DNA from: Lunularia cruciata
Taxonomy: Eukaryota > Streptophyta > Marchantiopsida > Lunulariales > Lunulariaceae
Direction of reading: 5' to 3'
DNA length: 64,000 bases
NCBI GenBank assembly: GCA_948567375.1
Contig: OX419760.1
Coordinates: forward strand, 12,338,001-12,402,000
Shown piece by piece: positions 1 to 64,000 of the stretch. The notes under the pieces are model-generated. The model made no database searches, had not been told where the DNA came from, and worked only from the letters and a program-made list of their open reading frames with translations. Position 1 is the first letter of the stretch; every line of letters starts with the position of its first letter. The translations under genes and the position numbers were made by a program.

Positions 1-59
1 GGCAGTGAGGCATCAATTCCGATACGAAGGCTCCAGAGAAGAAGGCGAGAATCGGGAGA

Positions 60-1242
60 ACATGAAGAAAGAAGAGAGACTACTATGCGGGAGGACGAAG
101 GTATCAATAATGGAGTAGATTACCTGCAGATGGTAGTCTGCCTGCTGTTGGTGAAGTTGGAGAAGAAGAAGAAGGAGATGCAGTCGACTTGTCCAGAGGT
201 AAAGACTGTATTGCAGGTGGTATCGAGATTAGAAGAAGAAAACTCGGCGTTGAAGAAGAGTATAACCCGAGGTGAGAAGGAGAGAGAAGTACTGCAAGTG
301 GAAGCAGCGGAGAGAAGTCAGGTAATTGAAGACCTGAGGAGAGAAGTGAGCTATCGAGAGGATCTTGCGAGGAAAAGTGACGTCGTAAGGGAGAGACAAG
401 TAGCTGAATTTGAAATCTTGAAGCAGTAGTTTGCTGATTCAAGAGTAGAGCTCATCCATGCTATGGCGAGAGTAGCATCGAAGGATCAAGAGCTCGATCG
501 AGTGATGGAAAGTATGGAGGAGAAGAAGCAACTCTGGCAGTGAGAGTTGGCTGCGAGATATGGAGAAGAAGAGAGATTACGAGACTTACTTCGTAATCAG
601 GAAGAGAAGGTTGCACAGAAGGAGAAAGAGAAGGACGCGGTGAAGGCCGAATTTGAAGAAGAATTGGCGATGTACAGAGAGGAATGGCTTGCAGATTGGG
701 AACAAGAAAGGAAGACAAGATTAGAGCCATTGCAGGAGATAGTCCTCAGGGTAAACGCGATGTTAAGTACAGAGACCAGCGTTCGAATTGAAGAAGCGCG
801 CCTACACGAGTTGAAGCTGTTGGTGCAGGAGACGAGGCAAAGGCAAGCGAAAGATACAGATTTGAATGTCTTGTTGATTAAATTGAGAACTCGTGTAGAT
901 AGGAAGATCTTAGAAGTAGAAGACAATATCACAATTAGATTAGACTTAGTAAGAATAGAGTTAGAAAAGCTTCGGCAGGATGTTAAAGCAAAACCCGACG
1001 TAGATAACATCGGGATCCAAATGTCTTTGGAGTTGCCCTCAGCGACAGTAGAGAAGAGTGGGTCGAAAGATGAAGAGTTAGATAGATTACCCACTAGTGC
1101 AATTTCAGATCAGGAAAGAGAATTGCTGGATCTGGTAGAAGATGTAGGAGTTGTGAAACCCGAGGACAGAATAGTAGGAAGTAAGATTACTTTGGATTCG
1201 GGTTTGAAAGCCGAGGAAGAAGTAGACATCGGATCGGATTAG
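60..1242 (+). pseudogene. Coiled-coil part of the LTR-borne coding region of family A
   Basis: The translation is rich in E, K, R, Q and L, with heptad-like spacing typical of a long coiled coil (pieces such as ERQVAEFEILKQ and LEPLQEIVLRVNAML). It ends with the family tail VDIGSD. The same protein is seen in every A LTR of the window, so it belongs to the element and is not a host cytoskeletal gene. Function unknown. A role in assembly or in binding another protein is only a guess from the coiled coil. Broken, with a few breaks. Confidence 0.7.
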
Positions 1243-1354
1243 TAACCGATTTGAGATTTGAAGGGGCAGATATGAAGAGGTGCATTGTCATTTCGGATCT
1301 GCAGGTTAGAAAAGTTGTTGTAGAACGGTATAGTTGTTAGAACTATCGATTTGT

Positions 1355-1368
1355 TCACTATTTAAGAG
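1355..1368 (+). promoter_or_regulatory. Downstream TATA-like box of the A LTR
   Basis: CACTATTTAAGAGTGG lies about 675 bp before the LTR end. The same box at the same distance from the end is seen in the A2 LTR (28549-28559) and in the 5' LTR near 44290. Its fixed distance from the LTR end, despite very different LTR lengths, suggests it drives the genomic RNA. This would place the coding region upstream, in U3. No transcript evidence is available here. Confidence 0.4.
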
Positions 1369-2035
1369 TGGCATTCACAGTATTATGTTGTTCAGTGCTC
1401 ATTATTTCTGAGAATAGATAAAGCGAAGTGCTGTGAAGCAGTGCTCGTCGCTTGAGCTTGATTCCGAGTATCAACTTTGTAATTGTGTTTGTGAGTGTTT
1501 GGAGAAATTCGAAGTGCAAGTCAGAGTGTTTGTTGGATGTTGGATTCCACAGCCTTGATCTTCATTTTGTGTGTTTGATCCTGAGTGAAGTGCAATCGAA
1601 GCAATGCCTTGACAGATTTGAGAGGAATTGTAGTGTTGGTAGTATTCTGCATTTGTGAGTGCAGTGCAAAGTTGATGTGAAGCAATTTCAATCGAGGAAG
1701 TTGTGCCTTTAGTGGAAGGGTGGAACACAATTCTGAGATGAATTCGTTTTGCAGTGAAGTGCCGTTTTCGGGAGAGCCTGAATCATCACAATCAAGATTG
1801 TTTGGAAAGATTTGATGGAGTTGTGATTAAGGAGTGTGAATTTGTGACAAGACTGCGAGTCAGTGCTTGTTACTCTCTTCTGGGTGTGGTTTCTACTTGA
1901 GAGACTAAAGAAGAACTCAAGAAGAACTGAAATTGTTACTTTGCTTTGTATTTGGACATTTCTGACTCGTATCTCTACGGGAACGAACTTTACTTACCCG
2001 ATTACCGCAAAAGTGATATTTGCCGGGTTGTCACA

Positions 2036-2944
2036 GAGACGTAAGGCAAAGTGCAATGCAGGTCCGAGTAACGTGAAAGAAGAAGCGCATGAAAGCTCAA
2101 GAAGCGAGGCGTCCGTTCCGATACAAAGATTGCAGAGAAGAAGGGAAGTATTGGATGAACACAAAGTACAAAGAGAAGTTGCTACGCAAGAGGAGGTAGT
2201 AACAAGCGATGGAGTCAAGTATTTGTGGGAAGTTGTGTGTCCATTGTTGGTGAAATTGGAGCACAAGAAGAAGGAGATGCAGTCTACTTGTCTAGAGGTG
2301 AAGATTGTCTTGCAGGTATTATAAAGATTAGAAGAAAAGAACTTGGAGTTGAAGAAAGTCATAACCCGAGGAGAGGAGGAAAGTGAAGTATTGCAAGTAG
2401 AGGTAGTAGTGAGGACTCAGGTAATTGAAGACCTGAAGAGAGAAGTGAGATATTGAGAAGAGCTTGTTAAGAAGAGCGACATAGCAAGGGAAAGGCAAGA
2501 AGCAGAGTATGAGATTTTGAAGCAGCAGTTTGTTGATTCAAGAGTAGAACTTATCCATACTATGGCGAGAGTAGCAGCAAAGGATCAAGAGCTCAATAGG
2601 ATGATGGAGAGTGTAGAGGAGAAGAAGCAACTCTGGCAAAGAGAGTTAGCAGCACAATATAGGGAAGAAGAAGAGAGATTACGAGAGTTACTTCGTAATC
2701 AAGAGTGGAAGGTTGTACAAAAGAAGAAAGAGAAGGAAACGGTGAAAGCCAAGTTCAAAGCAGAGTTTGCAATGTATAGGGAGGATAGGCTTGCAGATCA
2801 AGAGCAAGGAAGGAAGATGCAATTGGAGCCGTTGAAGGAGATAGTCCTCAGAATGAAAGCGATGCTGAGTACAAAGGCCAGTGTTCGAATTGAAGAAATG
2901 TGGCAACACGAGTTGAAGTTGTTGGTGTAGGAGACAAGGCAAAG
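2036..2944 (+). mobile_element. Second family A LTR, left piece
   Basis: The sequence matches the interior of the A LTR (the acidic linker end and most of the coiled coil). It breaks off at 2944, where a minus-strand A element begins, and resumes at 17112. The 5-bp word CAAAG ends this piece (2940-2944) and begins the next (17112-17116). That is a perfect target-site duplication and shows the two pieces were once continuous. The upstream part of this LTR is not in the window. Confidence 0.85.
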
Positions 2945-5900
2945 TGTGACAACCCGGCAAATATCACTTTTGCGGTAATCGGGTAAGTAAAGTTTGTTCT
3001 CGCAGAGATACAAGTCAGAATTGGTCAAATACAAAGCAAAGTAACAATTTCAGTTCTTCTTGGTTGCGTCTTTAATCTCTCAGGTAGAAACCACACCCAA
3101 AAGAGAGTAACAAGCACTAATTTGCAGTCTTGTCACGAATTTCACAATCCTTAATCACAACTCCTTCAATTCTTTCCAAACAATCTTGATTATGATGATT
3201 TAGGCTCTCCCAAAAACGGCACTGCAAAACGACTTTGCCTCAGAATTGTGTTCCACTCTTCCATTGAAGGCACAACTTCCTTGATCAAAATTGCTTCACA
3301 TCAACCTCCCACTGCACTCACAAATGCAAAATACTACCAACACTACAATTCCTCTCAAATCTGTCAAGGCATTGCTTCGATTGCACTTCACTCAGGATCA
3401 AACATACAGAATGAAGATCAAGGCTGTGGAATACATCATCCAACAAACACTCTGACTTGCACTTTGAATTTCTTCACACACTCACAAACACCATCACAAA
3501 GTTGATACTCGGAATCAAGCTCAAGTGATGAGCACTGCTTCACAGCACTTTGCATTATCTATTCTCAGAAATTATGAGCACTGAACAACATTTCTCTACG
3601 AATGCCACTCTTAAGTAGTGAACAAATCAACAGTTCTAACAACTATACCGTTCTACAACAACTCTTCTAAAGATCACTTGACATTTGCACTCCTATGTTA
3701 TCTACTTTGGGTTTTGCTCTAACATCTTTTCGAAGCTTTTCTATCTCTATTTTCACTAAGTCTAATCTAATTGAAATGTTATCCTCTACCTCTAAAATCT
3801 TTTTGTCTACACAAGTCCGGAGACTTATGAACAAAGCATTCATATCTGTATCCTTTGCCTGTCTTTGCCTTGTCTCCTACACCAACAACTTCAACTCGTG
3901 CATCCTCGTCTCTTCAATCCTAATGCTGGCCTCTATACTTAATATTGCATTCATTTGGAGGACTATCTCCTTCAATGGCTCCAATCTCGTCTTCCTCTCA
4001 TGTTCTTGATCTGCAAGCCAATCCTCTTGGTACATTGCCAAATCTGCCTCAAACTCGGCTTTCATTGAATCCTTCTCCTTCTTCTTCTAGACAACTCTCT
4101 CTTCTTGATTATGAAGTAATTCTCGTAATTGGTCTTCTTCTCTATATCGTACCGCCAACTCTCGTTGCCAAAGTTGCTTCTTCTCCTTGACACTCTCCAT
4201 CACCCTATTGAGCTCTTGATCCTTTGCAGCTACTCTCGCCATAGCATAGATTACCTCTACTCTTGAATCAGCAAACTGCTGCTTCAAGATCTCATACTCA
4301 GCTACTTGTCTCTCCCTTGCTATGTCACTCTTCTTCACAAGATCCTCTCGATAATTTACTTCTCTCTTTAGGTCTTCAATTACCTGACTTCTCACTACTG
4401 CCTCCGCTAGTAGCACTTCTCTTTCCTCCTCACCTTGGGTTATACTCTTCTTCAACTCCGAGTTCTCTTCTTCTAACCGCGCTAAGACCTGCAACACAGT
4501 CTTCACCTCTGGACATGTCAACTGCATTTCCTTCTTCTTGTGCTCCAACTTCACCAGCAATGGGCACACAATCTCCCGCAGGTACTCCACTCCATCACTG
4601 GCAACTATTTTAACCTGTGAAGTGATCTCTCTTCTCACTTTGTGTTCTCCCGATACTTGCCTTCTTCGCTGCAGTTGTCGTATCGGAATCGATGCCTCAC
4701 TTCCCGAGCTTTCACTCACGTCTTCTGTTGCTTTACTTGGCCCCGCTTCACATTTTGCCTTACGTCTTGAGCAAACTCCTCTTTGCACCGCGATCTTCTT
4801 CTCTTTGGGCACAATTACTTTGTCTTCCAACTGTGTATTATCTTCGGCTTCAATTTTTGCTTGCACTTCTTCTTCTTCATCTTCTTCATCTTCTTCAGCC
4901 ACCGGCACCAAGGTCATTTCTCCCCCTTCATCACTATTGCTACTTGTATCTCCACTCTGCAGCATTAGCTCAGGCTCCTCCTCGTGTTCCGAGTCTTTAG
5001 TCTTGAGCTCGGCATCACCTTTCGAGTCTTCATCCTCCGACTCGATCACCACCATACCTCACCTCGGGTTGCCTTTCCATATCTTTCGAGGTTTCTTTGT
5101 GTCTTTGGCTTTGCCTTGCCAACTCCTCTTCTTCATATTTGGGGTACTCACTATGACCTCCACGTTCTTCTCTGTCTTCATGTAGTAGTCGTCGGTGCTC
5201 CTAATTTGCAATATGTATTGCTGCTCCTTGACATCGACCTCCTTTTTCAAGTCAGGATGGAAGTGCGACACTATTTGAGTCCGCTCTGCCGAGTTCAGCA
5301 AATTTAGCCCGAGGTAGAAATGCACTGCAAACGGCACGATGTAGTGTGGAGGCGACTTATCCCGCAAATTCCACACCATCTGCCTCGTTCTCTCGTAGAA
5401 ACACCTCGCCCAATTGATCGGTTCTCCTACGAATAGCTTGTGAAAGAACACCGCTTGGTGTTTCATCACATAAGTGGTTCTCTCCGGCTTCAGGATGGCC
5501 ATCAGTGCACTCACAATTCTTCTCTTCACAAGGTCTTTGTAGCTCTCAACCTTGTACCCATTCTTTGTCCACTTTGACGAGAAGGCATCTCTCACCTCTT
5601 GGGTTTCTTGAGCTATCTCGCCCTTTCCCAAGAATGTGGCCCCCTGCTCTGAGCCTGCTTCCTTCCCGAGTACAAGTCTCCAATCCGACTCTATCAAGCA
5701 AGCCGGATTTCCTCTCTTCCCTTCTTCCTCGAGTCCACCGAGACACTAGCTCTCGATGATTTCTATCATGAAACCTGGAAAGCTCACATTCCAGTTCCAT
5801 GCCAAAAATGTGATCCAAAGTCGGCTCAAGACTTCGATCCTAGCTATTACATCTAACCTCCGAATTGCATGATTTCTCATTGCAAATTCAGAGTTCTTCT

Positions 5901-6463
5901 TTCCTCCTCCCATCTCTTCTGCCTTCTCACTATCTCTTGATTTCACTCTTGCGACTTCTCCCTTACGCACTAATGCGATTCCAACTCTATTTCCCTTCCC
6001 AAGATCACTTGCAAGACGACTTCTCAACGGCAAAGGAAAATTACTTGACATTTCGTTGTTGCGAGTTTGATTTTTATAGAGTTGCGCTTCTTTGTCTTTC
6101 TTCACTTCGAGTTTCTACCAAGAAATCACACCTCCTGCATGCTTCTGTCACTGTCAATCAACCTTCGCACGTATGGGCCGCCGGTTTTTGAACGGTCCCT
6201 TCTTGAATTTCTCGCCCCGACGAAAGGTCGTTAGACTGTCTTTGCCTCGGGTTGAGCTCCCCCTGATACAAAGACAATTTACTTTGGGTTGTATGGTGAT
6301 AGGGCATTTCCGAGTACTTTGCCTTGTGACCCAAAGTCACTTTACTTTGGGTTTCATCCCAAAGACTCTTTTCTTCACCTTCTTCGGCCATACAGGCGCA
6401 ATCCGACTTTGCTATACACTTCTTCTTCTTTATTTTGAAAATAAAATAAAATGTGGGCACCAC
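2945..6463 (-). repeat. 3' LTR of element A-1
   Basis: Read on the minus strand it begins TGTGGTGCCCACA at 6463 and ends TTGCCGGGTTGTCACA at 2945. It is somewhat shorter than the solo A LTR of 3.8 kb. It contains the LTR-borne coding region and a TATA box (minus strand, 6072-6082, CTATAAAAATC) just upstream of that region. Confidence 0.9.
3695..6105 (-). pseudogene. LTR-borne coding region (globular + acidic + coiled coil), copy in A-1 3' LTR
   Basis: On the minus strand the order is: a globular part about 6050-5160 (motifs FPLPLRSRLA, WITFLAWNWNVSFPG, VMKHQAVFFHKLF, PPHYIVPFA, HFYLGLNLLNSAE); an acidic Ser/Glu linker about 5100-4800 (VVIESEDEDS, EEDEEDEEEEV); then a long coiled coil about 4700-3695. 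The globular part loosely recalls the plant retrotransposon-associated domain called putative plant transposon protein, but I am not sure of that. Function unknown. Broken, a few breaks. Confidence 0.65.
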
Positions 6464-6478
6464 ATACCTCCTCCCTCA
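6464..6478 (-). other. Polypurine tract of A-1
   Basis: On the minus strand the purine run TGAGGGAGGAGGTA abuts the 3' LTR start TGTGGTGCC. This is the expected primer site for plus-strand DNA synthesis in an LTR retrotransposon. Confidence 0.7.
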
Positions 6479-6479
6479 A

Positions 6480-7660
6480 ATCTGAGCGTCCCCGCAAACA
6501 TAGACCTTGGGTGTCTTAGAAACTTCTGAGTCTATGGTCCAATATCTCCAAACTCTCCACCCGTTTACTCGAGTGGCAAAAGGATTACCTTCCAAATCTA
6601 CAAGCTGCATGGACCCATTTTTGTAAAGATGAAGAACTTGATAGGGACCCATCCATCTCAAATGCAACTTGCCTAGAAAAAATATTTGGCGATTGTCATA
6701 TAACAAAACCAAATCCCCTTCACGTACATTATAGGCTTGATTCTCTTATTGTGCTTGACTTTCCTTTGTGCTTGTACTTCTTTTGTGGTTTGCATTGCAT
6801 TGTCTCTTTTCTCTTCTAACCACATCAGTTGATGAATCCAAAGATCTTGACTTTCTTCTTCCGACATTTGTTCTTTGCAAAGAACCCAATATGTCGGCAC
6901 TTCAAATTCAACTGGCAGTATGGGATGCAAGCCATATGTCAAGAAGTATGGAGTTTGTTTGGTTGTAATCTTTTCTGTCATTTGGTATGCCCACAACGCG
7001 GCTGGTAACTTCGTATCCCAGTCATATGCATAATTGACAGTCACCTTATTCAAAATTTTGCAAAGTAACCCATTTGCTTTTTCCGTTAAGCCATTTGCTT
7101 TTGGGTTATAAGGAGTCATCTTCCAATGTTTAATCTGAAAGTACTTGGTTAACGCCTCCATTACAGAGTTCAAAAAATGTGTTCCTTGGTCACTGACCAA
7201 TTCCAGAGGACACCCATATTGTGAGATGATGTTTCAAAAGAAGAATTCCGCCATAGTTTTAGCATCATCTCTACGAGTTGCTTCAGCTTCGACCATCTTG
7301 GTAGCATAGTCAGTGCAAACCAAAATGTATCACTTTCTTGTGACTTGGGTCACTAGTTGAATGGGACCTACAAAATCAATCCCCCATTTCTCAAATGGGG
7401 CCAAAGGCAAAATTGGTCTCAAAGGCCATTGAGAAGCAGCCATCGGCTTCCCCGTTCTCTCACAAGCATCACAACTTCGGATATGAGAATGCACGTCTTT
7501 GTACATTGTAGGCCACCAATACCCTGCCGAAAGAATTTTCTTTACAGTATTCTTCAGAGCATAGTGTCCTCCCAATGCTTTAGAGTGTAAAGATTCAATC
7601 ACTCTTCCTACTTTGTATGACTCCAAGCATCGCCGAAGTACTTCATCTTTGCCCATCTTA
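6480..7660 (-). pseudogene. Integrase region of A-1
   Basis: From N to C on the minus strand: a zinc-binding HHCC domain (GGHYALKNT ... CDACERTGK), the catalytic core starting at WGIDFVGP and continuing through SDQGTHFLNS and TPYNPKANGLTEKANG, then a C-terminal part with MGPYQVLHLYKNGSMQLVDLEGNPF. Integrase inserts the cDNA into the host chromosome. No chromodomain follows. The integrase directly precedes the PPT and LTR, as in Athila/Tat-type elements. Broken. Confidence 0.85.
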
Positions 7661-7839
7661 AATAAAATGTTGTGTTTAAGCTAGTACTGCCCTATTTTCC
7701 TGAGAAAGACTGCCCGCTGTTCCAGGTCCATCCCCTTAGGACAATGGAGAGTATTCAAATAATGATATTCAGCTGCATACCTTGTACTTTGCATTGCTGA
7801 TAAGTGATACAACTCTTTGTTAGGGAACCGATTGTCAAT

Positions 7840-8300
7840 TTCTCACTCCTGGTCTTGAGTTTCTAACTTGGACAGGAAGTCCGCATTTGAATGTAAAGCT
7901 CCCTTCCTTACTTGTATAATATACACTATACGTGAACTCTTGTAACAACAAGATCCATCTTGCAATTCGCCCAGATAAATCTGCCTTCTTGACCAAATGT
8001 TGCAGTGCGTAATGGTCAACATAGAAGACAAACTTGTACCCCAACAGATAATGGCAAAATTTCTTGCAGGCATACACCATTCCAAGTGCTTCTCTTTCAG
8101 TCGTTGAATAGTTCTTTTTAGAAACTGAAAGTTGTCGGCTGGCATAATACACCGGGTAGTCCTTCTTCTTTTTGTCCTTCTGACTTAAGACGACTCCAAT
8201 AGCCATGGACGAAGTGTCCACATATACATGAAAAGGGACGTCCCAATTCGGGGCCCTCATAACTGGTGCTTCAACCAGCTTCTTCTTCAACACCTAGAAA
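7840..8300 (-). pseudogene. RNase H domain of A-1
   Basis: The minus-strand translation shows VPFHVYVDTSSMAIGVVL (first catalytic Asp), YYASRQLS, TEREALGMVYA (catalytic Glu) and FVFYVDHYALQHLV, in the order usual for Ty3/gypsy RNase H. It removes the RNA strand of the RNA-DNA hybrid during reverse transcription. It follows RT and precedes integrase. Confidence 0.85.
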
Positions 8301-9275
8301 GCTTCTTCTTGATTTGCTTCCCATAGATAGTCTTTGGATTTCTTCATAAGCTTTGTAAGTGGTGCAGCAAGCACTACATAGTTTGACACAAAGCGTCTGT
8401 AATATCTGACATGTCCCAAGAAGGCTCTCAACTCCCAGATGTTCTTCGGGGATTCCAAAGCTGTGATTATCTTGACCTTCTCAACATCGACTTCAATACC
8501 TCGGCTTGACACCTAATGCCCCAGAAGAATTCCCTCCTTCATTGCAAAGAAGCATTTCTCCGGGTGTAATGACATGCCGGCAAAATGACACCTTTCAAAC
8601 ATTTGGCAAAGGTAATCTAAATGTACATCTCTTCACCCAAACACACAAAAGTCATCAATGAAAACTTCCACAAATTTGCGCAAGAAATCTTTGAAGATTG
8701 AATTCATCATCCGTTGGAAAGTAGCAGGAGCATTACACAACCCAAAGGGCATTTGATTGTAAGAAAAAGTGCCCCAATCGATCGTGAATGTAGTTTTATC
8801 CTTGTCTTCTTCTCAAATGGATACTTGATTGTACCCTAAAAATCCATCGAGAAAACTATAACAAGGATGCCCAGCTACCTGATCTAAAATTGTATTGGTA
8901 AAAGGCAAGGGATGATGATCTTTCCTTGTGACTGCGTTCAACTTCAGAAAGTCTTGGCACACTCGGATCTTCCCTATTTTCTTCTTCGGGACAATGACAA
9001 TGGGGGAGACCCATTCACTGCTTAAGATAGGGAAGATGATTCCGGCCCCTAAGTACTTATTGATTTCATCTTTCACCAACAGCAAGTACTTTGGGTTCAG
9101 GCGTTGCCAAACCGGAACTGCACCTTCAACCATATCAATTTGGTGTTCTTTGAATTCTAGTGGAATACCCGGCATTTGATCAATAGACCAGGCAAATACA
9201 TCCTGGAATTCTATAAATAGGGCAGTATATCCTGCCAACTCCTCCAAAGTGACTGTCTTTGAGATTTTCAAGATT
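8300..9275 (-). pseudogene. Reverse transcriptase domain of A-1
   Basis: Minus strand. Motifs in order: LLVKDEINKYLGAGIIFP, SEWVSPIVIVPKKK, KIRVCQDFLKLNAVT, HPLPFTNTILDQV, PFGLCNAP and a FIDDF-type catalytic box, then the connection LRAFLGHVRYYRRFV. This copies the element RNA into DNA. The FxDDF form with CNAP is typical of non-chromodomain plant Ty3 elements. Upstream lies the conserved element-specific stretch ELAGYTALFIEFQDVFAWS. Broken. Confidence 0.85.
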
Positions 9276-9639
9276 TTTCCTTCAGTTAATAAAACATCTT
9301 GATAGTCATCGGGGTTGATGACGCCTTCAACGTGGCTTACTCAGCTTAATCCGAGGCAAGCTGCCATCAAACCCCCTTCCTCCAAGTCAGGTTCACCCGA
9401 GGCGAGGTCATATGGATCTTTGTCTTCAACATCCACCTCGTAGCATTCCAAGTAATTAACTTGGACTTCGTCTTTGGATTCGTCTAAGGACGAAGACGAT
9501 GAGTCTTTGGATTTGTTCTCCTCTTCCAACAAACTTGTTTCCCCAAGGTGGGGAACTTTTGTCCAACTCACAGTCACCAGCTTCTGATCTTTGGACGAGA
9601 TGTCCTTGAATCTTAACTTCTGTTGATGCCAATCCACCA

Positions 9640-9920
9640 CAACTTGAGCACTATACAACCAGGGTCTGCCGATCAACAGAGGGTAACTAGTCTTTGTCAC
9701 TGGTCACAACACAATGTAGTTCAACTTGAAGGGTACCCCTCCAATGATTGTGGTGATGTTTGACAGCATGCCCAAAGGCCGTCTCCTGGTTTGGTCTGCA
9801 AACTTCAACACTCAGGGTGTTGGTTCAAACGTGTGATACCCGAGTCAATTTGTAGTATCTTCGGTCATGACATTCACACCGGACCCAGAGTCAATGGGTA
9901 TCAATGTGATCATGCACCCT
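9640..9920 (-). pseudogene. Aspartic protease of A-1
   Basis: The minus-strand pieces MITLIPIDSGSGVNVM (catalytic DSG) and YPLLIGRPWL (the C-terminal ILG-like box) mark a retropepsin domain that would cut the Gag-Pol polyprotein. An acidic spacer (about 9340-9640, including NYLECYEVDVEDKDPYDLA) separates it from RT. That spacer is conserved in the plus-strand copy. Confidence 0.75.
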
Positions 9921-12560
9921 GCAACCTCCATATCTACCTCGGGAGATCCCAAATCTTCTTGCTCAATACGATAGATAATAGGCAGGTCCTTCTTTGACAT
10001 TGACCTCACCTTCTTGAGTGCCAAGTTCAGCTGCCTCTTGTACAGCTTGTTATCTTCCCACAATTGCTTGAATGTAACTTTGGCATTTGTGGCTGCCAGA
10101 TCTGCTACAATATCGTATTGGGGAACTCCTCCCAATTTGACTGTCTTCGCCTTTGGCTTTGGTTCCAAAGTTTCTCCATGTTCCCTCTTGACTTTGGACG
10201 CTTCAAAATGGTGACGGGCTTGCTAATGGCCTTAACCCAAGGTTCCTTGGGTTGGCCCACCTCGGCTTGGATCAGACCCTTTACTTCGGATCGGATGTCA
10301 AGCGGAAAAACTGGAGACTTCGTCTTCGTCTCCTCTTCCAAACTTAGTTCCCAAGTCCTGAGTAATGCCTCCTTTAGTTCTTTCTGCAAGGCTTTAGCTT
10401 TAGCTTTTGCGATGATCTTTTCCTCCTTGGCAAAAAGAATTGCCTTTGGGCGTAGTCTCTTTGCCTTTCTAGAAGACGATGAGGTCGTACTCAGTTCTTC
10501 GGGATCACGCTTCTTCTTGCTGGAGCGTGTCTCAACTTTCAAAATTTCAAGGTCCGGCCATTCTCCTTCCGAGGCCGGACTCCCTTCTTGAGGTCTTTCT
10601 TCTTCAAGAGTGATACAATTTACATTAGTATCCCCATTTGGCTGAATTGCTGCACGCTCAGCGGGGGTCTGTACATACTTTACAGGCGGCTTCGGGTTCG
10701 GTGGGTGAGGACATTGGTTGCCCATATGCCCCGATCCTTTACAATTTCCGCACAAGGGAACGTACCTAATTTGCCTCCTTGGCTTGGGACAGTTTGGAGA
10801 CCAATGTCCCATCAAGCCACAATTATAACAGGCTCCGAGTGCAACATTCTGAGGGCGATTCTGGTTGCTCATTGGTGGTCTTCGTGGAGGAGCATTGGGG
10901 TTATACTCCCTTGGTCCAAACCTCGGACCTTGGTACAATGTGCTCGCTTGAGGCTATACTTCTTGCGTTTGGTACACAGCCTCTTAGTCCTCGTCTTGGT
11001 TCCTTCCCGGAATCCAATCAATTTGCTGCATCGGGAATGCATTATGAGTATTGCATTCTGTGTTGGCATGGCCTGATTTGCCACATGCAATGCACCATAC
11101 ATTTGATCTCCCAAATGCTAGGGCCTTCCTTCTATCTTTGGCCCCAATCATGTGGTTCTTGAAATCCAAAAACTCCTTGATGAGGGCATCCAGCTTGGTA
11201 TCCGCCTTATTTACACTCTTTGCTCGAGGAGTCACTGGTTTCTTGCCTCCACATCTTCTGACTCGTCTTGGCTTTGATTCTTCTTTGGATTCCAAAGAAG
11301 AGCTCGAAGATGTGGAGGATTCATCCAAAGAAGGGGATGTACTGCACAAAGCTCTCCTTCTGGGCTTCTTGCCTTCCTTCTCCCGATTTCTCCGGTTACC
11401 GGCAGAGTGAGAGTGGGCCGCCTCGTAACAAGCGACGTGTTTGAGTACTTTGTCAAGGGAAGTTACATTCCTCTCCCTTGCAAAGATTCGTATCTTTGGT
11501 GAAAGTCCCCTGAAGAACCAGGTAATGACTTGGGCATCGGAGTAACCCACCACTCCTGATTGCTTGGGAACTCGGTTCAATAGGGCCATGAACCGCTCAG
11601 AGTAGTCTCTCAACTTCTCCTTCTTGCCTCGGTCTAAATTTTTGAGTGCCGCAAAGACACTCGTGTCGTAATCAACCTCCCGGAATCATTCCAGGAAGTT
11701 GTTTCTCAAGTCTGCCCAGTCCGCTGGTATGAACCCATTCTGGGTCACATGGGTGTACCAGCTCCGAGCTTTCTTTTGGAGCAAACTTAGGAAAATTCTC
11801 AGTTGATCCGCAGAGTCATGCTCCTTATTAGCAAAGGAGATAACTTTGAATTCTTTGATGAATTCAGTGAGGTCTTCGTCTTGTTCTATCCCCTTGTACT
11901 TCTGATAGGCGTGTCGGGTGATAGGCAATGAAGTCATCGTTCGATACACTGGGATCGGCTGAGGTACTACTGAACTTGACGGAACTGAAGAATTGGCTGG
12001 TATTGACGCCGTGTTGTCAACCCAAGGATTCCAATTCGTCAAATTCAAGGTGGGGTCTTCTTCAAAAATCTCTGCTATGAGGGTGTCAACTTCAACCTGA
12101 GTGGAAGATTTAGGATCAACACCTTTGATTGGTTCTTCAAAATTCCTTCGAGACAACCGAGGAATCGTTCATAGAAGATGTTGACACTCGTCTTCAATAA
12201 GTGTGCGTGCTGTCTTTTCTCGAACAAAGTTCTTCAAGGACACAACTTCCTTTATAGCTCTAGGGGAAGTCGGTGTACTGGGCTGCAATGCATATGTTTG
12301 CCCACTCAATTCTTTCTTCTTCTTGGACAAAGAGGGAGATGCAAAGTAGCCTTGCCAACCGCCTTCGTGTTTCTTGTGGTCAAGCTCTCGTAGGGCTTCT
12401 TGCACTTCGTGAAGGAGTTGAAAGTCCAACGCCTCTCATTCAGTTTTGTCAATAGTGGATGGGGACGTTCAGACGTTCGTCTTCTTCACGCTGAAGTGCT
12501 CGTCTTCGAGCTCTCTCTTCCCGTTGTTCTCTCGATGCAGACATTCATATTGTGTTGATG
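9920..12560 (-). pseudogene. gag region of A-1 with three CCHC zinc knuckles
   Basis: Minus strand. The N-terminal part includes EVQEALRELDHKKHEGGWQG. A retrotransposon Gag (capsid) domain follows at about 12000-11450 (KKARSWYTHVTQNGFIPADW, LRNNFLE, LRDYSERFMALLNRVPKQ). Then comes a Ser/Arg-rich stretch with zinc knuckles CIACGKSGHANTEC (11053-11094) and CYNCGLMGHWSPNC plus CGNCKGSGHMGNQC (10711-10830). A basic linker to the protease follows. Gag forms the particle and packages the RNA. The same layout is found at 45056-47650. Broken. Confidence 0.8.
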
Positions 12561-12605
12561 CCCAGTTTTGAATTTGGCTTTGTATTCTTCCACTTCTGAG
12601 ATTTG

Positions 12606-12625
12606 TATCCCCGGCAGCGGCACCA
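12606..12625 (-). other. Primer binding site of A-1, tRNA-Asp type
   Basis: On the minus strand TGGTGCCGCTGCCGGGGATA lies a few bases inside the 5' LTR end. It closely matches the complement of the 3' end of plant tRNA-Asp (TGGCGCCGTTGCCGGGG). This is the usual primer of Athila/Tat-like elements. Confidence 0.75.
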
Positions 12626-13426
12626 AAAATCATGTGACAACCCGGCAAATATCACTTTTGCGGTAATTGGGTAAGTAAAGTTTGTTCCCATAGAGATACG
12701 AGTCAAAATTGGTCAAATACAAAGCAAAGTAACAATTTCAGTTCTTCTTGGTTGCGTCTTTAATCTCTCAAGTAGAAACCACACCCAGAAGAGAGTAACA
12801 AGCACTGATTTGTAGTCTTGTCACGAATTTCACAATCCTTAATCACAACTCCTTCAATTCTTTCCAAACAATCTTGATTGTGATGATTCAAGCTCTCCCA
12901 AAAATAGCACTTCACTGCAAAACGACTTTGCCTCAGAATTGTGTTCCACTCTTCTACTGAAGGCACAACTTCCTTGATCAAAATTGCTTCACATCAACCT
13001 CACACTGCACTCACAAATGTAAAATACTACCAACACTACAATTCCTCTCAAATCTGTCAAGGCATTGCTTCGATTGCACTTCACTCAGGATCAAACATAC
13101 AGAATGAAGATCAAGGCTGTGGAATACAACATCCAACAAACACTCTGACTTGCACTTTGAATTTCTTCACACACTCACAAACACCATCACAAAGTTGATA
13201 CTCGGAATCAAGCTCAAGTGATGAGCACTGCTTCACAGCACTTCACTTTATCTATTCTCAGAAATTATGAGCACTGAACAACATTTCTGTGCGAATGCCA
13301 CTCTTAAGTAGTGAACAAATCGACAGTTCTAACAACTATACCGTTCTACAACAACTCTTCTAACTTGTAGATCCGAAATGACAATGCACCTCTTCATATC
13401 TGCCTCTTCAAATCTCAAATCTGTTA

Positions 13427-16400
13427 CTAATCCGATCCGATGTCTACTTCATCATTGGCTTCCAAACCTGAACCTGAAGTAATTTTACTTCCTACTACTT
13501 TTTCCTCGGGTCTTGTATTTTCTTCTTCTTCTACCAGATCCAGTAATTCTCTTTCCTGATCTGAAATTGCACTAGTGGGTAATCTATCTAAATCTTCATC
13601 TCTTGACCCACTCTTCTCTAATGTCTCCATTGGTAATTCCGAAGACATTTGCACTCCTATGTTATCTACTTCGGGTTTTGCTCTCACATCTTTCCGAAGC
13701 TTTTCTATCTCTATTTTCACTAAGTCTAATCTAATTGAAATGTTATCCTCTACCTCTAAAATCTTTCTGTCTACACAAGTCCGAAGACTTATTAACAAAG
13801 CATTCATATCTATATCCTTTGCCTGTCTTCGCCTTGTCTCCTGCACCAACAACTTCAACTCGTGCAACCTCGTCTCTTCAATCCAAATGCTGGCCTCTGT
13901 ACTTAACATTGCATTCATTTGGAGGACTATCTCCTTCAATGGCTCCAATCTCATCTTCCTCTCACATTCTTGATCTGCAAGCCAATCCTCTCGGTACATC
14001 GCCAACTCCACCTCGAACTCGGCTTTCACCGACTCCTTCTCCTTCTCCTTTTGGACAACTCTCTTTTCTTGATTACGAAGTTATTCTCATAATTGGTCTT
14101 CTTCTCTATATTGTGCCGCCAACTCTTGTTGCCAAAGTTGCTTCTTCTCCTTGACACTCTTCATCACCCTATCGAGCTCCTGATCCTTTGCAGATACTCT
14201 TGCCATAGCATGGATTACCTCTACTCTTGAATCAGCAAATTGCTGCTTCAAGATCTCATACTCAGGTACTTGTCTCTCCCTTGCTATGTCACTCTTCTTC
14301 ACAAGATCCTCTCGATAATTTACTTTTCTCTTCAGGTCTTCAATTACCTGACTTCTCACTATTGCCTCCGCTCGCAGCACTTCTCTTTCCTCCTTACCTC
14401 GGGTTACTCTTCTTCAACTCCAAGTTCTCTTCTTCTAACCACGCTAAGACCTGCAACATAGTCTTCACCTCCGGACATGTGGACTGCATTTCCTTCTTCT
14501 TGTGCTCCAGCTTCACCAGCAATGGGCACACAATCTCCCGTAGGTACTCCACTCCATCATTGGCAACTATTTCAACCTGCAAAGTGATCTCTCTTCTCAC
14601 TTTGTCTTCTCCCAATACTTGCCTTCTTCACTGCAATTGTTGTATTGGAATCGACACCTCACTTCCCGAGCTTTCACTCACGTCTTTTGTTGCTTTACTT
14701 GGCCCCGCTTCACATTTTGCCTTACGTCTTGAGTGAACTCCTCTCTGCACTGCAATCTTCTTCTCTTCGGGCACAGTTACTTTGTCTTCCAACTGTGTAT
14801 TATCTTCGGCTTCAATTTCTGCCTGCACTTCTTCTTCTTCATCTTCTTCAGCTGCCGGCACCGATGTCATTTCTCCCCCTTCATTGCTATTGCTACTTGT
14901 ATCTCCACTTTGCAGCATTAGCTCAAGCTCCTCCTTGTGTTCCGAGTCTTCAGTATTGAGCTCGGCATCACCTTCCGAGTCTTCATCCTCCGACTTGATC
15001 ACCACCATACCTTGCCTTGGATTGCCTCTCCGTGTCTTCCAAGGTTTCTTTGTGTCTTTGGCTTCCCCTTGCCAACTCCTCTTCTTCGTATTTGGGGTAC
15101 TCACTGCGGCCACGTTCTGTGAGCCGGCCTGTCTCTCACTCAGGATGAACCTCTGATGGCTATTATGGTAGCGCACCATGGACTAAGAAGGCAAGGAACC
15201 CCAACTCCATCATACTCCTCCAAGGCTAACACTCCAAGACTCAAGACATTGCTCACTAGAGAACTCAATGAGAGAGAGATAGTTGCAAATGAAAGGATGA
15301 TGAGTACCTCCTCACCCCTTGCTTATATACTTGTGAAATAGTTACGTACCAAAGTTACTAATTATCGTAGTAACTCAAGTTACTAGACTAAAAGTCAAGT
15401 AAAGTCAAAAAGTAGAAAGGAATATCCATTTACATGGGCATATTCCCCTAAGCATGTGGTCTTATCTTGACCCAACCACAAAGTCAAGGATTCCTTCACA
15501 TGGGCTATCCTTGGACTAAAGAAGAATCCAAAACAAAAAGGCTTGCGGGCCCAAGAGTTCTCAACTCTTTCCTCAAAGCCAAACACCTAGGAATAATACC
15601 AAGTCAACACACTAAAATCCAAAAAAAAGGTGCTCATCTTTTCTACTTCCTCTAAAGTAAGGTCCCCTCTATCTTAGTTATGACTAACTTTAGCTAACCA
15701 TGACTAATATAGAACCATCCTTTATCTCTATATAAATAATATCTGTTAAGTACTTGTAATACCAAGTTAAATATCACAATACCACACACATGCACATATG
15801 GGTGTTACAGTTCTTCCCTGTCTTCATATAGTAGTCGTCGGTGCTCCTGATTTGCAATATGTATTGCTGCTCCTCGACATCGACCTCCTTTTGCAAGTTA
15901 GGATGGAAGTGTGACACCATCCGCGTCCGCTCTACTGAGTTTAGCAAATTTAGCCCAAGGTAGAAATGCGCTGCAAACGACACGATGTAGTGTGGAGGCG
16001 ACTTATCCCACAAATTCCACACCATTTTCCTTGTTCTCTCATGGAAACACCTTGCACAATTGATCAGTTCTCTTGCAAATAGCTTGTGAAAGAACACCGC
16101 TTTGTGTTTCATCACATAAGTGGTTCTCTCCGGCTTCAGGATGGCCATCAGTGCACTCACGATTCCTCTCTTCACAAGGTCTTTGTAGCTCTCAACCTTG
16201 TACCTATTCTTCGTCCGCTTTGACAAGAAGGCATCTCTTACCTCTTGGGTTTCTTGAGCTATCTCTCCCTTTCCCAAGAATGTGGCCCCTTGCTCCAAGC
16301 TTGCTTCCTTCCCGAGTACGAGTCTCCAATCTGACTCTATCCAGCGAGCCGGAGTTCCTCTCTTCCCTTCTTCCTCGGGTCCATCAAGACACTTGCTCTC

Positions 16401-16700
16401 AATGATTTTTGTCATGAAACCTGGAAAGCTCACATTCCAGTTCCATGCCAGAAACATGATCCAAAGTCGGCTCAAGGCTTCGATCCTAGCTATAACATCT
16501 AACCTCCAAATTGCATGATTTCTCACTGCAAATTCAAAGTTCTTCTTTCCTCCTCCCATCTCTTCTGCCTTCTCACTATCTCTCGATTTCACTCTCGCAA
16601 CTTCTCCCTTACGCACTTACGCAATTCCAACTCTATTTCCCTTCCCACAATCACCTACAAGACGACTTCTCAACGGCGAAGGAAAATTACTTGACATTTC
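13427..16700 (-). pseudogene. LTR-borne coding region, copy in A-1 5' LTR (split by a B LTR)
   Basis: This is the same protein family as at 3695-6105: globular part at about 16650-15810, acidic linker about 15110-14780, coiled coil about 14730-13427 ending VDIGSD. The B LTR sits between the globular part and the acidic linker. Function unknown. Broken. Confidence 0.65.
15119..15809 (-). mobile_element. Solo LTR of family B inside the A-1 5' LTR
   Basis: A 0.69 kb B LTR in reverse orientation: read on the minus strand it starts TGTAACACCC at 15809 and ends GGCTCAC at 15119. The word GTTCT flanks it on both sides (15114-15118 and 15810-15814), a 5-bp target duplication. No B internal sequence is present, so it is a solo LTR left by LTR-LTR recombination. 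The undisturbed A sequence at 5161-5175 shows the empty site. Confidence 0.88.
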
Positions 16701-17111
16701 GTTGTTGCAAGTTTGATTTTTATAGAGTTGCGCTTCTTTGTCTTTCTTCACTTTGAGTTTCTACCGAGAAATCACACCTCTTGCATGCACCTGTCACTGT
16801 CAATCAACCTTCAAGCGTATGGGCCGCCGGTTTTTGAACGGTCCCTTCTTGAATTTCTCGCCCTGACAAAAGGTTGTTAGACTGTCTTTGCCTCGGGTTG
16901 AGCTCCCTCTGATATGAAGACAATTTACTTTGGGTTGTATGCTGACAGGGCATTTCTGAGTACTTCGTCTTATGACCCAAAGTCACTTTACTTCAGGTTT
17001 CATCCTAAAGACTCTCTTTTTTGCCTTCTCTGGCCATACAGGCGTAATCCGACTTCGCTATACATTTCTTCTTCTTTATTTTGAAAAAAAACAAAAAATG
17101 TGGGCACCACA

Positions 17112-18309
17112 CAAAGACAGGCAAAAGATACCGATTTGAATGCATTGCTGATAAGTCTCCGGACTCGTGTAGATAGGAAAATCTTAGAGGTAGAAGACAA
17201 TATTTTGATTAGATTAGACTTAGTGAAATTGGAGATAGAAAAACTTCGGAAAGATGTTAGAGCCAAACCCGAAGTAGATAACATAGGAGTGCAAATGTCT
17301 TTGGAGTTACTAGTGGAGACATTAGAGAAGAGTGGGTCGGGAGATAAGGAGTTAGATAGATTACCCACTAGTGGAATTTCAGATCAAGAAAGAGAATTGC
17401 TGGATCTGGTAGAAGAAGTAGAAGATATGAAACCCAAGGACAAAGTAGTAGGAAGTAAATTTACTTTGGGTTTGGGTTTGAAAGCCAATGACGAAGTAGA
17501 CATCGGATCGGATTAGTAACAATTTTGAGATATGAAGAGGCAAGAATGAAGAAGTGCATTGTCATTTTAGATCTGTAGGTTAGAAGAGTTGTTGTAGAAC
17601 GGTATAGTTGTTAGAATTGTAGATTGCTTCACTACTTAAGAGTGGCTTTCGCAGAGAAATGTTGTTTAGTGCTCATGATTTCTAAGAATAGATAAAGCAA
17701 AGTGCTGTGAAGTAGTGCTCGTCGCTTGAGCTTGATTCCCAGTATCAACGTTGTACTTGTGTTTGTGAGTGTGTGAAGAAATTTGAAGTGCAAGTCAGTG
17801 TGCTTGTTGGATGTTGGATTCCACAGCCTTGATCTTCATTTTGTGTGTTGATCCTGAGTGAAGTGCAATCGAAGCAATGCCTTGACAGATCTGAGAGGAA
17901 TTGTAGTGTTGGTAGTATTTTTCATTTGTGAGTGCAGTGTAAGGTTGATGTGAAGCAATTTCGATCAAGGAAGTTGTGCCTTCAGTGGAGGGGTGGAACA
18001 CAATTCTGAGGTGAAGTTGTTTTGTAGTGAAGTGTCATTTTTGAGAGAGCTTGAATCATCACAATCAAGATTGTTTGGAAGGATTTGTTGGAGTTGTAAT
18101 TAAGGAGTGTTAATTTGTGACAAGACTGCGAATCAGTGCTTGTTACTCTCTTCTGGGTGTGGTTTCTACCTGAGAGATTAAAGTTGCAACCAAGAAGAAC
18201 TACATGTTACTATTTGACTTTGTATTTGGATATTTCTGACTCGTATCTCTACAAGAACGAACTTTACTTACCCGATTACCGCAAAAGTGATATTTGCCAG
18301 GTTGTCACA
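17112..18309 (+). mobile_element. Second family A LTR, right piece
   Basis: This continues the LTR begun at 2036-2944: the end of the coiled coil (to VDIGSD near 17516), then the non-coding R/U5-like part, ending GCCAGGTTGTCACA at 18309. It abuts a minus-strand A2 LTR fragment, so this LTR probably inserted into that A2 copy, with the other A2 half lying left of the window. Confidence 0.85.
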
Positions 18310-19627
18310 CATTGCTTCACAACACTTTGCTTTATCTATTCTCAAAAATAATGAGCACTGAACAACAATTTCCTACAAATGCCACTCTTAAATAGTGAAG
18401 CAAATGACAGTTCTAACAAAAATACCATTTCCTAACAACTCTACAAACCTGCAGATCCAAAATGACAATGCACCTCTTCATATCTGCCTCTTCAAATCTC
18501 AATTTTGTTACTAATCCGATCCAATGTTTACTTCTTCCTCGGCTTCCAAACCCAATCCCAAAGTAACTTTACTCAATACTACTCTTTCCTCAGGTTTCAT
18601 AACTCCTAACTCCTCTACCAATTCTAACAGTTCTCTTTTCTGATATGCAATTCCACTAGCAGGTAATCTATCCAACTCCTTATCTCCCTACCCACTCTTC
18701 TCTAATGTCTCCAATGGTAACTCCAAAGACATCTGCACTCCTACTTCATCTACTTTGGGTCTAGCTACTATCAATTCCTTTGCTAATTCTTCTATATCCT
18801 CATCAAGAGTTGTAATTGAAAGCATGGGTACACTATTTACGCCTTCAATTTGTAACCCACTTCCCCTAATCACTCATGTTATTGACCCGAAGACACTTAC
18901 AGTCTGATCTTGCACTTTGGGTTTATTCACAACTACTATTTCTCTTCTAATTCTATCCTATCTTCAATCAGAACTGAAATTGAAGTAATGGGTATTCTAA
19001 ATATCTTCTTTCCTTACTCTAACTTCTTCTAACGTCCCTGGCAAGATTCCTGAAGTCACTTTCATTGCACTCCGAGGTCTGACTACCTTGGATTAAGTCA
19101 TCTTTGTCTTGAGACAAAGTCTTTAGACCCAAAGTCACGTAAACCCAAAGTCTGAAGTCTGAAGTCCAAAGTCATATTGACCCAAAGACACCAACCCGAA
19201 GACATTAAACTACTCTATACATCTACTCCTGAAACTTCAAATGCTTGTAACTTCCTCTACAAACCTCCAAACTCTAAGACTTTGGTTGCAATGGAAAGCT
19301 CTAAACAAGACGCTTCCAACAAGATATAGCACGCATGATTAGGACTTGTAGTCACTGAGATATACCCCATGCAAGAATCTTGACCTGCAACTTCCTTTCC
19401 TCCTTTGGGTCTACCCTCCTTCAACGTCCAATCTGAGTTTTTTCTTCCTCTGACATGATGTATGCTTCTTTGGGTCTGATCCAATCTGAATCCTTCTTCC
19501 TCTAACACAAAGTAGACTTCCTTGAGCTTGATCAAAACACAAGTTTCTACTCATTTCTTCTCCATTTGGTTTCAGCAAGACACTTCTTCTTCTAAACTTG
19601 TCCAAAATGTAAAATGTGGGTACCACA
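18310..19627 (-). mobile_element. A2-type LTR, 5' two thirds, minus strand
   Basis: On the minus strand it begins TGTGGTACCCACATTTTACA at 19627 and matches the A2 solo LTR at 27320-28636 over about 1.32 kb. It carries the A2 reading pieces (HISMTTSPN-like, and a tail with EVGVQMSLELPLETLEKSG). Its remaining third is not joined here because the A LTR ending at 18309 lies in it. On its right side it borders family B protease sequence. Confidence 0.75.
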
Positions 19628-19966
19628 ATGCCTCCAAGATTGATGTGAGAGTCAATGGTCACAACATCAAGGATGCATTGGTTGATGGAGGATCAACATT
19701 AAATGCCATGTCAAAAAGGTTGATGAAGAAGTTGGGTATGATACCCTCAAGACCTTCAACATTTGTGGTGAGCATGGCAAACAAGCAACAAGTTTGACCA
19801 ATAGGGGTGATGGATAAAGTGGTAGTTTAAGTTATGGGAGTTCAAAATCTCATGACTTTCCAAGTCTTGAAGGATTCAAGCTATGACTTACTTCTTGGAA
19901 GGCCATGGTTGAGAGCAGCACGCACAATTGATCGATGACACAAAGGGTACTTGAGGATTGGGTCAT
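19628..19966 (+). pseudogene. Protease region of B-1
   Basis: The translation has IKDALVDGGSTLNAMS (retropepsin DG/SG active-site region) and RPSTFVVSMANKQQV. The downstream LLGRPWL-like box follows. The same domain lies at 35083-35400 on the minus strand. It would process the polyprotein. Broken. Confidence 0.75.
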
Positions 19967-20326
19967 TGTGGTGCCCACATTTTTTGTTTTTTTTCAAAAT
20001 AAAGAAGAAGAAGTATATAGTGAAGTCGGATTGCGCCTGTATGGCCAAAGAAGGCAAAAAAAAGAGTCTTCGGGATGAAACCCAAAGTAAAGTGACTTTG
20101 GGTCATAAGGCAAAGTACTCAGAAATGCCCTGTCAGCATACAACCCAAAGTAAATTGTCTTCATATCAGGGGGAGCTCAACCCAAGGCAAAGACAGTCTA
20201 ACAACCTTTTGTCGGGGCGAGAAATTCAAGAATGGACCGTTCAAAAACCAGCGGCCCATACGCGCAAAGGTTGATTGACAGTGACAGGTGCATGTAGGAG
20301 GTGTGATTTCTTGGTAGAAACTCGAA

Positions 20327-22972
20327 GTGAAGAAAGACAAAGAAGCACAACTCTATAAAAATCAAACTTGCAACGACGAAATGTCGAGTAATTTTCCTTT
20401 GCCGTTGAGAAGTCGTCTTGCAGGTGATCATGGGAAGGGAAATAGAGTTGGAATCATGTTAGTGCATAAGAGAGAAGTCACGAGAGTGAAATCAAGAGAT
20501 AGTGAGAAGGCAGAAGAGATGAGAGGAGGAAAGAAGAACTCTGAATTTGTAGTGAGAAATCATGTGAATCGGAGGTTAGATGTAATAGCTAGGATCGAAG
20601 TCTTGAGCCTACTTTGGATCATGTTTCTGGCATGGAATTGGAATGTGAGCTTTCCAAGTTTCATGACAGAAATCATCAAGAGCAAGTGTCTCAATGGACC
20701 CAAGGAAGAAGGGAAGAGAGGAAATCCGGCTCGCTGGACAGAGTCAGATTGGAGACTCGTACTCGGGAAGGAAGCAGGTTCGGAGTAGGGGGCCATGTTC
20801 TTGAGAAAGGGAGAGATAGCTCAAGAAACCCAGGAGGTGAGAGATGCCTTCTCGTCAAAGCGTACAAAGAATGGGTACAAGGTTGAGAGCTACAAAGACC
20901 TTGTGAAGAGAGGAATTGTGAGTGCACTGATGGCCATCTTGAAGCCGGAGGGAACCACTTATGTGATGAAACACCAAGCGGTGTTCTTTCACAAGCTATT
21001 TGTAGGAGAACCAATCAATTGGGCGAGGTGTTTCCACGGGAGAACAAGGCAGATGGTGTGGAATTTGCGGGATAAGTCGCCTCCACACTATATCGTGCTG
21101 TTTGCAGCGCATTTCTACCTCAAGCTAAATTTGCTGAACTCGGCGGAGCGGACTCGGATGGTGTCGCACTTCCATCCTGACTTGCAAAAGGAGGTCCATG
21201 TCGAGGAGCAGCAATACATATTACAAATCAGGAGCACCGACGACTACTACATGAAGACAAAGAAGAACGTGGAGGTCGCAGTGAGTACCCCAAATACAAA
21301 GAAGAGGAGTTGGCAAGGCAAAGCCGAAGACACGAAGAAACCTCGGAAGATATGGAGAGGCAATCCGAGGCAAGGTATGGTGGTGATCAAGTCGGAGGAT
21401 GAAGACTCGGAAGGTGATGCCGAGCTCAAGAGTGAAGACTCGGAACACGAGGAGGAGCTTGAGCTAATGCTGCAGAGTGGAAATACGAGTAGCGATAGTG
21501 ATGAAGGGGGAGAAATCACATCGGCGCCGGCGGTTGAAGAAGATGAAGAAGAAGAAGTGCATGCAGAAATTGAAGCTAAAGATAATACACAGTTGGAAGA
21601 TGAAGTAATTGTGCCCGAAGAGAAGAAGATCGTGGTGCAGAGAGGAGTTTGCTAAAGATGTAAGGCGAAATGTGAAGCGGGGCCAAGTAAAGCAACAGAA
21701 GATGTGAGTGAAAGCTCAAGAAGTGAGGCGTCAATTCCGATACGACGACTGCAGCGAAGAAGGCGAGTATCGGGAGAACACAAAGTGAGAAGAGAGATCA
21801 CTTCGCAGGTTGAAATAGTTGCCAATGATGGAGTGGAGTACCTACGGGAGATCGTGTGCCCATTGCTGGTGAAGCTAGAGTTCAAGAAGAAGGAAATGCA
21901 ATCGACATGTCCGGAGGTGAAGATTGTGTTGCAGGTCTTAGCGCGGTTAGAAGAAGAGAACTTGGAGTTGAAGAAGAGTATAACTTGAGGTGAGGAGGAA
22001 AGAGAAGTGCTGTGAGCGGAGGCAGTAGTGAGAAGTCAGGTAATTGAAGACCTGAAGAGAGAAGTAAATTATCGAGAGGATCTTGTGAAGAAGAGTGACA
22101 TAGCAAGGGAGAGACAAGTAGCTGAGTATGAGATCTTGAAGCAACAGTTTGCTGATTCAAGAGTAGAGGTAATCCATGCTATGGCAAGAGTAGCTGCAAA
22201 GGATCAAGAGCTTGATAGGGTGATGGAGAGTGTCGAGGAGAAGAAGCAACTCTGGCAACGAGAGTTGGCGGCACGATATAGAGAAGAAGCATGATATAGA
22301 GAAGAAGATTACGAGAATTACTTTGCAATCAAGAAGAGAGAGTTGTCTAGAAGGAGAAGGAGAAGGAGTTGGTGAAAGCCGAGTTTGAGGTGGAGTTAGC
22401 GATGTACCGAGAGGATTGGCTTGCAGATCAGGAACATGAGAGGAAGACAAGATTAGAACCATTGAAGGAGATAGTCCTCCAAATGAATGCAATTAAGTAC
22501 AGAGGCCAACATTCAGATTGAAGAGACAAGGCTGCATGAGTTGAAGTTGTTGGTCTAGGAGACAAGGCAAAGACAGGTGAAGGATACATATATGAATGCT
22601 TTGTTAATAAGTCTCCGGACTCGTGTAGACAGAAAGATTTTAGAGGTAGAGGATAACATTTCAATTAGATTAGACTTAGTGAAAATAGAGATAGAAAAGC
22701 TTCGGAAAGATGTTAGAGCAAAACCCAAAGTAGATAACATAGGAGTGCAAATGTCTTCGGAATTATCGATGGAGACATTAGAGAAGAGTGGGTCGAGAGA
22801 TGAAGATTTAGATAGATTACCCACTAGTGCAATTTCAAATCAGGAAAGAGAATTACTGGATCTGGTAGAAGAAGAAGAAAATACAAGACCCAAGGAAAAA
22901 GTAGTAGGAAGTAAAATTACTTTGGGTTCAGGTTTGAAAGCCGATGACGAAGTAGGCATCGGATCGGATTAG
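20327..22972 (+). pseudogene. LTR-borne coding region, copy in the solo A LTR
   Basis: Domain order along the DNA: globular part about 20381-21270 (SSNFPLPLRSRLAGD, FLAWNWNVSFPSF, ESDWRLVLGKEAG, KHQAVFFHKLFVGEPINW, HFYLKLNLLNSAERT); acidic linker about 21290-21640 (VVIKSEDEDSEGD, EEDEEEEVHAEIEA); Arg-rich patch RRLQRRRRV near 21750; then a coiled coil about 21800-22970 ending VGIGSD. About 2.6 kb of coding potential lies wholly inside an LTR. No enzyme motif is recognised. Broken, several breaks. Confidence 0.7.
20350..20362 (+). promoter_or_regulatory. Upstream TATA box of the A LTR
   Basis: ACTCTATAAAAATC is a good plant TATA box about 385 bp into the LTR, immediately before the LTR-borne coding region. 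It is kept in three of the four A LTRs that include this part (also minus strand near 6072-6082 and 16716-16727). It could drive a separate transcript for that coding region. The second TATA-like box lies far downstream, near 23087-23097. Confidence 0.5.
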
Positions 22973-23766
22973 TAACAGATTTGAGATTTGAAGAGGCAGA
23001 TATGAAGAGGTGCATTGTCATTTCGGATCTTCAGGTTAGAAGAGTTGTTGTAAAACGGTATAGTTGTTAGAACTGTCGATTTGCTCACTACTTAAGAGTG
23101 GCATTCGTAGAGAAATGTTGTTCAGTGCTCATAATTTTTGAGAATAGATAAAGCGGAGTGCTATGAAACAGTGCTCGTTGCTTGAGCTTGATTCCAAGTA
23201 TCAACTTTGTGATGGTGTTTGTGAGTGTGTGAAGAAATTTGAAGTGCAAGTCAGAGTGTTTGTTGGATGTTGTATCCCACAGCCTTGATCTTCATTCTGT
23301 GTGTTTGATCCTGAGTGAAGTGCAATCGAAGCAATGCCTTGGTAGATTTGAGAGGAATTGTAGTGTTGGTAGTATTCTGCATTTGTAAGTGCAGTGCAAG
23401 GTTGATGTGAAGCAATTTTGATCGAGGAATTTGTGCCTTCAGTGGAAGGGTGGAACACAATTCTGAAGCAAAGTTGTTTTGCAGTGAAGTGCCGTTTTTG
23501 GGAGAGCTTGAATCATCACAATCAAGATTGTTTGGAAAGAATTGAAGGAGTTGTGATTAAGGATTGTGAAATTTGTGACAAGACTGCAAATCAATGCTTG
23601 TTACTCTCTTTTGGGTATGGTTTCTACTTGAGAGATTCAAGGCGCAACCAAGAAAAACTGAAATTGTTACTTTGCTTTGTATTTGACCAATTCTGACTTG
23701 TATCTCTGTGCGAACAAACTTTACTTACCCGATTACCGCAAAAGTGATATTTGCCAGGTTGTCACA

Positions 23767-24100
23767 TTCATCAAACCATAGAGTCACAGTTCCTATGACT
23801 AACACCACCAACACTTTACATTTAGATACACCATCTTCTGATTATTGGGAATCAGATTTTGAAGAAGGAGCTTCAAGAGTGGACACAAGCATGGAAGAGG
23901 AGACTTCCACGAAGGAGGATGAAGCTGAATCTGATTCAGATGTGTATCCTTTGTGTACTATGGATTTTGCACCTAAGCCAGAGGCTTTGAAGGACCTAGA
24001 TAAATCACCATTGACACTTGAGGAGGTAGAGAGAAGGTTAGCTACCCTCAAGTATGGCCCAAATGTTACCAAGGAGGAGAAGGTGAGATTTGAGGAGATT
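23767..24100 (+). pseudogene. Protease-RT spacer of B-1
   Basis: An acidic stretch (DYWESDFEEGASR, VDTSMEEETSTKEDEAES) is followed by VYPLCTMDFAPKP and VTKEEKVRFEEIFCKFIHV. It is conserved in the minus-strand B copy (about 34950-34640). No known domain. It leads directly into RT. Confidence 0.6.
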
Positions 24101-25150
24101 TTTTGCAAGTTCATCCACGTTTTGCTTTCAATTACAAGGATTTGAAGGAAGTCACCTTGGAGGAGCACAAGATAGAGGTGGAGTCACATGCAAGACCAAT
24201 TTGCCAAAAACAATGTCGCATTAGCCCACCAATATCTTTGGTTGTGAAGGAGGAGATTGATAAGCTCAAGGAGGTTGGATTTATCTTTGAGGTAGAGAAT
24301 TCAGGATTGGTGTCTCCAATTGTTATTGTCAAGAAAAAGAATGGCAAGCTTTGGGTATGTGTGGATTACAAGAAGCTCAATGCTGTTACCAAGAAGGACT
24401 ACTACCCATTGCCATTCATTGATGAGATCTTGGAGGAGGTTGCAGGTCATGAGAGGTGTAGTTTTGGAGATGGTTATAGTGGATATAACCAAATCAAGAT
24501 TGCACCAGAGCATCAACAACTCACCACATTCACCACACCTTGGGGAACTTATGCTTTCAAGGTCATGCCTTTTGGGCTTTGCAATGCTCCAGCCACATTA
24601 CAACGGTTCATGAACAAGGTATTTGAACCTTTCACTGGGAAATTTGTGAGAGACTTGATTGATGACTTTTGTGTCTATGGGAGCAAGGAGGAGCACTTTG
24701 AGCACCTAATCAAGGTCTTGCAACGCTTGGATGAGGCAAATGCATCACTCAACCCAAAGAAGTGCATTTTTGGATGTGAAGAAGGTCTACTTTTGGGGCA
24801 CATCATCTCCAAAGATGGAATAGCAATTGATCCTGAGAAGGTGAGGAAAATCTCAGACCTTCCATTCCCTTCAAGCTTGACAAAGTTACGCCAATTCTTG
24901 GGGATGGTTGGATACTATAGGAGGTTCATCTTCTCTTTTTCCAACAAGGCTTATGCATTGAACATCTACATGAAGAAGGGTGTAGATTACATGGTGATTT
25001 TGGAAGACAAGAAGGCTCTTCAAAGCTTTTGAGGAGCTCAAGCAATCCCTTGTTGTAGCTCCAATTCTTGCTAAACCTGATTGGAGTAAGCCTTTCATCC
25101 TCTATACAGATCCTTCTAATGTAGCTATAGGATGCACTCTTAGTCAATTA
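24100..25150 (+). pseudogene. Reverse transcriptase domain of B-1
   Basis: A largely open RT region: VVKEEIDKLKEVGFIFEVE, SPIVIVKKKNGKLWVCVDY, KKLNAVTKKDYYPLPFIDE, MPFGLCNAPATLQRFMNK, a LIDDF catalytic box near 24655-24670, then LRQFLGMVGYYRRFI. This is an Athila-like, non-chromodomain Ty3/gypsy RT. It would make cDNA from element RNA in the cytoplasmic particle. Confidence 0.85.
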
Positions 25151-25500
25151 GACCAAGATGTGCATGATCATCCAATAGCTTATGCTAGTAGGCAGATGGT
25201 TTCAGCAGAGAAGAACTACTCTGTCACGGAGAGAGAAGGGTTGGCAATGATCTTTGGTCTCAAGAATTTTAGACACTACTTGATTGGAGGGAAAGCCACC
25301 ATTGTCATGGATCACAAGGCTTTGAAGTACATCTTCAACAAGCCTAATGGTGAAGGGAGACCAGCAAGGTGGATGATACTCCTGTCTGAGTATGACTACA
25401 CCATTGAGGATAGGCCAGGAAAGAAACATGCAAATGCTGATTTGTTATCTAGAGCCTATGATCATGATGGAGATGAGCCAGTGGATGATTCCTTCTTGGA
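25150..25500 (+). pseudogene. RNase H domain of B-1
   Basis: KPFILYTD-type start just upstream, then IAYASRQMVSAEKNYSVTER, EGLAMIFGLKNFRHYLIGG, ATIVMDHKALKYI and the terminal HANADLLSRA. These are the usual RNase H blocks between RT and integrase. Confidence 0.85.
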
Positions 25501-26820
25501 TGAGGAGCTCATGATAATCTCAGTCACTCAAGAGGTTCCAATGGAGTACAAGGAGATTGTGGATTTTGTGACAAGAGGTAACTATCCAGAAGGGATGCAT
25601 GCTAGGGAGAGGAAGGCCCTTGCAGCAAGATCTAGACCTTACACAATGGTGGAGAATATTCTTTTTCACCAAGGAGCAGATGGTCTACTTCGAAGAGCAG
25701 TGGGTAAGGAAGAGTCTATCCTACTCATAAAGGAGTTTCATGAAGGTTTAGTATGTGGAAGACACTTTGCAGGAAAAATGACTGCTTTCAAGATTCTAGA
25801 TGTAGGTTACCAATGGAGAGGGATTTTCAAGGATTGTCTTGATTATTGCAAAACTTGTCATGTTTGTCAAGCTTTTGCTAGAAAGTCTACATCCACTCCA
25901 CCACTTAGATCAATTCCATTGTTAGGACCTTTTGAGAAGTGGGGAATTGATTTTGTAGGTCCTCTCAATAAAACCCCAAGGAACAATTGGTACATTGTGG
26001 TAGTTATTGATTACCTTACCAAGTGGGTTGAGGCTAGACCATTGAGGGACAAGAATGAAGAAGAAGTTGGTAGATTTCTTTATGAATGCATTATTACTAG
26101 GTTTGGATGCCCCTTGGAGTTGGTTTTTGATAGAGGAGGAGAGTTTAGAGGAAGCATTACTACAGCCATGCTACGACATTTTTCTATCACACATAGAGTA
26201 ACTACATCCTGTAAGCCACATTCCAATGGCTTGGCAGAGAGAACCAATCAGACCTTGTGCATGATGTTGGCCAAAGATGCAGAAATGGAGGGAGCTAAAC
26301 ATCATTGGGACAAGAGGATTCATGCAGTTTTGTGGGAGTATAGGACAACCATGAAGACTTCCACCGGATATTCTCCATTTCAATTGGTATATGGTATTGA
26401 GTCTACCTTACCTATTCACTTTGATCTTCCAACCTTCCAAAGCATTCATAAGAGATTGAAGAAAGCACAAGGAGGTGATGCAGAGAAGTCAAGGAAGGAT
26501 CAACTCATGGAGTTGGAAGAGGCAAGAGCAATTGCTATGGTTCGAGTGGAGCAAGCCTAAAGGAAACAAAAGGAGAGCTATGACAAGAAGCAAGGCAAGA
26601 AGAAGGTGGAGCCTTTCAAAGAAGGTGATTGGGTAATGTTGTTTGATTCCATTCGATTCAAGAGAGTGCAAATGAAGTTTTTGCCTAAGTACTTTGGACC
26701 TTTCATAGTGGAGAAGGTGTAGGGCAATTACACCTATGATCTCAAGGAGTTGGGAGGAAGACACTTTGATAGGATTAACCATGATAAGTTGAAGATGTAC
26801 CATAGAAGGTAGAGAGACCT
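25500..26820 (+). pseudogene. Integrase region of B-1
   Basis: Zinc-binding N-domain (HEGLVCGRHFAGKMT ... CKTCHVCQAF); core from WGIDFVGPLN (first Asp) through VFDRGGEFRG (second Asp) to SNGLAERTNQTL (catalytic Glu); then YSPFQLVYGIESTLPIHFDL and a C-terminal part FLPKYFGPFIVEKV-like. The long C-terminal tail rich in Q, K and E has no chromodomain. It ends at the polypurine tract before the B LTR. Confidence 0.85.
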
Positions 26821-27319
26821 TCACTTTGAGGACAAAGTGAAAACTTAGTCCGGGGGTAAATGTAACACCCATTTGTGCATGTGTGTAGTATTGTGATATT
26901 TAGCTTGGTATTACAAGTACTTAAGAGATATTATTTATATAGAGATAGAGGATGGTTCTATATTAGTCATGGTTAGCTAAAGTTAGTCATAGCTAAGATA
27001 GAGGGGACCTTACTTTAGAGGAAGTAGAAAAGATGAGCACCACTATTTTGGATTTTAGTGTGTTGACTTGGTATTATTCCTAGGTGTTTGGCTTTGAGGA
27101 AAGAGTTGAGAACTCTTGGGCCCACAAGCCTTTTTGTTTTGGATTCTTCGTTAGTCCAAGGATAGCCCATGTGAAGGAATCATTGACTTAGTGGTTGGGT
27201 CAAGATAAGACCACATGCTTAGGGGAATATGCCCATGTGAATGGATATTTCTTTATACTTTTTGACTTTACTTGACTTTTAGTCTAGTAACTTGAATTAC
27301 TATGGTAATTTTTACTTTG

Positions 27320-29227
27320 TGTGGTACCCACATTTTTCATTTTGTACGAGTTTAGAAGAAGAAATGCCTTGCTGAAACCAAATTGAAACCAAATGGAGAA
27401 GAAATGAGTGCAAACTTGTGTTTTGATCAGACCCACGGAAGTCAATTTTGTGTAAGAGAAAGAAAGGTTTGGTTTGGATCAGACCTGAAGAAGTTTACTT
27501 CGTGTCAAAGGAGGAAAAACTCAGACCATACGTTAAGGAGGGCAAACCCGAAGGAGAAATAGAAGTTGCAGGTCAAGATTTTTGCGGGGGCCATATCTCA
27601 ATGACCACAAGTCCAAATCAAGCGTGCTATATTTCGTTGGAAGCGTCTTGTTCAGGGCTTTTTATTGCAACCAAAATCGCAAAGTTTGGAGGTCTGTAGA
27701 AGAAGTTACAAGCATTTGAAGTTTCTGGAGTAAATGTACTTCGGGTCAAAGTGTCTTCGGGTCAATGTGACTTCGGATTTCGTACTTCGGACTTCGGGTT
27801 TACATGACTTTGGGTCTAAAGATTTCGCCTCAAGATGAAGATGACTAAATCAGAGGTAGCCGGACCTCGGAGTGCAGTGAAGGTGACTTGGGGAGTTTTG
27901 CCAGAGGGATCAGAGGAAGTTAGAGTAGAGAAAGAAGATAATTAGGATACACATGACTTCAATTTCAGTTCTAATTGAAGATGGAACATGAATTGAAGGA
28001 GAAGTAGCAGTAGTGAATAAACCCGAAGTGTAGGATCAGACAGTAAGTGTCTTCGGGTTAGTAACATGAGTGATTAGGGGAAAGTGGATTACAAATTGAA
28101 TGTGTAGATAGTGTATTCATGCTTTCAATTACAATTCTTGATGATGACATAGTAGAATTAGTAAAAGAATTGATAGTAGTTAGACCCGAAGTAGATGAGG
28201 TAAGAGTGCATGTGTCTTCGGATTTGACATTTGACACTTTAGAGAAGAGTGGGTCGGGAGATAGAGATTTAGAAGGCTTAACTATGATAGGAATTTCATA
28301 TCAGGAAGGAGAAATGTTAGAATTAGTGGAGGAATTAGGAGTTGTGAAACCCGAGGTTAGAGTAGTAGGAAGTAAGATTACTTCGGGTTCGGGTTTGCAA
28401 GCCGAGGAAGAAGTAGACATCGGATCGGATTAGTAACCGATTTGAGATTTGAAGGGGCAGATATGAAAGGGTGCATTGTCATTTCGAATCTGCAGGTTAG
28501 AACAGTTGTTGTAGAACGGTATAGTTGTTAGAACTGTCGATTGCTTCACTATTTAAGAGTGGCATTCGCAGGAAATTGTTGTTCAGTGCTCATTATTTCT
28601 GAGAATAGATAAAGCGAAGTGCTGTGAAGCAGTGCTCGTCGCTTGAGCTGGATTCCGAGTATCAACTTTGCAATTGTGTTTGTGAATGTTTGGAGAAATT
28701 CGAAGTGCAAGTCAGTGTGCTTGTTGGATGTTGGATTCCACAGCCTTGATCTTCATTCTGTGTGTTTGATCCTGAGTGAAGTGCAATCGAAGCAATGCCT
28801 TGACAGATCTGAGAGGAATTGTAGTGTTGGTAGTATTCTGCATTTGTGAGTGCAGTGCGAAGTTGATGTGAAGCAATTTCGATCAAGGAAGTTGTGCCTT
28901 AAGTGGAAGGGTGGAACACAATTCTGAGGTGAAGTTGTTTTGCAGTGAAGTGCCGTTTTCGGGAGAGCCTGAATCATCACAAATCAAGATTGTTTGGAAA
29001 TAATTGATGGAGTTGTGATTTTGGAGTGTTAATTTGTGACAAGACTGCAAGTCAGTGCTTGTTACTCTCTTCTAGGTGTGGTTTCTACCTGAGAGACTAA
29101 AGAAGAACTGAAGAAGAACTGAAATTGTTACTTTGCTTCGTATTTGGACATTTCTGACTCGTATCTCTGCGGGAACGAACTTTACTTACCCGATTACCGC
29201 AAAAGTGATATTTGCCGGGTTGTCACA
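27320..29227 (+). mobile_element. Solo A2 LTR (1.9 kb) in the B LTR
   Basis: It begins TGTGGTACCCACATTTTTC and ends GCCGGGTTGTCACA, with a perfect 5-bp target duplication CTTTG (27315-27319 and 29228-29232). The last 1.1 kb or so is close to the family A LTR, including the VDIGSD tail and the R/U5-like part. The centre differs, and the large globular and coiled-coil coding part is absent. It is best seen as a short-LTR sister or derivative of family A. Confidence 0.88.
27440..28433 (+). pseudogene. Short coding remnants of the A2 LTR
   Basis: Two pieces are visible: one about 27448-27699 (DFCGGHISMTTSPNQACYIS) and one about 28119-28433 (SITILDDDIVELVKELIVV, ending EEEVDIGSD). The second is homologous to the C-terminal tail of the long LTR-borne protein of family A. 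The first also appears in the minus-strand A2 copy (19257-19535). The latter part of 27700-28118 shows no clear protein. Function unknown. Confidence 0.5.
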
Positions 29228-30189
29228 CTTTGGTACGTAACTATTTCAGAAGTATATAAACAAGGGGTGAGGAGGTACTCATCATCCTTTCATTTGCAAC
29301 TATCTCTCTCTCATTGAGTTCTCTAGTGAGCAATGTCTTGAGTCTTGGAGTGTTAGCCTTGGAGACGTATGATGGAGTTGGGGTTCCTTGCCTTCTTAGT
29401 CCATGGTGCACTACCATAATAGCCATCAGAGATTCATCTTGAGTGAGAGACATGCCGGCTCACGGTACACATGAGAGGATTTGGAGAGATTGTGTGAGGT
29501 GGATTGCAGATTTTGGGGATTAAGGTGATTTTGGGCAAAATCTCAAGTTTGAGATCTAGATTTGAAAATTCTACACATGATAGCATGGGTTATTTTTTAT
29601 AAATCACACTTGAGATTGTTGTGAGAGCTACTATGCACACTGGGCTAGAATTTCTAAAAGTTGATAGGGTAAACTACTCCTACAATTGCATGCTCTCTGG
29701 AAAACTGTACAAAGTCTGCCATTTCTTCAATTTTTAGTGGATTGTCCTAAAAAATTTCAAGAGAATTTAGTGCATTGTATCCTACCTACTGGCTCAAAAA
29801 TTAGAGAAAGATCATTGTTTCTCAAGGAGTTATGAGTTTTTAAAGTGAGGCAAGTGGTTTTTAGACCAAATCTGAAATATGTGTGGTGAATAGAAAGGTT
29901 CCTAGGCCAAATGGCTAAATGAAACAATGTTAAATTTTGCAATGAAGGATTCTCTAGAGTTGTGGTAAAGTGTGAAAAATTTCAGAGGACTGTGACATAC
30001 CTGTTGAGCGCTTTGATTGATATTGTGAGGAAGGGTCAATTTTGCAGAGTTTAGATCTCATGCATGAGGAGTGTGAGAGCAACACAAAGCATGTTTGAGT
30101 GTTTAGACTCATCTTGGGAACATGGAGGGTCATCAAGAGTGGAAATTGAGACTAAACAAGGTTCCACAAGAGTTTGAGATGATTGTAGG

Positions 30190-30590
30190 GATGGATTTGA
30201 GAAATATAGAGTTTAGAATTTGAAGAGAGTGTTGAAAGGATCCAAAAACCTACACCACTTGGAAGAAAGAATAAGTCTAAGTGCTTTCTATGTGGAGAGA
30301 AGGGACATAAGGCAAGTCCATGTCCATTGAACTTTCATAGTAAGAGATTGAGGGAAAGGAGAGGATTATTGGACTTGGGTTTGCATGTTGGACCTTCTTC
30401 ACCAAGATTGGGAGGGAGAAGATCTAAGACCAAGGAGTTGTGTGAGGTTTGTGGAGCTCAAGGACTTCCAAAAGGACATGAGTGTAATGGAGTAAAAGCA
30501 CTTTTAGAGACTTTGGTGAAGGATCTTGGAGAGAGTCTTAGTACAACTACAAGAATACTACCACCTTCATCAGCTAGTTCTAAAGATTAG
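30190..30590 (+). pseudogene. Pre-gag zinc-knuckle ORF of B-2
   Basis: About 130 residues with a classic CCHC knuckle (CFLCGEKGHKASPC), a basic stretch (SKRLRERRGLL, GGRRSKTK) and a second Cys/His cluster CEVCGAQGLPKGHEC. It lies before, and apart from, gag, which has its own knuckle. A nearly identical ORF lies at 37067-37471 on the minus strand. A nucleic-acid binding role is inferred from the CCHC motif. I do not recognise a named family. Confidence 0.6.
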
Positions 30591-30826
30591 TGATGGAGAT
30601 AATCTTTCAACTTATGGATAAACTATCCATGAGAGTTTGATTAATATGCACTTTAGGATTTGAAGTTGCTATAGAAATCTTAGAGTAACCTGAACCTTTC
30701 ATGTTCCCTAGGGTGGATTACTCTCAAATGGTGTTATTCATGTACGTACACTATTAGTTATAGAGTGACAGAAAAGAAAAGAGAAAAAGAAAAATTGAGA
30801 CAAAAGAAAGATAGTGAGGGATTAAG

Positions 30827-31279
30827 ATGGGGAAACTTCCGGTTTTCTTTGGCAAGGATGGAGAAAATGTGGAGGCCTTGGTGAGAGACTTCAAGAGAGC
30901 TTGCATAGGAAACAATGAGAGGAGGAGGAATGAGTGGGTCTTATTATTATTTGATTTCTTTGAAGATGCATCACTTACATGGTATGAGTCTGAATACCAA
31001 AAGAGAGAGAAGAGAGATGTGCAAGAAGAGTCTTTAGAGAGTTTGACTTCAACACTCATTGAGAACTTTCTTCCAGATGAGAGTTATGAGAGATTGATGG
31101 TTGAGGTTACCTTTCTCAAGCAAGGAGATGGAGAGAAAGTGAGACTCTATGTGGAAAGAGTGGAAAATTTAGAGTCCAGATTTTGCATAGTGTTGAGGAA
31201 GGGTGGGGATGATGTGGAGACTACTATGATTCACATAGGAGCCATGCTCACCAAGAATTTTATGGGAGGGTTAAGATCT
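30827..31279 (+). pseudogene. gag N-terminal part of B-2
   Basis: Starts MGKLPVFFGKDGENVEAL and continues DFKRACIGNNERRRNEW, FFEDASLTWYESEYQ and FLKQGDGEKVRLYVERVE: a retrotransposon capsid domain. It matches the gag at 36836-35900 on the minus strand. It ends where the inverted B element starts. Confidence 0.8.
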
Positions 31280-31970
31280 GTGAGTTGGCTTGTCTTTCAC
31301 TCAAGATGAACCTCTAATGACTATTATGGTAGTGCACCATGGACTAAGAAGGCAAGGAACCCCAACTCTATCATACTCCTCCAAAGCTAACACTCCAAGA
31401 CTCAAGACATTGCTCACTAGAGAACTCAATGAGAGAGAGATAGTTGCAAATGAAAGGATGATGAGTACCTCCTCACCCCTTGTTTATACACTTCTGAAAT
31501 AGTTACGTACCAAAGTTACTAATTACCGTAGTAACTCAAGTTACTAGACTAAAAGTCAAGTAAAGTCAAAAAGTAGAAAGGAATATCCATTCACATGGGC
31601 ATATTCCCCTAAGCATGTGGTCTTATCTTGACCCAACCACTAAGTCAATAATTCCTTCACATGGGCTATCCTTGGACTAAAGAAGAATCCAAAACAAAAA
31701 GGCTTGTGGGCCCAAGAGTTCTCAACTCTTTCCTCAAAGCCAAACACCTAGGAATAATACCAAGTCAACACACTAAAATCCAAAATAGTGGTGCTCATCT
31801 TTTCTACTTCCTCTAAAGTAAGGTCCCCTCTATCTTAGCTATGACTAACTTTAGCTAACTATGACTAATATAGAACCATCCTCTATCTCTATATAAATAA
31901 TATCTCTTAAGTACTTGTAATACCAAGCTAAATATCACAATACTACACACATGCACAAATGGGTGTTACA
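31280..31970 (-). repeat. 3' LTR of B-3
   Basis: A 0.69 kb B LTR; on the minus strand it starts TGTAACACCC at 31970 and ends near GTGAG at 31280. It is preceded (minus strand) by the polypurine tract GTCTGGGGGTAAA at 31971-31983. It abuts the B-2 gag. Confidence 0.88.
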
Positions 31971-32099
31971 TTTACCCCCAGACTAAGTTTTCACTTTGTC
32001 CTCAAAGTGAAGGTCTCTCTACCTTCTATGGTACATCTTCAACTTATCATGGTTAATCCTATCAAAGTGTCTTCCTCCCAACTCCTTGAGATCATAGGT

Positions 32100-33330
32100 G
32101 TAATTGCCCTACACCTTCTCCATTATGAAAGGTCCAAAGTACTTAGGCAAAAACTTCTTTTGCACTCTCTTGAATTGAATGGAATCAAACAACATTACCC
32201 AATAACCTTCTTTGAAAGTCTCCACCTTCTTCTTGCCTTGCTTCTTGTCATAGCTCTCCTTTTGTTTCCTTTGGGCTTGCTCCACTTGAACCATAGCAAT
32301 TGCTCTTGCCTCTTCCAACTCCATGAGTTGATCCTTCCTTGACTTCTCTGCATCACCTCCTTGTGATTTCTTTAATCTCCTATGAATGCTTTGGAAGGTA
32401 GGAAGATCAAAGTGAATAGGTAAGGTAGACTCAATACCATATACCAATTGAAATGGAGAATATCCGGTGGAAGTCTTCATGGTTGTCCTATACTCCCACA
32501 AAACTGCATGAATCCTCTTGTCCCAATGATGTTTAGCCCCCTCCATTTCTGCATCTTCGGCCAACATCATGCAGAAGGTCTGATTGGTTCTCTCTGCCAA
32601 GCCATTGGAATTTGGCTTATAGGATGTAGTTACTCTATGTGTGATAGAAAAATTTTGTAGCATGGCTGTAGTAATGCTTCCTGTAAACTCTCCTCCTCTA
32701 TCAAAAACCAACTCCAAAGGGCATCCAAACCTAGTGATAATGCGTTCATAAAAAAATCTACCCACTTCATCTTCATTCTTGTCCCTCAATGGTCTAGCCT
32801 CAACCCACTTGGTAAGGTAATCAATAACTACCACAATGTACTGATTGTTCCTTGGGATTCTACTGAAAGGACCTACAAAATCAGTTCCCCACTTCTCAAA
32901 AGGTCCTAGCAATGGAATTGATCTAAGTGGTGGAGTGGATGTAGACTTTCTAGCAAAAGCTTGACAAACATGACAAGTTTTGCAATAATCAAGACAATCC
33001 TTGAAAATCCCTCTCCAATGGTAACCTGCATCTAGAATCTTGAAAGCAGTCACCTTTCATGCAAAGTGTCCTCCACATACTAAACCTTCATGAAACTCCT
33101 TTATGAGTAGGATAGACTCTTCCTTACCCACTGGTCTTCGAAGTAGACCATCAACTCCTTGGTGAATAAGAATATCCTCCACCATTGTGTAAGGTCTAGA
33201 TCTTGCTGCAAGGGCCTTCCTCTCCCTAGCATGCATCCCTTCTGGATAGTTACCTTTTGTCACAAAATCCACAATCTCCTTGTACTCCATTGGAACCTCT
33301 TGAGTGACTGAGATTGTCATGTGCTATTCA
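32100..33330 (-). pseudogene. Integrase region of B-3
   Basis: Minus strand: VTKGNYPEGMHARERKAL, HHCC domain (HEGLVCGGHFA ... CKTCHVCQAF), core WGTDFVGPFSR, VFDRGGEFTGS, SNGLAERTNQTF, then STLPIHFDLPTFQ and the tail FLPKYFGPFIMEKV. It is the same as the B-1 integrase and lacks a chromodomain. Confidence 0.85.
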
Positions 33331-33720
33331 TCCGGAAAGGAATCATCCATTGGCTCATCTCTATCATGATCATAGGCTCTAGATAACAAATCAGCATTTG
33401 CATGTTTCTTTCCTGGCCTATCCTCAATGGTGTAGTCATACTCAGACAAGAGTATCATCCACCTTGTTAGTCTCCCTTCAACATTAGGCTTGTTGAAGAT
33501 GTACTTCAAAGCCTTGTGATCCGTGACAATGGTGGCTTTCCCTCCAATCAAGTAGTGTCTAAACTTCTTGAGACCAAAGATCACTGCCAACCCTTCTCTC
33601 TCCGTGACAAAGTAGTTCTTCTTTGCTGAAACCATCTGCCTACTAGCATAAGCTATTGGATGATCATATAGTTACATTAGAAGCATCCTTTAGATACATT
33701 AGAAGCATCAGTGTAGAGGA
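33330..33720 (-). pseudogene. RNase H domain of B-3
   Basis: Minus strand blocks KPFILYTDASN, VSAKKNYFVTEREGLAVIF, KFRHYLIGGKATIVTDHKA and HANADLLSRAYDHD. It sits between RT and integrase. Confidence 0.85.
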
Positions 33721-34640
33721 TGAAAGGCTTACTCCAATCAGGTTTAGCAAGAATTGGAGCTACAACAAGGGATTGCTTGAGCTCCTCAAAAGCTTTGAGA
33801 GCCTCCTTGTCCTCCAAAATCACCATGTAATCTACACCCTTCTTCATGTAGATGGTCAATGCATAAGCCTTGTTGGAAAATGAGAAGATGAACCTCTTAT
33901 AGTATCCAACCATCCCCAAGAATTGGCGTAACTTTGTCAAGATTGAAGGGAATGGAAGGTCTGAGATTTTCCTCACCTTCTTAGGATCAACTGCTATTCC
34001 ATCCTTGGAGATGATGTGCCCCAAAAGTAGACCTTCTTCACATCAAAAAATGCACTTCTCTAGGTTGAGTGATGCATTTGCCTCATCCAAGCATTGCAAG
34101 ACTTTGATTAGGTGCTCAAAGTGCTCCTCCTTGCTTCCATAGACACAAAAGTCATCAATCAAGTCTCTCACAAATTTCCCAATGAAAGGTTCAAATACCT
34201 TGTTCATGAACCATTGGGATGTGGCTGGAGCATTGCAAAGCCCAAAAGGCATGACCTTGAAAGCGTAAGTTCCCCAAGGTGTGGTGAATGTGGTGAGTTG
34301 TTGATGCTCTGGTGCAATCTTGATTTGTTATATCCACTATAACCATCTCCAAAACTGTACCTGTCATGACCTGCAACCTCCTCCAAGATCTCATCAATGA
34401 ATGGCAATGGGTAGTAGTCCTTCTTGGTAACAACATTGAGCTTCTTGTAATCCACACATATCCAAAGCTTGCCATTCTTTTTCTTCACAATGACAATTGG
34501 AGACACCCATTCTGAATTCTCTACCTCAAAGATAAATCCAGCCTCCTTGAGCTTATCAATCTCCTCCTTCACAACCAAAGATATTGGTGGGCTAATGCGA
34601 TGTTGTTTTTAGCAAATTGGTCTTGCATGTGACTCCACCT
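33720..34640 (-). pseudogene. Reverse transcriptase domain of B-3
   Basis: Minus strand: VVKEEIDKLKEAGFIFEVE, SEWVSPIVIVKKKNG, YYPLPFIDEILEEV, MPFGLCNAPATSQWFMNKV, a LIDDF catalytic box, GHIISKDGIAVDPKKVRKI and LRQFLGMVGYYKRF. Athila-like RT, close to the B-1 copy. Confidence 0.85.
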
Positions 34641-35600
34641 CTATCTTGTGCTCCTCCAAGGTGACTTCCTTCAAATCCTTGTAACTAAAAGCAAACACAT
34701 GGATGAAGTTGCAAAAAATCTCCTCAAATCTCACCTTCTCCTCCTTGGTAACATTTGGGCCATACTTGAGGATAGATAACCTTCTCTTTACGTCCTCAAG
34801 TGTCAATGGTGATTTGTCTGGGTCCTTCAAAACCTCTGGCTTAGGTGCAAAATCCATAGCACACAAAGGATACACATCTGAATCAGATTCAGATTCAGAT
34901 TCATCCTCCTCCATGGAAGTCTCCTCTTCCATGCTTGTGTCCACACCTGAAGCTCCTTCTTCATAATATGATTACCAATAATCAAAAGATGGTGTATCTA
35001 AATGTGAAGTGTTGGTGGTGTTAGTCACAGGAACTGTGACTCTATGGTTTGATGGCCCAATCCTCAAGTACCCTTTGTACCATCAATCAGTTGTACGTGC
35101 TGCTCTCAACCATGGCCTCCCAAGAAGTAAGTCATAGCTTGAATCCTTCAATACTTGGAAAGTCATGAGATTTTGAACTCCCATAACTGAGACTACCACT
35201 TTATCCATCACCCCTACTGGTCGAACTTGTTGCTTGTTTGCCATGCTCACCACAAATGTTGAAGGTCTTGAGGGTATCATATCCAACTTTTTCATCAACC
35301 TTTCTGACATGGCATTTACTGCTGATCTTCCATCAACCAATGCATCCTTGATGTTGTGACCATTCACTCTCACATCAATCTTGGAGGCATATTCACAAGC
35401 CTCCCATGGTGCTGGCTTGGCATCCACCACTCCCATTGATACTGGAACTTTTGCCTTCTTCTTCCTCTTGCTCCTTGTAGAACTCAACCCACCTCTAAGC
35501 TCCTTTCTCAAGGTAGGGTTCAAAGCAATTAATTGGCCCACTATGATGTTAGCCTTGTGACTACCAACATCCTCCAACACATTGTAGTTCCATTGTTGCT
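34640..35600 (-). pseudogene. Protease and acidic spacer of B-3
   Basis: Minus strand: the protease block IKDALVDGRSAVNAMSERL and VMGVQNLMTFQVLKDSSYDL, LLGRPWLRAA (about 35400-35083), followed by the acidic spacer (MEEETSMEEDESESESDSDV) leading to RT. The empty site of the solo A LTR found in B-1 lies here near 35060. Confidence 0.75.
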
Positions 35601-36836
35601 TTGAGATTAAGAAGTCCTCCATCCCCAACTTCTTCCTTGGAGTCTTTGTTGTTGATGGTGTTGAGGTGCGAGTGCTCCTAGTAGAAATAGGAGTATCCTT
35701 GCTTGGAGTGAATCCTTGGAAGAGTGAACATCCTCTGCAAAACAAGCTCTCTTCTTCTCTTGTGCCAAAAGCTCCAAATTAAGACTCTTGGAGTTTGAGC
35801 ACTCTCCCTTCTCATACTTGCTCTCAGCCACATCTATGGATGCTATCCCCTTACCTTTGTTGGGATTAGGAGCCACTTGGGTTTCACTACCACCCTCTTT
35901 CTCTCTGTTGGCTCCCTCATAATCCCTTCCTCCATGGTAAGTGGAATTTGGGCAATTCCTTTGGATATGGCCTCTTCCCCCACAACCAAAACAATTTCTA
36001 TCATTGAAATTGTTGGCTAGTTGGCCTCCTCTATATGGATAGTTTCCATAACTCCTAGGCCCTCTCCCTACATTCTGATCCACCTCTCTCTTCTCCCATA
36101 ATTGCACCACATTGATCTTGAGATCCGCAAGTTGTTCTATGATGGTTTGAAGTGGATCTTTTGGTGGAGGTGCAAGAACTGGAGCAACCACTACTTGTGA
36201 TGCAACCCTTGCCACCAAAGTATCAGAAGTTCCACCATACTTGTAGCCTTGAGGAGGATGCACAACCTCCTTCACCACCAAATCACTCTCATCTCCTTCC
36301 AAACTCTCCTCCATACGAATTGCGATCTTGATAGCTTCAACCTTGGAAGAAGGTTTCTCATATCTCACCTTGCTTCTAATTTGTGATCTCAACCCTCCCA
36401 AAAAATTCTTGGTGAGCATGGCCCCTTTGCCAATCATTGTAGTCTCCACATCATCCCCACCCTTCCTCAACACTATGCAAAATCTGGACTCTAACTTTTC
36501 CACTCTTTCCACATAGACTCTCACTTTCTCTCCATCTCCTTGCTTGAGAAATGTAACCTCATTCATCAATCTCTCATAACTCTCATTAGGAAGAAAGTGC
36601 TCAATGAGTGCGGAAGTCAAAGTCTCCAAAGACTCCTCTTCCACATCTCTCCTCTCTCTCTTTTGGTATTCTGACTCATACCATGTAAGTGCTGCATCCT
36701 CAAAGAAATCTGGTAATAATGAGGCCCACTCATTCTTCCTCCTCTCATTGTTTCCTATGCAAGCTCTCTTGAAGTCTTTCACAAAGGTCTCCACATCTTC
36801 TCCATCCTTGCCAAAGAAAACCGGAAGTTTCCCCAT
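35600..36836 (-). pseudogene. gag of B-3
   Basis: Starts MGKLPVFFGKDGEDVETFV at 36836. The capsid-like domain (EWASLLPDFFEDAALTWYES, TFLKQGDGEKVRVYVERV, MLTKNFLGGLRSQIRSKV) is followed by a CCHC knuckle CFGCGGRGHIQRNC near 35990-35945. Gag would form the particle and bind RNA. The reading region is long and mostly open, the best gag in the window. It passes into the protease region downstream. Confidence 0.8.
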
Positions 36837-37066
36837 CTTAACCTCTCACTATCTTTCTTTCTCAATTTTTTTTCTCTTTTCTTTTCTCTCACTCTATTAC
36901 TAATAGAGTATATACATGACTAACACCATCTGAGAATAATCCACTCTAGGGAACACAAAAGGTTCAGGTTGCTCCAAGATTTCTATAGCAACATCAAATC
37001 CTAGAGTGCATATTAATCTAACTCTCATGGATAGTTTATCCATAAGTTGAAAGATTATCTCCATCA

Positions 37067-37471
37067 CTAATCTTGAGAACTAGCTAATGGAGGTGGTAGT
37101 ATTTCTGTAGCTGTACTAAGACTCTCTCCAAGATCCTTCACCAAGGTCTCCAAAAGTGCTTTTACTCCACTACACTCATGTCCTTTTGGAAGTCCTTCCA
37201 CTCCACAAACCTCACACAACTCCTTGGTCTTAGATCTTCTCCCTCCTAATCTTGGTGAAGAAGGTCCAACATGCAAACCCAAGTCAAGTAAGCCTCTCCT
37301 TTCCCTCAATCTCTTGCTCTCAAAGGTCAATGGACATGGACTTGCCTTATGTCCCTTCTCTCCACATAGAAAACACTTAGACTCACTCTTTCCTCCAAGT
37401 GGTGTAGGTTTTTGGATCCTCTCAACACTCTCTTCAAATTCTATTGTAAACTCTCTTTTCCTCAAATCCAC
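37067..37471 (-). pseudogene. Pre-gag zinc-knuckle ORF of B-3
   Basis: About 134 residues: an N-terminal part with TIEFEESVERIQKP, then CFLCGEKGHKASPC (CCHC), RLRERRGLLDLGLHVGPSSP, CEVCGVEGLPKGHEC and VKALLETLVKDLGESLS. It lies about 230 bp before gag in the same orientation. The copy at 30190-30590 shows it is a regular part of family B. It may chaperone RNA, or it could be a displaced second nucleocapsid. The function is unproven. Confidence 0.6.
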
Positions 37472-37520
37472 CCCTAGCTAAATATCACAATACCACACAC
37501 ATGCACAAATGGGTGTTACA

Positions 37521-38798
37521 TGCCAAAGATGCAGAAATAGAAGGGGCTAAACATCATTGGGACAAGAGACTTCATGCACTTTTGTGGGAGTATAGGACAA
37601 CCATGAAGACTTCCACTGGATATTCTCCATTTCAATTGTTATATGGTATTGAGTCTACCTTACCTATTCACTTTGATCTTCCTACCTTCCAAATCATTCA
37701 TAGGATATTGAAGAAAGCACAAGGATGTGATGTACATAAGTCAAGGAAGGATCAACTCATGGAGTTGGAAGAGGCAAGAGCAGTTGCTATAGAGCAAGCC
37801 CAAAGGAAACAAAAGGAGAGCTATGACAAGAGGCAAGGCAAGAAGAAGGTAGAGCCTTCAAAAGAAGGCTCTAAAGAAGGTGACTAGGTAATGTTATTTG
37901 ATTCCATTTGATTCAAGAGAGTGCAAAAGAAGTTTTTGCCTAAGTACTTTGGACCTTTCATAGTGGAGAAGGTGTAGGGCAATTACATCTAGGATCTCAA
38001 GGAGTTGGGAGGAAGACAATTTGATAGGATTAACCATGATAAATTGAAGATATATCATAGAAGGTAGAGAGACCTTCACTTTGAGGACAAAGTGAAAACT
38101 TAGTCTGGGGGTAAATGTAACACCCATTTGTGCATGTGTGTGGTATGGTGATATTTCTTTTGGTATACCAAGTACTTGAGAGATATTCTTTATATAGAGA
38201 TGAAGGATGGTTCTACATTAGTCATGATTAGCTAAAGTTAGTCATAGCTAAGATAGAGGAGACCTTACTTTAGAGGAAGTGGAAAAGATGAGACTACTAT
38301 TTTGGATTCTAGTGTGTTGATTTAGTATCATTCATAGGTGTTTGGATTTAAGGAAAGAGTTGAGAACTCTTGGGCCCGTAAGCCTTCTTTTTTTGGTTTC
38401 TTCTATAGTCCAAGGGTAGTCCATGTGAAGGAATCCTTGGCTTAGTGGTTGGGTCAAAATAAGATCACATGCTTAGGGGAATATGCCCATGTGGATAGAT
38501 ATTCCTTTATACTTTTTGACTTTACTTGACTTTTAGCCTTGTAACTTGAGTTACTTTGGTAAATAGTAACTTTAGTGCATAACTATTTCACAAGTATATA
38601 AAGGAGGAGGTACTCATCATCCTTTCATTTACAACTATCTATCTCTCATTGAGTTCTCTAGTAAACAATGTCTTGAGTCTTGGAGTGTTAGCCTTGGAGG
38701 AGTATGATGGAGGTGGGGTACTTTGCCTTCTTAGTCCATGGTGCGCTATCATAATAGCTATCAGAGGTTCATCTTGAGTGAGAGACAGGCTGGCTCAC
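37521..38798 (+). mobile_element. Family B tail B-4: integrase end plus 3' LTR
   Basis: Integrase C-terminal part (AEIEGAKHHWDKRLHALLWE, YSPFQLLYGIESTLPIHFDL) from 37521 to about 38090, polypurine tract TCTGGGGGTAAA, then an LTR at 38116-38798 (TGTAACACCC ... CTGGCTCAC). It could be the right arm of the element whose left arm is B-2, but the middle is missing and no target duplication supports this. Broken. Confidence 0.75.
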
Positions 38799-39958
38799 AT
38801 ATCTTCCTACCTTCCAAAGCATTCATAAGAGATTGAAGAAAGCACAAGTGATGAAAATTCAAGGAAGGATCAACTCATGGAATTGGTGAAGGCAAGAGCA
38901 ATTGCCATGGTTTGGGAGGCAAGCCCAAAGGAAACAAAAAGAGAGCTATGACAAGAGGCAAGGCAAGAGGAGGGTGATTGGGTAATGTTATTTTCTCCTA
39001 TTTGAGATCAAGAAAGTGCAAAAGAAGTTTTTGGCTAAGTAATTTAGACCTTTCATAGTGGGGAAGGTGTGGAGAAATTACACTTATGATCTTAAGGAAG
39101 GAAGATTGGGAGGAAGATACTCTGATAAGATTAACCATGACAATTTGAAGATGTATCATAGAAGGTAGAAAGACCCTTCACTCTAGAGACAAAGTGAAAT
39201 CTTAGTTGGGGGTAAATGCAACATCCATTTGTGCATGTATATGCTATTGTGATATTTATTTTGGTATGATAAGCACTTGAAAGATATTATTTATATAAAG
39301 ATAAAATATGGTTCTACATAAAAGATTGTTCTACATTAATCATGATTAGTTAAAGTTAGTCATAGCTAAGATTTAAGAGGACCTTACTTTAGCGGATATA
39401 GAAAAGATGAGCATCATTATTTTAGATTCTAATGTATTGACTTGGTATTATTCTTAGGGGTTTGGCCTTGAGGAAAGAGTTGAGAATTCATGGACCCACA
39501 AGCCTTTTGCTTTGGATTCTTCTATAGTCCAAGGATAGCCCATGTGAATGAATCCTTGACTTAGTAATTGGGTTAAGATAGGATCACATGCTTAGAAGAA
39601 TATTCCTATGAGTATAAATATTCCTTTAAATTTTTGACTTTATTTGAATTTTAGCTTAATTTGAAATACTCCAATAATTAATAAATTTAGTATGTAACTA
39701 TTTTAAAATTATAAAAACTAAGGGTAAAGAAATGAAATGAAATGAGGGAAATATTTTACAAGTATAAAAACTAAGGGTAAGGAGATCATTTCATTTATAA
39801 TTATTCTTCCCTCATTGAGTTCTCTAGTGAGCAATGGATTGAATCTTGGAGTGTTAGAGGAGTATGATAGAGTTGGGGTTTCTTGCCTTCTTAGTCCATG
39901 ATGCACTACCTTAATAGCCATTGGAGGTTCATCCTAAGTGAGAGACAATCTAGCTCAC
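38799..39958 (+). mobile_element. Older family B tail B-5: integrase end plus 3' LTR
   Basis: B integrase-tail sequence (from ATCTTCCTACCTTCC, 38799-39216) is followed by a diverged B LTR at 39217-39958 (TGCAACATCC ... TAGCTCAC). It differs from the other B LTRs much more than they do from each other, so it is an older insertion. It directly follows the LTR of B-4. Heavily broken. Confidence 0.7.
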
Positions 39959-40150
39959 AAAACTATCTATTTTTCTTTGGTGTCTTACTCAAAGGTGGCA
40001 AACAACCTAATTGATAATTCCTACCTTGGTGTTGTACTTGATTTTTTGTTGAGTCCAATCAAATTGAACTTTTGATGTTCAACCCAAGGTAAACCTAGAA
40101 TGACTTCTCTATAAATTCCAAAACCTATGCTCATATTAGGCATTTGGAGT
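39959..40150 (-). mobile_element. Inverted chromovirus C fragment (protease region)
   Basis: On the minus strand this reads as the family C protease end (GTCATTCTAGGTTTACCTTGG ... TTGAGTAAGACACC) and is an inverted, diverged repeat of the plus-strand sequence at about 41690-41865. It lies between the B-5 LTR and the start of the plus-strand C element. Confidence 0.65.
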
Positions 40151-42298
40151 TTCATTCATTCAAGAGTTCTAATATGATCTTTCACTCTGATTTTCCATTT
40201 TTCTATTTCTCTCCTTGGCCTTTTAAATTGGTATTAGAACAAAGAATAGGATGGATGGAATTTATGGACAACCAAATCTATTTCCGCTAAACCATTGAGA
40301 TTTTTGTGTCCAGATACTACCCAAGCATCATTTCACACAATTCATCATCTCATGCTTTGGGTAGAATTTTTTGAATGCAATCACCTTGTCCGATGAACCC
40401 TTAGTACTTCCAGTTATAACTTGTAGAGTTTGTAACTTATGGAGAATGGTGGACATGTTGCAACTATATGTTAACTTAGATAAATTGTAGGTAGTTTGAT
40501 AGAGTAGTAACATGGAAGCAATGCCCCAATTTATCATTACTATGCACCAAAAAATCAGCACTTTATTCAATTATTGATAGAATAAGACCTCTACAACAAG
40601 AGCATGTAGAGAGAACACCATTTTGAGAAGAAAAAGAGCAAATCTTATTTCCAAAGCCCAAAGTATTTGATAACAAGAATCTCCCAATCATAGTGGAGAA
40701 TTTTTTGTTTGACTATGAAAATTATTTTGGAGCTACAAATCATCAAGACAAACAAAGATAGATTCTCTTGGTTTCAAGCCAATTAGATAGAGTGGCAAAA
40801 CTATAGTGGCGGTTCTAAGTGGAGCAAATTGAATGGCAATTTGTTGTGCCAATCTCAACATGGGAACAATTCAAGAATGTAATAATTAGGTGATTCTAAG
40901 CTATAAATGCCACACAAGCCACACAAGATAGGTTGGCAAAAGTGAAGCAAATTGGTTTTGTAAGAAGTTATATCTCTCAATTCTAGAACACCATAATGCA
41001 AATTCCCGATATATTAGAAGGTGAAGCTCTAGATTGATTTGTGAGGAGTTTAAAGTCATACACCAAATTGACAATGACCATGTGAATGCCCAAACACTTG
41101 AAGGAAGCTGTGCAGTTAGCTTAGTGCTTTGATTCCTTGGTTACAACAACTTGGTCTTGACCTTGACCTTCATAGAACTTGCCAACACACTACACACGGG
41201 TGGAGGAATCGACATCAATGGAGATTGATATCATCCAATGGAGATCACTTGGCATAACAAATATGGAAAGACTACAACAAAATGAAAAAAATTGTCACCA
41301 AATTGGACATCACATTGTTTGAATGTACACTCAAGGATAGACAACCCTAATAAATTGCTCAAATGGAGTTTGTGGAGCGTGATGATCAAGGAAATAAAGA
41401 ATCTTAGAAGGAGAATTTGAGCCACCTATTGGGAACTTGATAAGTTCTAATAAGATTGAAGGCTTGACCTATGCAAGTTTAGTTCACTTGCAAGATATAA
41501 TATCTAATCATGGTTGTAGGATTTTGGTGGATTCTAGAAGTTCAAAGAATTAGTTATCCATATAATTAGCAAAGGAATTAGGTATTCTTATCAAGCCAAT
41601 AATAAGAAGTAAATTGATGATAACAAATGGTAAAAAGGGTTTTGCATTTTGTACTAACATCTTGTTACATTCAAGATTGGGAAGGGATATTTGGAGTATA
41701 TGAGGTTTGTAGTGGCACCTTTACACTATGATGTCATTCTAGGTTTACTTTGGCTTGAACATCAAAGGGTTCAATTTGATTGGATCCAATAACAAATTCA
41801 AGTACAATACCAAGGTAAGAATTACCAATTAGGTTGTTTGGCACCTTTGAGTAAGACACCTAAGAATAGTCAATCCTAAAATAGAAAGTTTGTCAATAAA
41901 GCAACCATAGAGCAAGTTTTGGAGGAAGATAAGCTTATTTTGGCATTAAAGATCAAGCCAATTGTGCATAGAGAATATGATGAGGGACAAAAGCCTCATT
42001 AAGAAATGGTTGATAAAATAGTTCAAGAGTTTGTAGATGTATTTCTAGATGATCTGCCAAAAGAATTACCCTTTGATCATGGTATGTCTTTCAAGATTGA
42101 GTTCTTGCCAAGAAGTACTCCAATGAGTAGACCAATCTATTGGCTCTTAACAAAGGATTTGGATGAGCTTTGAATAACATTGATGAAGTTGTTTGAGAAG
42201 AATTTCATATGACATAGTACATCTCCTTGGGAAACATCCGTACTATTTGTTCCAAAGAAGGATATAGGACTTCAATTTTGTATTGATTACCATGGCCT
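40151..42298 (+). mobile_element. Old chromovirus C, left arm (leader, gag, protease, RT start)
   Basis: TTGGTATTAGAAC near 40229-40241 resembles the tRNA-iMet primer site TGGTATCAGAGC. The stretch before it could be the end of a degraded 5' LTR. Gag-like pieces (FLFDYENYFGA, WMAICCANLNMGTIQE) lie at about 40640-41330. Protease pieces (VILGLLWLEHQRV) lie at about 41690-41800. An RT start (FVDVFLDDLPKELPF) follows at about 42020-42298. The A-2 element cuts it at 42298, and it resumes at 55011. Very old: dozens of breaks. Confidence 0.7.
42206..42298 (+). repeat. Left copy of a 93-bp duplication flanking A-2
   Basis: This C-element stretch (from CATATGACATAGTACATC to CCATGGCCT) recurs to the right of A-2 at 54917-55009 with only one mismatch (CATCCGTA versus CATACGTA). 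It lies directly before the 5' LTR start. Confidence 0.85.
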
Positions 42299-44967
42299 TG
42301 TGGTGCCCACATTTTTTGTTTTTTTAGAATAAATGAGAAGAAGTGTATAGAGAAGTCGGATTGTGCCTGTATGGCCAAAGAAGGCAAAGAAAAGAGTCTT
42401 TAGGTTGAAACCCGAAGTAAAGTGACTTTGGGTCATAAGGCAAAGTACTCGGAAATGCCCTGTCAGCATACAATACGTAGGGAAAAATGTGGAGGTCATA
42501 GTAAGTACCCCGACGAAGAAGAGAACTCGGCAAGCAAAAGCCGAAGAAAACAAGAAACCTCAGAAGATGCAGAGAAGTAACCCGAGGCAAGGAATGGTGG
42601 TAATTGAGTCAGAAGATGAAGACTCAGAAGGCGAGGCCGAGCTCAAGACGGAGGACTCGGAGCATGAGGAGGAACCTGAGTTGACACTGCAGAGCGGAGA
42701 TATGAGCAGTGATAGTGAGGACGGTGGAGAGATGACCTCGGCGCCCGTGGCTGAAGAATACAAAGAAGAAGTGCAAGCCGAGGTAGAAGCCGAAGACAAT
42801 ACAGCGTTGGAAGACAAAGTACCGGTGCCAGAGGAGAAGAAGATCATAGTGCAGCGAGGAGTTTGCTCGCGACGTAAGGTGAAGTGTGAGGAGGGACCAA
42901 GTTGAGTGAAGGCAAAGGTAGAAGAGAGCTCAGGCAATGAAGCATCAATCCCGATACGACGACTCCAGAGAAGAAGGCGAGTATCGGGAGAACACGAGGA
43001 GAGAAGAGAGACCACTCCGCGGGAGGAAGAAGTTGCCAGTGATGGAGTGGAGTACCTACGAGAGGCAGTGTGCCCGCTGTTGGTGAAGTTGGAGTAGAAG
43101 AAGAAGGAGATGCAGTCAATTTGTCCAAAGGTAAAGATTGTATTGCAGGTGGTAGTAAGATTAGAAGAAGAGAACTCGGAGTTGAAGAGGAGTGTAACCC
43201 AAGGTGAGGAGGAGAGATAAGTACTGCGAGCGGAGGTAGTAGAGAGAAGTCAGGTAATCGAAGACCTGAAGAGAGAAGTGATCTATCGAGAGGATCTTGC
43301 GAGGAAGAGTGATATTGCAAGAGAAAGGCAGGTAGCTGAATACGAAATCTTGAAGCAGCAGTTTGCTAATTCAAGAGTAGAGCTTATCCATGCTATGGTG
43401 CGGATAGCATTGAAGGATCAAGAGCTCGATAGAGTGATGGAGAGTATAGAGGAGAAGAAGCAACTCTAGCAACGAGAGTTGGCTGCGAGATATAGAGAGA
43501 GATGAGAGATTACAAGAGTTACCTCGTACTCAAGAAGAGAAGGTTGAACAAAAGGAGAAAGAGAAGGAAGCGGTGAAAGCCGAGTTTGATGAAGAGTTGG
43601 CGATGTACAGAGAGGAATGGCTTGCGGATTGGGAACAAGAAAGGAAGACAAGATTGGAGCCATTGGAGGAGATAGTCCTGAGGGTGAATACGATGTTAAG
43701 TACAGAAGCCAACATTCGAATTGAAGAAGCGCGTCTGCACGAGTTGAAGTTGTTGGTGCAGGAGACGAGGCGAAGACAAGCAAAGGACATGGAGATGAAT
43801 GCCTTGTTAATAAAATTAGGAACTCGTGGAGATAGGAAGGTTTTAGAAGTAGAGGATAATATTTTCATAAGATTAGACTTAGTGAAAGTAGAGCTAGAAA
43901 AACTTCGGAAAGATGTTAAAGCAAAACCCGAAGTAGATAACATAGGAGTCCAAATGTCTTCGGAGTTGCCATCAGAGACATTAGAGAAGAGTGGGTCGGG
44001 AGATAAGGAGTTAGATAGATTACCCACTAGTGAAATTTCAGATCAGGAAAGAGAATTGTTGGATCTGGTAGAAGAAGTAGAAGATCTGAAACCCAAGGAA
44101 AAGATAGTAGGAAGTAAGATTACTTCGGGTTCGGGTTTGAAGGCCGATGACGATGTAGACATCGGATCGTAGTGGTAACAGATTTGAGATTTGAAGGGGC
44201 AAATATGAAGAGGTGCATTGTCATTTCGGATTTGCAGGTTAGAACAGTTGTTGTAGAACGGTATAGTTGTTAGAACTGTCGATTGCTTCACTATTTAAGA
44301 GTGGCATTCGCAAGAAATTGTTGTTCAGTGCTCATTATTTCTGAGAATAGATAAAGCAAAGTGCTGTGAAGCAGTGCTCGTTGCTTGAGCTTGATTCTGA
44401 GTATCAACTTTGTGATTGTGTTTGTGAATGTTTGGAGAAATTCGAAGTGCAAGTCAGAGTGTTTGTTGGATGTTGGATTCCACAGCCTTGATCTTCATTC
44501 TGTGTGTTTGATCCTAAGTGAAGTGCAATCGAAGCAATGCCTTGATAGATCTGAGAGGAATTGTAGTGTTGGTAGTATTCTGCATTTGTGAGTGCAGTGC
44601 GAAGTTGATGTGAAACAATTTCGATCAAGGAAGTTGTGCCTTCAGTGGAGGGATAGAACACAATTCTGAGGCAAAGTCGTTTTGCAGTGAAGTGCCATTT
44701 TTGGGAGAGCCTGAATCATCACAATCAAGATTGTTTGGAAAGATTTAATGGAGTTGTGATTATGGAGTGTTAATTCATGACAAGACTGCGAGTCAGTGCT
44801 TGTTACTCTCTTTTGGGTGTGGTTTCTACCTGAGAGATTAAAGACGCAACCAAGAAGAACTAAATTGTTACTTTGCTTTGTATTTGACCAATTCTGACTC
44901 GTATCTCTGCGGGAACGAACTTTACTTACCCGATTACCGCAAAAGTGATATTTGTTGGGTTGTCACT
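42299..44967 (+). repeat. 5' LTR of A-2
   Basis: Begins TGTGGTGCCCACATTTTTTG and ends TTGTTGGGTTGTCACT. It keeps both ends and most of the acidic and coiled-coil coding part (about 42489-44170, with the VDIGS tail) and the TATA-like box near 44290, but is shorter than its partner. Confidence 0.88.
42489..44172 (+). pseudogene. LTR-borne coding region (acidic + coiled coil), A-2 5' LTR
   Basis: Acidic linker (VVIESEDEDSEGEAELKTED, EEYKEEVQAEVEAED), basic patch RRLQRRRRV, then a coiled coil (DIARERQVAEYEILKQQF, ELEKLRKDVKAKPEVDNIGV) ending DDDVDIGS. Homologous to the other A LTR copies. The globular part is not present in this copy. Function unknown. Broken. Confidence 0.65.
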
Positions 44968-44974
44968 TGATTTT

Positions 44975-44994
44975 TGGCGCCGCTGCCAGGGATA
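44975..44994 (+). other. Primer binding site of A-2, tRNA-Asp type
   Basis: TGGCGCCGCTGCCAGGGATA lies seven bases after the 5' LTR. It is close to the complement of the plant tRNA-Asp 3' end and equivalent to the A-1 site. Confidence 0.78.
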
Positions 44995-45055
44995 CAAATC
45001 TCGGAAGTGGAAGAATACGAAGCCAAATTGGAAACTGGGTAGCAACACAATATGA

Positions 45056-47650
45056 ATGTCTGCATTGAGAGAACAACAAGAAGAGAGAGCTTGAAGACGA
45101 GCACTTTAGCGTGAAGAAGATGAACGTCTGAACGTCCCAATCATTGTTGACGAAACTGAACAAGAGGCGTCGGAGTTTCAACTCCTTCACGAAGTGCAAG
45201 AAGCCTTGCGAGAACTTGACTTCAAGAAACGCAAAGGCGGTTGGCAAGGCTACTTCGCATCTCCCTCTTCTTCCAAGAAGAAGAAAGAATCGAGTGGGCA
45301 AACATATGCATTGCGGCCCAGTTCACCAACTTCCCCTAGAGTTGTAAAGGAAGTTGTTTCCTTGAAGACCTTTGTTCGAGAAAAGACAGCAAGAACACTT
45401 ATTGAAGAGAAGTGTCAACATCTTCTACGAACGATTCCTTGGTTGTCCCGAAGGAATTTTGAAGAACCGATCAAAGGTGTTGATCCTGAATCTTCCACTT
45501 GGGTTGAAGTCGACACCCTTATAGCAGAAATTGTCGAAGAAGACCCCACCTTGAACTTGACGAATTGGAATCCCTGGGCTGACAACACGACATCAATTCC
45601 AGCCAATCTTTCAGTCCGTCAAGTTCCATATTACCTCAGCCGATTCTAGTGCATCGAATGATGACTTTGCTTCCTGTCACCCGACACGCCTATCAGAAGT
45701 ACAAGGGGACAGAACAAGACAAAGACCCCAATGAATTCATCTCCTTTGCTAACAAGGAGCATGACTCAGCGGATCGACTGAGAATTTTCCCAAGTTTGCT
45801 CCACAAGAAAGCTCGGAGCTGGTACACCCATGTGACCCAGAAGGGGTTTGTACTAGTGGACTGGGCAGACTTGAGAAACAACTTCCTGGAACGATTCCGG
45901 GAGGTTGATTACGATACGAGTGTCTTTGCGGCACTCAACGATTTGGACCGTGGTAAGAAGGAGAAGTTGAGAGACTACTCTGAGCGGTTCATGGCACTAC
46001 TGAACCAAGCTCCCAAGCAATCGGGGGTGGTGGGTTACTCCGATGCCCAAGCCATTACCTGGTTCCTCGGGGACCTTTCACCGGAGATACAAATCTTTGC
46101 CAGGGAGAGGAATGTAACTTCCCTGGACAAAGTACTCAAACATGTCGCTCGTTATGAAGCGGCCCACTCTCACTCTGCCGGTAACCGGAGAAATCGGGAG
46201 AAGAAAGGCAAGAAGCCCAGAAGAAGAGCTTCACGCAGTACCTCCTCTTCTTCGGACGAATCCTCCACGACTTCAAGCTCTTCTTTGGAATCCAAAGAAG
46301 AATCCAAGCCAAGACGAGTCAAAAGACGTGGAGGCAAGAAACCAGTGACTCCTCCAGCCAAGAGTGTACATAAGGCGGATACGAAGCTGGATGCCCTCAT
46401 CAAGGAGTTTTTGGATTTCAAGATCCAGATGATTGGGGCCAAGGACCAAAGGAAGGCCCCAGCATTTGGATGATCTAATGTGTGGTGCACCACATGTGGC
46501 AAATCCGGCCACACCAACACAGAATGCAATACTCGTAATGCATTCCCGGTGCAGCAAATTGATTGGGTTCCCGGATGGAACCAAGACGAGGACGAGGAGG
46601 CTGTATACCAAACTCAGGAGGTATAGCCTCAAGCAAGCACATTGTATCAAGGTTCAAGGTTTGGACCCAGGGAGTATAACCCCAATGCTCCTCCACAAAG
46701 ACCACCGATGAGCAACCAAAATTGGCCTCAGAATGTTGCACCCGGAGCCTGTTATAATTGTGGCTCAATGGGACATTGGTCCCCAAACTGTCCCAAGCCA
46801 AGAAGGCAAATTGGGTACGTTCCCTTGTGTTGAAACTGTAAAGGATCGGGGCATACGGGCAACCAATGCACTCACCCACCGAACCCGAAGCCGCCTGTAA
46901 AGTATGTACAAACTTCCGCTGAGCGTGTAGCACTTCAGCCGAAGGGGGATACAAATGTAAATTGCATAACTCTTGAGGAAGAAAGACCTCAAGAAGGGAG
47001 TCCGGCCTCAAAAAGAGAATGGCCGGACCTTGAAAATTTGAAGGTTGAGACACGCTCCAGCAAGAAGAAGCGTGATCCCAAAGAACTGAGTACGACCTTG
47101 TCGTCCTCCCGAAAGGCAAAGAGACTTTGCCCAAAAGCCATTCTTTCAGCCAAGGAGGAAAAGATCCTCACAAATGCCAAAGCTAAAGCCTTGCAGAAAG
47201 AATTAAAGGAGGCATTACTCAAGACTCGGGAACTGAGTTTGGAAGAGGAGACGAAGACGAAGTCTCCAATTTTCCCAGCGGACATCCGATCCGGAGTAAA
47301 GGGTCTGATCCAAGCCAAGGTGGGCCAACTTGAGGAACCTCGGGTTAAGGCCATCAGCAAGCCCGTCACCATTTTGAAGCGTCCCGAAGCCAAGAGGGAA
47401 CATGGAGAGACTTCAAATCCAAAGGCGAAGACGAAGACGGTCAAATTGGGAAGAGTTCCCCAATATGATATTGTAGCCAATCTGGCCACCACAAATGCCA
47501 ACGTTACATTCAAGCAATTGTGGGAAGATAACAAGCTGTACAAGAGACAACTTAATTTGGCTCTCAAGAAGGTGAGGTCAATGTCAAAGAAGGACGTGCC
47601 GGCTATTTATCGTATTGAACAAGAAGATTTGGGATCTCCCGAGGTAGACA
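45056..47650 (+). pseudogene. gag region of A-2 with three zinc knuckles
   Basis: N-terminal part (EALRELDFKKRKGGWQGYFA), capsid-like domain about 45650-46140 (HAYQKYKGTEQD, KKARSWYTHVTQKGF, LRNNFLERFREVD, LRDYSERFMALLNQAPKQ), then Ser- and Arg-rich sequence and CCHC knuckles CTTCGKSGHTNTEC (about 46490-46531), CYNCGSMGHWSPNC (about 46750-46791) and a third near 46830-46870. A charged Lys-rich linker about 47038-47600 leads to the protease. Gag packages the RNA into particles. Broken. Confidence 0.8.
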
Positions 47651-48480
47651 CGGGGATTGCAGGGTGCATGATCACATTGATACCCATTGACTCTGGGTCC
47701 CGTGTGAATGTCATGACCAAAGATACTGCAAATCGACTTGGGTTTCATACGTTTGAACCCACACCTCGAGTTTTGAAGTTTGCAGACCAAACCAGGAGAC
47801 GGCCACTGGGCATGTTGTCAAACATTACCACGATCATTGGAGGGGTACCCTTCAAGTTGAATTACATCGTGTTGCGACCAGTGACAAAAATTGGTTACCC
47901 TCTGTTGATCGGCAGACCCTAGTTGTACAGTGCCCAAGTTGTAGTGGATTGGCATCAATAGAAGTTAAGATTCAAGGACATTTCGTCCAAAGATCAGAAG
48001 CTGGTGACTGTGAGTTGGACAAAGGTTCCCCATCTTGGGGAAACAAGTTCGTCAGAAGAGGAGGACAAATCCAAAGACTCATCATCTTTGTCCTCAGACG
48101 AATCCAAAGACAAAGTCCAAGTTAATTACTTGGAATGCTACGAGGTGGATGTTGAAGACAAAGATCCATATGACCTTGCCTTGGGTGAACCTGACTTGGA
48201 GGAAGGGGGTTTGATGGCTGCTCGCCTCGGGTTAAGCCAAGTAAGCCACGTTGAAGGAGTCATCAACCCCGATGACTGTCAAGATGTCTTATTAACTGAA
48301 GGAAAAATTTTAAAAATCTCAAAGACAGTTACTTCGGAGGAGTTGGCAGGATACACTGCCTTGTTTATAGAGTTCCAGGATGTATTCGCTTGGTCAATTG
48401 ATCAAATGTTGGGTATTCCATGAGAATTCAGAGAACACCGGATTGATCTGGTTGAAGGTGCAATTCCGGTTCAACAACGA
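47650..48480 (+). pseudogene. Aspartic protease and acidic spacer of A-2
   Basis: MITLIPIDSGSRVNVM carries the DSG active site, and YPLLIGRP closes the domain near 47920. The acidic spacer (SSEEEDKSKDSS, NYLECYEVDVEDKDPYDLA, GEPDLEEGGLMAARLGL) and the block ELAGYTALFIEFQDVFAWS lead into RT. The layout is the same as in A-1. Confidence 0.78.
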
Positions 48481-49330
48481 CAATACCGCCTGACCCCAAA
48501 GTACTCACTTTTGGTGAAAGATGAAATTGACAAGCACTTAGGGGCCGGAATCATCTTCCCTGTCTTGAGCAGTGAATGGGTCTCCCCCATTGTCATTGTC
48601 CCAAAGAAGAAAACAGGGAAGATCCGAGTGTGCCAAGACTTCCAAAAGTTGAACGTAGTTACACAGAAAGATCATCATCCCTTGCCTTTTACCGATACAA
48701 TTTTAGATCAGGTAGTTGGACATCCTTGTTATAGTTTTCTCGATGGATTTTTAGAGTACAATCAAGTATCCATTTGAGAAGAGGACAAGGATAAAACTAC
48801 ATTCACAACCGATTGGGGCACTTTTGCTTACAATCAAATGCCCTTTGGGTTGTGTAATGCTCCCACTACTTTCCAGCGGATGATGAATTCAATCTTCAAG
48901 GATTTCCTGTGCAAATTTGTGGAAGTTTTTATTGATGACTTTTGTGTGTTTGGACGAAGAGATGTACATTTAGATTACCTTCGCCAAACATTTGAAAGGT
49001 GTCGTTTTGCCGGCTTGTCATTACACCCGGAGAAATGCTTCTTTGCAATGAAGGAGGGAATTCTTCTGGGGCATCGGGTGTCAAGCCGAGGTATTGAAGT
49101 CGATGTTGAGAAGGTTAAGATAATCGCAGCTTTGGAATCCCCGAAGAACATCCGGGAGCTGAGAGCCTTCTTGGGACATGTCGGATATTATAGACACTTT
49201 GTGTCAAACTATGCAGTGCTTACTGCACCACTTACAAAGCTTCTGAAGAAATCCGAAGACTATCTGTGGGAAGCAAGTCAAGAAGAAGCTTTCCAGGTGT
49301 TGAAGAAGAAACTGGTTGAAGCACCAGTCA
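48480..49330 (+). pseudogene. Reverse transcriptase domain of A-2
   Basis: LLVKDEIDKHLGAGIIFP, SEWVSPIVIVPKKKTGKIRV, HPLPFTDTILDQVVGHP, MPFGLCNAPTTFQRMMN, catalytic FIDDF at about 48928-48942, FFAMKEGILLGHRVSSRGI, LRAFLGHVGYYRHFVSNYAV. Non-chromodomain Ty3/gypsy RT. From the CNAP motif onward it shares a long open stretch with RNase H and integrase, the best-kept pol of family A here. Confidence 0.87.
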
Positions 49331-49750
49331 TGAGGGCCCCAAATTGGGACGTCCCTTTTCATGTATATGTGGACACTTCATCCATGGCCATCGAAGTTGT
49401 CTTAGGTCAGAAGGACGAGAAGAAGAAGGACTACTCGGTGTATTATGCCAGCCGACAACTTTCAGTTTCTGAAAAGAACTATTCGATGACTGAAAGAGAA
49501 GCACTCGGAATGGTGTATGCTTGCAAGAAATTTTGTCATTATTTGTTGGGGTATAAGTTTGTCTTCTATGTTGACCATTACGCATTGCAACATTTGGTCA
49601 AGAAGGCAGATTTATCGGGACGAATTGCAAGATGGATCTTGTTATTACAAGAGTTCACGTATACTGTACAAGTGAGGAAGGGGTTTTCGCATTCGAATGC
49701 GGACTTCCTGTCCAGGTTAGAAACTCAAGACCAGGAGTGGGAAATTGACG
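49330..49750 (+). pseudogene. RNase H domain of A-2
   Basis: VPFHVYVDTSSMAIEVVLGQ, YYASRQLSVSEKNYSMTERE, ALGMVYACKKFCHYLLGYKF, VFYVDHYALQHLVKKADLSG and the closing SHSNADFLSRLE: all the usual Ty3 RNase H blocks. Confidence 0.87.
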
Positions 49751-51100
49751 ATCGGTTCCTTGACGAAGAGTTGTATCACTTATCAGCAATGCAAAGTACG
49801 AGGTATGCAGCTGAATATAATTATCTGAATACTCTTCATTGTCCTGAGGGGATGGACCTAGAACAGCGGGCAGTCTTTCTCAAGAAAATGGGGCCGTACC
49901 AGCTTAAACACAGCATTTTATTTAAGATGGGTGAAGACGAAGTACTTTGGCGATGCTTGGAGTCATACGAAGTAGGAGGAGTAATTGAATCTTTACACTC
50001 CGAGGCATTGGGAGGACACTATGCTCTGAAGAATACTGTAAAGAAAATTCTTTCGGTAGGGTATTGGTGGCCTACAATGTACAAAGATGTACATGCTCAT
50101 ATCCGAAGCTGTGATGCTTGTCAGAGAACGGGAAAGCCGACGGCTACTTCCCAATGGCCTTTGAGACCAATTTTGCCTTTGGCTCTATTTGAGAAATGGA
50201 GGATTGATTTTGTGGGTCCCATTCAACCAATGACCCGAGTCACAAGAAAGCGATACATTTTGGTCTGCATTGACTATGCTACCAAGATGGTCAAAGCGGA
50301 AGCAACTCGCTCGGAAACTGTGGCAGAATTTTTCTTTCGAAACATCATCTCCCGATATGGGTGTCCTCTGGAATTGGTTAGTGACCGGGGCACACATTTT
50401 TTGAACTCAGTAATGGAGGCATTAACCAAGTACTTTCAGATTAAACATCGGAAGACAACTCCTTACAACCCAAAAGCAAATGGCTTAATGGAAAAAGCAA
50501 ATGGGTTACTTTGTAAAATTTTGAATAAGGTGACTGTCAATTATGCCTATGACTGGGATACAAAATTAAATTACCAGCCGCGTTGTGGGCATATCAAACT
50601 ACAAAGAAGATTACAACCAAACAAACTCCACACTTCTTGACATATGGCTTGCATCCCATACTGCCAGTTGAATTTGAAGTTCCGACATATCGGGTTCTGT
50701 GCGAAGAACGAATGTCGGAAGAAGGAAGTCAGGATCTTCATATTCATCAACTAATGTGGTTAGAAGAGAAAAGAGACGATGCAATGCAAACCACAAAACA
50801 AGTACAAGCACAGAGGAAAGTCAGGCACAATAAGAGAATCAAGCCTGTGACTGTACAAGAAGGGAATTTGGTTTTGTTATATGACAATTGCCGAATATTT
50901 TTTCCAGGCAAGTTGCATTTGAGAGGGATGGGTCCCTATCGAGTTCTTCATCTTTATGAAAATGGATCCATGCAGCTCATTGACTTGGAAGGTAATCCTT
51001 TTGCCACTTGAGTAAACGGGTGGAGAGTTCGGAGATATTGGACCATAGACTCGGAAGTTTCTAAAGCACCCGAGGTCTATGTTCGTGGGGACGCTCACAT
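49750..51100 (+). pseudogene. Integrase region of A-2
   Basis: HHCC zinc domain about 49995-50130 (SEALGGHYALKNT ... CDACQRTGK); core from FEKWRIDFVGPIQP through LVSDRGTHFLNSVMEAL to TPYNPKANGLMEKANGLL; C-terminal part with EEKRDDAMQTTKQVQAQRKV and MGPYRVLHLYENGSMQLIDL. It ends just before the polypurine tract, with no chromodomain. Broken. Confidence 0.85.
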
Positions 51101-51115
51101 TTGAGGGAAGGGGTA
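51100..51115 (+). other. Polypurine tract of A-2
   Basis: TTGAGGGAAGGGGTA directly precedes the 3' LTR start TGTGGTGCCC. Confidence 0.75.
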
Positions 51116-54100
51116 TGTGGTGCCCACATTTTTTGTTTTTTTAAGAATAAAGGAGAAGAAGTGTATAGAGAAGTCGGATTGTGCTTGTATGGCCAAAGAA
51201 GGCAAAGAAAAGAGTCTTTGGGTTGAAACCCGAAGTAAAGTGACTTCGGGTCATAAGACGAAGTACTCGGAAATGCCCTGTCAGCATACAATACGAAGTA
51301 AATTGTCTTCGGATTGGGGAGAGCTCAACCCAAGGCAAAGACAGTCTAACAACCTTTTGTCGGGGCAAGAAATTCAAGAAGGGGCCGTTTCAAAACTGGC
51401 GGCTCATACGCGCGAAGGTTGATTGACAATGATAGGTGCATGCCGGAGGTGTGATTTCTTGGTAGAAACTCAAAGTGACGGAAGACGAAGAAGTGCAACT
51501 TTGTAAAAATCAAAACTGCAACGACAAAATGTCGAGCAATTTTCCTTTGCCGTTGAGGAGTTGTCTTGCAGGTGATTGGGGAAAGGGAAATAGAGTTGGG
51601 CTCGTGTTAGTGCGCAAGGGAGAAGTCGTGAGAGTGAAATCGAGATAAAGTGAGAAAGCAGAAGAGATGGGAGGAGGGAAGAAGAACTCCGAATTTGCAG
51701 TGAGAAATCATGCGATTCGGAGATTAGATGTAGTAGCGAGGATCGAAGTCTTGAGCCGACTTTGGATCACATTTTTGGCATGGAATTGGAACGTAAGTTT
51801 TCCTGGATTCATGACAAAAATCATCGAGAGTAAGTGTCTTGATGGACCTGAGGAAGAAGGGAAGAGAGGAAATTTGGCTCGTTGGACAGAGTCGGATTGG
51901 AGATTGGTACTCGGGAAGGAGGCAGGCTCAGAGCAAGGAGCCACGTTCTTGGGGAAAGGAGAGATAGCCCAAGAAACTCAGGAGGTGAGAGATGCCTTCT
52001 CGTCGAAGAGAACGAAGAATGGGTACAAGGTAGAAAGTTACAAAGACCCTGTCAAGAGAGGAATTGTGAGTGCTTTGATGGCAATCCTGAAGCCGGAGAG
52101 AACAACATATGTGATGAAACACCAAGCGGTGTTCTTTCACAAATTGTTTGCAGGAGAACCAATTAATTGGGCGAGGTGTTTTCACGGGAGAACGAGGCAA
52201 ATGGTGTGGAATCTGCGGGATAAGTCACCTCCACATTACATTGTGCCGTTTGCAGCGCATTTCTACCTCGGGCTCAATTTGCTGAACTCGGCGGAGCAGA
52301 ATCGGATGGTGTCGCACTTCCATCCGGATGTGCGAAAGGAGGTCAATGTCGAGGAGCAGCAATACATTTTGCAAATCCGGAGCACGGACGAGTACTACAC
52401 AAAGACAGGGAAAAACGTGGAGGTCATAGTAAGTACCCCGACCAAGAAGAGGACTTGGCAAGCAGAAGCCGAAGAAAACAAGAAACCTCGGAAGATGCAG
52501 AGAAGTAACCTGAGGCAAGGAATGGTGGTAATTGAGTCAGAAGATGAAGACTCAAAAGGCGAGGCCGAGCTCAAGACGGAGGACTCAGAGCATGAGGAGG
52601 AACCTGAGCTGACACTGCAGAGTGGAGATACGAGCAGTGATAGTGAGGACGGTGGAGAGACGACCTCGGCGTCCGTGGCTGAAGAATACAAAGAAGAAGT
52701 GCAAGCCGAGGTAGAAGCCGAAGACAATACAGCGTTGGAAGATGAAGTACCGGTGCCAGAGGAGAAGAAGATCACAGTGCAGCAAGGAGTTTGCTCGCGA
52801 CGTAAGGTGAAGTGTGAGGCAGGACCAAGTCAAGTGAAGGCAGAGGTAGAAGAGAGCTCGGGCAGTGAAGCATCAATCCTGATATGACGACTCCAGAGAA
52901 GAAGGCGAGTATTGGGAGAACACGAGGAGAGAAGAGAGACCACTCCGCGGGAGGAAGAAGTTGCCAGTGATGGAGTGGAGTACCTACGAGAGGCAGTGTG
53001 CCCATTGTTGGTGAAGTTGGAGCAGAAGAAGAAGGAGATGCAGTCGATTTGTCCAGAGTAAAGATTGTATTGCAGGTGGTAGCAAGATTAGAAGAAGAGA
53101 ACTCGGAGTTGAAGAGGAGTGTAACCCGAGGTGAGGAGGAGAGAGAAGTACTACGAGCGGAGGTAGTAGAGAGAAGTTAGGTAATCAAAGACCTGAAGAG
53201 AGAAGTGATCTATCGAGAGGATCTTGCGAGGAAGAGTGATATTGCAAGAGAAAGGCAAGTAGCTGAATACAAAATCTTGAAGCAGCAGTTTGCTGATTCA
53301 AGAGTAGAGCTTATCCATGCTATGGCGTAGATAGCATCGAAGGATCAAGAGCTCAATAGAGTGATGGAGAGTATGGAGGAGAAGAAGCAACTCTGGCAAC
53401 AAGAGTTGGCTGCGAGATATAGAGAAGAAGAGAGATTACGAGAGTTACTTCGTAATCAGGAAGAGAAGGTTGAACAGAAGGAGAAAGAGAAGGAAGCGGT
53501 GAAAGCCGAGTTTGAGGAAGAGTTGGCAATGTACAAAGAGGAATGGCTTGCGGATCGGGAACCAGAAAGGAAGACAAGATTGGAGCCATTGAAGGAGATA
53601 GTCCTCAGGGTGAATGCGATGTTAAGTACAGAAGCCAACATTCGAATTGAAGAAGCACGTCTGCACGAGTTGAAGTTGTTGGTGCAGGAGACGAGGCAAA
53701 GACAAGCAAAGGACACAGACATGAATGCCTTGCTAATAAAATTAAGAACTCGTGTAGATAGGAAGGTTTAAGAAGTAGAGGATAATATTTCCATTAGATT
53801 AGACTTAGTGAAAGTAGAGCTAGAATAACTTCGGAAAGATGTTAAAGCAAAACCCGAAGTAGATAACATAGGAGTCCAAATGTCTTCAAAGTTGCCATCA
53901 GAGACATTAGAGAAGAGTCGGTCAGGAGATAAGGAGTTAGATAGATTACCCACTAGTGAAATTTCAGATCAGGAAAGAGAATTGTTGGATCAGGTAGAAG
54001 AAGTAGAAGATCTGAAACCCGAGGAAAAGATAGTAGGAAGTAAGATTACTTCGGGTTTGGGTTTGAAGGCCGATGACGATGTAGACATCGGATCGTAGTG

Positions 54101-54891
54101 GTAACAGATTTGAGATTTGAAGGGGTAGATATGAAGAGGTGCATTGTCATTTTGGATCTGTAGGTTAGAACAATTGTTGTAGAACGGTATAGTTGTTAGA
54201 ACTGTCGATTGCTTCACTGTTTAAGAGTGGCATTTGCAAGAAATTGTTGTTCAGTGCTCATTATTTCTGAGAATAGATAAAGCAAAGTGCTATGAAGTAG
54301 TGCTCGTCGCTTGAGCTTGATTCCAAGTATCAACTTTGTGATTGTGTTTGTGAATGTTTGGAGAAATTTGAAGTGCAAGTCAGAGTGTTTGTTGGATGTT
54401 GGATTCCACAGCCTTGATCTTCATTGTGTGTTTGATCCTGAGTGAAGTGCAATCGAAGCAATGCCTTGACAGATCTGAGAGGAATTGTAGTGTTAGTAGT
54501 ATTCTGCATTTGTGAGTGCAGTGCGAAGTTGATGTGAAGCAATTTCAATCGAGGAAGTTGTGCCTTCAGTGGAGGGATAGAACACAATTTTGAGGCGAAG
54601 TCATTTTGCAGTGAAGTGCCATTTTCGGGAGAGCCTGAATCATCACAATCAAGATTGTTTGGAAAGATTTGATGGAGTTGTGATTATGGAGTGTTAATTC
54701 GTGACAAGACTGCGAGTCAGTGCTTGTTACTCTCTTCTGGGTGTGGTTTCTACCTAAGAGATTAAAGATGCAACCAAGAAGAACTAAATTGTTACTTTGC
54801 TTAGTATTTGACCAATTCTGACTCGTATCTCTGCGGGAACAAACTTTACTTACCCGATTACCGCAAAAGTGATATTTGCCGGGTTGTCACA
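51116..54891 (+). repeat. 3' LTR of A-2 (3.78 kb)
   Basis: Begins TGTGGTGCCCACATTTTTTG and ends GCCGGGTTGTCACA. It contains the LTR-borne coding region (about 51530-54098), then about 790 bp of non-coding R/U5-like sequence. An inverted copy of its last 21 bases follows immediately at 54892-54912. Confidence 0.9.
51530..54098 (+). pseudogene. LTR-borne coding region, copy in A-2 3' LTR
   Basis: The first 1.3 kb are the clearest view of the N-terminal half: SSNFPLPLRSCLAGDWGKGN, then GGGKKNSEFAVRNHAIRRLD, WITFLAWNWNVSFPGFMTKI, WTESDWRLVLGKEAGSEQG, AMAILKPERTTYVMKHQ-like and FHGRTRQMVWNLRDKSPPHY, then the acidic linker (VVIESEDEDSKGEAELKTED). The coiled coil follows (about 52930-54098). About 400 residues of the globular plus acidic part are open. 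No signal peptide or membrane segment is seen. Function unknown. Confidence 0.7.
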
Positions 54892-54912
54892 TGACAACCC
54901 AGCAAATATCAC
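54892..54912 (-). repeat. Inverted copy of the A LTR end at the A-2 right junction
   Basis: TGACAACCCAGCAAATATCAC is the reverse complement of the LTR end (GTGATATTTGCCGGGTTGTCA), one mismatch, with only two bases between the arms. Together they form a hairpin with a stem of about 21 bp. It separates the LTR from the 93-bp duplicated target. Confidence 0.85.
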
Positions 54913-54916
54913 ATGA

Positions 54917-55009
54917 CATATGACATAGTACATCTCCTTGGGAAACATACGTACTATTTGTTCCAAAGAAGGATATAGGACTTCAATTTTGTATTGATTA
55001 CCATGGCCT
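54917..55009 (+). repeat. Right copy of the 93-bp duplication flanking A-2
   Basis: Matches 42206-42298 with one mismatch and continues into chromovirus C RT sequence (AATAAAAAAATAG). A normal Ty3/gypsy target duplication is 4-6 bp. Confidence 0.85.
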
Positions 55010-55010
55010 T

Positions 55011-56201
55011 AATAAAAAAATAGTGAAGAATTCATATCCCTTGCCTTGAGTTGATGACTTGTTGAATCAATTGAGTGGAGCATACTACTTCTCCAAGTTG
55101 GATCTCCAAATCTGCTATTGAAAGTTTCCCATCGATCAAGAAGATGTGCAAAAGATTACCTTTTGCATAAGGTATGGGCATCTTGAATGGAGAGTTATAC
55201 CTTTTGAGCTCACTAATGCCCCAATAATCTTCATGGATCAAATGCATTGGTGTTAGATGTGCTATTGGATTGGTATGTGATTGTGTTCTTGGATGATATT
55301 TTAATCTATAGTAATCTACTTTGACAATGTCTTCGAGCATCATGGGATGCGTTACATACTCATCTTTGACTATGATCCTTGAATCATTGGAAAATTTTGG
55401 CAAGCATTCTTCCAGGTACTCAGCACTAAGCCTGCTTTGTCCATGGTCTATCATCCTCAAACTAATGGACAAACCAAACATACAAATTGCACCTACTTTG
55501 CTTGTAATAATTCCAATCATCAGATTCTCTCTCTTCTTCCTTAATTTTGGCCAAGATTCACTTGTTCTAGATTCCTTCCTTGCTCCTCCTCCCTCTCATG
55601 TCCCTCATACTTCCACCTTCTTGACCACAATATCCCAATCCCTACAACAAGCCATATATCTCACCTCCTTGTTGCTCAAAACTATCAAAAACAATATAAG
55701 GGCCAACATTGCCATGATCTTACCTTTCAACTTGATGATGAGGTCATGCTTTCTTCTAGTAACCTTCCCCTCCTATTTGATACCCAAGTTTTTAAACTTA
55801 CTCCTAATTAGAGAAGTCCATTTTATATCACCAAAATCATTTTTCCTTTTCCTTATCAACTTCCCTTGCCTTGTCATATATAAATTCCTCTTATCTTTCA
55901 TGTTTACAAGTTAAAACTCTTTGTTTCTAATCCATCTTCCTTTTCATCTTGTGTCCAACTCCCTCTTCCTCCTATCCCTATCAATGATCATGAGGATTTT
56001 GAAGTTGATTGTATCCTTGCATGTTGCCACATTCAACATGGCCGCCAATAACATATGGAGTACAAAGTCCTTTAGAAAGTGCATCTCCTTTACAATGCCA
56101 CTTTGGAGTCTCTTTCTTAGTTCCAAAATGCACAAATTGCCATCTAGGAGTTTGAAGCCTCCATGGTGACAAGGATGTCACCAACTAGTCATGGGGGAAT
56201 A
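55011..56201 (+). pseudogene. Old chromovirus C, right arm: RT, integrase end, chromodomain
   Basis: RT pieces (YYFSKLDLQ, VIVFLDDILIYS near 55285-55320) are followed by integrase-tail pieces (MVYHPQTNGQTK near 55440-55480, then FQLDDEVMLSSSNLPL). A chromodomain-like end lies at about 55990-56165 (HEDFEVDCILACCHIQHGRQ, FQNAQIAI, EFEASMVTRMSPTSHGG). The chromodomain of such elements binds histone marks and guides integration. It continues the element at 40151-42298. Very old, with dozens of breaks. Confidence 0.72.
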
Positions 56202-56385
56202 TGTAACAATATAGGGGTTACTTATGAGTTAGTCAAGACTAATGAAGTAACAAATAGGCCAAATTAGCCAAGAAATATAAGAATATTATAGAAAAATCTA
56301 GGAAGCTACTTGATACCTTCCAAGTATTGGGTAATATGCATGCTAAGTGATAAATTCTAGGAGGGAAGCTTCTTGGGAAGCATTT
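56202..56385 (+). repeat. Start of chromovirus C 3' LTR
   Basis: TGTAACAATATAGGGGTTAC follows a short polypurine run (TGGGGGAAT, about 56192-56200), just after the chromodomain end. About 180 bp are visible before the family D sequence starts. Confidence 0.55.
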
Positions 56386-57428
56386 TGTCACACCATTTGT
56401 AGCTCCCCATCTAGATGCTCGGACACAAGAGTTCTAGTGATAGTAGTTAGAGTTATTCTAGCAGTTTCTCAGAGACTACTTTCCGACGGTTAGATTTTGT
56501 GTTCGGGGTACTGACTTCATGGTGGGGCCCACCGTCACTTTGCACCATTCGCACCGTCAAGTGTGCCGTCAGCAGGACCGTTAGGGTTTCAGTGCTAGCT
56601 TGAGTCCAGGAGGTATAGTTTCAAAGTGAGCTCCAGAGAGCTCACTTCTCTGATGTTGAGCCTTTGAGTTCCTAGCTATGGTGGACAGAGGCCGGCGAGC
56701 GTCACCTGGATTCTCTATGCTTGAGTGGGTGTGGCTTGACTGTAATCAGTGCCCAGTTGTTGGCAATTTAAAGAGTGATAGATCAAGAACTGATCTGAGT
56801 TGAGTTGAGTTGAGAGTGGTAAGCAATTTGATTACATCAGAGAAGTGAAATCAGGGGGAAATCGGGTGCAGGAACGTTGAGTGTTGGTGGTATTTCCAAG
56901 CTCGGTGGATTGTGGTAGCTCGATTCAAGTTCTGTGTTTCCCTAGTGTGCAGAAGCTCATTCAAGTGATGCAGATTTGGGAGTTAGGCGGACGGTGTGAA
57001 GAAGCGCTGGCCAAATTTTGAGCAAAGAAGGAGCAATTTTTTAGCAGTGTTGTGATTTTGAGCTCAGGAGGTGAAGGTAGGACCAATTTGCTCCGAGTTG
57101 GGCTCAGAAAGTCAAATTGAAGGTGGAGTTGGGAAGCTCTTCTCATGAAATTGTGATTTGGAAAAACCCGTTTTGTCAATTTGGCTCAAGTGGAAAGTTA
57201 GTGGGGGATTTGGCGGACAGCTATCTTTAGTGTTTACGTCAAATTTTACGTAAGATTAGAATTTTGGCGTTTAGAGGCTTCGAGGCATAGGGTTGTGGGC
57301 TATGAGAGGCTACAAAGGCCTAGAAGGGCCAGAAGGGCTAGCAAGCCAGCTTGCTGGCATGAGGCTAGCTAGTTTAGAGTAGATCTTGGTCATTGGTTGG
57401 CAAAATCTGCCTTTCTTGCTAGATTGTG

Positions 57429-57492
57429 CGCAACAAGGTTTGACCCCTAGATCTCTTGTTCCTAGACTGGTGCCCTAGCCAACTGGTCCACC
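57429..57492 (-). other. tRNA-like sequence (SINE head or tRNA relic), minus strand
   Basis: On the minus strand the stretch has a D-arm/A-box-like part (CCAGTTGGCTAGGGC, compare CAGTTGGTTAGAGC of tRNAs), an anticodon-arm-like part (CACCAGTCTAGGAAC) and a T-arm/B-box-like part (GGGGTCAAACC, compare GGTTCAAATCC), correctly ordered and spaced. The acceptor stem is not convincing. It may be the head of a tRNA-derived SINE or a tRNA relic within the D LTR. Confidence 0.4.
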
Positions 57493-57964
57493 CTCACTTG
57501 TTGTCTTAGTGACTGTGCCACTGTTATCTATACACATGTAGCTTTGGCTAGGAGAGGCAGTTTGATCCCATTCTTGGTGATCCTGGTAGCTTAGGACTTA
57601 TATACGAACACTCTCTTATGTCAAATGCCAAATGGTGGCAGAGTAAGTCTCATGTTGTGTTATGAGATGGAGGATTTTTGTTTAGATTTCTTGTGATTGG
57701 ATCCCCTCCATTCTCTGCTTCCTATTTGTGCACCATGTTTGTGTGAGGTGCCCTGACTTTTGAGCATTGGTGCTCTGGTGTGCTCTCGGTGGTGAGGCTG
57801 GAGTGATGACCAGTCAAACTACCTTTGTTTCTCTCTGGTGAGGCAAGAAGTGATGACCTGTAGACCGTGAGAGTGCGTGTTATGATGGCAGGTTACAGGT
57901 TGCCCTTTCCCCTAGTGTAGTTATCTTGGTTAGAGTTACATTAGTGGGTGGTGCTTAGTTAGTA

Positions 57965-58044
57965 TTGGCACTTGGTGGTGTTGGCACGTGGTGGTGTTGG
58001 CACGTGGTGGTGTTGGCACGTGGTGGTGTTGGCACTTTGGTGGG
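57965..58044 (+). repeat. 16-bp tandem repeat with G-box cores
   Basis: Five copies of TTGGCACGTGGTGGTG, the first and last diverged. The three central copies each contain the palindromic G-box CACGTG (57985-57990, 58001-58006, 58017-58022). In plants this core is bound by bZIP and bHLH factors. It lies about 150-230 bp upstream of the gag start of element D. Confidence 0.85.
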
Positions 58045-58195
58045 GTACTTGCGGTTGCAGTTGGTGGTTCGGGTTTGCTGTTGCAATTACTTGGTCACGA
58101 CGGAGTTCTTTGGAGATTCCAGAGGAGTTAGCCCTGCAGTACACAGTGGGTTTACTCGGAGTGGTGCTCGGTATTAGCCTATATCTCAGGTCCTA

Positions 58196-60264
58196 GTGAG
58201 GGAGGAGATTGACTTTGAGTTGGAGTTCGACACAGGAGCTGATTCAATTGAGAGTGCACTTGGTATGTCCGCACCGTTGTTGTGGGACATGGATGAGATT
58301 TATGGGGCCTCCAAAGGCCCTAGGCGTTACTATGGTACAGTTGGTACCATTGAGTTGGATGACTTCATTCAGGAGTTTGATAGTTGGTGTGATCTGTAGT
58401 AGATGCGGAACCCGACTTTGTTCACACCCTTCATGGCATAGAAGGGGTTGTTTCAGCACTTGGAGGGTCCGCCGATGGATGACTACCATGAGTTCAAGAG
58501 AGCTCATTTGGAGGAGATTGAGTTATGGAGACAGTATTTGTCTCCACACTATGTCTCCATCACTTCAGGCTCGGTGGCCAGGAGTAGATCGGCTGTACCT
58601 ACGAGTTCTAGCTCAAGTAGTGTGGGTGGAGCTAGTGGAGGTGCACTAGCTGGAGATAGTGCTACTACGAGTGGAGCTACCGCTGCAGGAGGTGGTGTGG
58701 TACTAGGGTTTAACCCCATGGTGGAGTTCTTCCTGTGTTTGAGGCAAAACTACCAGGGAGTGCGGACTGTAACACCCATTTGTGCATATGTGTGGTATTG
58801 TGATATTTAGCTTGGTATTACAAGTACTTAAGAGATATTATTTATATAGAGATAAAGATGGTTCTATATTAGTCATGGTTAGCTAAAGTTAGTCATAGTT
58901 AAGATAGAGGGGACCTTACTTTAGAGGAAGTAGAAAAGATGAGCACCACTATTTTGGATTTTAGTGTGTTGACTTGGTATTATTCCTAGGTGTTTGGCTT
59001 TGAGGAAAGAGTTGAGAACTCTTGGGCCAACAAACCTTTTTGTTTTGGATTCTTCTTTAGTCCAAGGATAGCCCATGTGAAGGAATCCTTAACTTAGTGG
59101 TTGGGTCAAGATAAGACCACATGCTTAGGGGAATATGCCCATGTGAATGGATATTCCTTTCTACTTTTTTACTTTACTTGACTTTTAGTCTAGTAACTTG
59201 AGTTACTATGGTAATTAGTAACTTTGGTATGTAACTATTTCACAAGTATATAAACAAGGAGTGAGGAGGTACTCATCATCCTTTCATTTGCAACTATCTA
59301 TCTCTCATTGAGTTCTCTAGTGAGCAATGACTTGAGTCTTGGAGTGTTAGCCTTGGAGGAGTATGATGGAGTTCGGGTTCCTTGCCTTCTTAGTCCATGG
59401 TGCACTACCATGATAGCCATCAGAGGTTCATCCTGAGTGAGAGACAGGCCGGCTCATAGGACTGACAAGCTGAGGAGCTTGCAAGAGTTCCAGCGGAAGG
59501 CTGGAGAGAGCCTACGCGAGGCATACACTCGCATGAGACGGCTGATCAGTTTCACTCAGGGAGTTACTGAGGCCCAAGCAGTCCTGTTTTGGTATGGGAT
59601 ACTAGATAGGGAGTTGCGACATAGAGTTCATGATGCTACGTTGTTGCAGGCTACTTCGCCCACTTTGGCAATAGTCTTTGGTTTGGCTGAGCTTATTGAG
59701 CTCAACATGGTGGAGGAGAGAGTGGTGACATTTGGATTTGGTAGGGAGACCTCATCCACGGCTGTGACTTCTTCTAGAGTGCAGCAGAGTGCACCATGCC
59801 TAGTTGGTTATCAAGGACATGGTGGACAGCCCAGATCCTATGGAGCAAGTGGAGGGCCTAGTGGAGTTAGACCCTTACCCTCATTTTTGAGTCAGCAGCA
59901 GCCAGTGAGTGGTGGTGTTGCTTGTTGGACTTGTGGTGGACCTCACCATAGGAGAGAGTGTACTCAGGGCAGCGGACCTGATACCTCTGGTGCATCACAG
60001 CCAGCACAGAGGCAGTGTGAGCACTGCCACAGATTTGGTCACACTAGTGACCGGTGTTTTGACCTACACCCGGAGTTACGGAGTGGTAGGGCTGCTATGG
60101 CAGGTAGTAGAGGAGCTCCAGTTCATAGAGGACAAGGTGGTAGAGGTGGTGGTAGAGGATCTACATCTAGTAGGGGTGCAGTACTTGCCCTTACTTCTAA
60201 CATAGCTATGGCTACTCGGATTGAGCAGTTGGAGCAAAGATTGGCTAGTATGGCTATTGCTTAG
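58196..60264 (+). pseudogene. gag region of element D, split by a solo B LTR
   Basis: N-terminal part (REEIDFELEFDTGADSIES, ELDDFIQEFDSWCDL, GPPMDDYHEFKRAHLEEIEL) then a Ser/Gly-rich stretch to 58767. After the B LTR it resumes with a capsid-like block (LQEFQRKAGESLREAYTRMR, VLFWYGILDRELRHRV). Zinc knuckles follow: CWTCGGPHHRREC (59923-59961, CX2CX3HX4C) and CEHCHRFGHTSDRC (60016-60057, CX2CX4HX4C). An RGG-rich tail (RGQGGRGGGRG) and a short coiled coil (RIEQLEQRLASM) close it. Gag would package RNA. The RGG tail suggests extra RNA binding. Broken. Confidence 0.78.
58768..59457 (+). mobile_element. Solo LTR of family B inside the gag of element D
   Basis: A 0.69 kb B LTR, TGTAACACCC ... GGCCGGCTCA, with no internal sequence. 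The flanking words CGGAC (58763-58767) and AGGAC (59458-59462) form a 5-bp target duplication with one mismatch. It is close to the other B LTRs (15119-15809, 26861-29463, 31280-31970), so it inserted after element D. Confidence 0.88.
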
Positions 60265-60940
60265 AGGAGATCAGATTCGGGTGTTGAGGCTTCCACCTCA
60301 TATGCTGGTGATAGAGATGCTTTGGACTTCATGTGTGGAGCAGCACGAGTGGATGCATCTGCAGCAGTGACTAGGAGTGTAGTATGTGCTCCAGAGCCTA
60401 GAGGAGCATCAGTGGAGTTGGACCCACAGAGATGAGAGGTTGGGAGACAAGTCAGACTTCCCCAGTCTTTCATGCTATCTGAGGCATTGCACACAACATC
60501 CATGGTTCCTAGACTTCCCAGTGCAGGTGTGGTTGGTGGAGATGGAGTACATGATGGACTACCTGCTAGTCAGCCATTTGCTACTACACAGACTGAGTCT
60601 AGCATGATGTTTGGGGCGGCTCAGCTGATTATGTGGCATCCTTTGTTTTCAGCCAGTGACATGTTTACATTGGGAGTTGACCCAGCTCCAATGTTCCGGT
60701 TGGCTGCCACATTGTGTGAGAGTAGGGATGGTGTAGTTCCTACTACTAGAGCAAAGGTGGTTGATAGTGGAGCTGACTTGGTTGAGGAGCATAGGATCCA
60801 TTCAGCGACCAGTGGTTTATGGCAGGCAGTAGTGGCTAGACTGGAGGAGTTGCCAACTAGACCGGCCTTTGAGAGAGCACGGTTTACACCTGGTGTTGTC
60901 CTATTGGATAACTAGAGGGGGATTTTTTGTTTGGTGGGAC
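60265..60940 (+). pseudogene. gag-protease linker of element D
   Basis: Translation shows a moderately acidic, Ser/Thr-rich stretch (SMMFGAAQLIMWHPLFSASD, VDPAPMFRLAATLCESRDG, ATSGLWQAVVARLEELPTRP). No known domain is recognised. It joins the gag tail to the protease. Confidence 0.5.
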
Positions 60941-61240
60941 CTTCAAAGAAGGTCTATACACCACAGAGAGTCTTGTTAGACTCTGGTGCGCAACCTCTTA
61001 TGTTGGGGAAAGCTGCAGTTGTCGGGCTGGAGTTACGGAAGACCGATGTGGAGAGGTGTCCATTTCCAATCCAGACATCTCTATTGGTGGTTTGACACAG
61101 TACATCACACGTGGAGAGCTTGTTGTCCAGGTTCAGCCTGGTCATCCGACTGATAGCTCGGTGGTGAGAGCTCAGGCTATTGCGACGATAGCTAAGTCAT
61201 ATGATGTGCTAGTTGGGAGAGCAATGTTATACCCCATGGG
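60940..61240 (+). pseudogene. Aspartic protease of element D
   Basis: VYTPQRVLLDSGAQPLMLGK near 60953-61012 carries the DSGA active site of retropepsins, followed by GLELRKTDVERCPFPI. A later piece, YDVLVGRAMLYPMGFSIDYW (about 61200-61260), matches the closing region of the domain. It would release Gag, the methyltransferase and the pol enzymes from the polyprotein. Broken. Confidence 0.68.
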
Positions 61241-61690
61241 TTTCAGCATTGACTATTGGGAGGAGACAGCCTCTTATAGACCTGGTTGGCAGTCTGGTGA
61301 GGGACGGGTATGTCGCCTACCAGTACGCTTCAGTAGTGGCAGTCTTGGCTCACTACAGTCCGGGACCATGGCAACATCAGTTTTAGCTTTCAGCGGTGCC
61401 GTTACTTGGCCTGGTGACTTGTTGGAGGAGAACGTCCATGCAGAGGATACTCCAGTACCAGAGGAGATCACTTGGCTATGGAGTACTAGTGGGATTGTTC
61501 CATCCACCTTGGATGTTCCATTGTGGAGTTCAGAGGAGGCATTGCAGCAGCATGCAGATCAGTTGGTGCAGCAGGGTTGGAGTGGAGCCTTTATACCATC
61601 AGGAGATGAGTGTGAGGATGAGCCTCCAGAGGCGATTGCTTTGACACCTCTAGACACCACACTCATTGCTTGGCAGTATCCAGTAGAGGG
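61240..61690 (+). pseudogene. Spacer between protease and methyltransferase of element D
   Basis: About 150 residues with many Trp, Glu and Pro (WSGAFIPSGDECEDEPPEAI, LLEENVHAEDTPVPEEITWL, WSSEEALQQHADQLVQQGW). No family is recognised. Neighbouring family A and B elements have only an acidic spacer at this place. It ends with VEGICL, just before motif I of the methyltransferase. Confidence 0.5.
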
Positions 61691-62650
61691 GATATGCCTA
61701 TAAGAGTTGTTTGGTGGGATCAGCACCGGACTAGCTGCGGTGTTACAAGCGGGTATCCGAGTACAGAGGTACTTGTATGTAGAGAGAGATGAGACTGCTA
61801 GGCGAGTCTCTCTACATCATGTGGCACACTTGGCCTATCGGTATCCGGAGTTATTACCGATGTCAGCAGTCAAAGGTTACCAGAAGGCCTTACTAGGAGA
61901 CATTTCCTTATTGGGGGCGCATGACCTAGAGAGACATGGGCCTATTCACTTGGTGATTTTTGGATGGCCATGTCAAGGACATATACGTGTGGGCCGCGGT
62001 TTGGGTCTTCAGGATCCTTGTTCCGATGTGTTTTGGGAGATGTTACAGATACTACAACATCTCCGGGTTCATCAATCTGTTTCTCTAGCTTACCTTTTGG
62101 AGAACGTTCCTTTGATGGGTGATTCTTGCACTAGAGTGGTGGCGAGTACACATCAGGTCCATTCTTGGATGGGACCTACTGTATTGTTAGAAGTAGCCAT
62201 AGTGGGATCACGGGCTCATCGTCTTTGTCTTTGGTGGACGAACCTCTTACCCAGAGAGGTTCTACAGCGTGCTTATGATTGGATTCAGCGATTGGACCAC
62301 ATTCTTGTTGATGATATCTTGGATGTTGGGCGTTAGTCTCAGACAATGGTAGTGGCTGATAGGTCACCTATGGCAGTGGTGAACCTAGTTGGACAGCCTA
62401 GAGCTGCATTTCCCACACTCATGAGTTTCCCAAGCTCTCATGCTTTTCGAGAGGGAGGACCTGGACTTGTTTGGGACTCACAGTTACAGCAGTTGGTGGA
62501 GCCCAACGCTGATGAGAGAGAGCGGGCAATGGGTTTTCGCACCAGTATTACCGCTGTTCCAGTAGTGTCAGAGGCATCCAGGCGTCAGGTGTTAGGTCAG
62601 GCTATGGACCTGAACTGTTTGACCAGGATTGTGAGCCTTGGCTTGGTAGA
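61690..62650 (+). pseudogene. C5-cytosine DNA methyltransferase domain (DNMT3-like) inside element D
   Basis: C5 methyltransferase motifs occur in the usual order. Motif I is ELFGGISTGL (SAM binding) at about 61704-61733. Motif II is YLYVERDE. Motif IV is GWPCQG, with the catalytic Cys at 61971-61973. Motif VI is LLENVPLMGDS, with ENV at 62100-62108. Motif VIII is GSRAHR...WWTNLLP at about 62205-62240. Motif IX is like AFPTLMSFPSSHAF at about 62403-62445. ERERAMGFRTSIT and RRQVLGQAMDLNCLTRIV (motif X) lie at about 62520-62640. The short gap between motifs VIII and IX and the HR...W-TNL block resemble DNMT3 rather than DNMT1 or bacterial enzymes. The expected reaction is transfer of methyl from S-adenosylmethionine to cytosine C5. 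It sits in pol between protease and RT. Broken, only a few breaks. Confidence 0.85.
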
Positions 62651-63040
62651 GCAGCGTAGGATGCGCTTGATAGGCATCACCACTCAGACACTTGTGAGCC
62701 CTATGCCTATCGAGACGATTCAAGCATATGCTAGGGGCGATGGACCGAGTGGACATGGTATTCTTGGGACACATCCAATAGCTACTAGGGAGAGTGGTCT
62801 ACTTAGAGTCCATCCAGGTGAGCGTGGGCTACTTGGATTACACCCTTGGTCCACATGGGATGTAGCCAGAGGACGTGTGGAGCTTGCAGCCAGAGCGGAG
62901 GGAGTTTTTCACACAGAGGTTGGGACCTCTAGTGGTCGGGAGCATGATACTATTGCTCCCAAGGGCCCAGTGTAGCAGCCAATCAGTACGTCTTCCACTC
63001 CTACTACAATTACAGAGGATACTTGGTAGCCAGATCTTGG
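62650..63040 (+). pseudogene. Linker between methyltransferase and RT of element D
   Basis: About 110 residues after motif X. It contains three loose repeats of a G-L/I-L-x-x-HP motif (HGILGTHP, SGLLRVHP, RGLLGLHP) and then RVELAARAEGVFHTEVGTSS. No known domain. The repeats may form a flexible or binding segment. The function is unknown. Confidence 0.5.
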
Positions 63041-64000
63041 ACCCAAGCTGACTGGAGAGGAAAGACGGAGGGTTTGGAGGTTCTTGAGGAGTCACACAAG
63101 TTGTTTTGCCTTCAGTATGAAGGATTTGGGTGCTCTGAAGGGACTTGGTATACGGATTGAGCTGACTAGCGACACACCAATTTTCCGATGTCCTTATCGA
63201 TATAGTGATATGGAGAGGACATTGATTCATAGCCGGAGTAGTGACCTTTTTGAGGTTGGTTTGGTGGAGATTTCACATGGAGAGTATGCATCAGCAACAG
63301 TGATGCTAGCCAAGAAGGATATGCATGGCAACTATACAGATAGGCGGATGTGTGGAGATTACCGTCCTATCAACCGACAGACTAGGGCTGATCGGTATGC
63401 CATGCCTACACCAGAGGAAATTTTTGATGCGATTGGGCATGCAAAGGTCTTCAGTACTTTGGATCTTCAAGCGGGATATCATCAGTTGCCGATCAAGGAG
63501 GAGGATAAGTCCAAGACAACATTCTAGGCTATTGATCCTTATGGCAAGGATGTGTTATATCATGGATAGGATCCTAGCTAGATTGGATTTTGCTCGGTGC
63601 TATATTGATGACATTTTGGTTTATAGCACTACTGTGGAGGAGCATGAGAGACAATTGTTGGAGGTGTTTGAGAGGTTGAGATCTGATGGACTCAAACAAC
63701 ATCCTGGGAAGTGTAGGTTCTTCCATGAGCAGGTTGAGTATTTGGGTCATACTATCTACCCCGGAGGACTTGGTGTTCAGCAGACCAAGGTGGAGGCTAT
63801 TGCACGTATTCCTCGGCCTACGGATGTGAGCAGAGTGTGAGCATTCCTTGGGTTGGCAAACTTTTATCGCCGCTATATTAGAGGATTTAGTGCCATTGCC
63901 AAGGCCTTGATGAAGCTGACCAAGCTTACACAGGAGTGGTGTTGGGGAGATGAGCAGGAGAGAGCTTTTGTAGAGCTCAAGGAGAGGTTGACATCTGCTC
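63040..64000 (+). pseudogene. Reverse transcriptase of element D (to window edge)
   Basis: FSMKDLGALKGLGIRIELTS, SHGEYASATVMLAKKDMHGN, MCGDYRPINRQTRADRYAMP, FSTLDLQAGYHQLPIKEEDK, the catalytic YIDDILVYS at 63601-63627, KCRFFHEQVEYLGHTIYPGG, FLGLANFYRRYIRGFSAIAK, and the approach to RNase H (ERAFVELKERLTSA) at the edge. The YIDDILVYS and LDLQAGYHQ forms differ from the FIDDF and LIDDF of families A and B, so D is a distinct Ty3/gypsy lineage. Broken. Confidence 0.85.

What the first reader, a model, noticed from the sequence alone, without database searches (positions are those of the whole stretch)
61690..62650. A DNMT3-like DNA methyltransferase embedded in a Ty3/gypsy retrotransposon
Seen: C5-methyltransferase motifs I, II, IV (PCQ), VI (ENV), VIII, IX and X lie in order between a retropepsin and a reverse transcriptase, in the same orientation. 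Known: retrotransposon-captured cytosine methyltransferases have been reported in dinoflagellates and in the charophyte Klebsormidium. I am not aware of them as a usual part of land-plant elements. Inferred: the element could have methylated its own cDNA or new insertions, to mimic or to recruit host silencing, or to protect the DNA. The fusion inside pol would put the enzyme in the particle with the cDNA.
Basis: partly seen in the sequence, partly recalled or inferred. Interest (0 to 1): 0.96.

Follow-up and report, generated by a model that had tools for sequence, protein, structure and literature searches.

The report
DNA-methylating enzyme inside a plant retrotransposon
A jumping gene whose signature junction occurs over a thousand times in this plant-like genome carries, between its protease and its reverse transcriptase, an enzyme of the kind cells use to silence jumping genes by DNA methylation; such elements were known from an alga and dinoflagellates, and close relatives are found here in liverworts and moss, with a gene layout not seen in the papers I searched.

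Summary
At 61,698-62,657 (+) lies a DNMT3-like cytosine methyltransferase (MTase) with motifs I, II, IV, VI, VIII, IX, X in order, between a retropepsin and a Ty3 reverse transcriptase (RT). This copy is dead, but its family is large: the element's 28-base junction occurs 1,045 times in the host genome (566 Mb), and in all 24 other loci read the MTase precedes RT (23 with whole protease). Layout in 20 loci: Gag-protease-MTase, one in-frame TAG, RT-RNase H-integrase-PHD finger. The TAG is followed by CAG-YYA, the TMV-type readthrough context (TAG in 1,015 of 1,045), so the MTase probably ends the abundant Gag product. MTase pN/pS (0.38) is close to protease (0.36) and RT (0.32) and below its flanks (0.67, 0.71). 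Relatives occur in Marchantia, Riccia, Calypogeia and Sphagnum and share one clade with a Klebsormidium retroelement MTase, apart from the host's own DNMT3-like and DRM genes. The kind is known (KnitGypsy-Dnmt3, 2018); land-plant range, copy number, Gag-side position, readthrough context and PHD reader were not found in my paper searches. Methylation of the element's own cDNA is the likeliest function, but inferred.

The parts
58289..58768 (+). gag, N-terminal part (3 in-frame stops)
   Evidence: tblastn of Marchantia P0060 residues 1-154, 60%
58769..59457 (.). Nested LTR of an unrelated element splitting gag (edges about +/-2 bases); GGACT on both sides
   Evidence: 698-bp query matches six other places of 230 bp or more in the window at 76-96%; Gag homology resumes at 59458
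59458..60911 (+). gag, remainder, frame 1
   Evidence: tblastn P0060 153-672, 51%, to 61083; weak PF03732 hit E 0.043, under its cut-off
60912..61360 (+). Retropepsin (protease); DSG at 60979; frame change near 61080; edges approximate
   Evidence: the Marchantia P0060 protease region maps here; no Pfam protease hit in the window itself
61698..62657 (+). DNMT3-like C5 cytosine methyltransferase, in-frame stops at 61701 and 62334
   Evidence: fold of the relative P0001
62658..62972 (+). Fast-evolving tail of ORF1
   Evidence: tblastn P0060 to residue 1271; pooled pN/pS of the tail 0.71
62973..62981 (+). Conserved stop TAG followed by CAG CCA (UAG CAR YYA readthrough context) between ORF1 and ORF2
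   Evidence: TAG CAG YYA in 25 of 25 sequences; 1,015 TAG among 1,045 genome matches
63024..64000 (+). Reverse transcriptase, frame-shifted near 63,530, cut by the window end
   Evidence: PF00078 (one of the two pieces above its cut-off); 72% and 67% to Marchantia P0067

Best explanation
It is a decayed copy of a high-copy Ty3/gypsy element laid out as LTR, Gag-protease-DNMT3-like MTase, UAG-CAR-YYA, RT-RNase H-integrase-PHD finger, LTR. Shown: layout, copy number, evolutionary constraint, relatives and (for a relative) predicted fold. Inferred: most ribosomes stop at UAG and make Gag-protease-MTase; a minority read through and make the full polyprotein. The MTase is thus packed in the particle at Gag-like amounts and methylates the element's double-stranded cDNA before or during integration, so that a new copy arrives already methylated. 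The PHD finger on the integrase probably reads histone H3 and steers or stabilises insertion.
Confidence: 0.6

Rival explanations
1. Self-restraint: the MTase methylates new insertions to recruit host silencing, lowering harm to the host and so prolonging the element's persistence. Same chemistry, opposite benefit.
For: The host has DNMT3-like and DRM genes, and by my reading of motifs a CMT-like gene, that could act on the mark. De Mendoza et al. raise this among other options.
Against: 1,045 junction matches and terminal repeats 93-100% alike in 12 of 20 loci chosen for long open frames suggest recent spread.
Confidence: 0.18
2. The MTase acts against other nucleic acids (DNA viruses, rival elements, host loci) and not mainly on the element's own cDNA.
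For: Proposed for retrotransposon methylases in PMC6338049 (passages).
Against: The fusion to Gag-protease points to the particle. That paper ties a loss of such methylases in land plants to scarce DNA viruses, yet relatives are found in bryophyte proteins.
Confidence: 0.1
3. The domain keeps its fold and binding residues for a non-catalytic or RNA-directed role.
For: Motif IV reads PCQ where the animal DNMT3 rows read PCN; no activity was seen for the Klebsormidium enzyme in yeast.
Against: Cys and Glu are kept in 25 of 25 and each motif VIII Arg in 24 of 25 sequences of this genome; among 101 retro rows Cys in 88 (10 gaps), Glu in 94 (4 gaps).
Confidence: 0.11
4. Chance insertion of a host DNMT gene copy next to a retrotransposon.
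For: None found here.
Against: MTase then RT in 24 of 24 other loci read and in bryophyte, charophyte and metagenome proteins; the host DNMT3-like and DRM rows fall outside the clade.
Confidence: 0.01

Closest known systems
KnitGypsy-Dnmt3 of Klebsormidium nitens (de Mendoza et al. 2018, PMC5890265)
   Same: DNMT3-like MTase in an LTR Gypsy element. A K. nitens protein (P0132, taken by me to be of this element; not checked against the paper's sequences) also has the MTase directly before an RT start, in the same MTase clade, 100/100. The paper reports purifying selection.
   Different: Only 31% MTase identity of P0132 to P0001. Land-plant range, copy number, TAG junction and PHD finger shown here. 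The paper places the K. nitens DNMT in the Pol ORF and describes DIRS-like repeats.
SymbioDIRS-Dnmt3 and SymbioLINE-Dnmt of Symbiodinium (same paper)
   Same: Retroelements carrying a cytosine MTase, in hundreds of copies.
Animal and plant DNMT3 and DRM enzymes
   Same: Fold and motif order of DNMT3; best PDB hits are DNMT3A and 3B, then 3C and DRM.
   Different: PCQ for PCN; separate long-branch clade; fused to Gag-protease, with no ADD or PWWP hit in the Pfam scans of the relatives.
Murine leukaemia virus gag-UAG-pol readthrough (PMC4178896, start of abstract in the listing)
   Same: Gag and pol in one frame separated by UAG.
   Different: Here protease and MTase precede the stop, and the context is of the TMV type.

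Membership tests
Ty3/gypsy LTR retrotransposon | Order Gag-protease-RT-RNase H-integrase on one strand | tested here: met
   20 of 20 loci of 9.5 kb (L021 has only the end of gag); the window shows it only up to RT
Ty3/gypsy LTR retrotransposon | Long terminal direct repeats | tested here: met
   L017: 454-bp pair, 97.6%, no target-site duplication seen; terminal repeats in 12 of 20 loci, none within the fetched stretch in 8
KnitGypsy-Dnmt3 | MTase of the same lineage as a K. nitens retroelement MTase | tested here: met
   All 61 retro rows one clade, 100/100, with P0132 inside
KnitGypsy-Dnmt3 | MTase in the Pol ORF | tested here: not met
   A TAG in the RT frame stands between MTase and RT in 25 of 25 sequences
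KnitGypsy-Dnmt3 | DIRS-like arrangement of repeats | tested here: inconclusive
   Only plain terminal repeats were looked for
DNMT3 | DNMT3 catalytic fold, motifs I to X in unrearranged order | tested here: met
DNMT3 | Groups with DNMT3 genes in a tree | tested here: inconclusive
   Retro clade on a long branch outside animal DNMT3, host DNMT3-like and host DRM rows
DNMT3 | De novo CG methylation | not testable with these tools
   Needs an assay
TMV-type (type I) readthrough | UAG followed by CAR YYA with a long open frame after it | tested here: met
   ORF2 open for 1,037 codons in L018 and L020
TMV-type (type I) readthrough | Measured readthrough | not testable with these tools
   Needs a reporter assay

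The most novel reading that the evidence does not exclude
A single Ty3 lineage of green plants captured a DNMT3-like enzyme once, before land plants, and has kept it under selection ever since. The enzyme is made at Gag level by UAG readthrough control and paired with an integrase PHD finger, so the particle carries both a DNA-methylation writer and a histone reader that set the chromatin state of each new insertion. The enzyme moved at least once within Pol, to the RNase H-integrase junction.
Probability: 0.45. Interest if true: 0.88.

Novelty: new variant of a known kind. Interest (0 to 1): 0.78.

Why it matters
Transposons are normally the targets of DNA methyltransferases. An abundant plant element that has kept its own under constraint similar to that on its protease and RT suggests that the enzyme benefits the element at some step. 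Marchantia, a laboratory model that has relatives of this element, makes the question testable. [quoted passage not shown] bryophyte proteins found here speak against that as a statement on land plants as a whole.

Tried and rejected
Chance gene insertion: rejected. Recent capture from the host's own DNMT3-like or DRM gene: not supported (only 132 columns, long branches). CpG depletion as a mark of self-methylation: not distinctive. RNA structure after the stop: none in three sequences. Primer-binding site TGGTATCAGAGC: no match near the element, up to 2 mismatches. RT/MTase co-divergence by Mantel test: not significant. DNA relatives in viral contigs and genome contigs: none confirmed. PHD fingers in Ty3 elements: two paper searches (2 papers, 12 listed of 482) showed nothing that I recognised as such; no paper from them was opened on that question. 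Papers on methylase-bearing land-plant elements: searches, whose listings were capped (up to 20 shown of as many as 179). Opened: PMC5890265 (parts 1-4 of 7), PMC12344493 (section 5 and passages; it says LTR Copia and DIRS), PMC6453930, PMC6338049, PMC12730594 and PMC2754532 (passages only). None of what I saw describes bryophyte elements of this kind.

Full report
Observation. The MTase reading frame runs from about 61,698 to 62,657 and holds motifs I, II, IV, VI, VIII, IX and X in order (motif names recalled). Its open half hits Pfam DNA_methylase just under the curated cut-off (21.7 of 22 bits, E 1.6e-4), DNMT3A in the PDB (E 5.6e-7) and 59 proteins. Marchantia protein P0060 (1,278 aa: Gag, protease, MTase) maps to 58,289-58,768, 59,458-61,083 and 61,080-62,945 (51-60%), and RT follows from 63,024 at 72% to Marchantia P0067. 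Frames differ between the pieces and each contains stops, so this copy is dead. Another element's LTR sits in gag between GGACT repeats. Four other Ty3 elements of the window and one fragment give RT hits; the MTase queries find the MTase at one place only (P0118 adds short RNase H-end matches in three of the other elements).

Host genome. The window lies at G000:C10:12338001-12402000 of an unnamed 566-Mb genome. PF00145 gives 123 scored matches and P0001 gives 111 full-length matches at 72-74%; both are lower bounds, and the window's own copy is not among the 111. By my own comparison of the two listings 19 are shared and about six look like host genes (four were read, two judged by the profile stretch alone), which leaves roughly 209 places. 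In one search ten matches lie in open frames of 1,428 codons or more without a stop in the match. I read 24 retro-type loci: four of 3.3 kb (L011-L014) and 20 of 9.5 kb chosen for long open frames (L015-L034). All 24 have MTase then RT; 23 have the whole protease before it and L011 keeps part; all 20 long ones also have RNase H, integrase and PHD. The choice favours intact copies; 13 of the 24 have no stop in the MTase.

Junction. In 24 of 25 sequences (L011-L034 and the window) the MTase frame runs directly to TAG, then CAG and YYA, and RT continues in the same frame; L030 has a frame change before it but the same TAG-CAG-YYA in the RT frame, so the signal is in 25 of 25. L018 has 1,142 and 1,037 open codons on the two sides, L020 has 1,209 and 1,037. 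With the stop codon left free the junction pattern occurs 1,045 times, with TAG fixed 1,015 times; the reversed pattern occurs 0 times. A junction match shows the end of ORF1 and the start of the RT ORF, not an intact MTase. PMC2754532 (passages) names CAR YYA 3' of UAG as essential for TMV readthrough. Of 78 complete MTase domains in database proteins, 59 end within 200 residues with no further domain, 8 continue into RT, 10 into integrase or RNase H, 1 other, so the Gag-side position is common but not universal.

Constraint. Among 25 sequences, pooled pN/pS is 0.49 gag, 0.36 protease, 0.67 spacer, 0.38 MTase, 0.71 tail, 0.32 RT, 0.36 RNase H, 0.51 integrase, 0.46 integrase C-terminus plus PHD (pairs are not independent). 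Resampling 24 copies without the window gives MTase 0.30-0.42, MTase minus RT -0.04 to 0.12, spacer minus MTase 0.11 to 0.66. Catalytic Cys and Glu are kept in 25 of 25; the two motif VIII Arg in 24 of 25 each (exceptions L020 and the window); a motif I Gly in 22 of 25. For the window against the others the MTase ratio is 0.62, as expected of a dead copy. Between Marchantia P0060 and metagenome protein P0079 identity is 52% in MTase and 48% in protease against 28% in gag, 23% in the spacer and 36% in the tail.

Relatives. Named hits include Marchantia polymorpha, Riccia sorocarpa, Calypogeia fissa, Sphagnum species, Klebsormidium nitens, Closterium and Haematococcus lacustris. From 112 rows with enough MTase sequence I kept 69 to thin the set (43 left out, three of them animal DNMT3s and one a phage row), then removed Dcm and P0122. 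In that tree of 67 all 61 retro MTases form one clade (100/100) apart from two animal DNMT3s and four phage enzymes, and the window lies in an 11-row clade with the liverwort and Sphagnum proteins (100/100). Nine rows labelled as MTase before the integrase form one clade, so on the 40 labelled rows the position needs one change (97/91). Three of the nine (P0111, P0117, P0125) show no RT and were labelled from MTase-integrase order alone. Against a single move: P0131 (Haematococcus gene model, unlabelled) lies in that clade, yet has a retropepsin about 450 residues before its MTase and no RT found between them. A half-domain tree with the host's own DNMT3-like gene (L007) and DRM (L008) leaves both outside the retro clade (99/97; 132 columns, long branches). 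Algal host DNMT3s were not available, so several captures from unsampled hosts are not excluded. The RT tree separates MTase-bearing elements from three control Ty3s of the window (100/100, midpoint root; a fourth control gave no RT match).

Mechanism. Shown: layout, number, constraint, relatives, predicted fold of a relative. Inferred: readthrough, packaging, cDNA methylation, PHD targeting. The benefit to the element (passing as self, early quiet, or protection) is open.

Literature. De Mendoza et al. 2018 (PMC5890265, parts 1-4 of 7 read) define the kind. PMC6338049 (passages) states absence from land plants. I found no paper on bryophyte elements of this kind in the searches listed under Tried and rejected; the library lacks most subscription journals and all preprints.

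Noticed in passing
58768-59456: LTR of another Ty3 family inserted in gag, with matches of 230 bp or more at six other places in the window, 76-96% identical.
   Followed up: partly
L007, L008, L009, L010 (G000 C7, C1, C8, C1): Host DNMT genes: L007 and L010 DNMT3-like exons, L008 a rearranged DRM, L009 CMT-like by my reading of its motif only.
   Followed up: partly
P0113, P0121, P0129, P0108, P0126 (proteins): A second arrangement, RNase H-MTase-integrase, in elements of unknown hosts.
   Followed up: partly
P0108 (protein): PHD finger and Tudor domain both follow the integrase.
   Followed up: no
62205-62243: The window copy has TGT (Cys) where 24 of 25 sequences have Arg in motif VIII, as a CpG-to-TpG change would give.
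   Followed up: partly
57965-58043: Tandem 16-bp repeat just upstream of gag.
   Followed up: no
24094-26557 and 32112-36845: Two Ty3 stretches with very low CpG o/e (0.09), against 0.54-0.60 in two others of the window.
   Followed up: no
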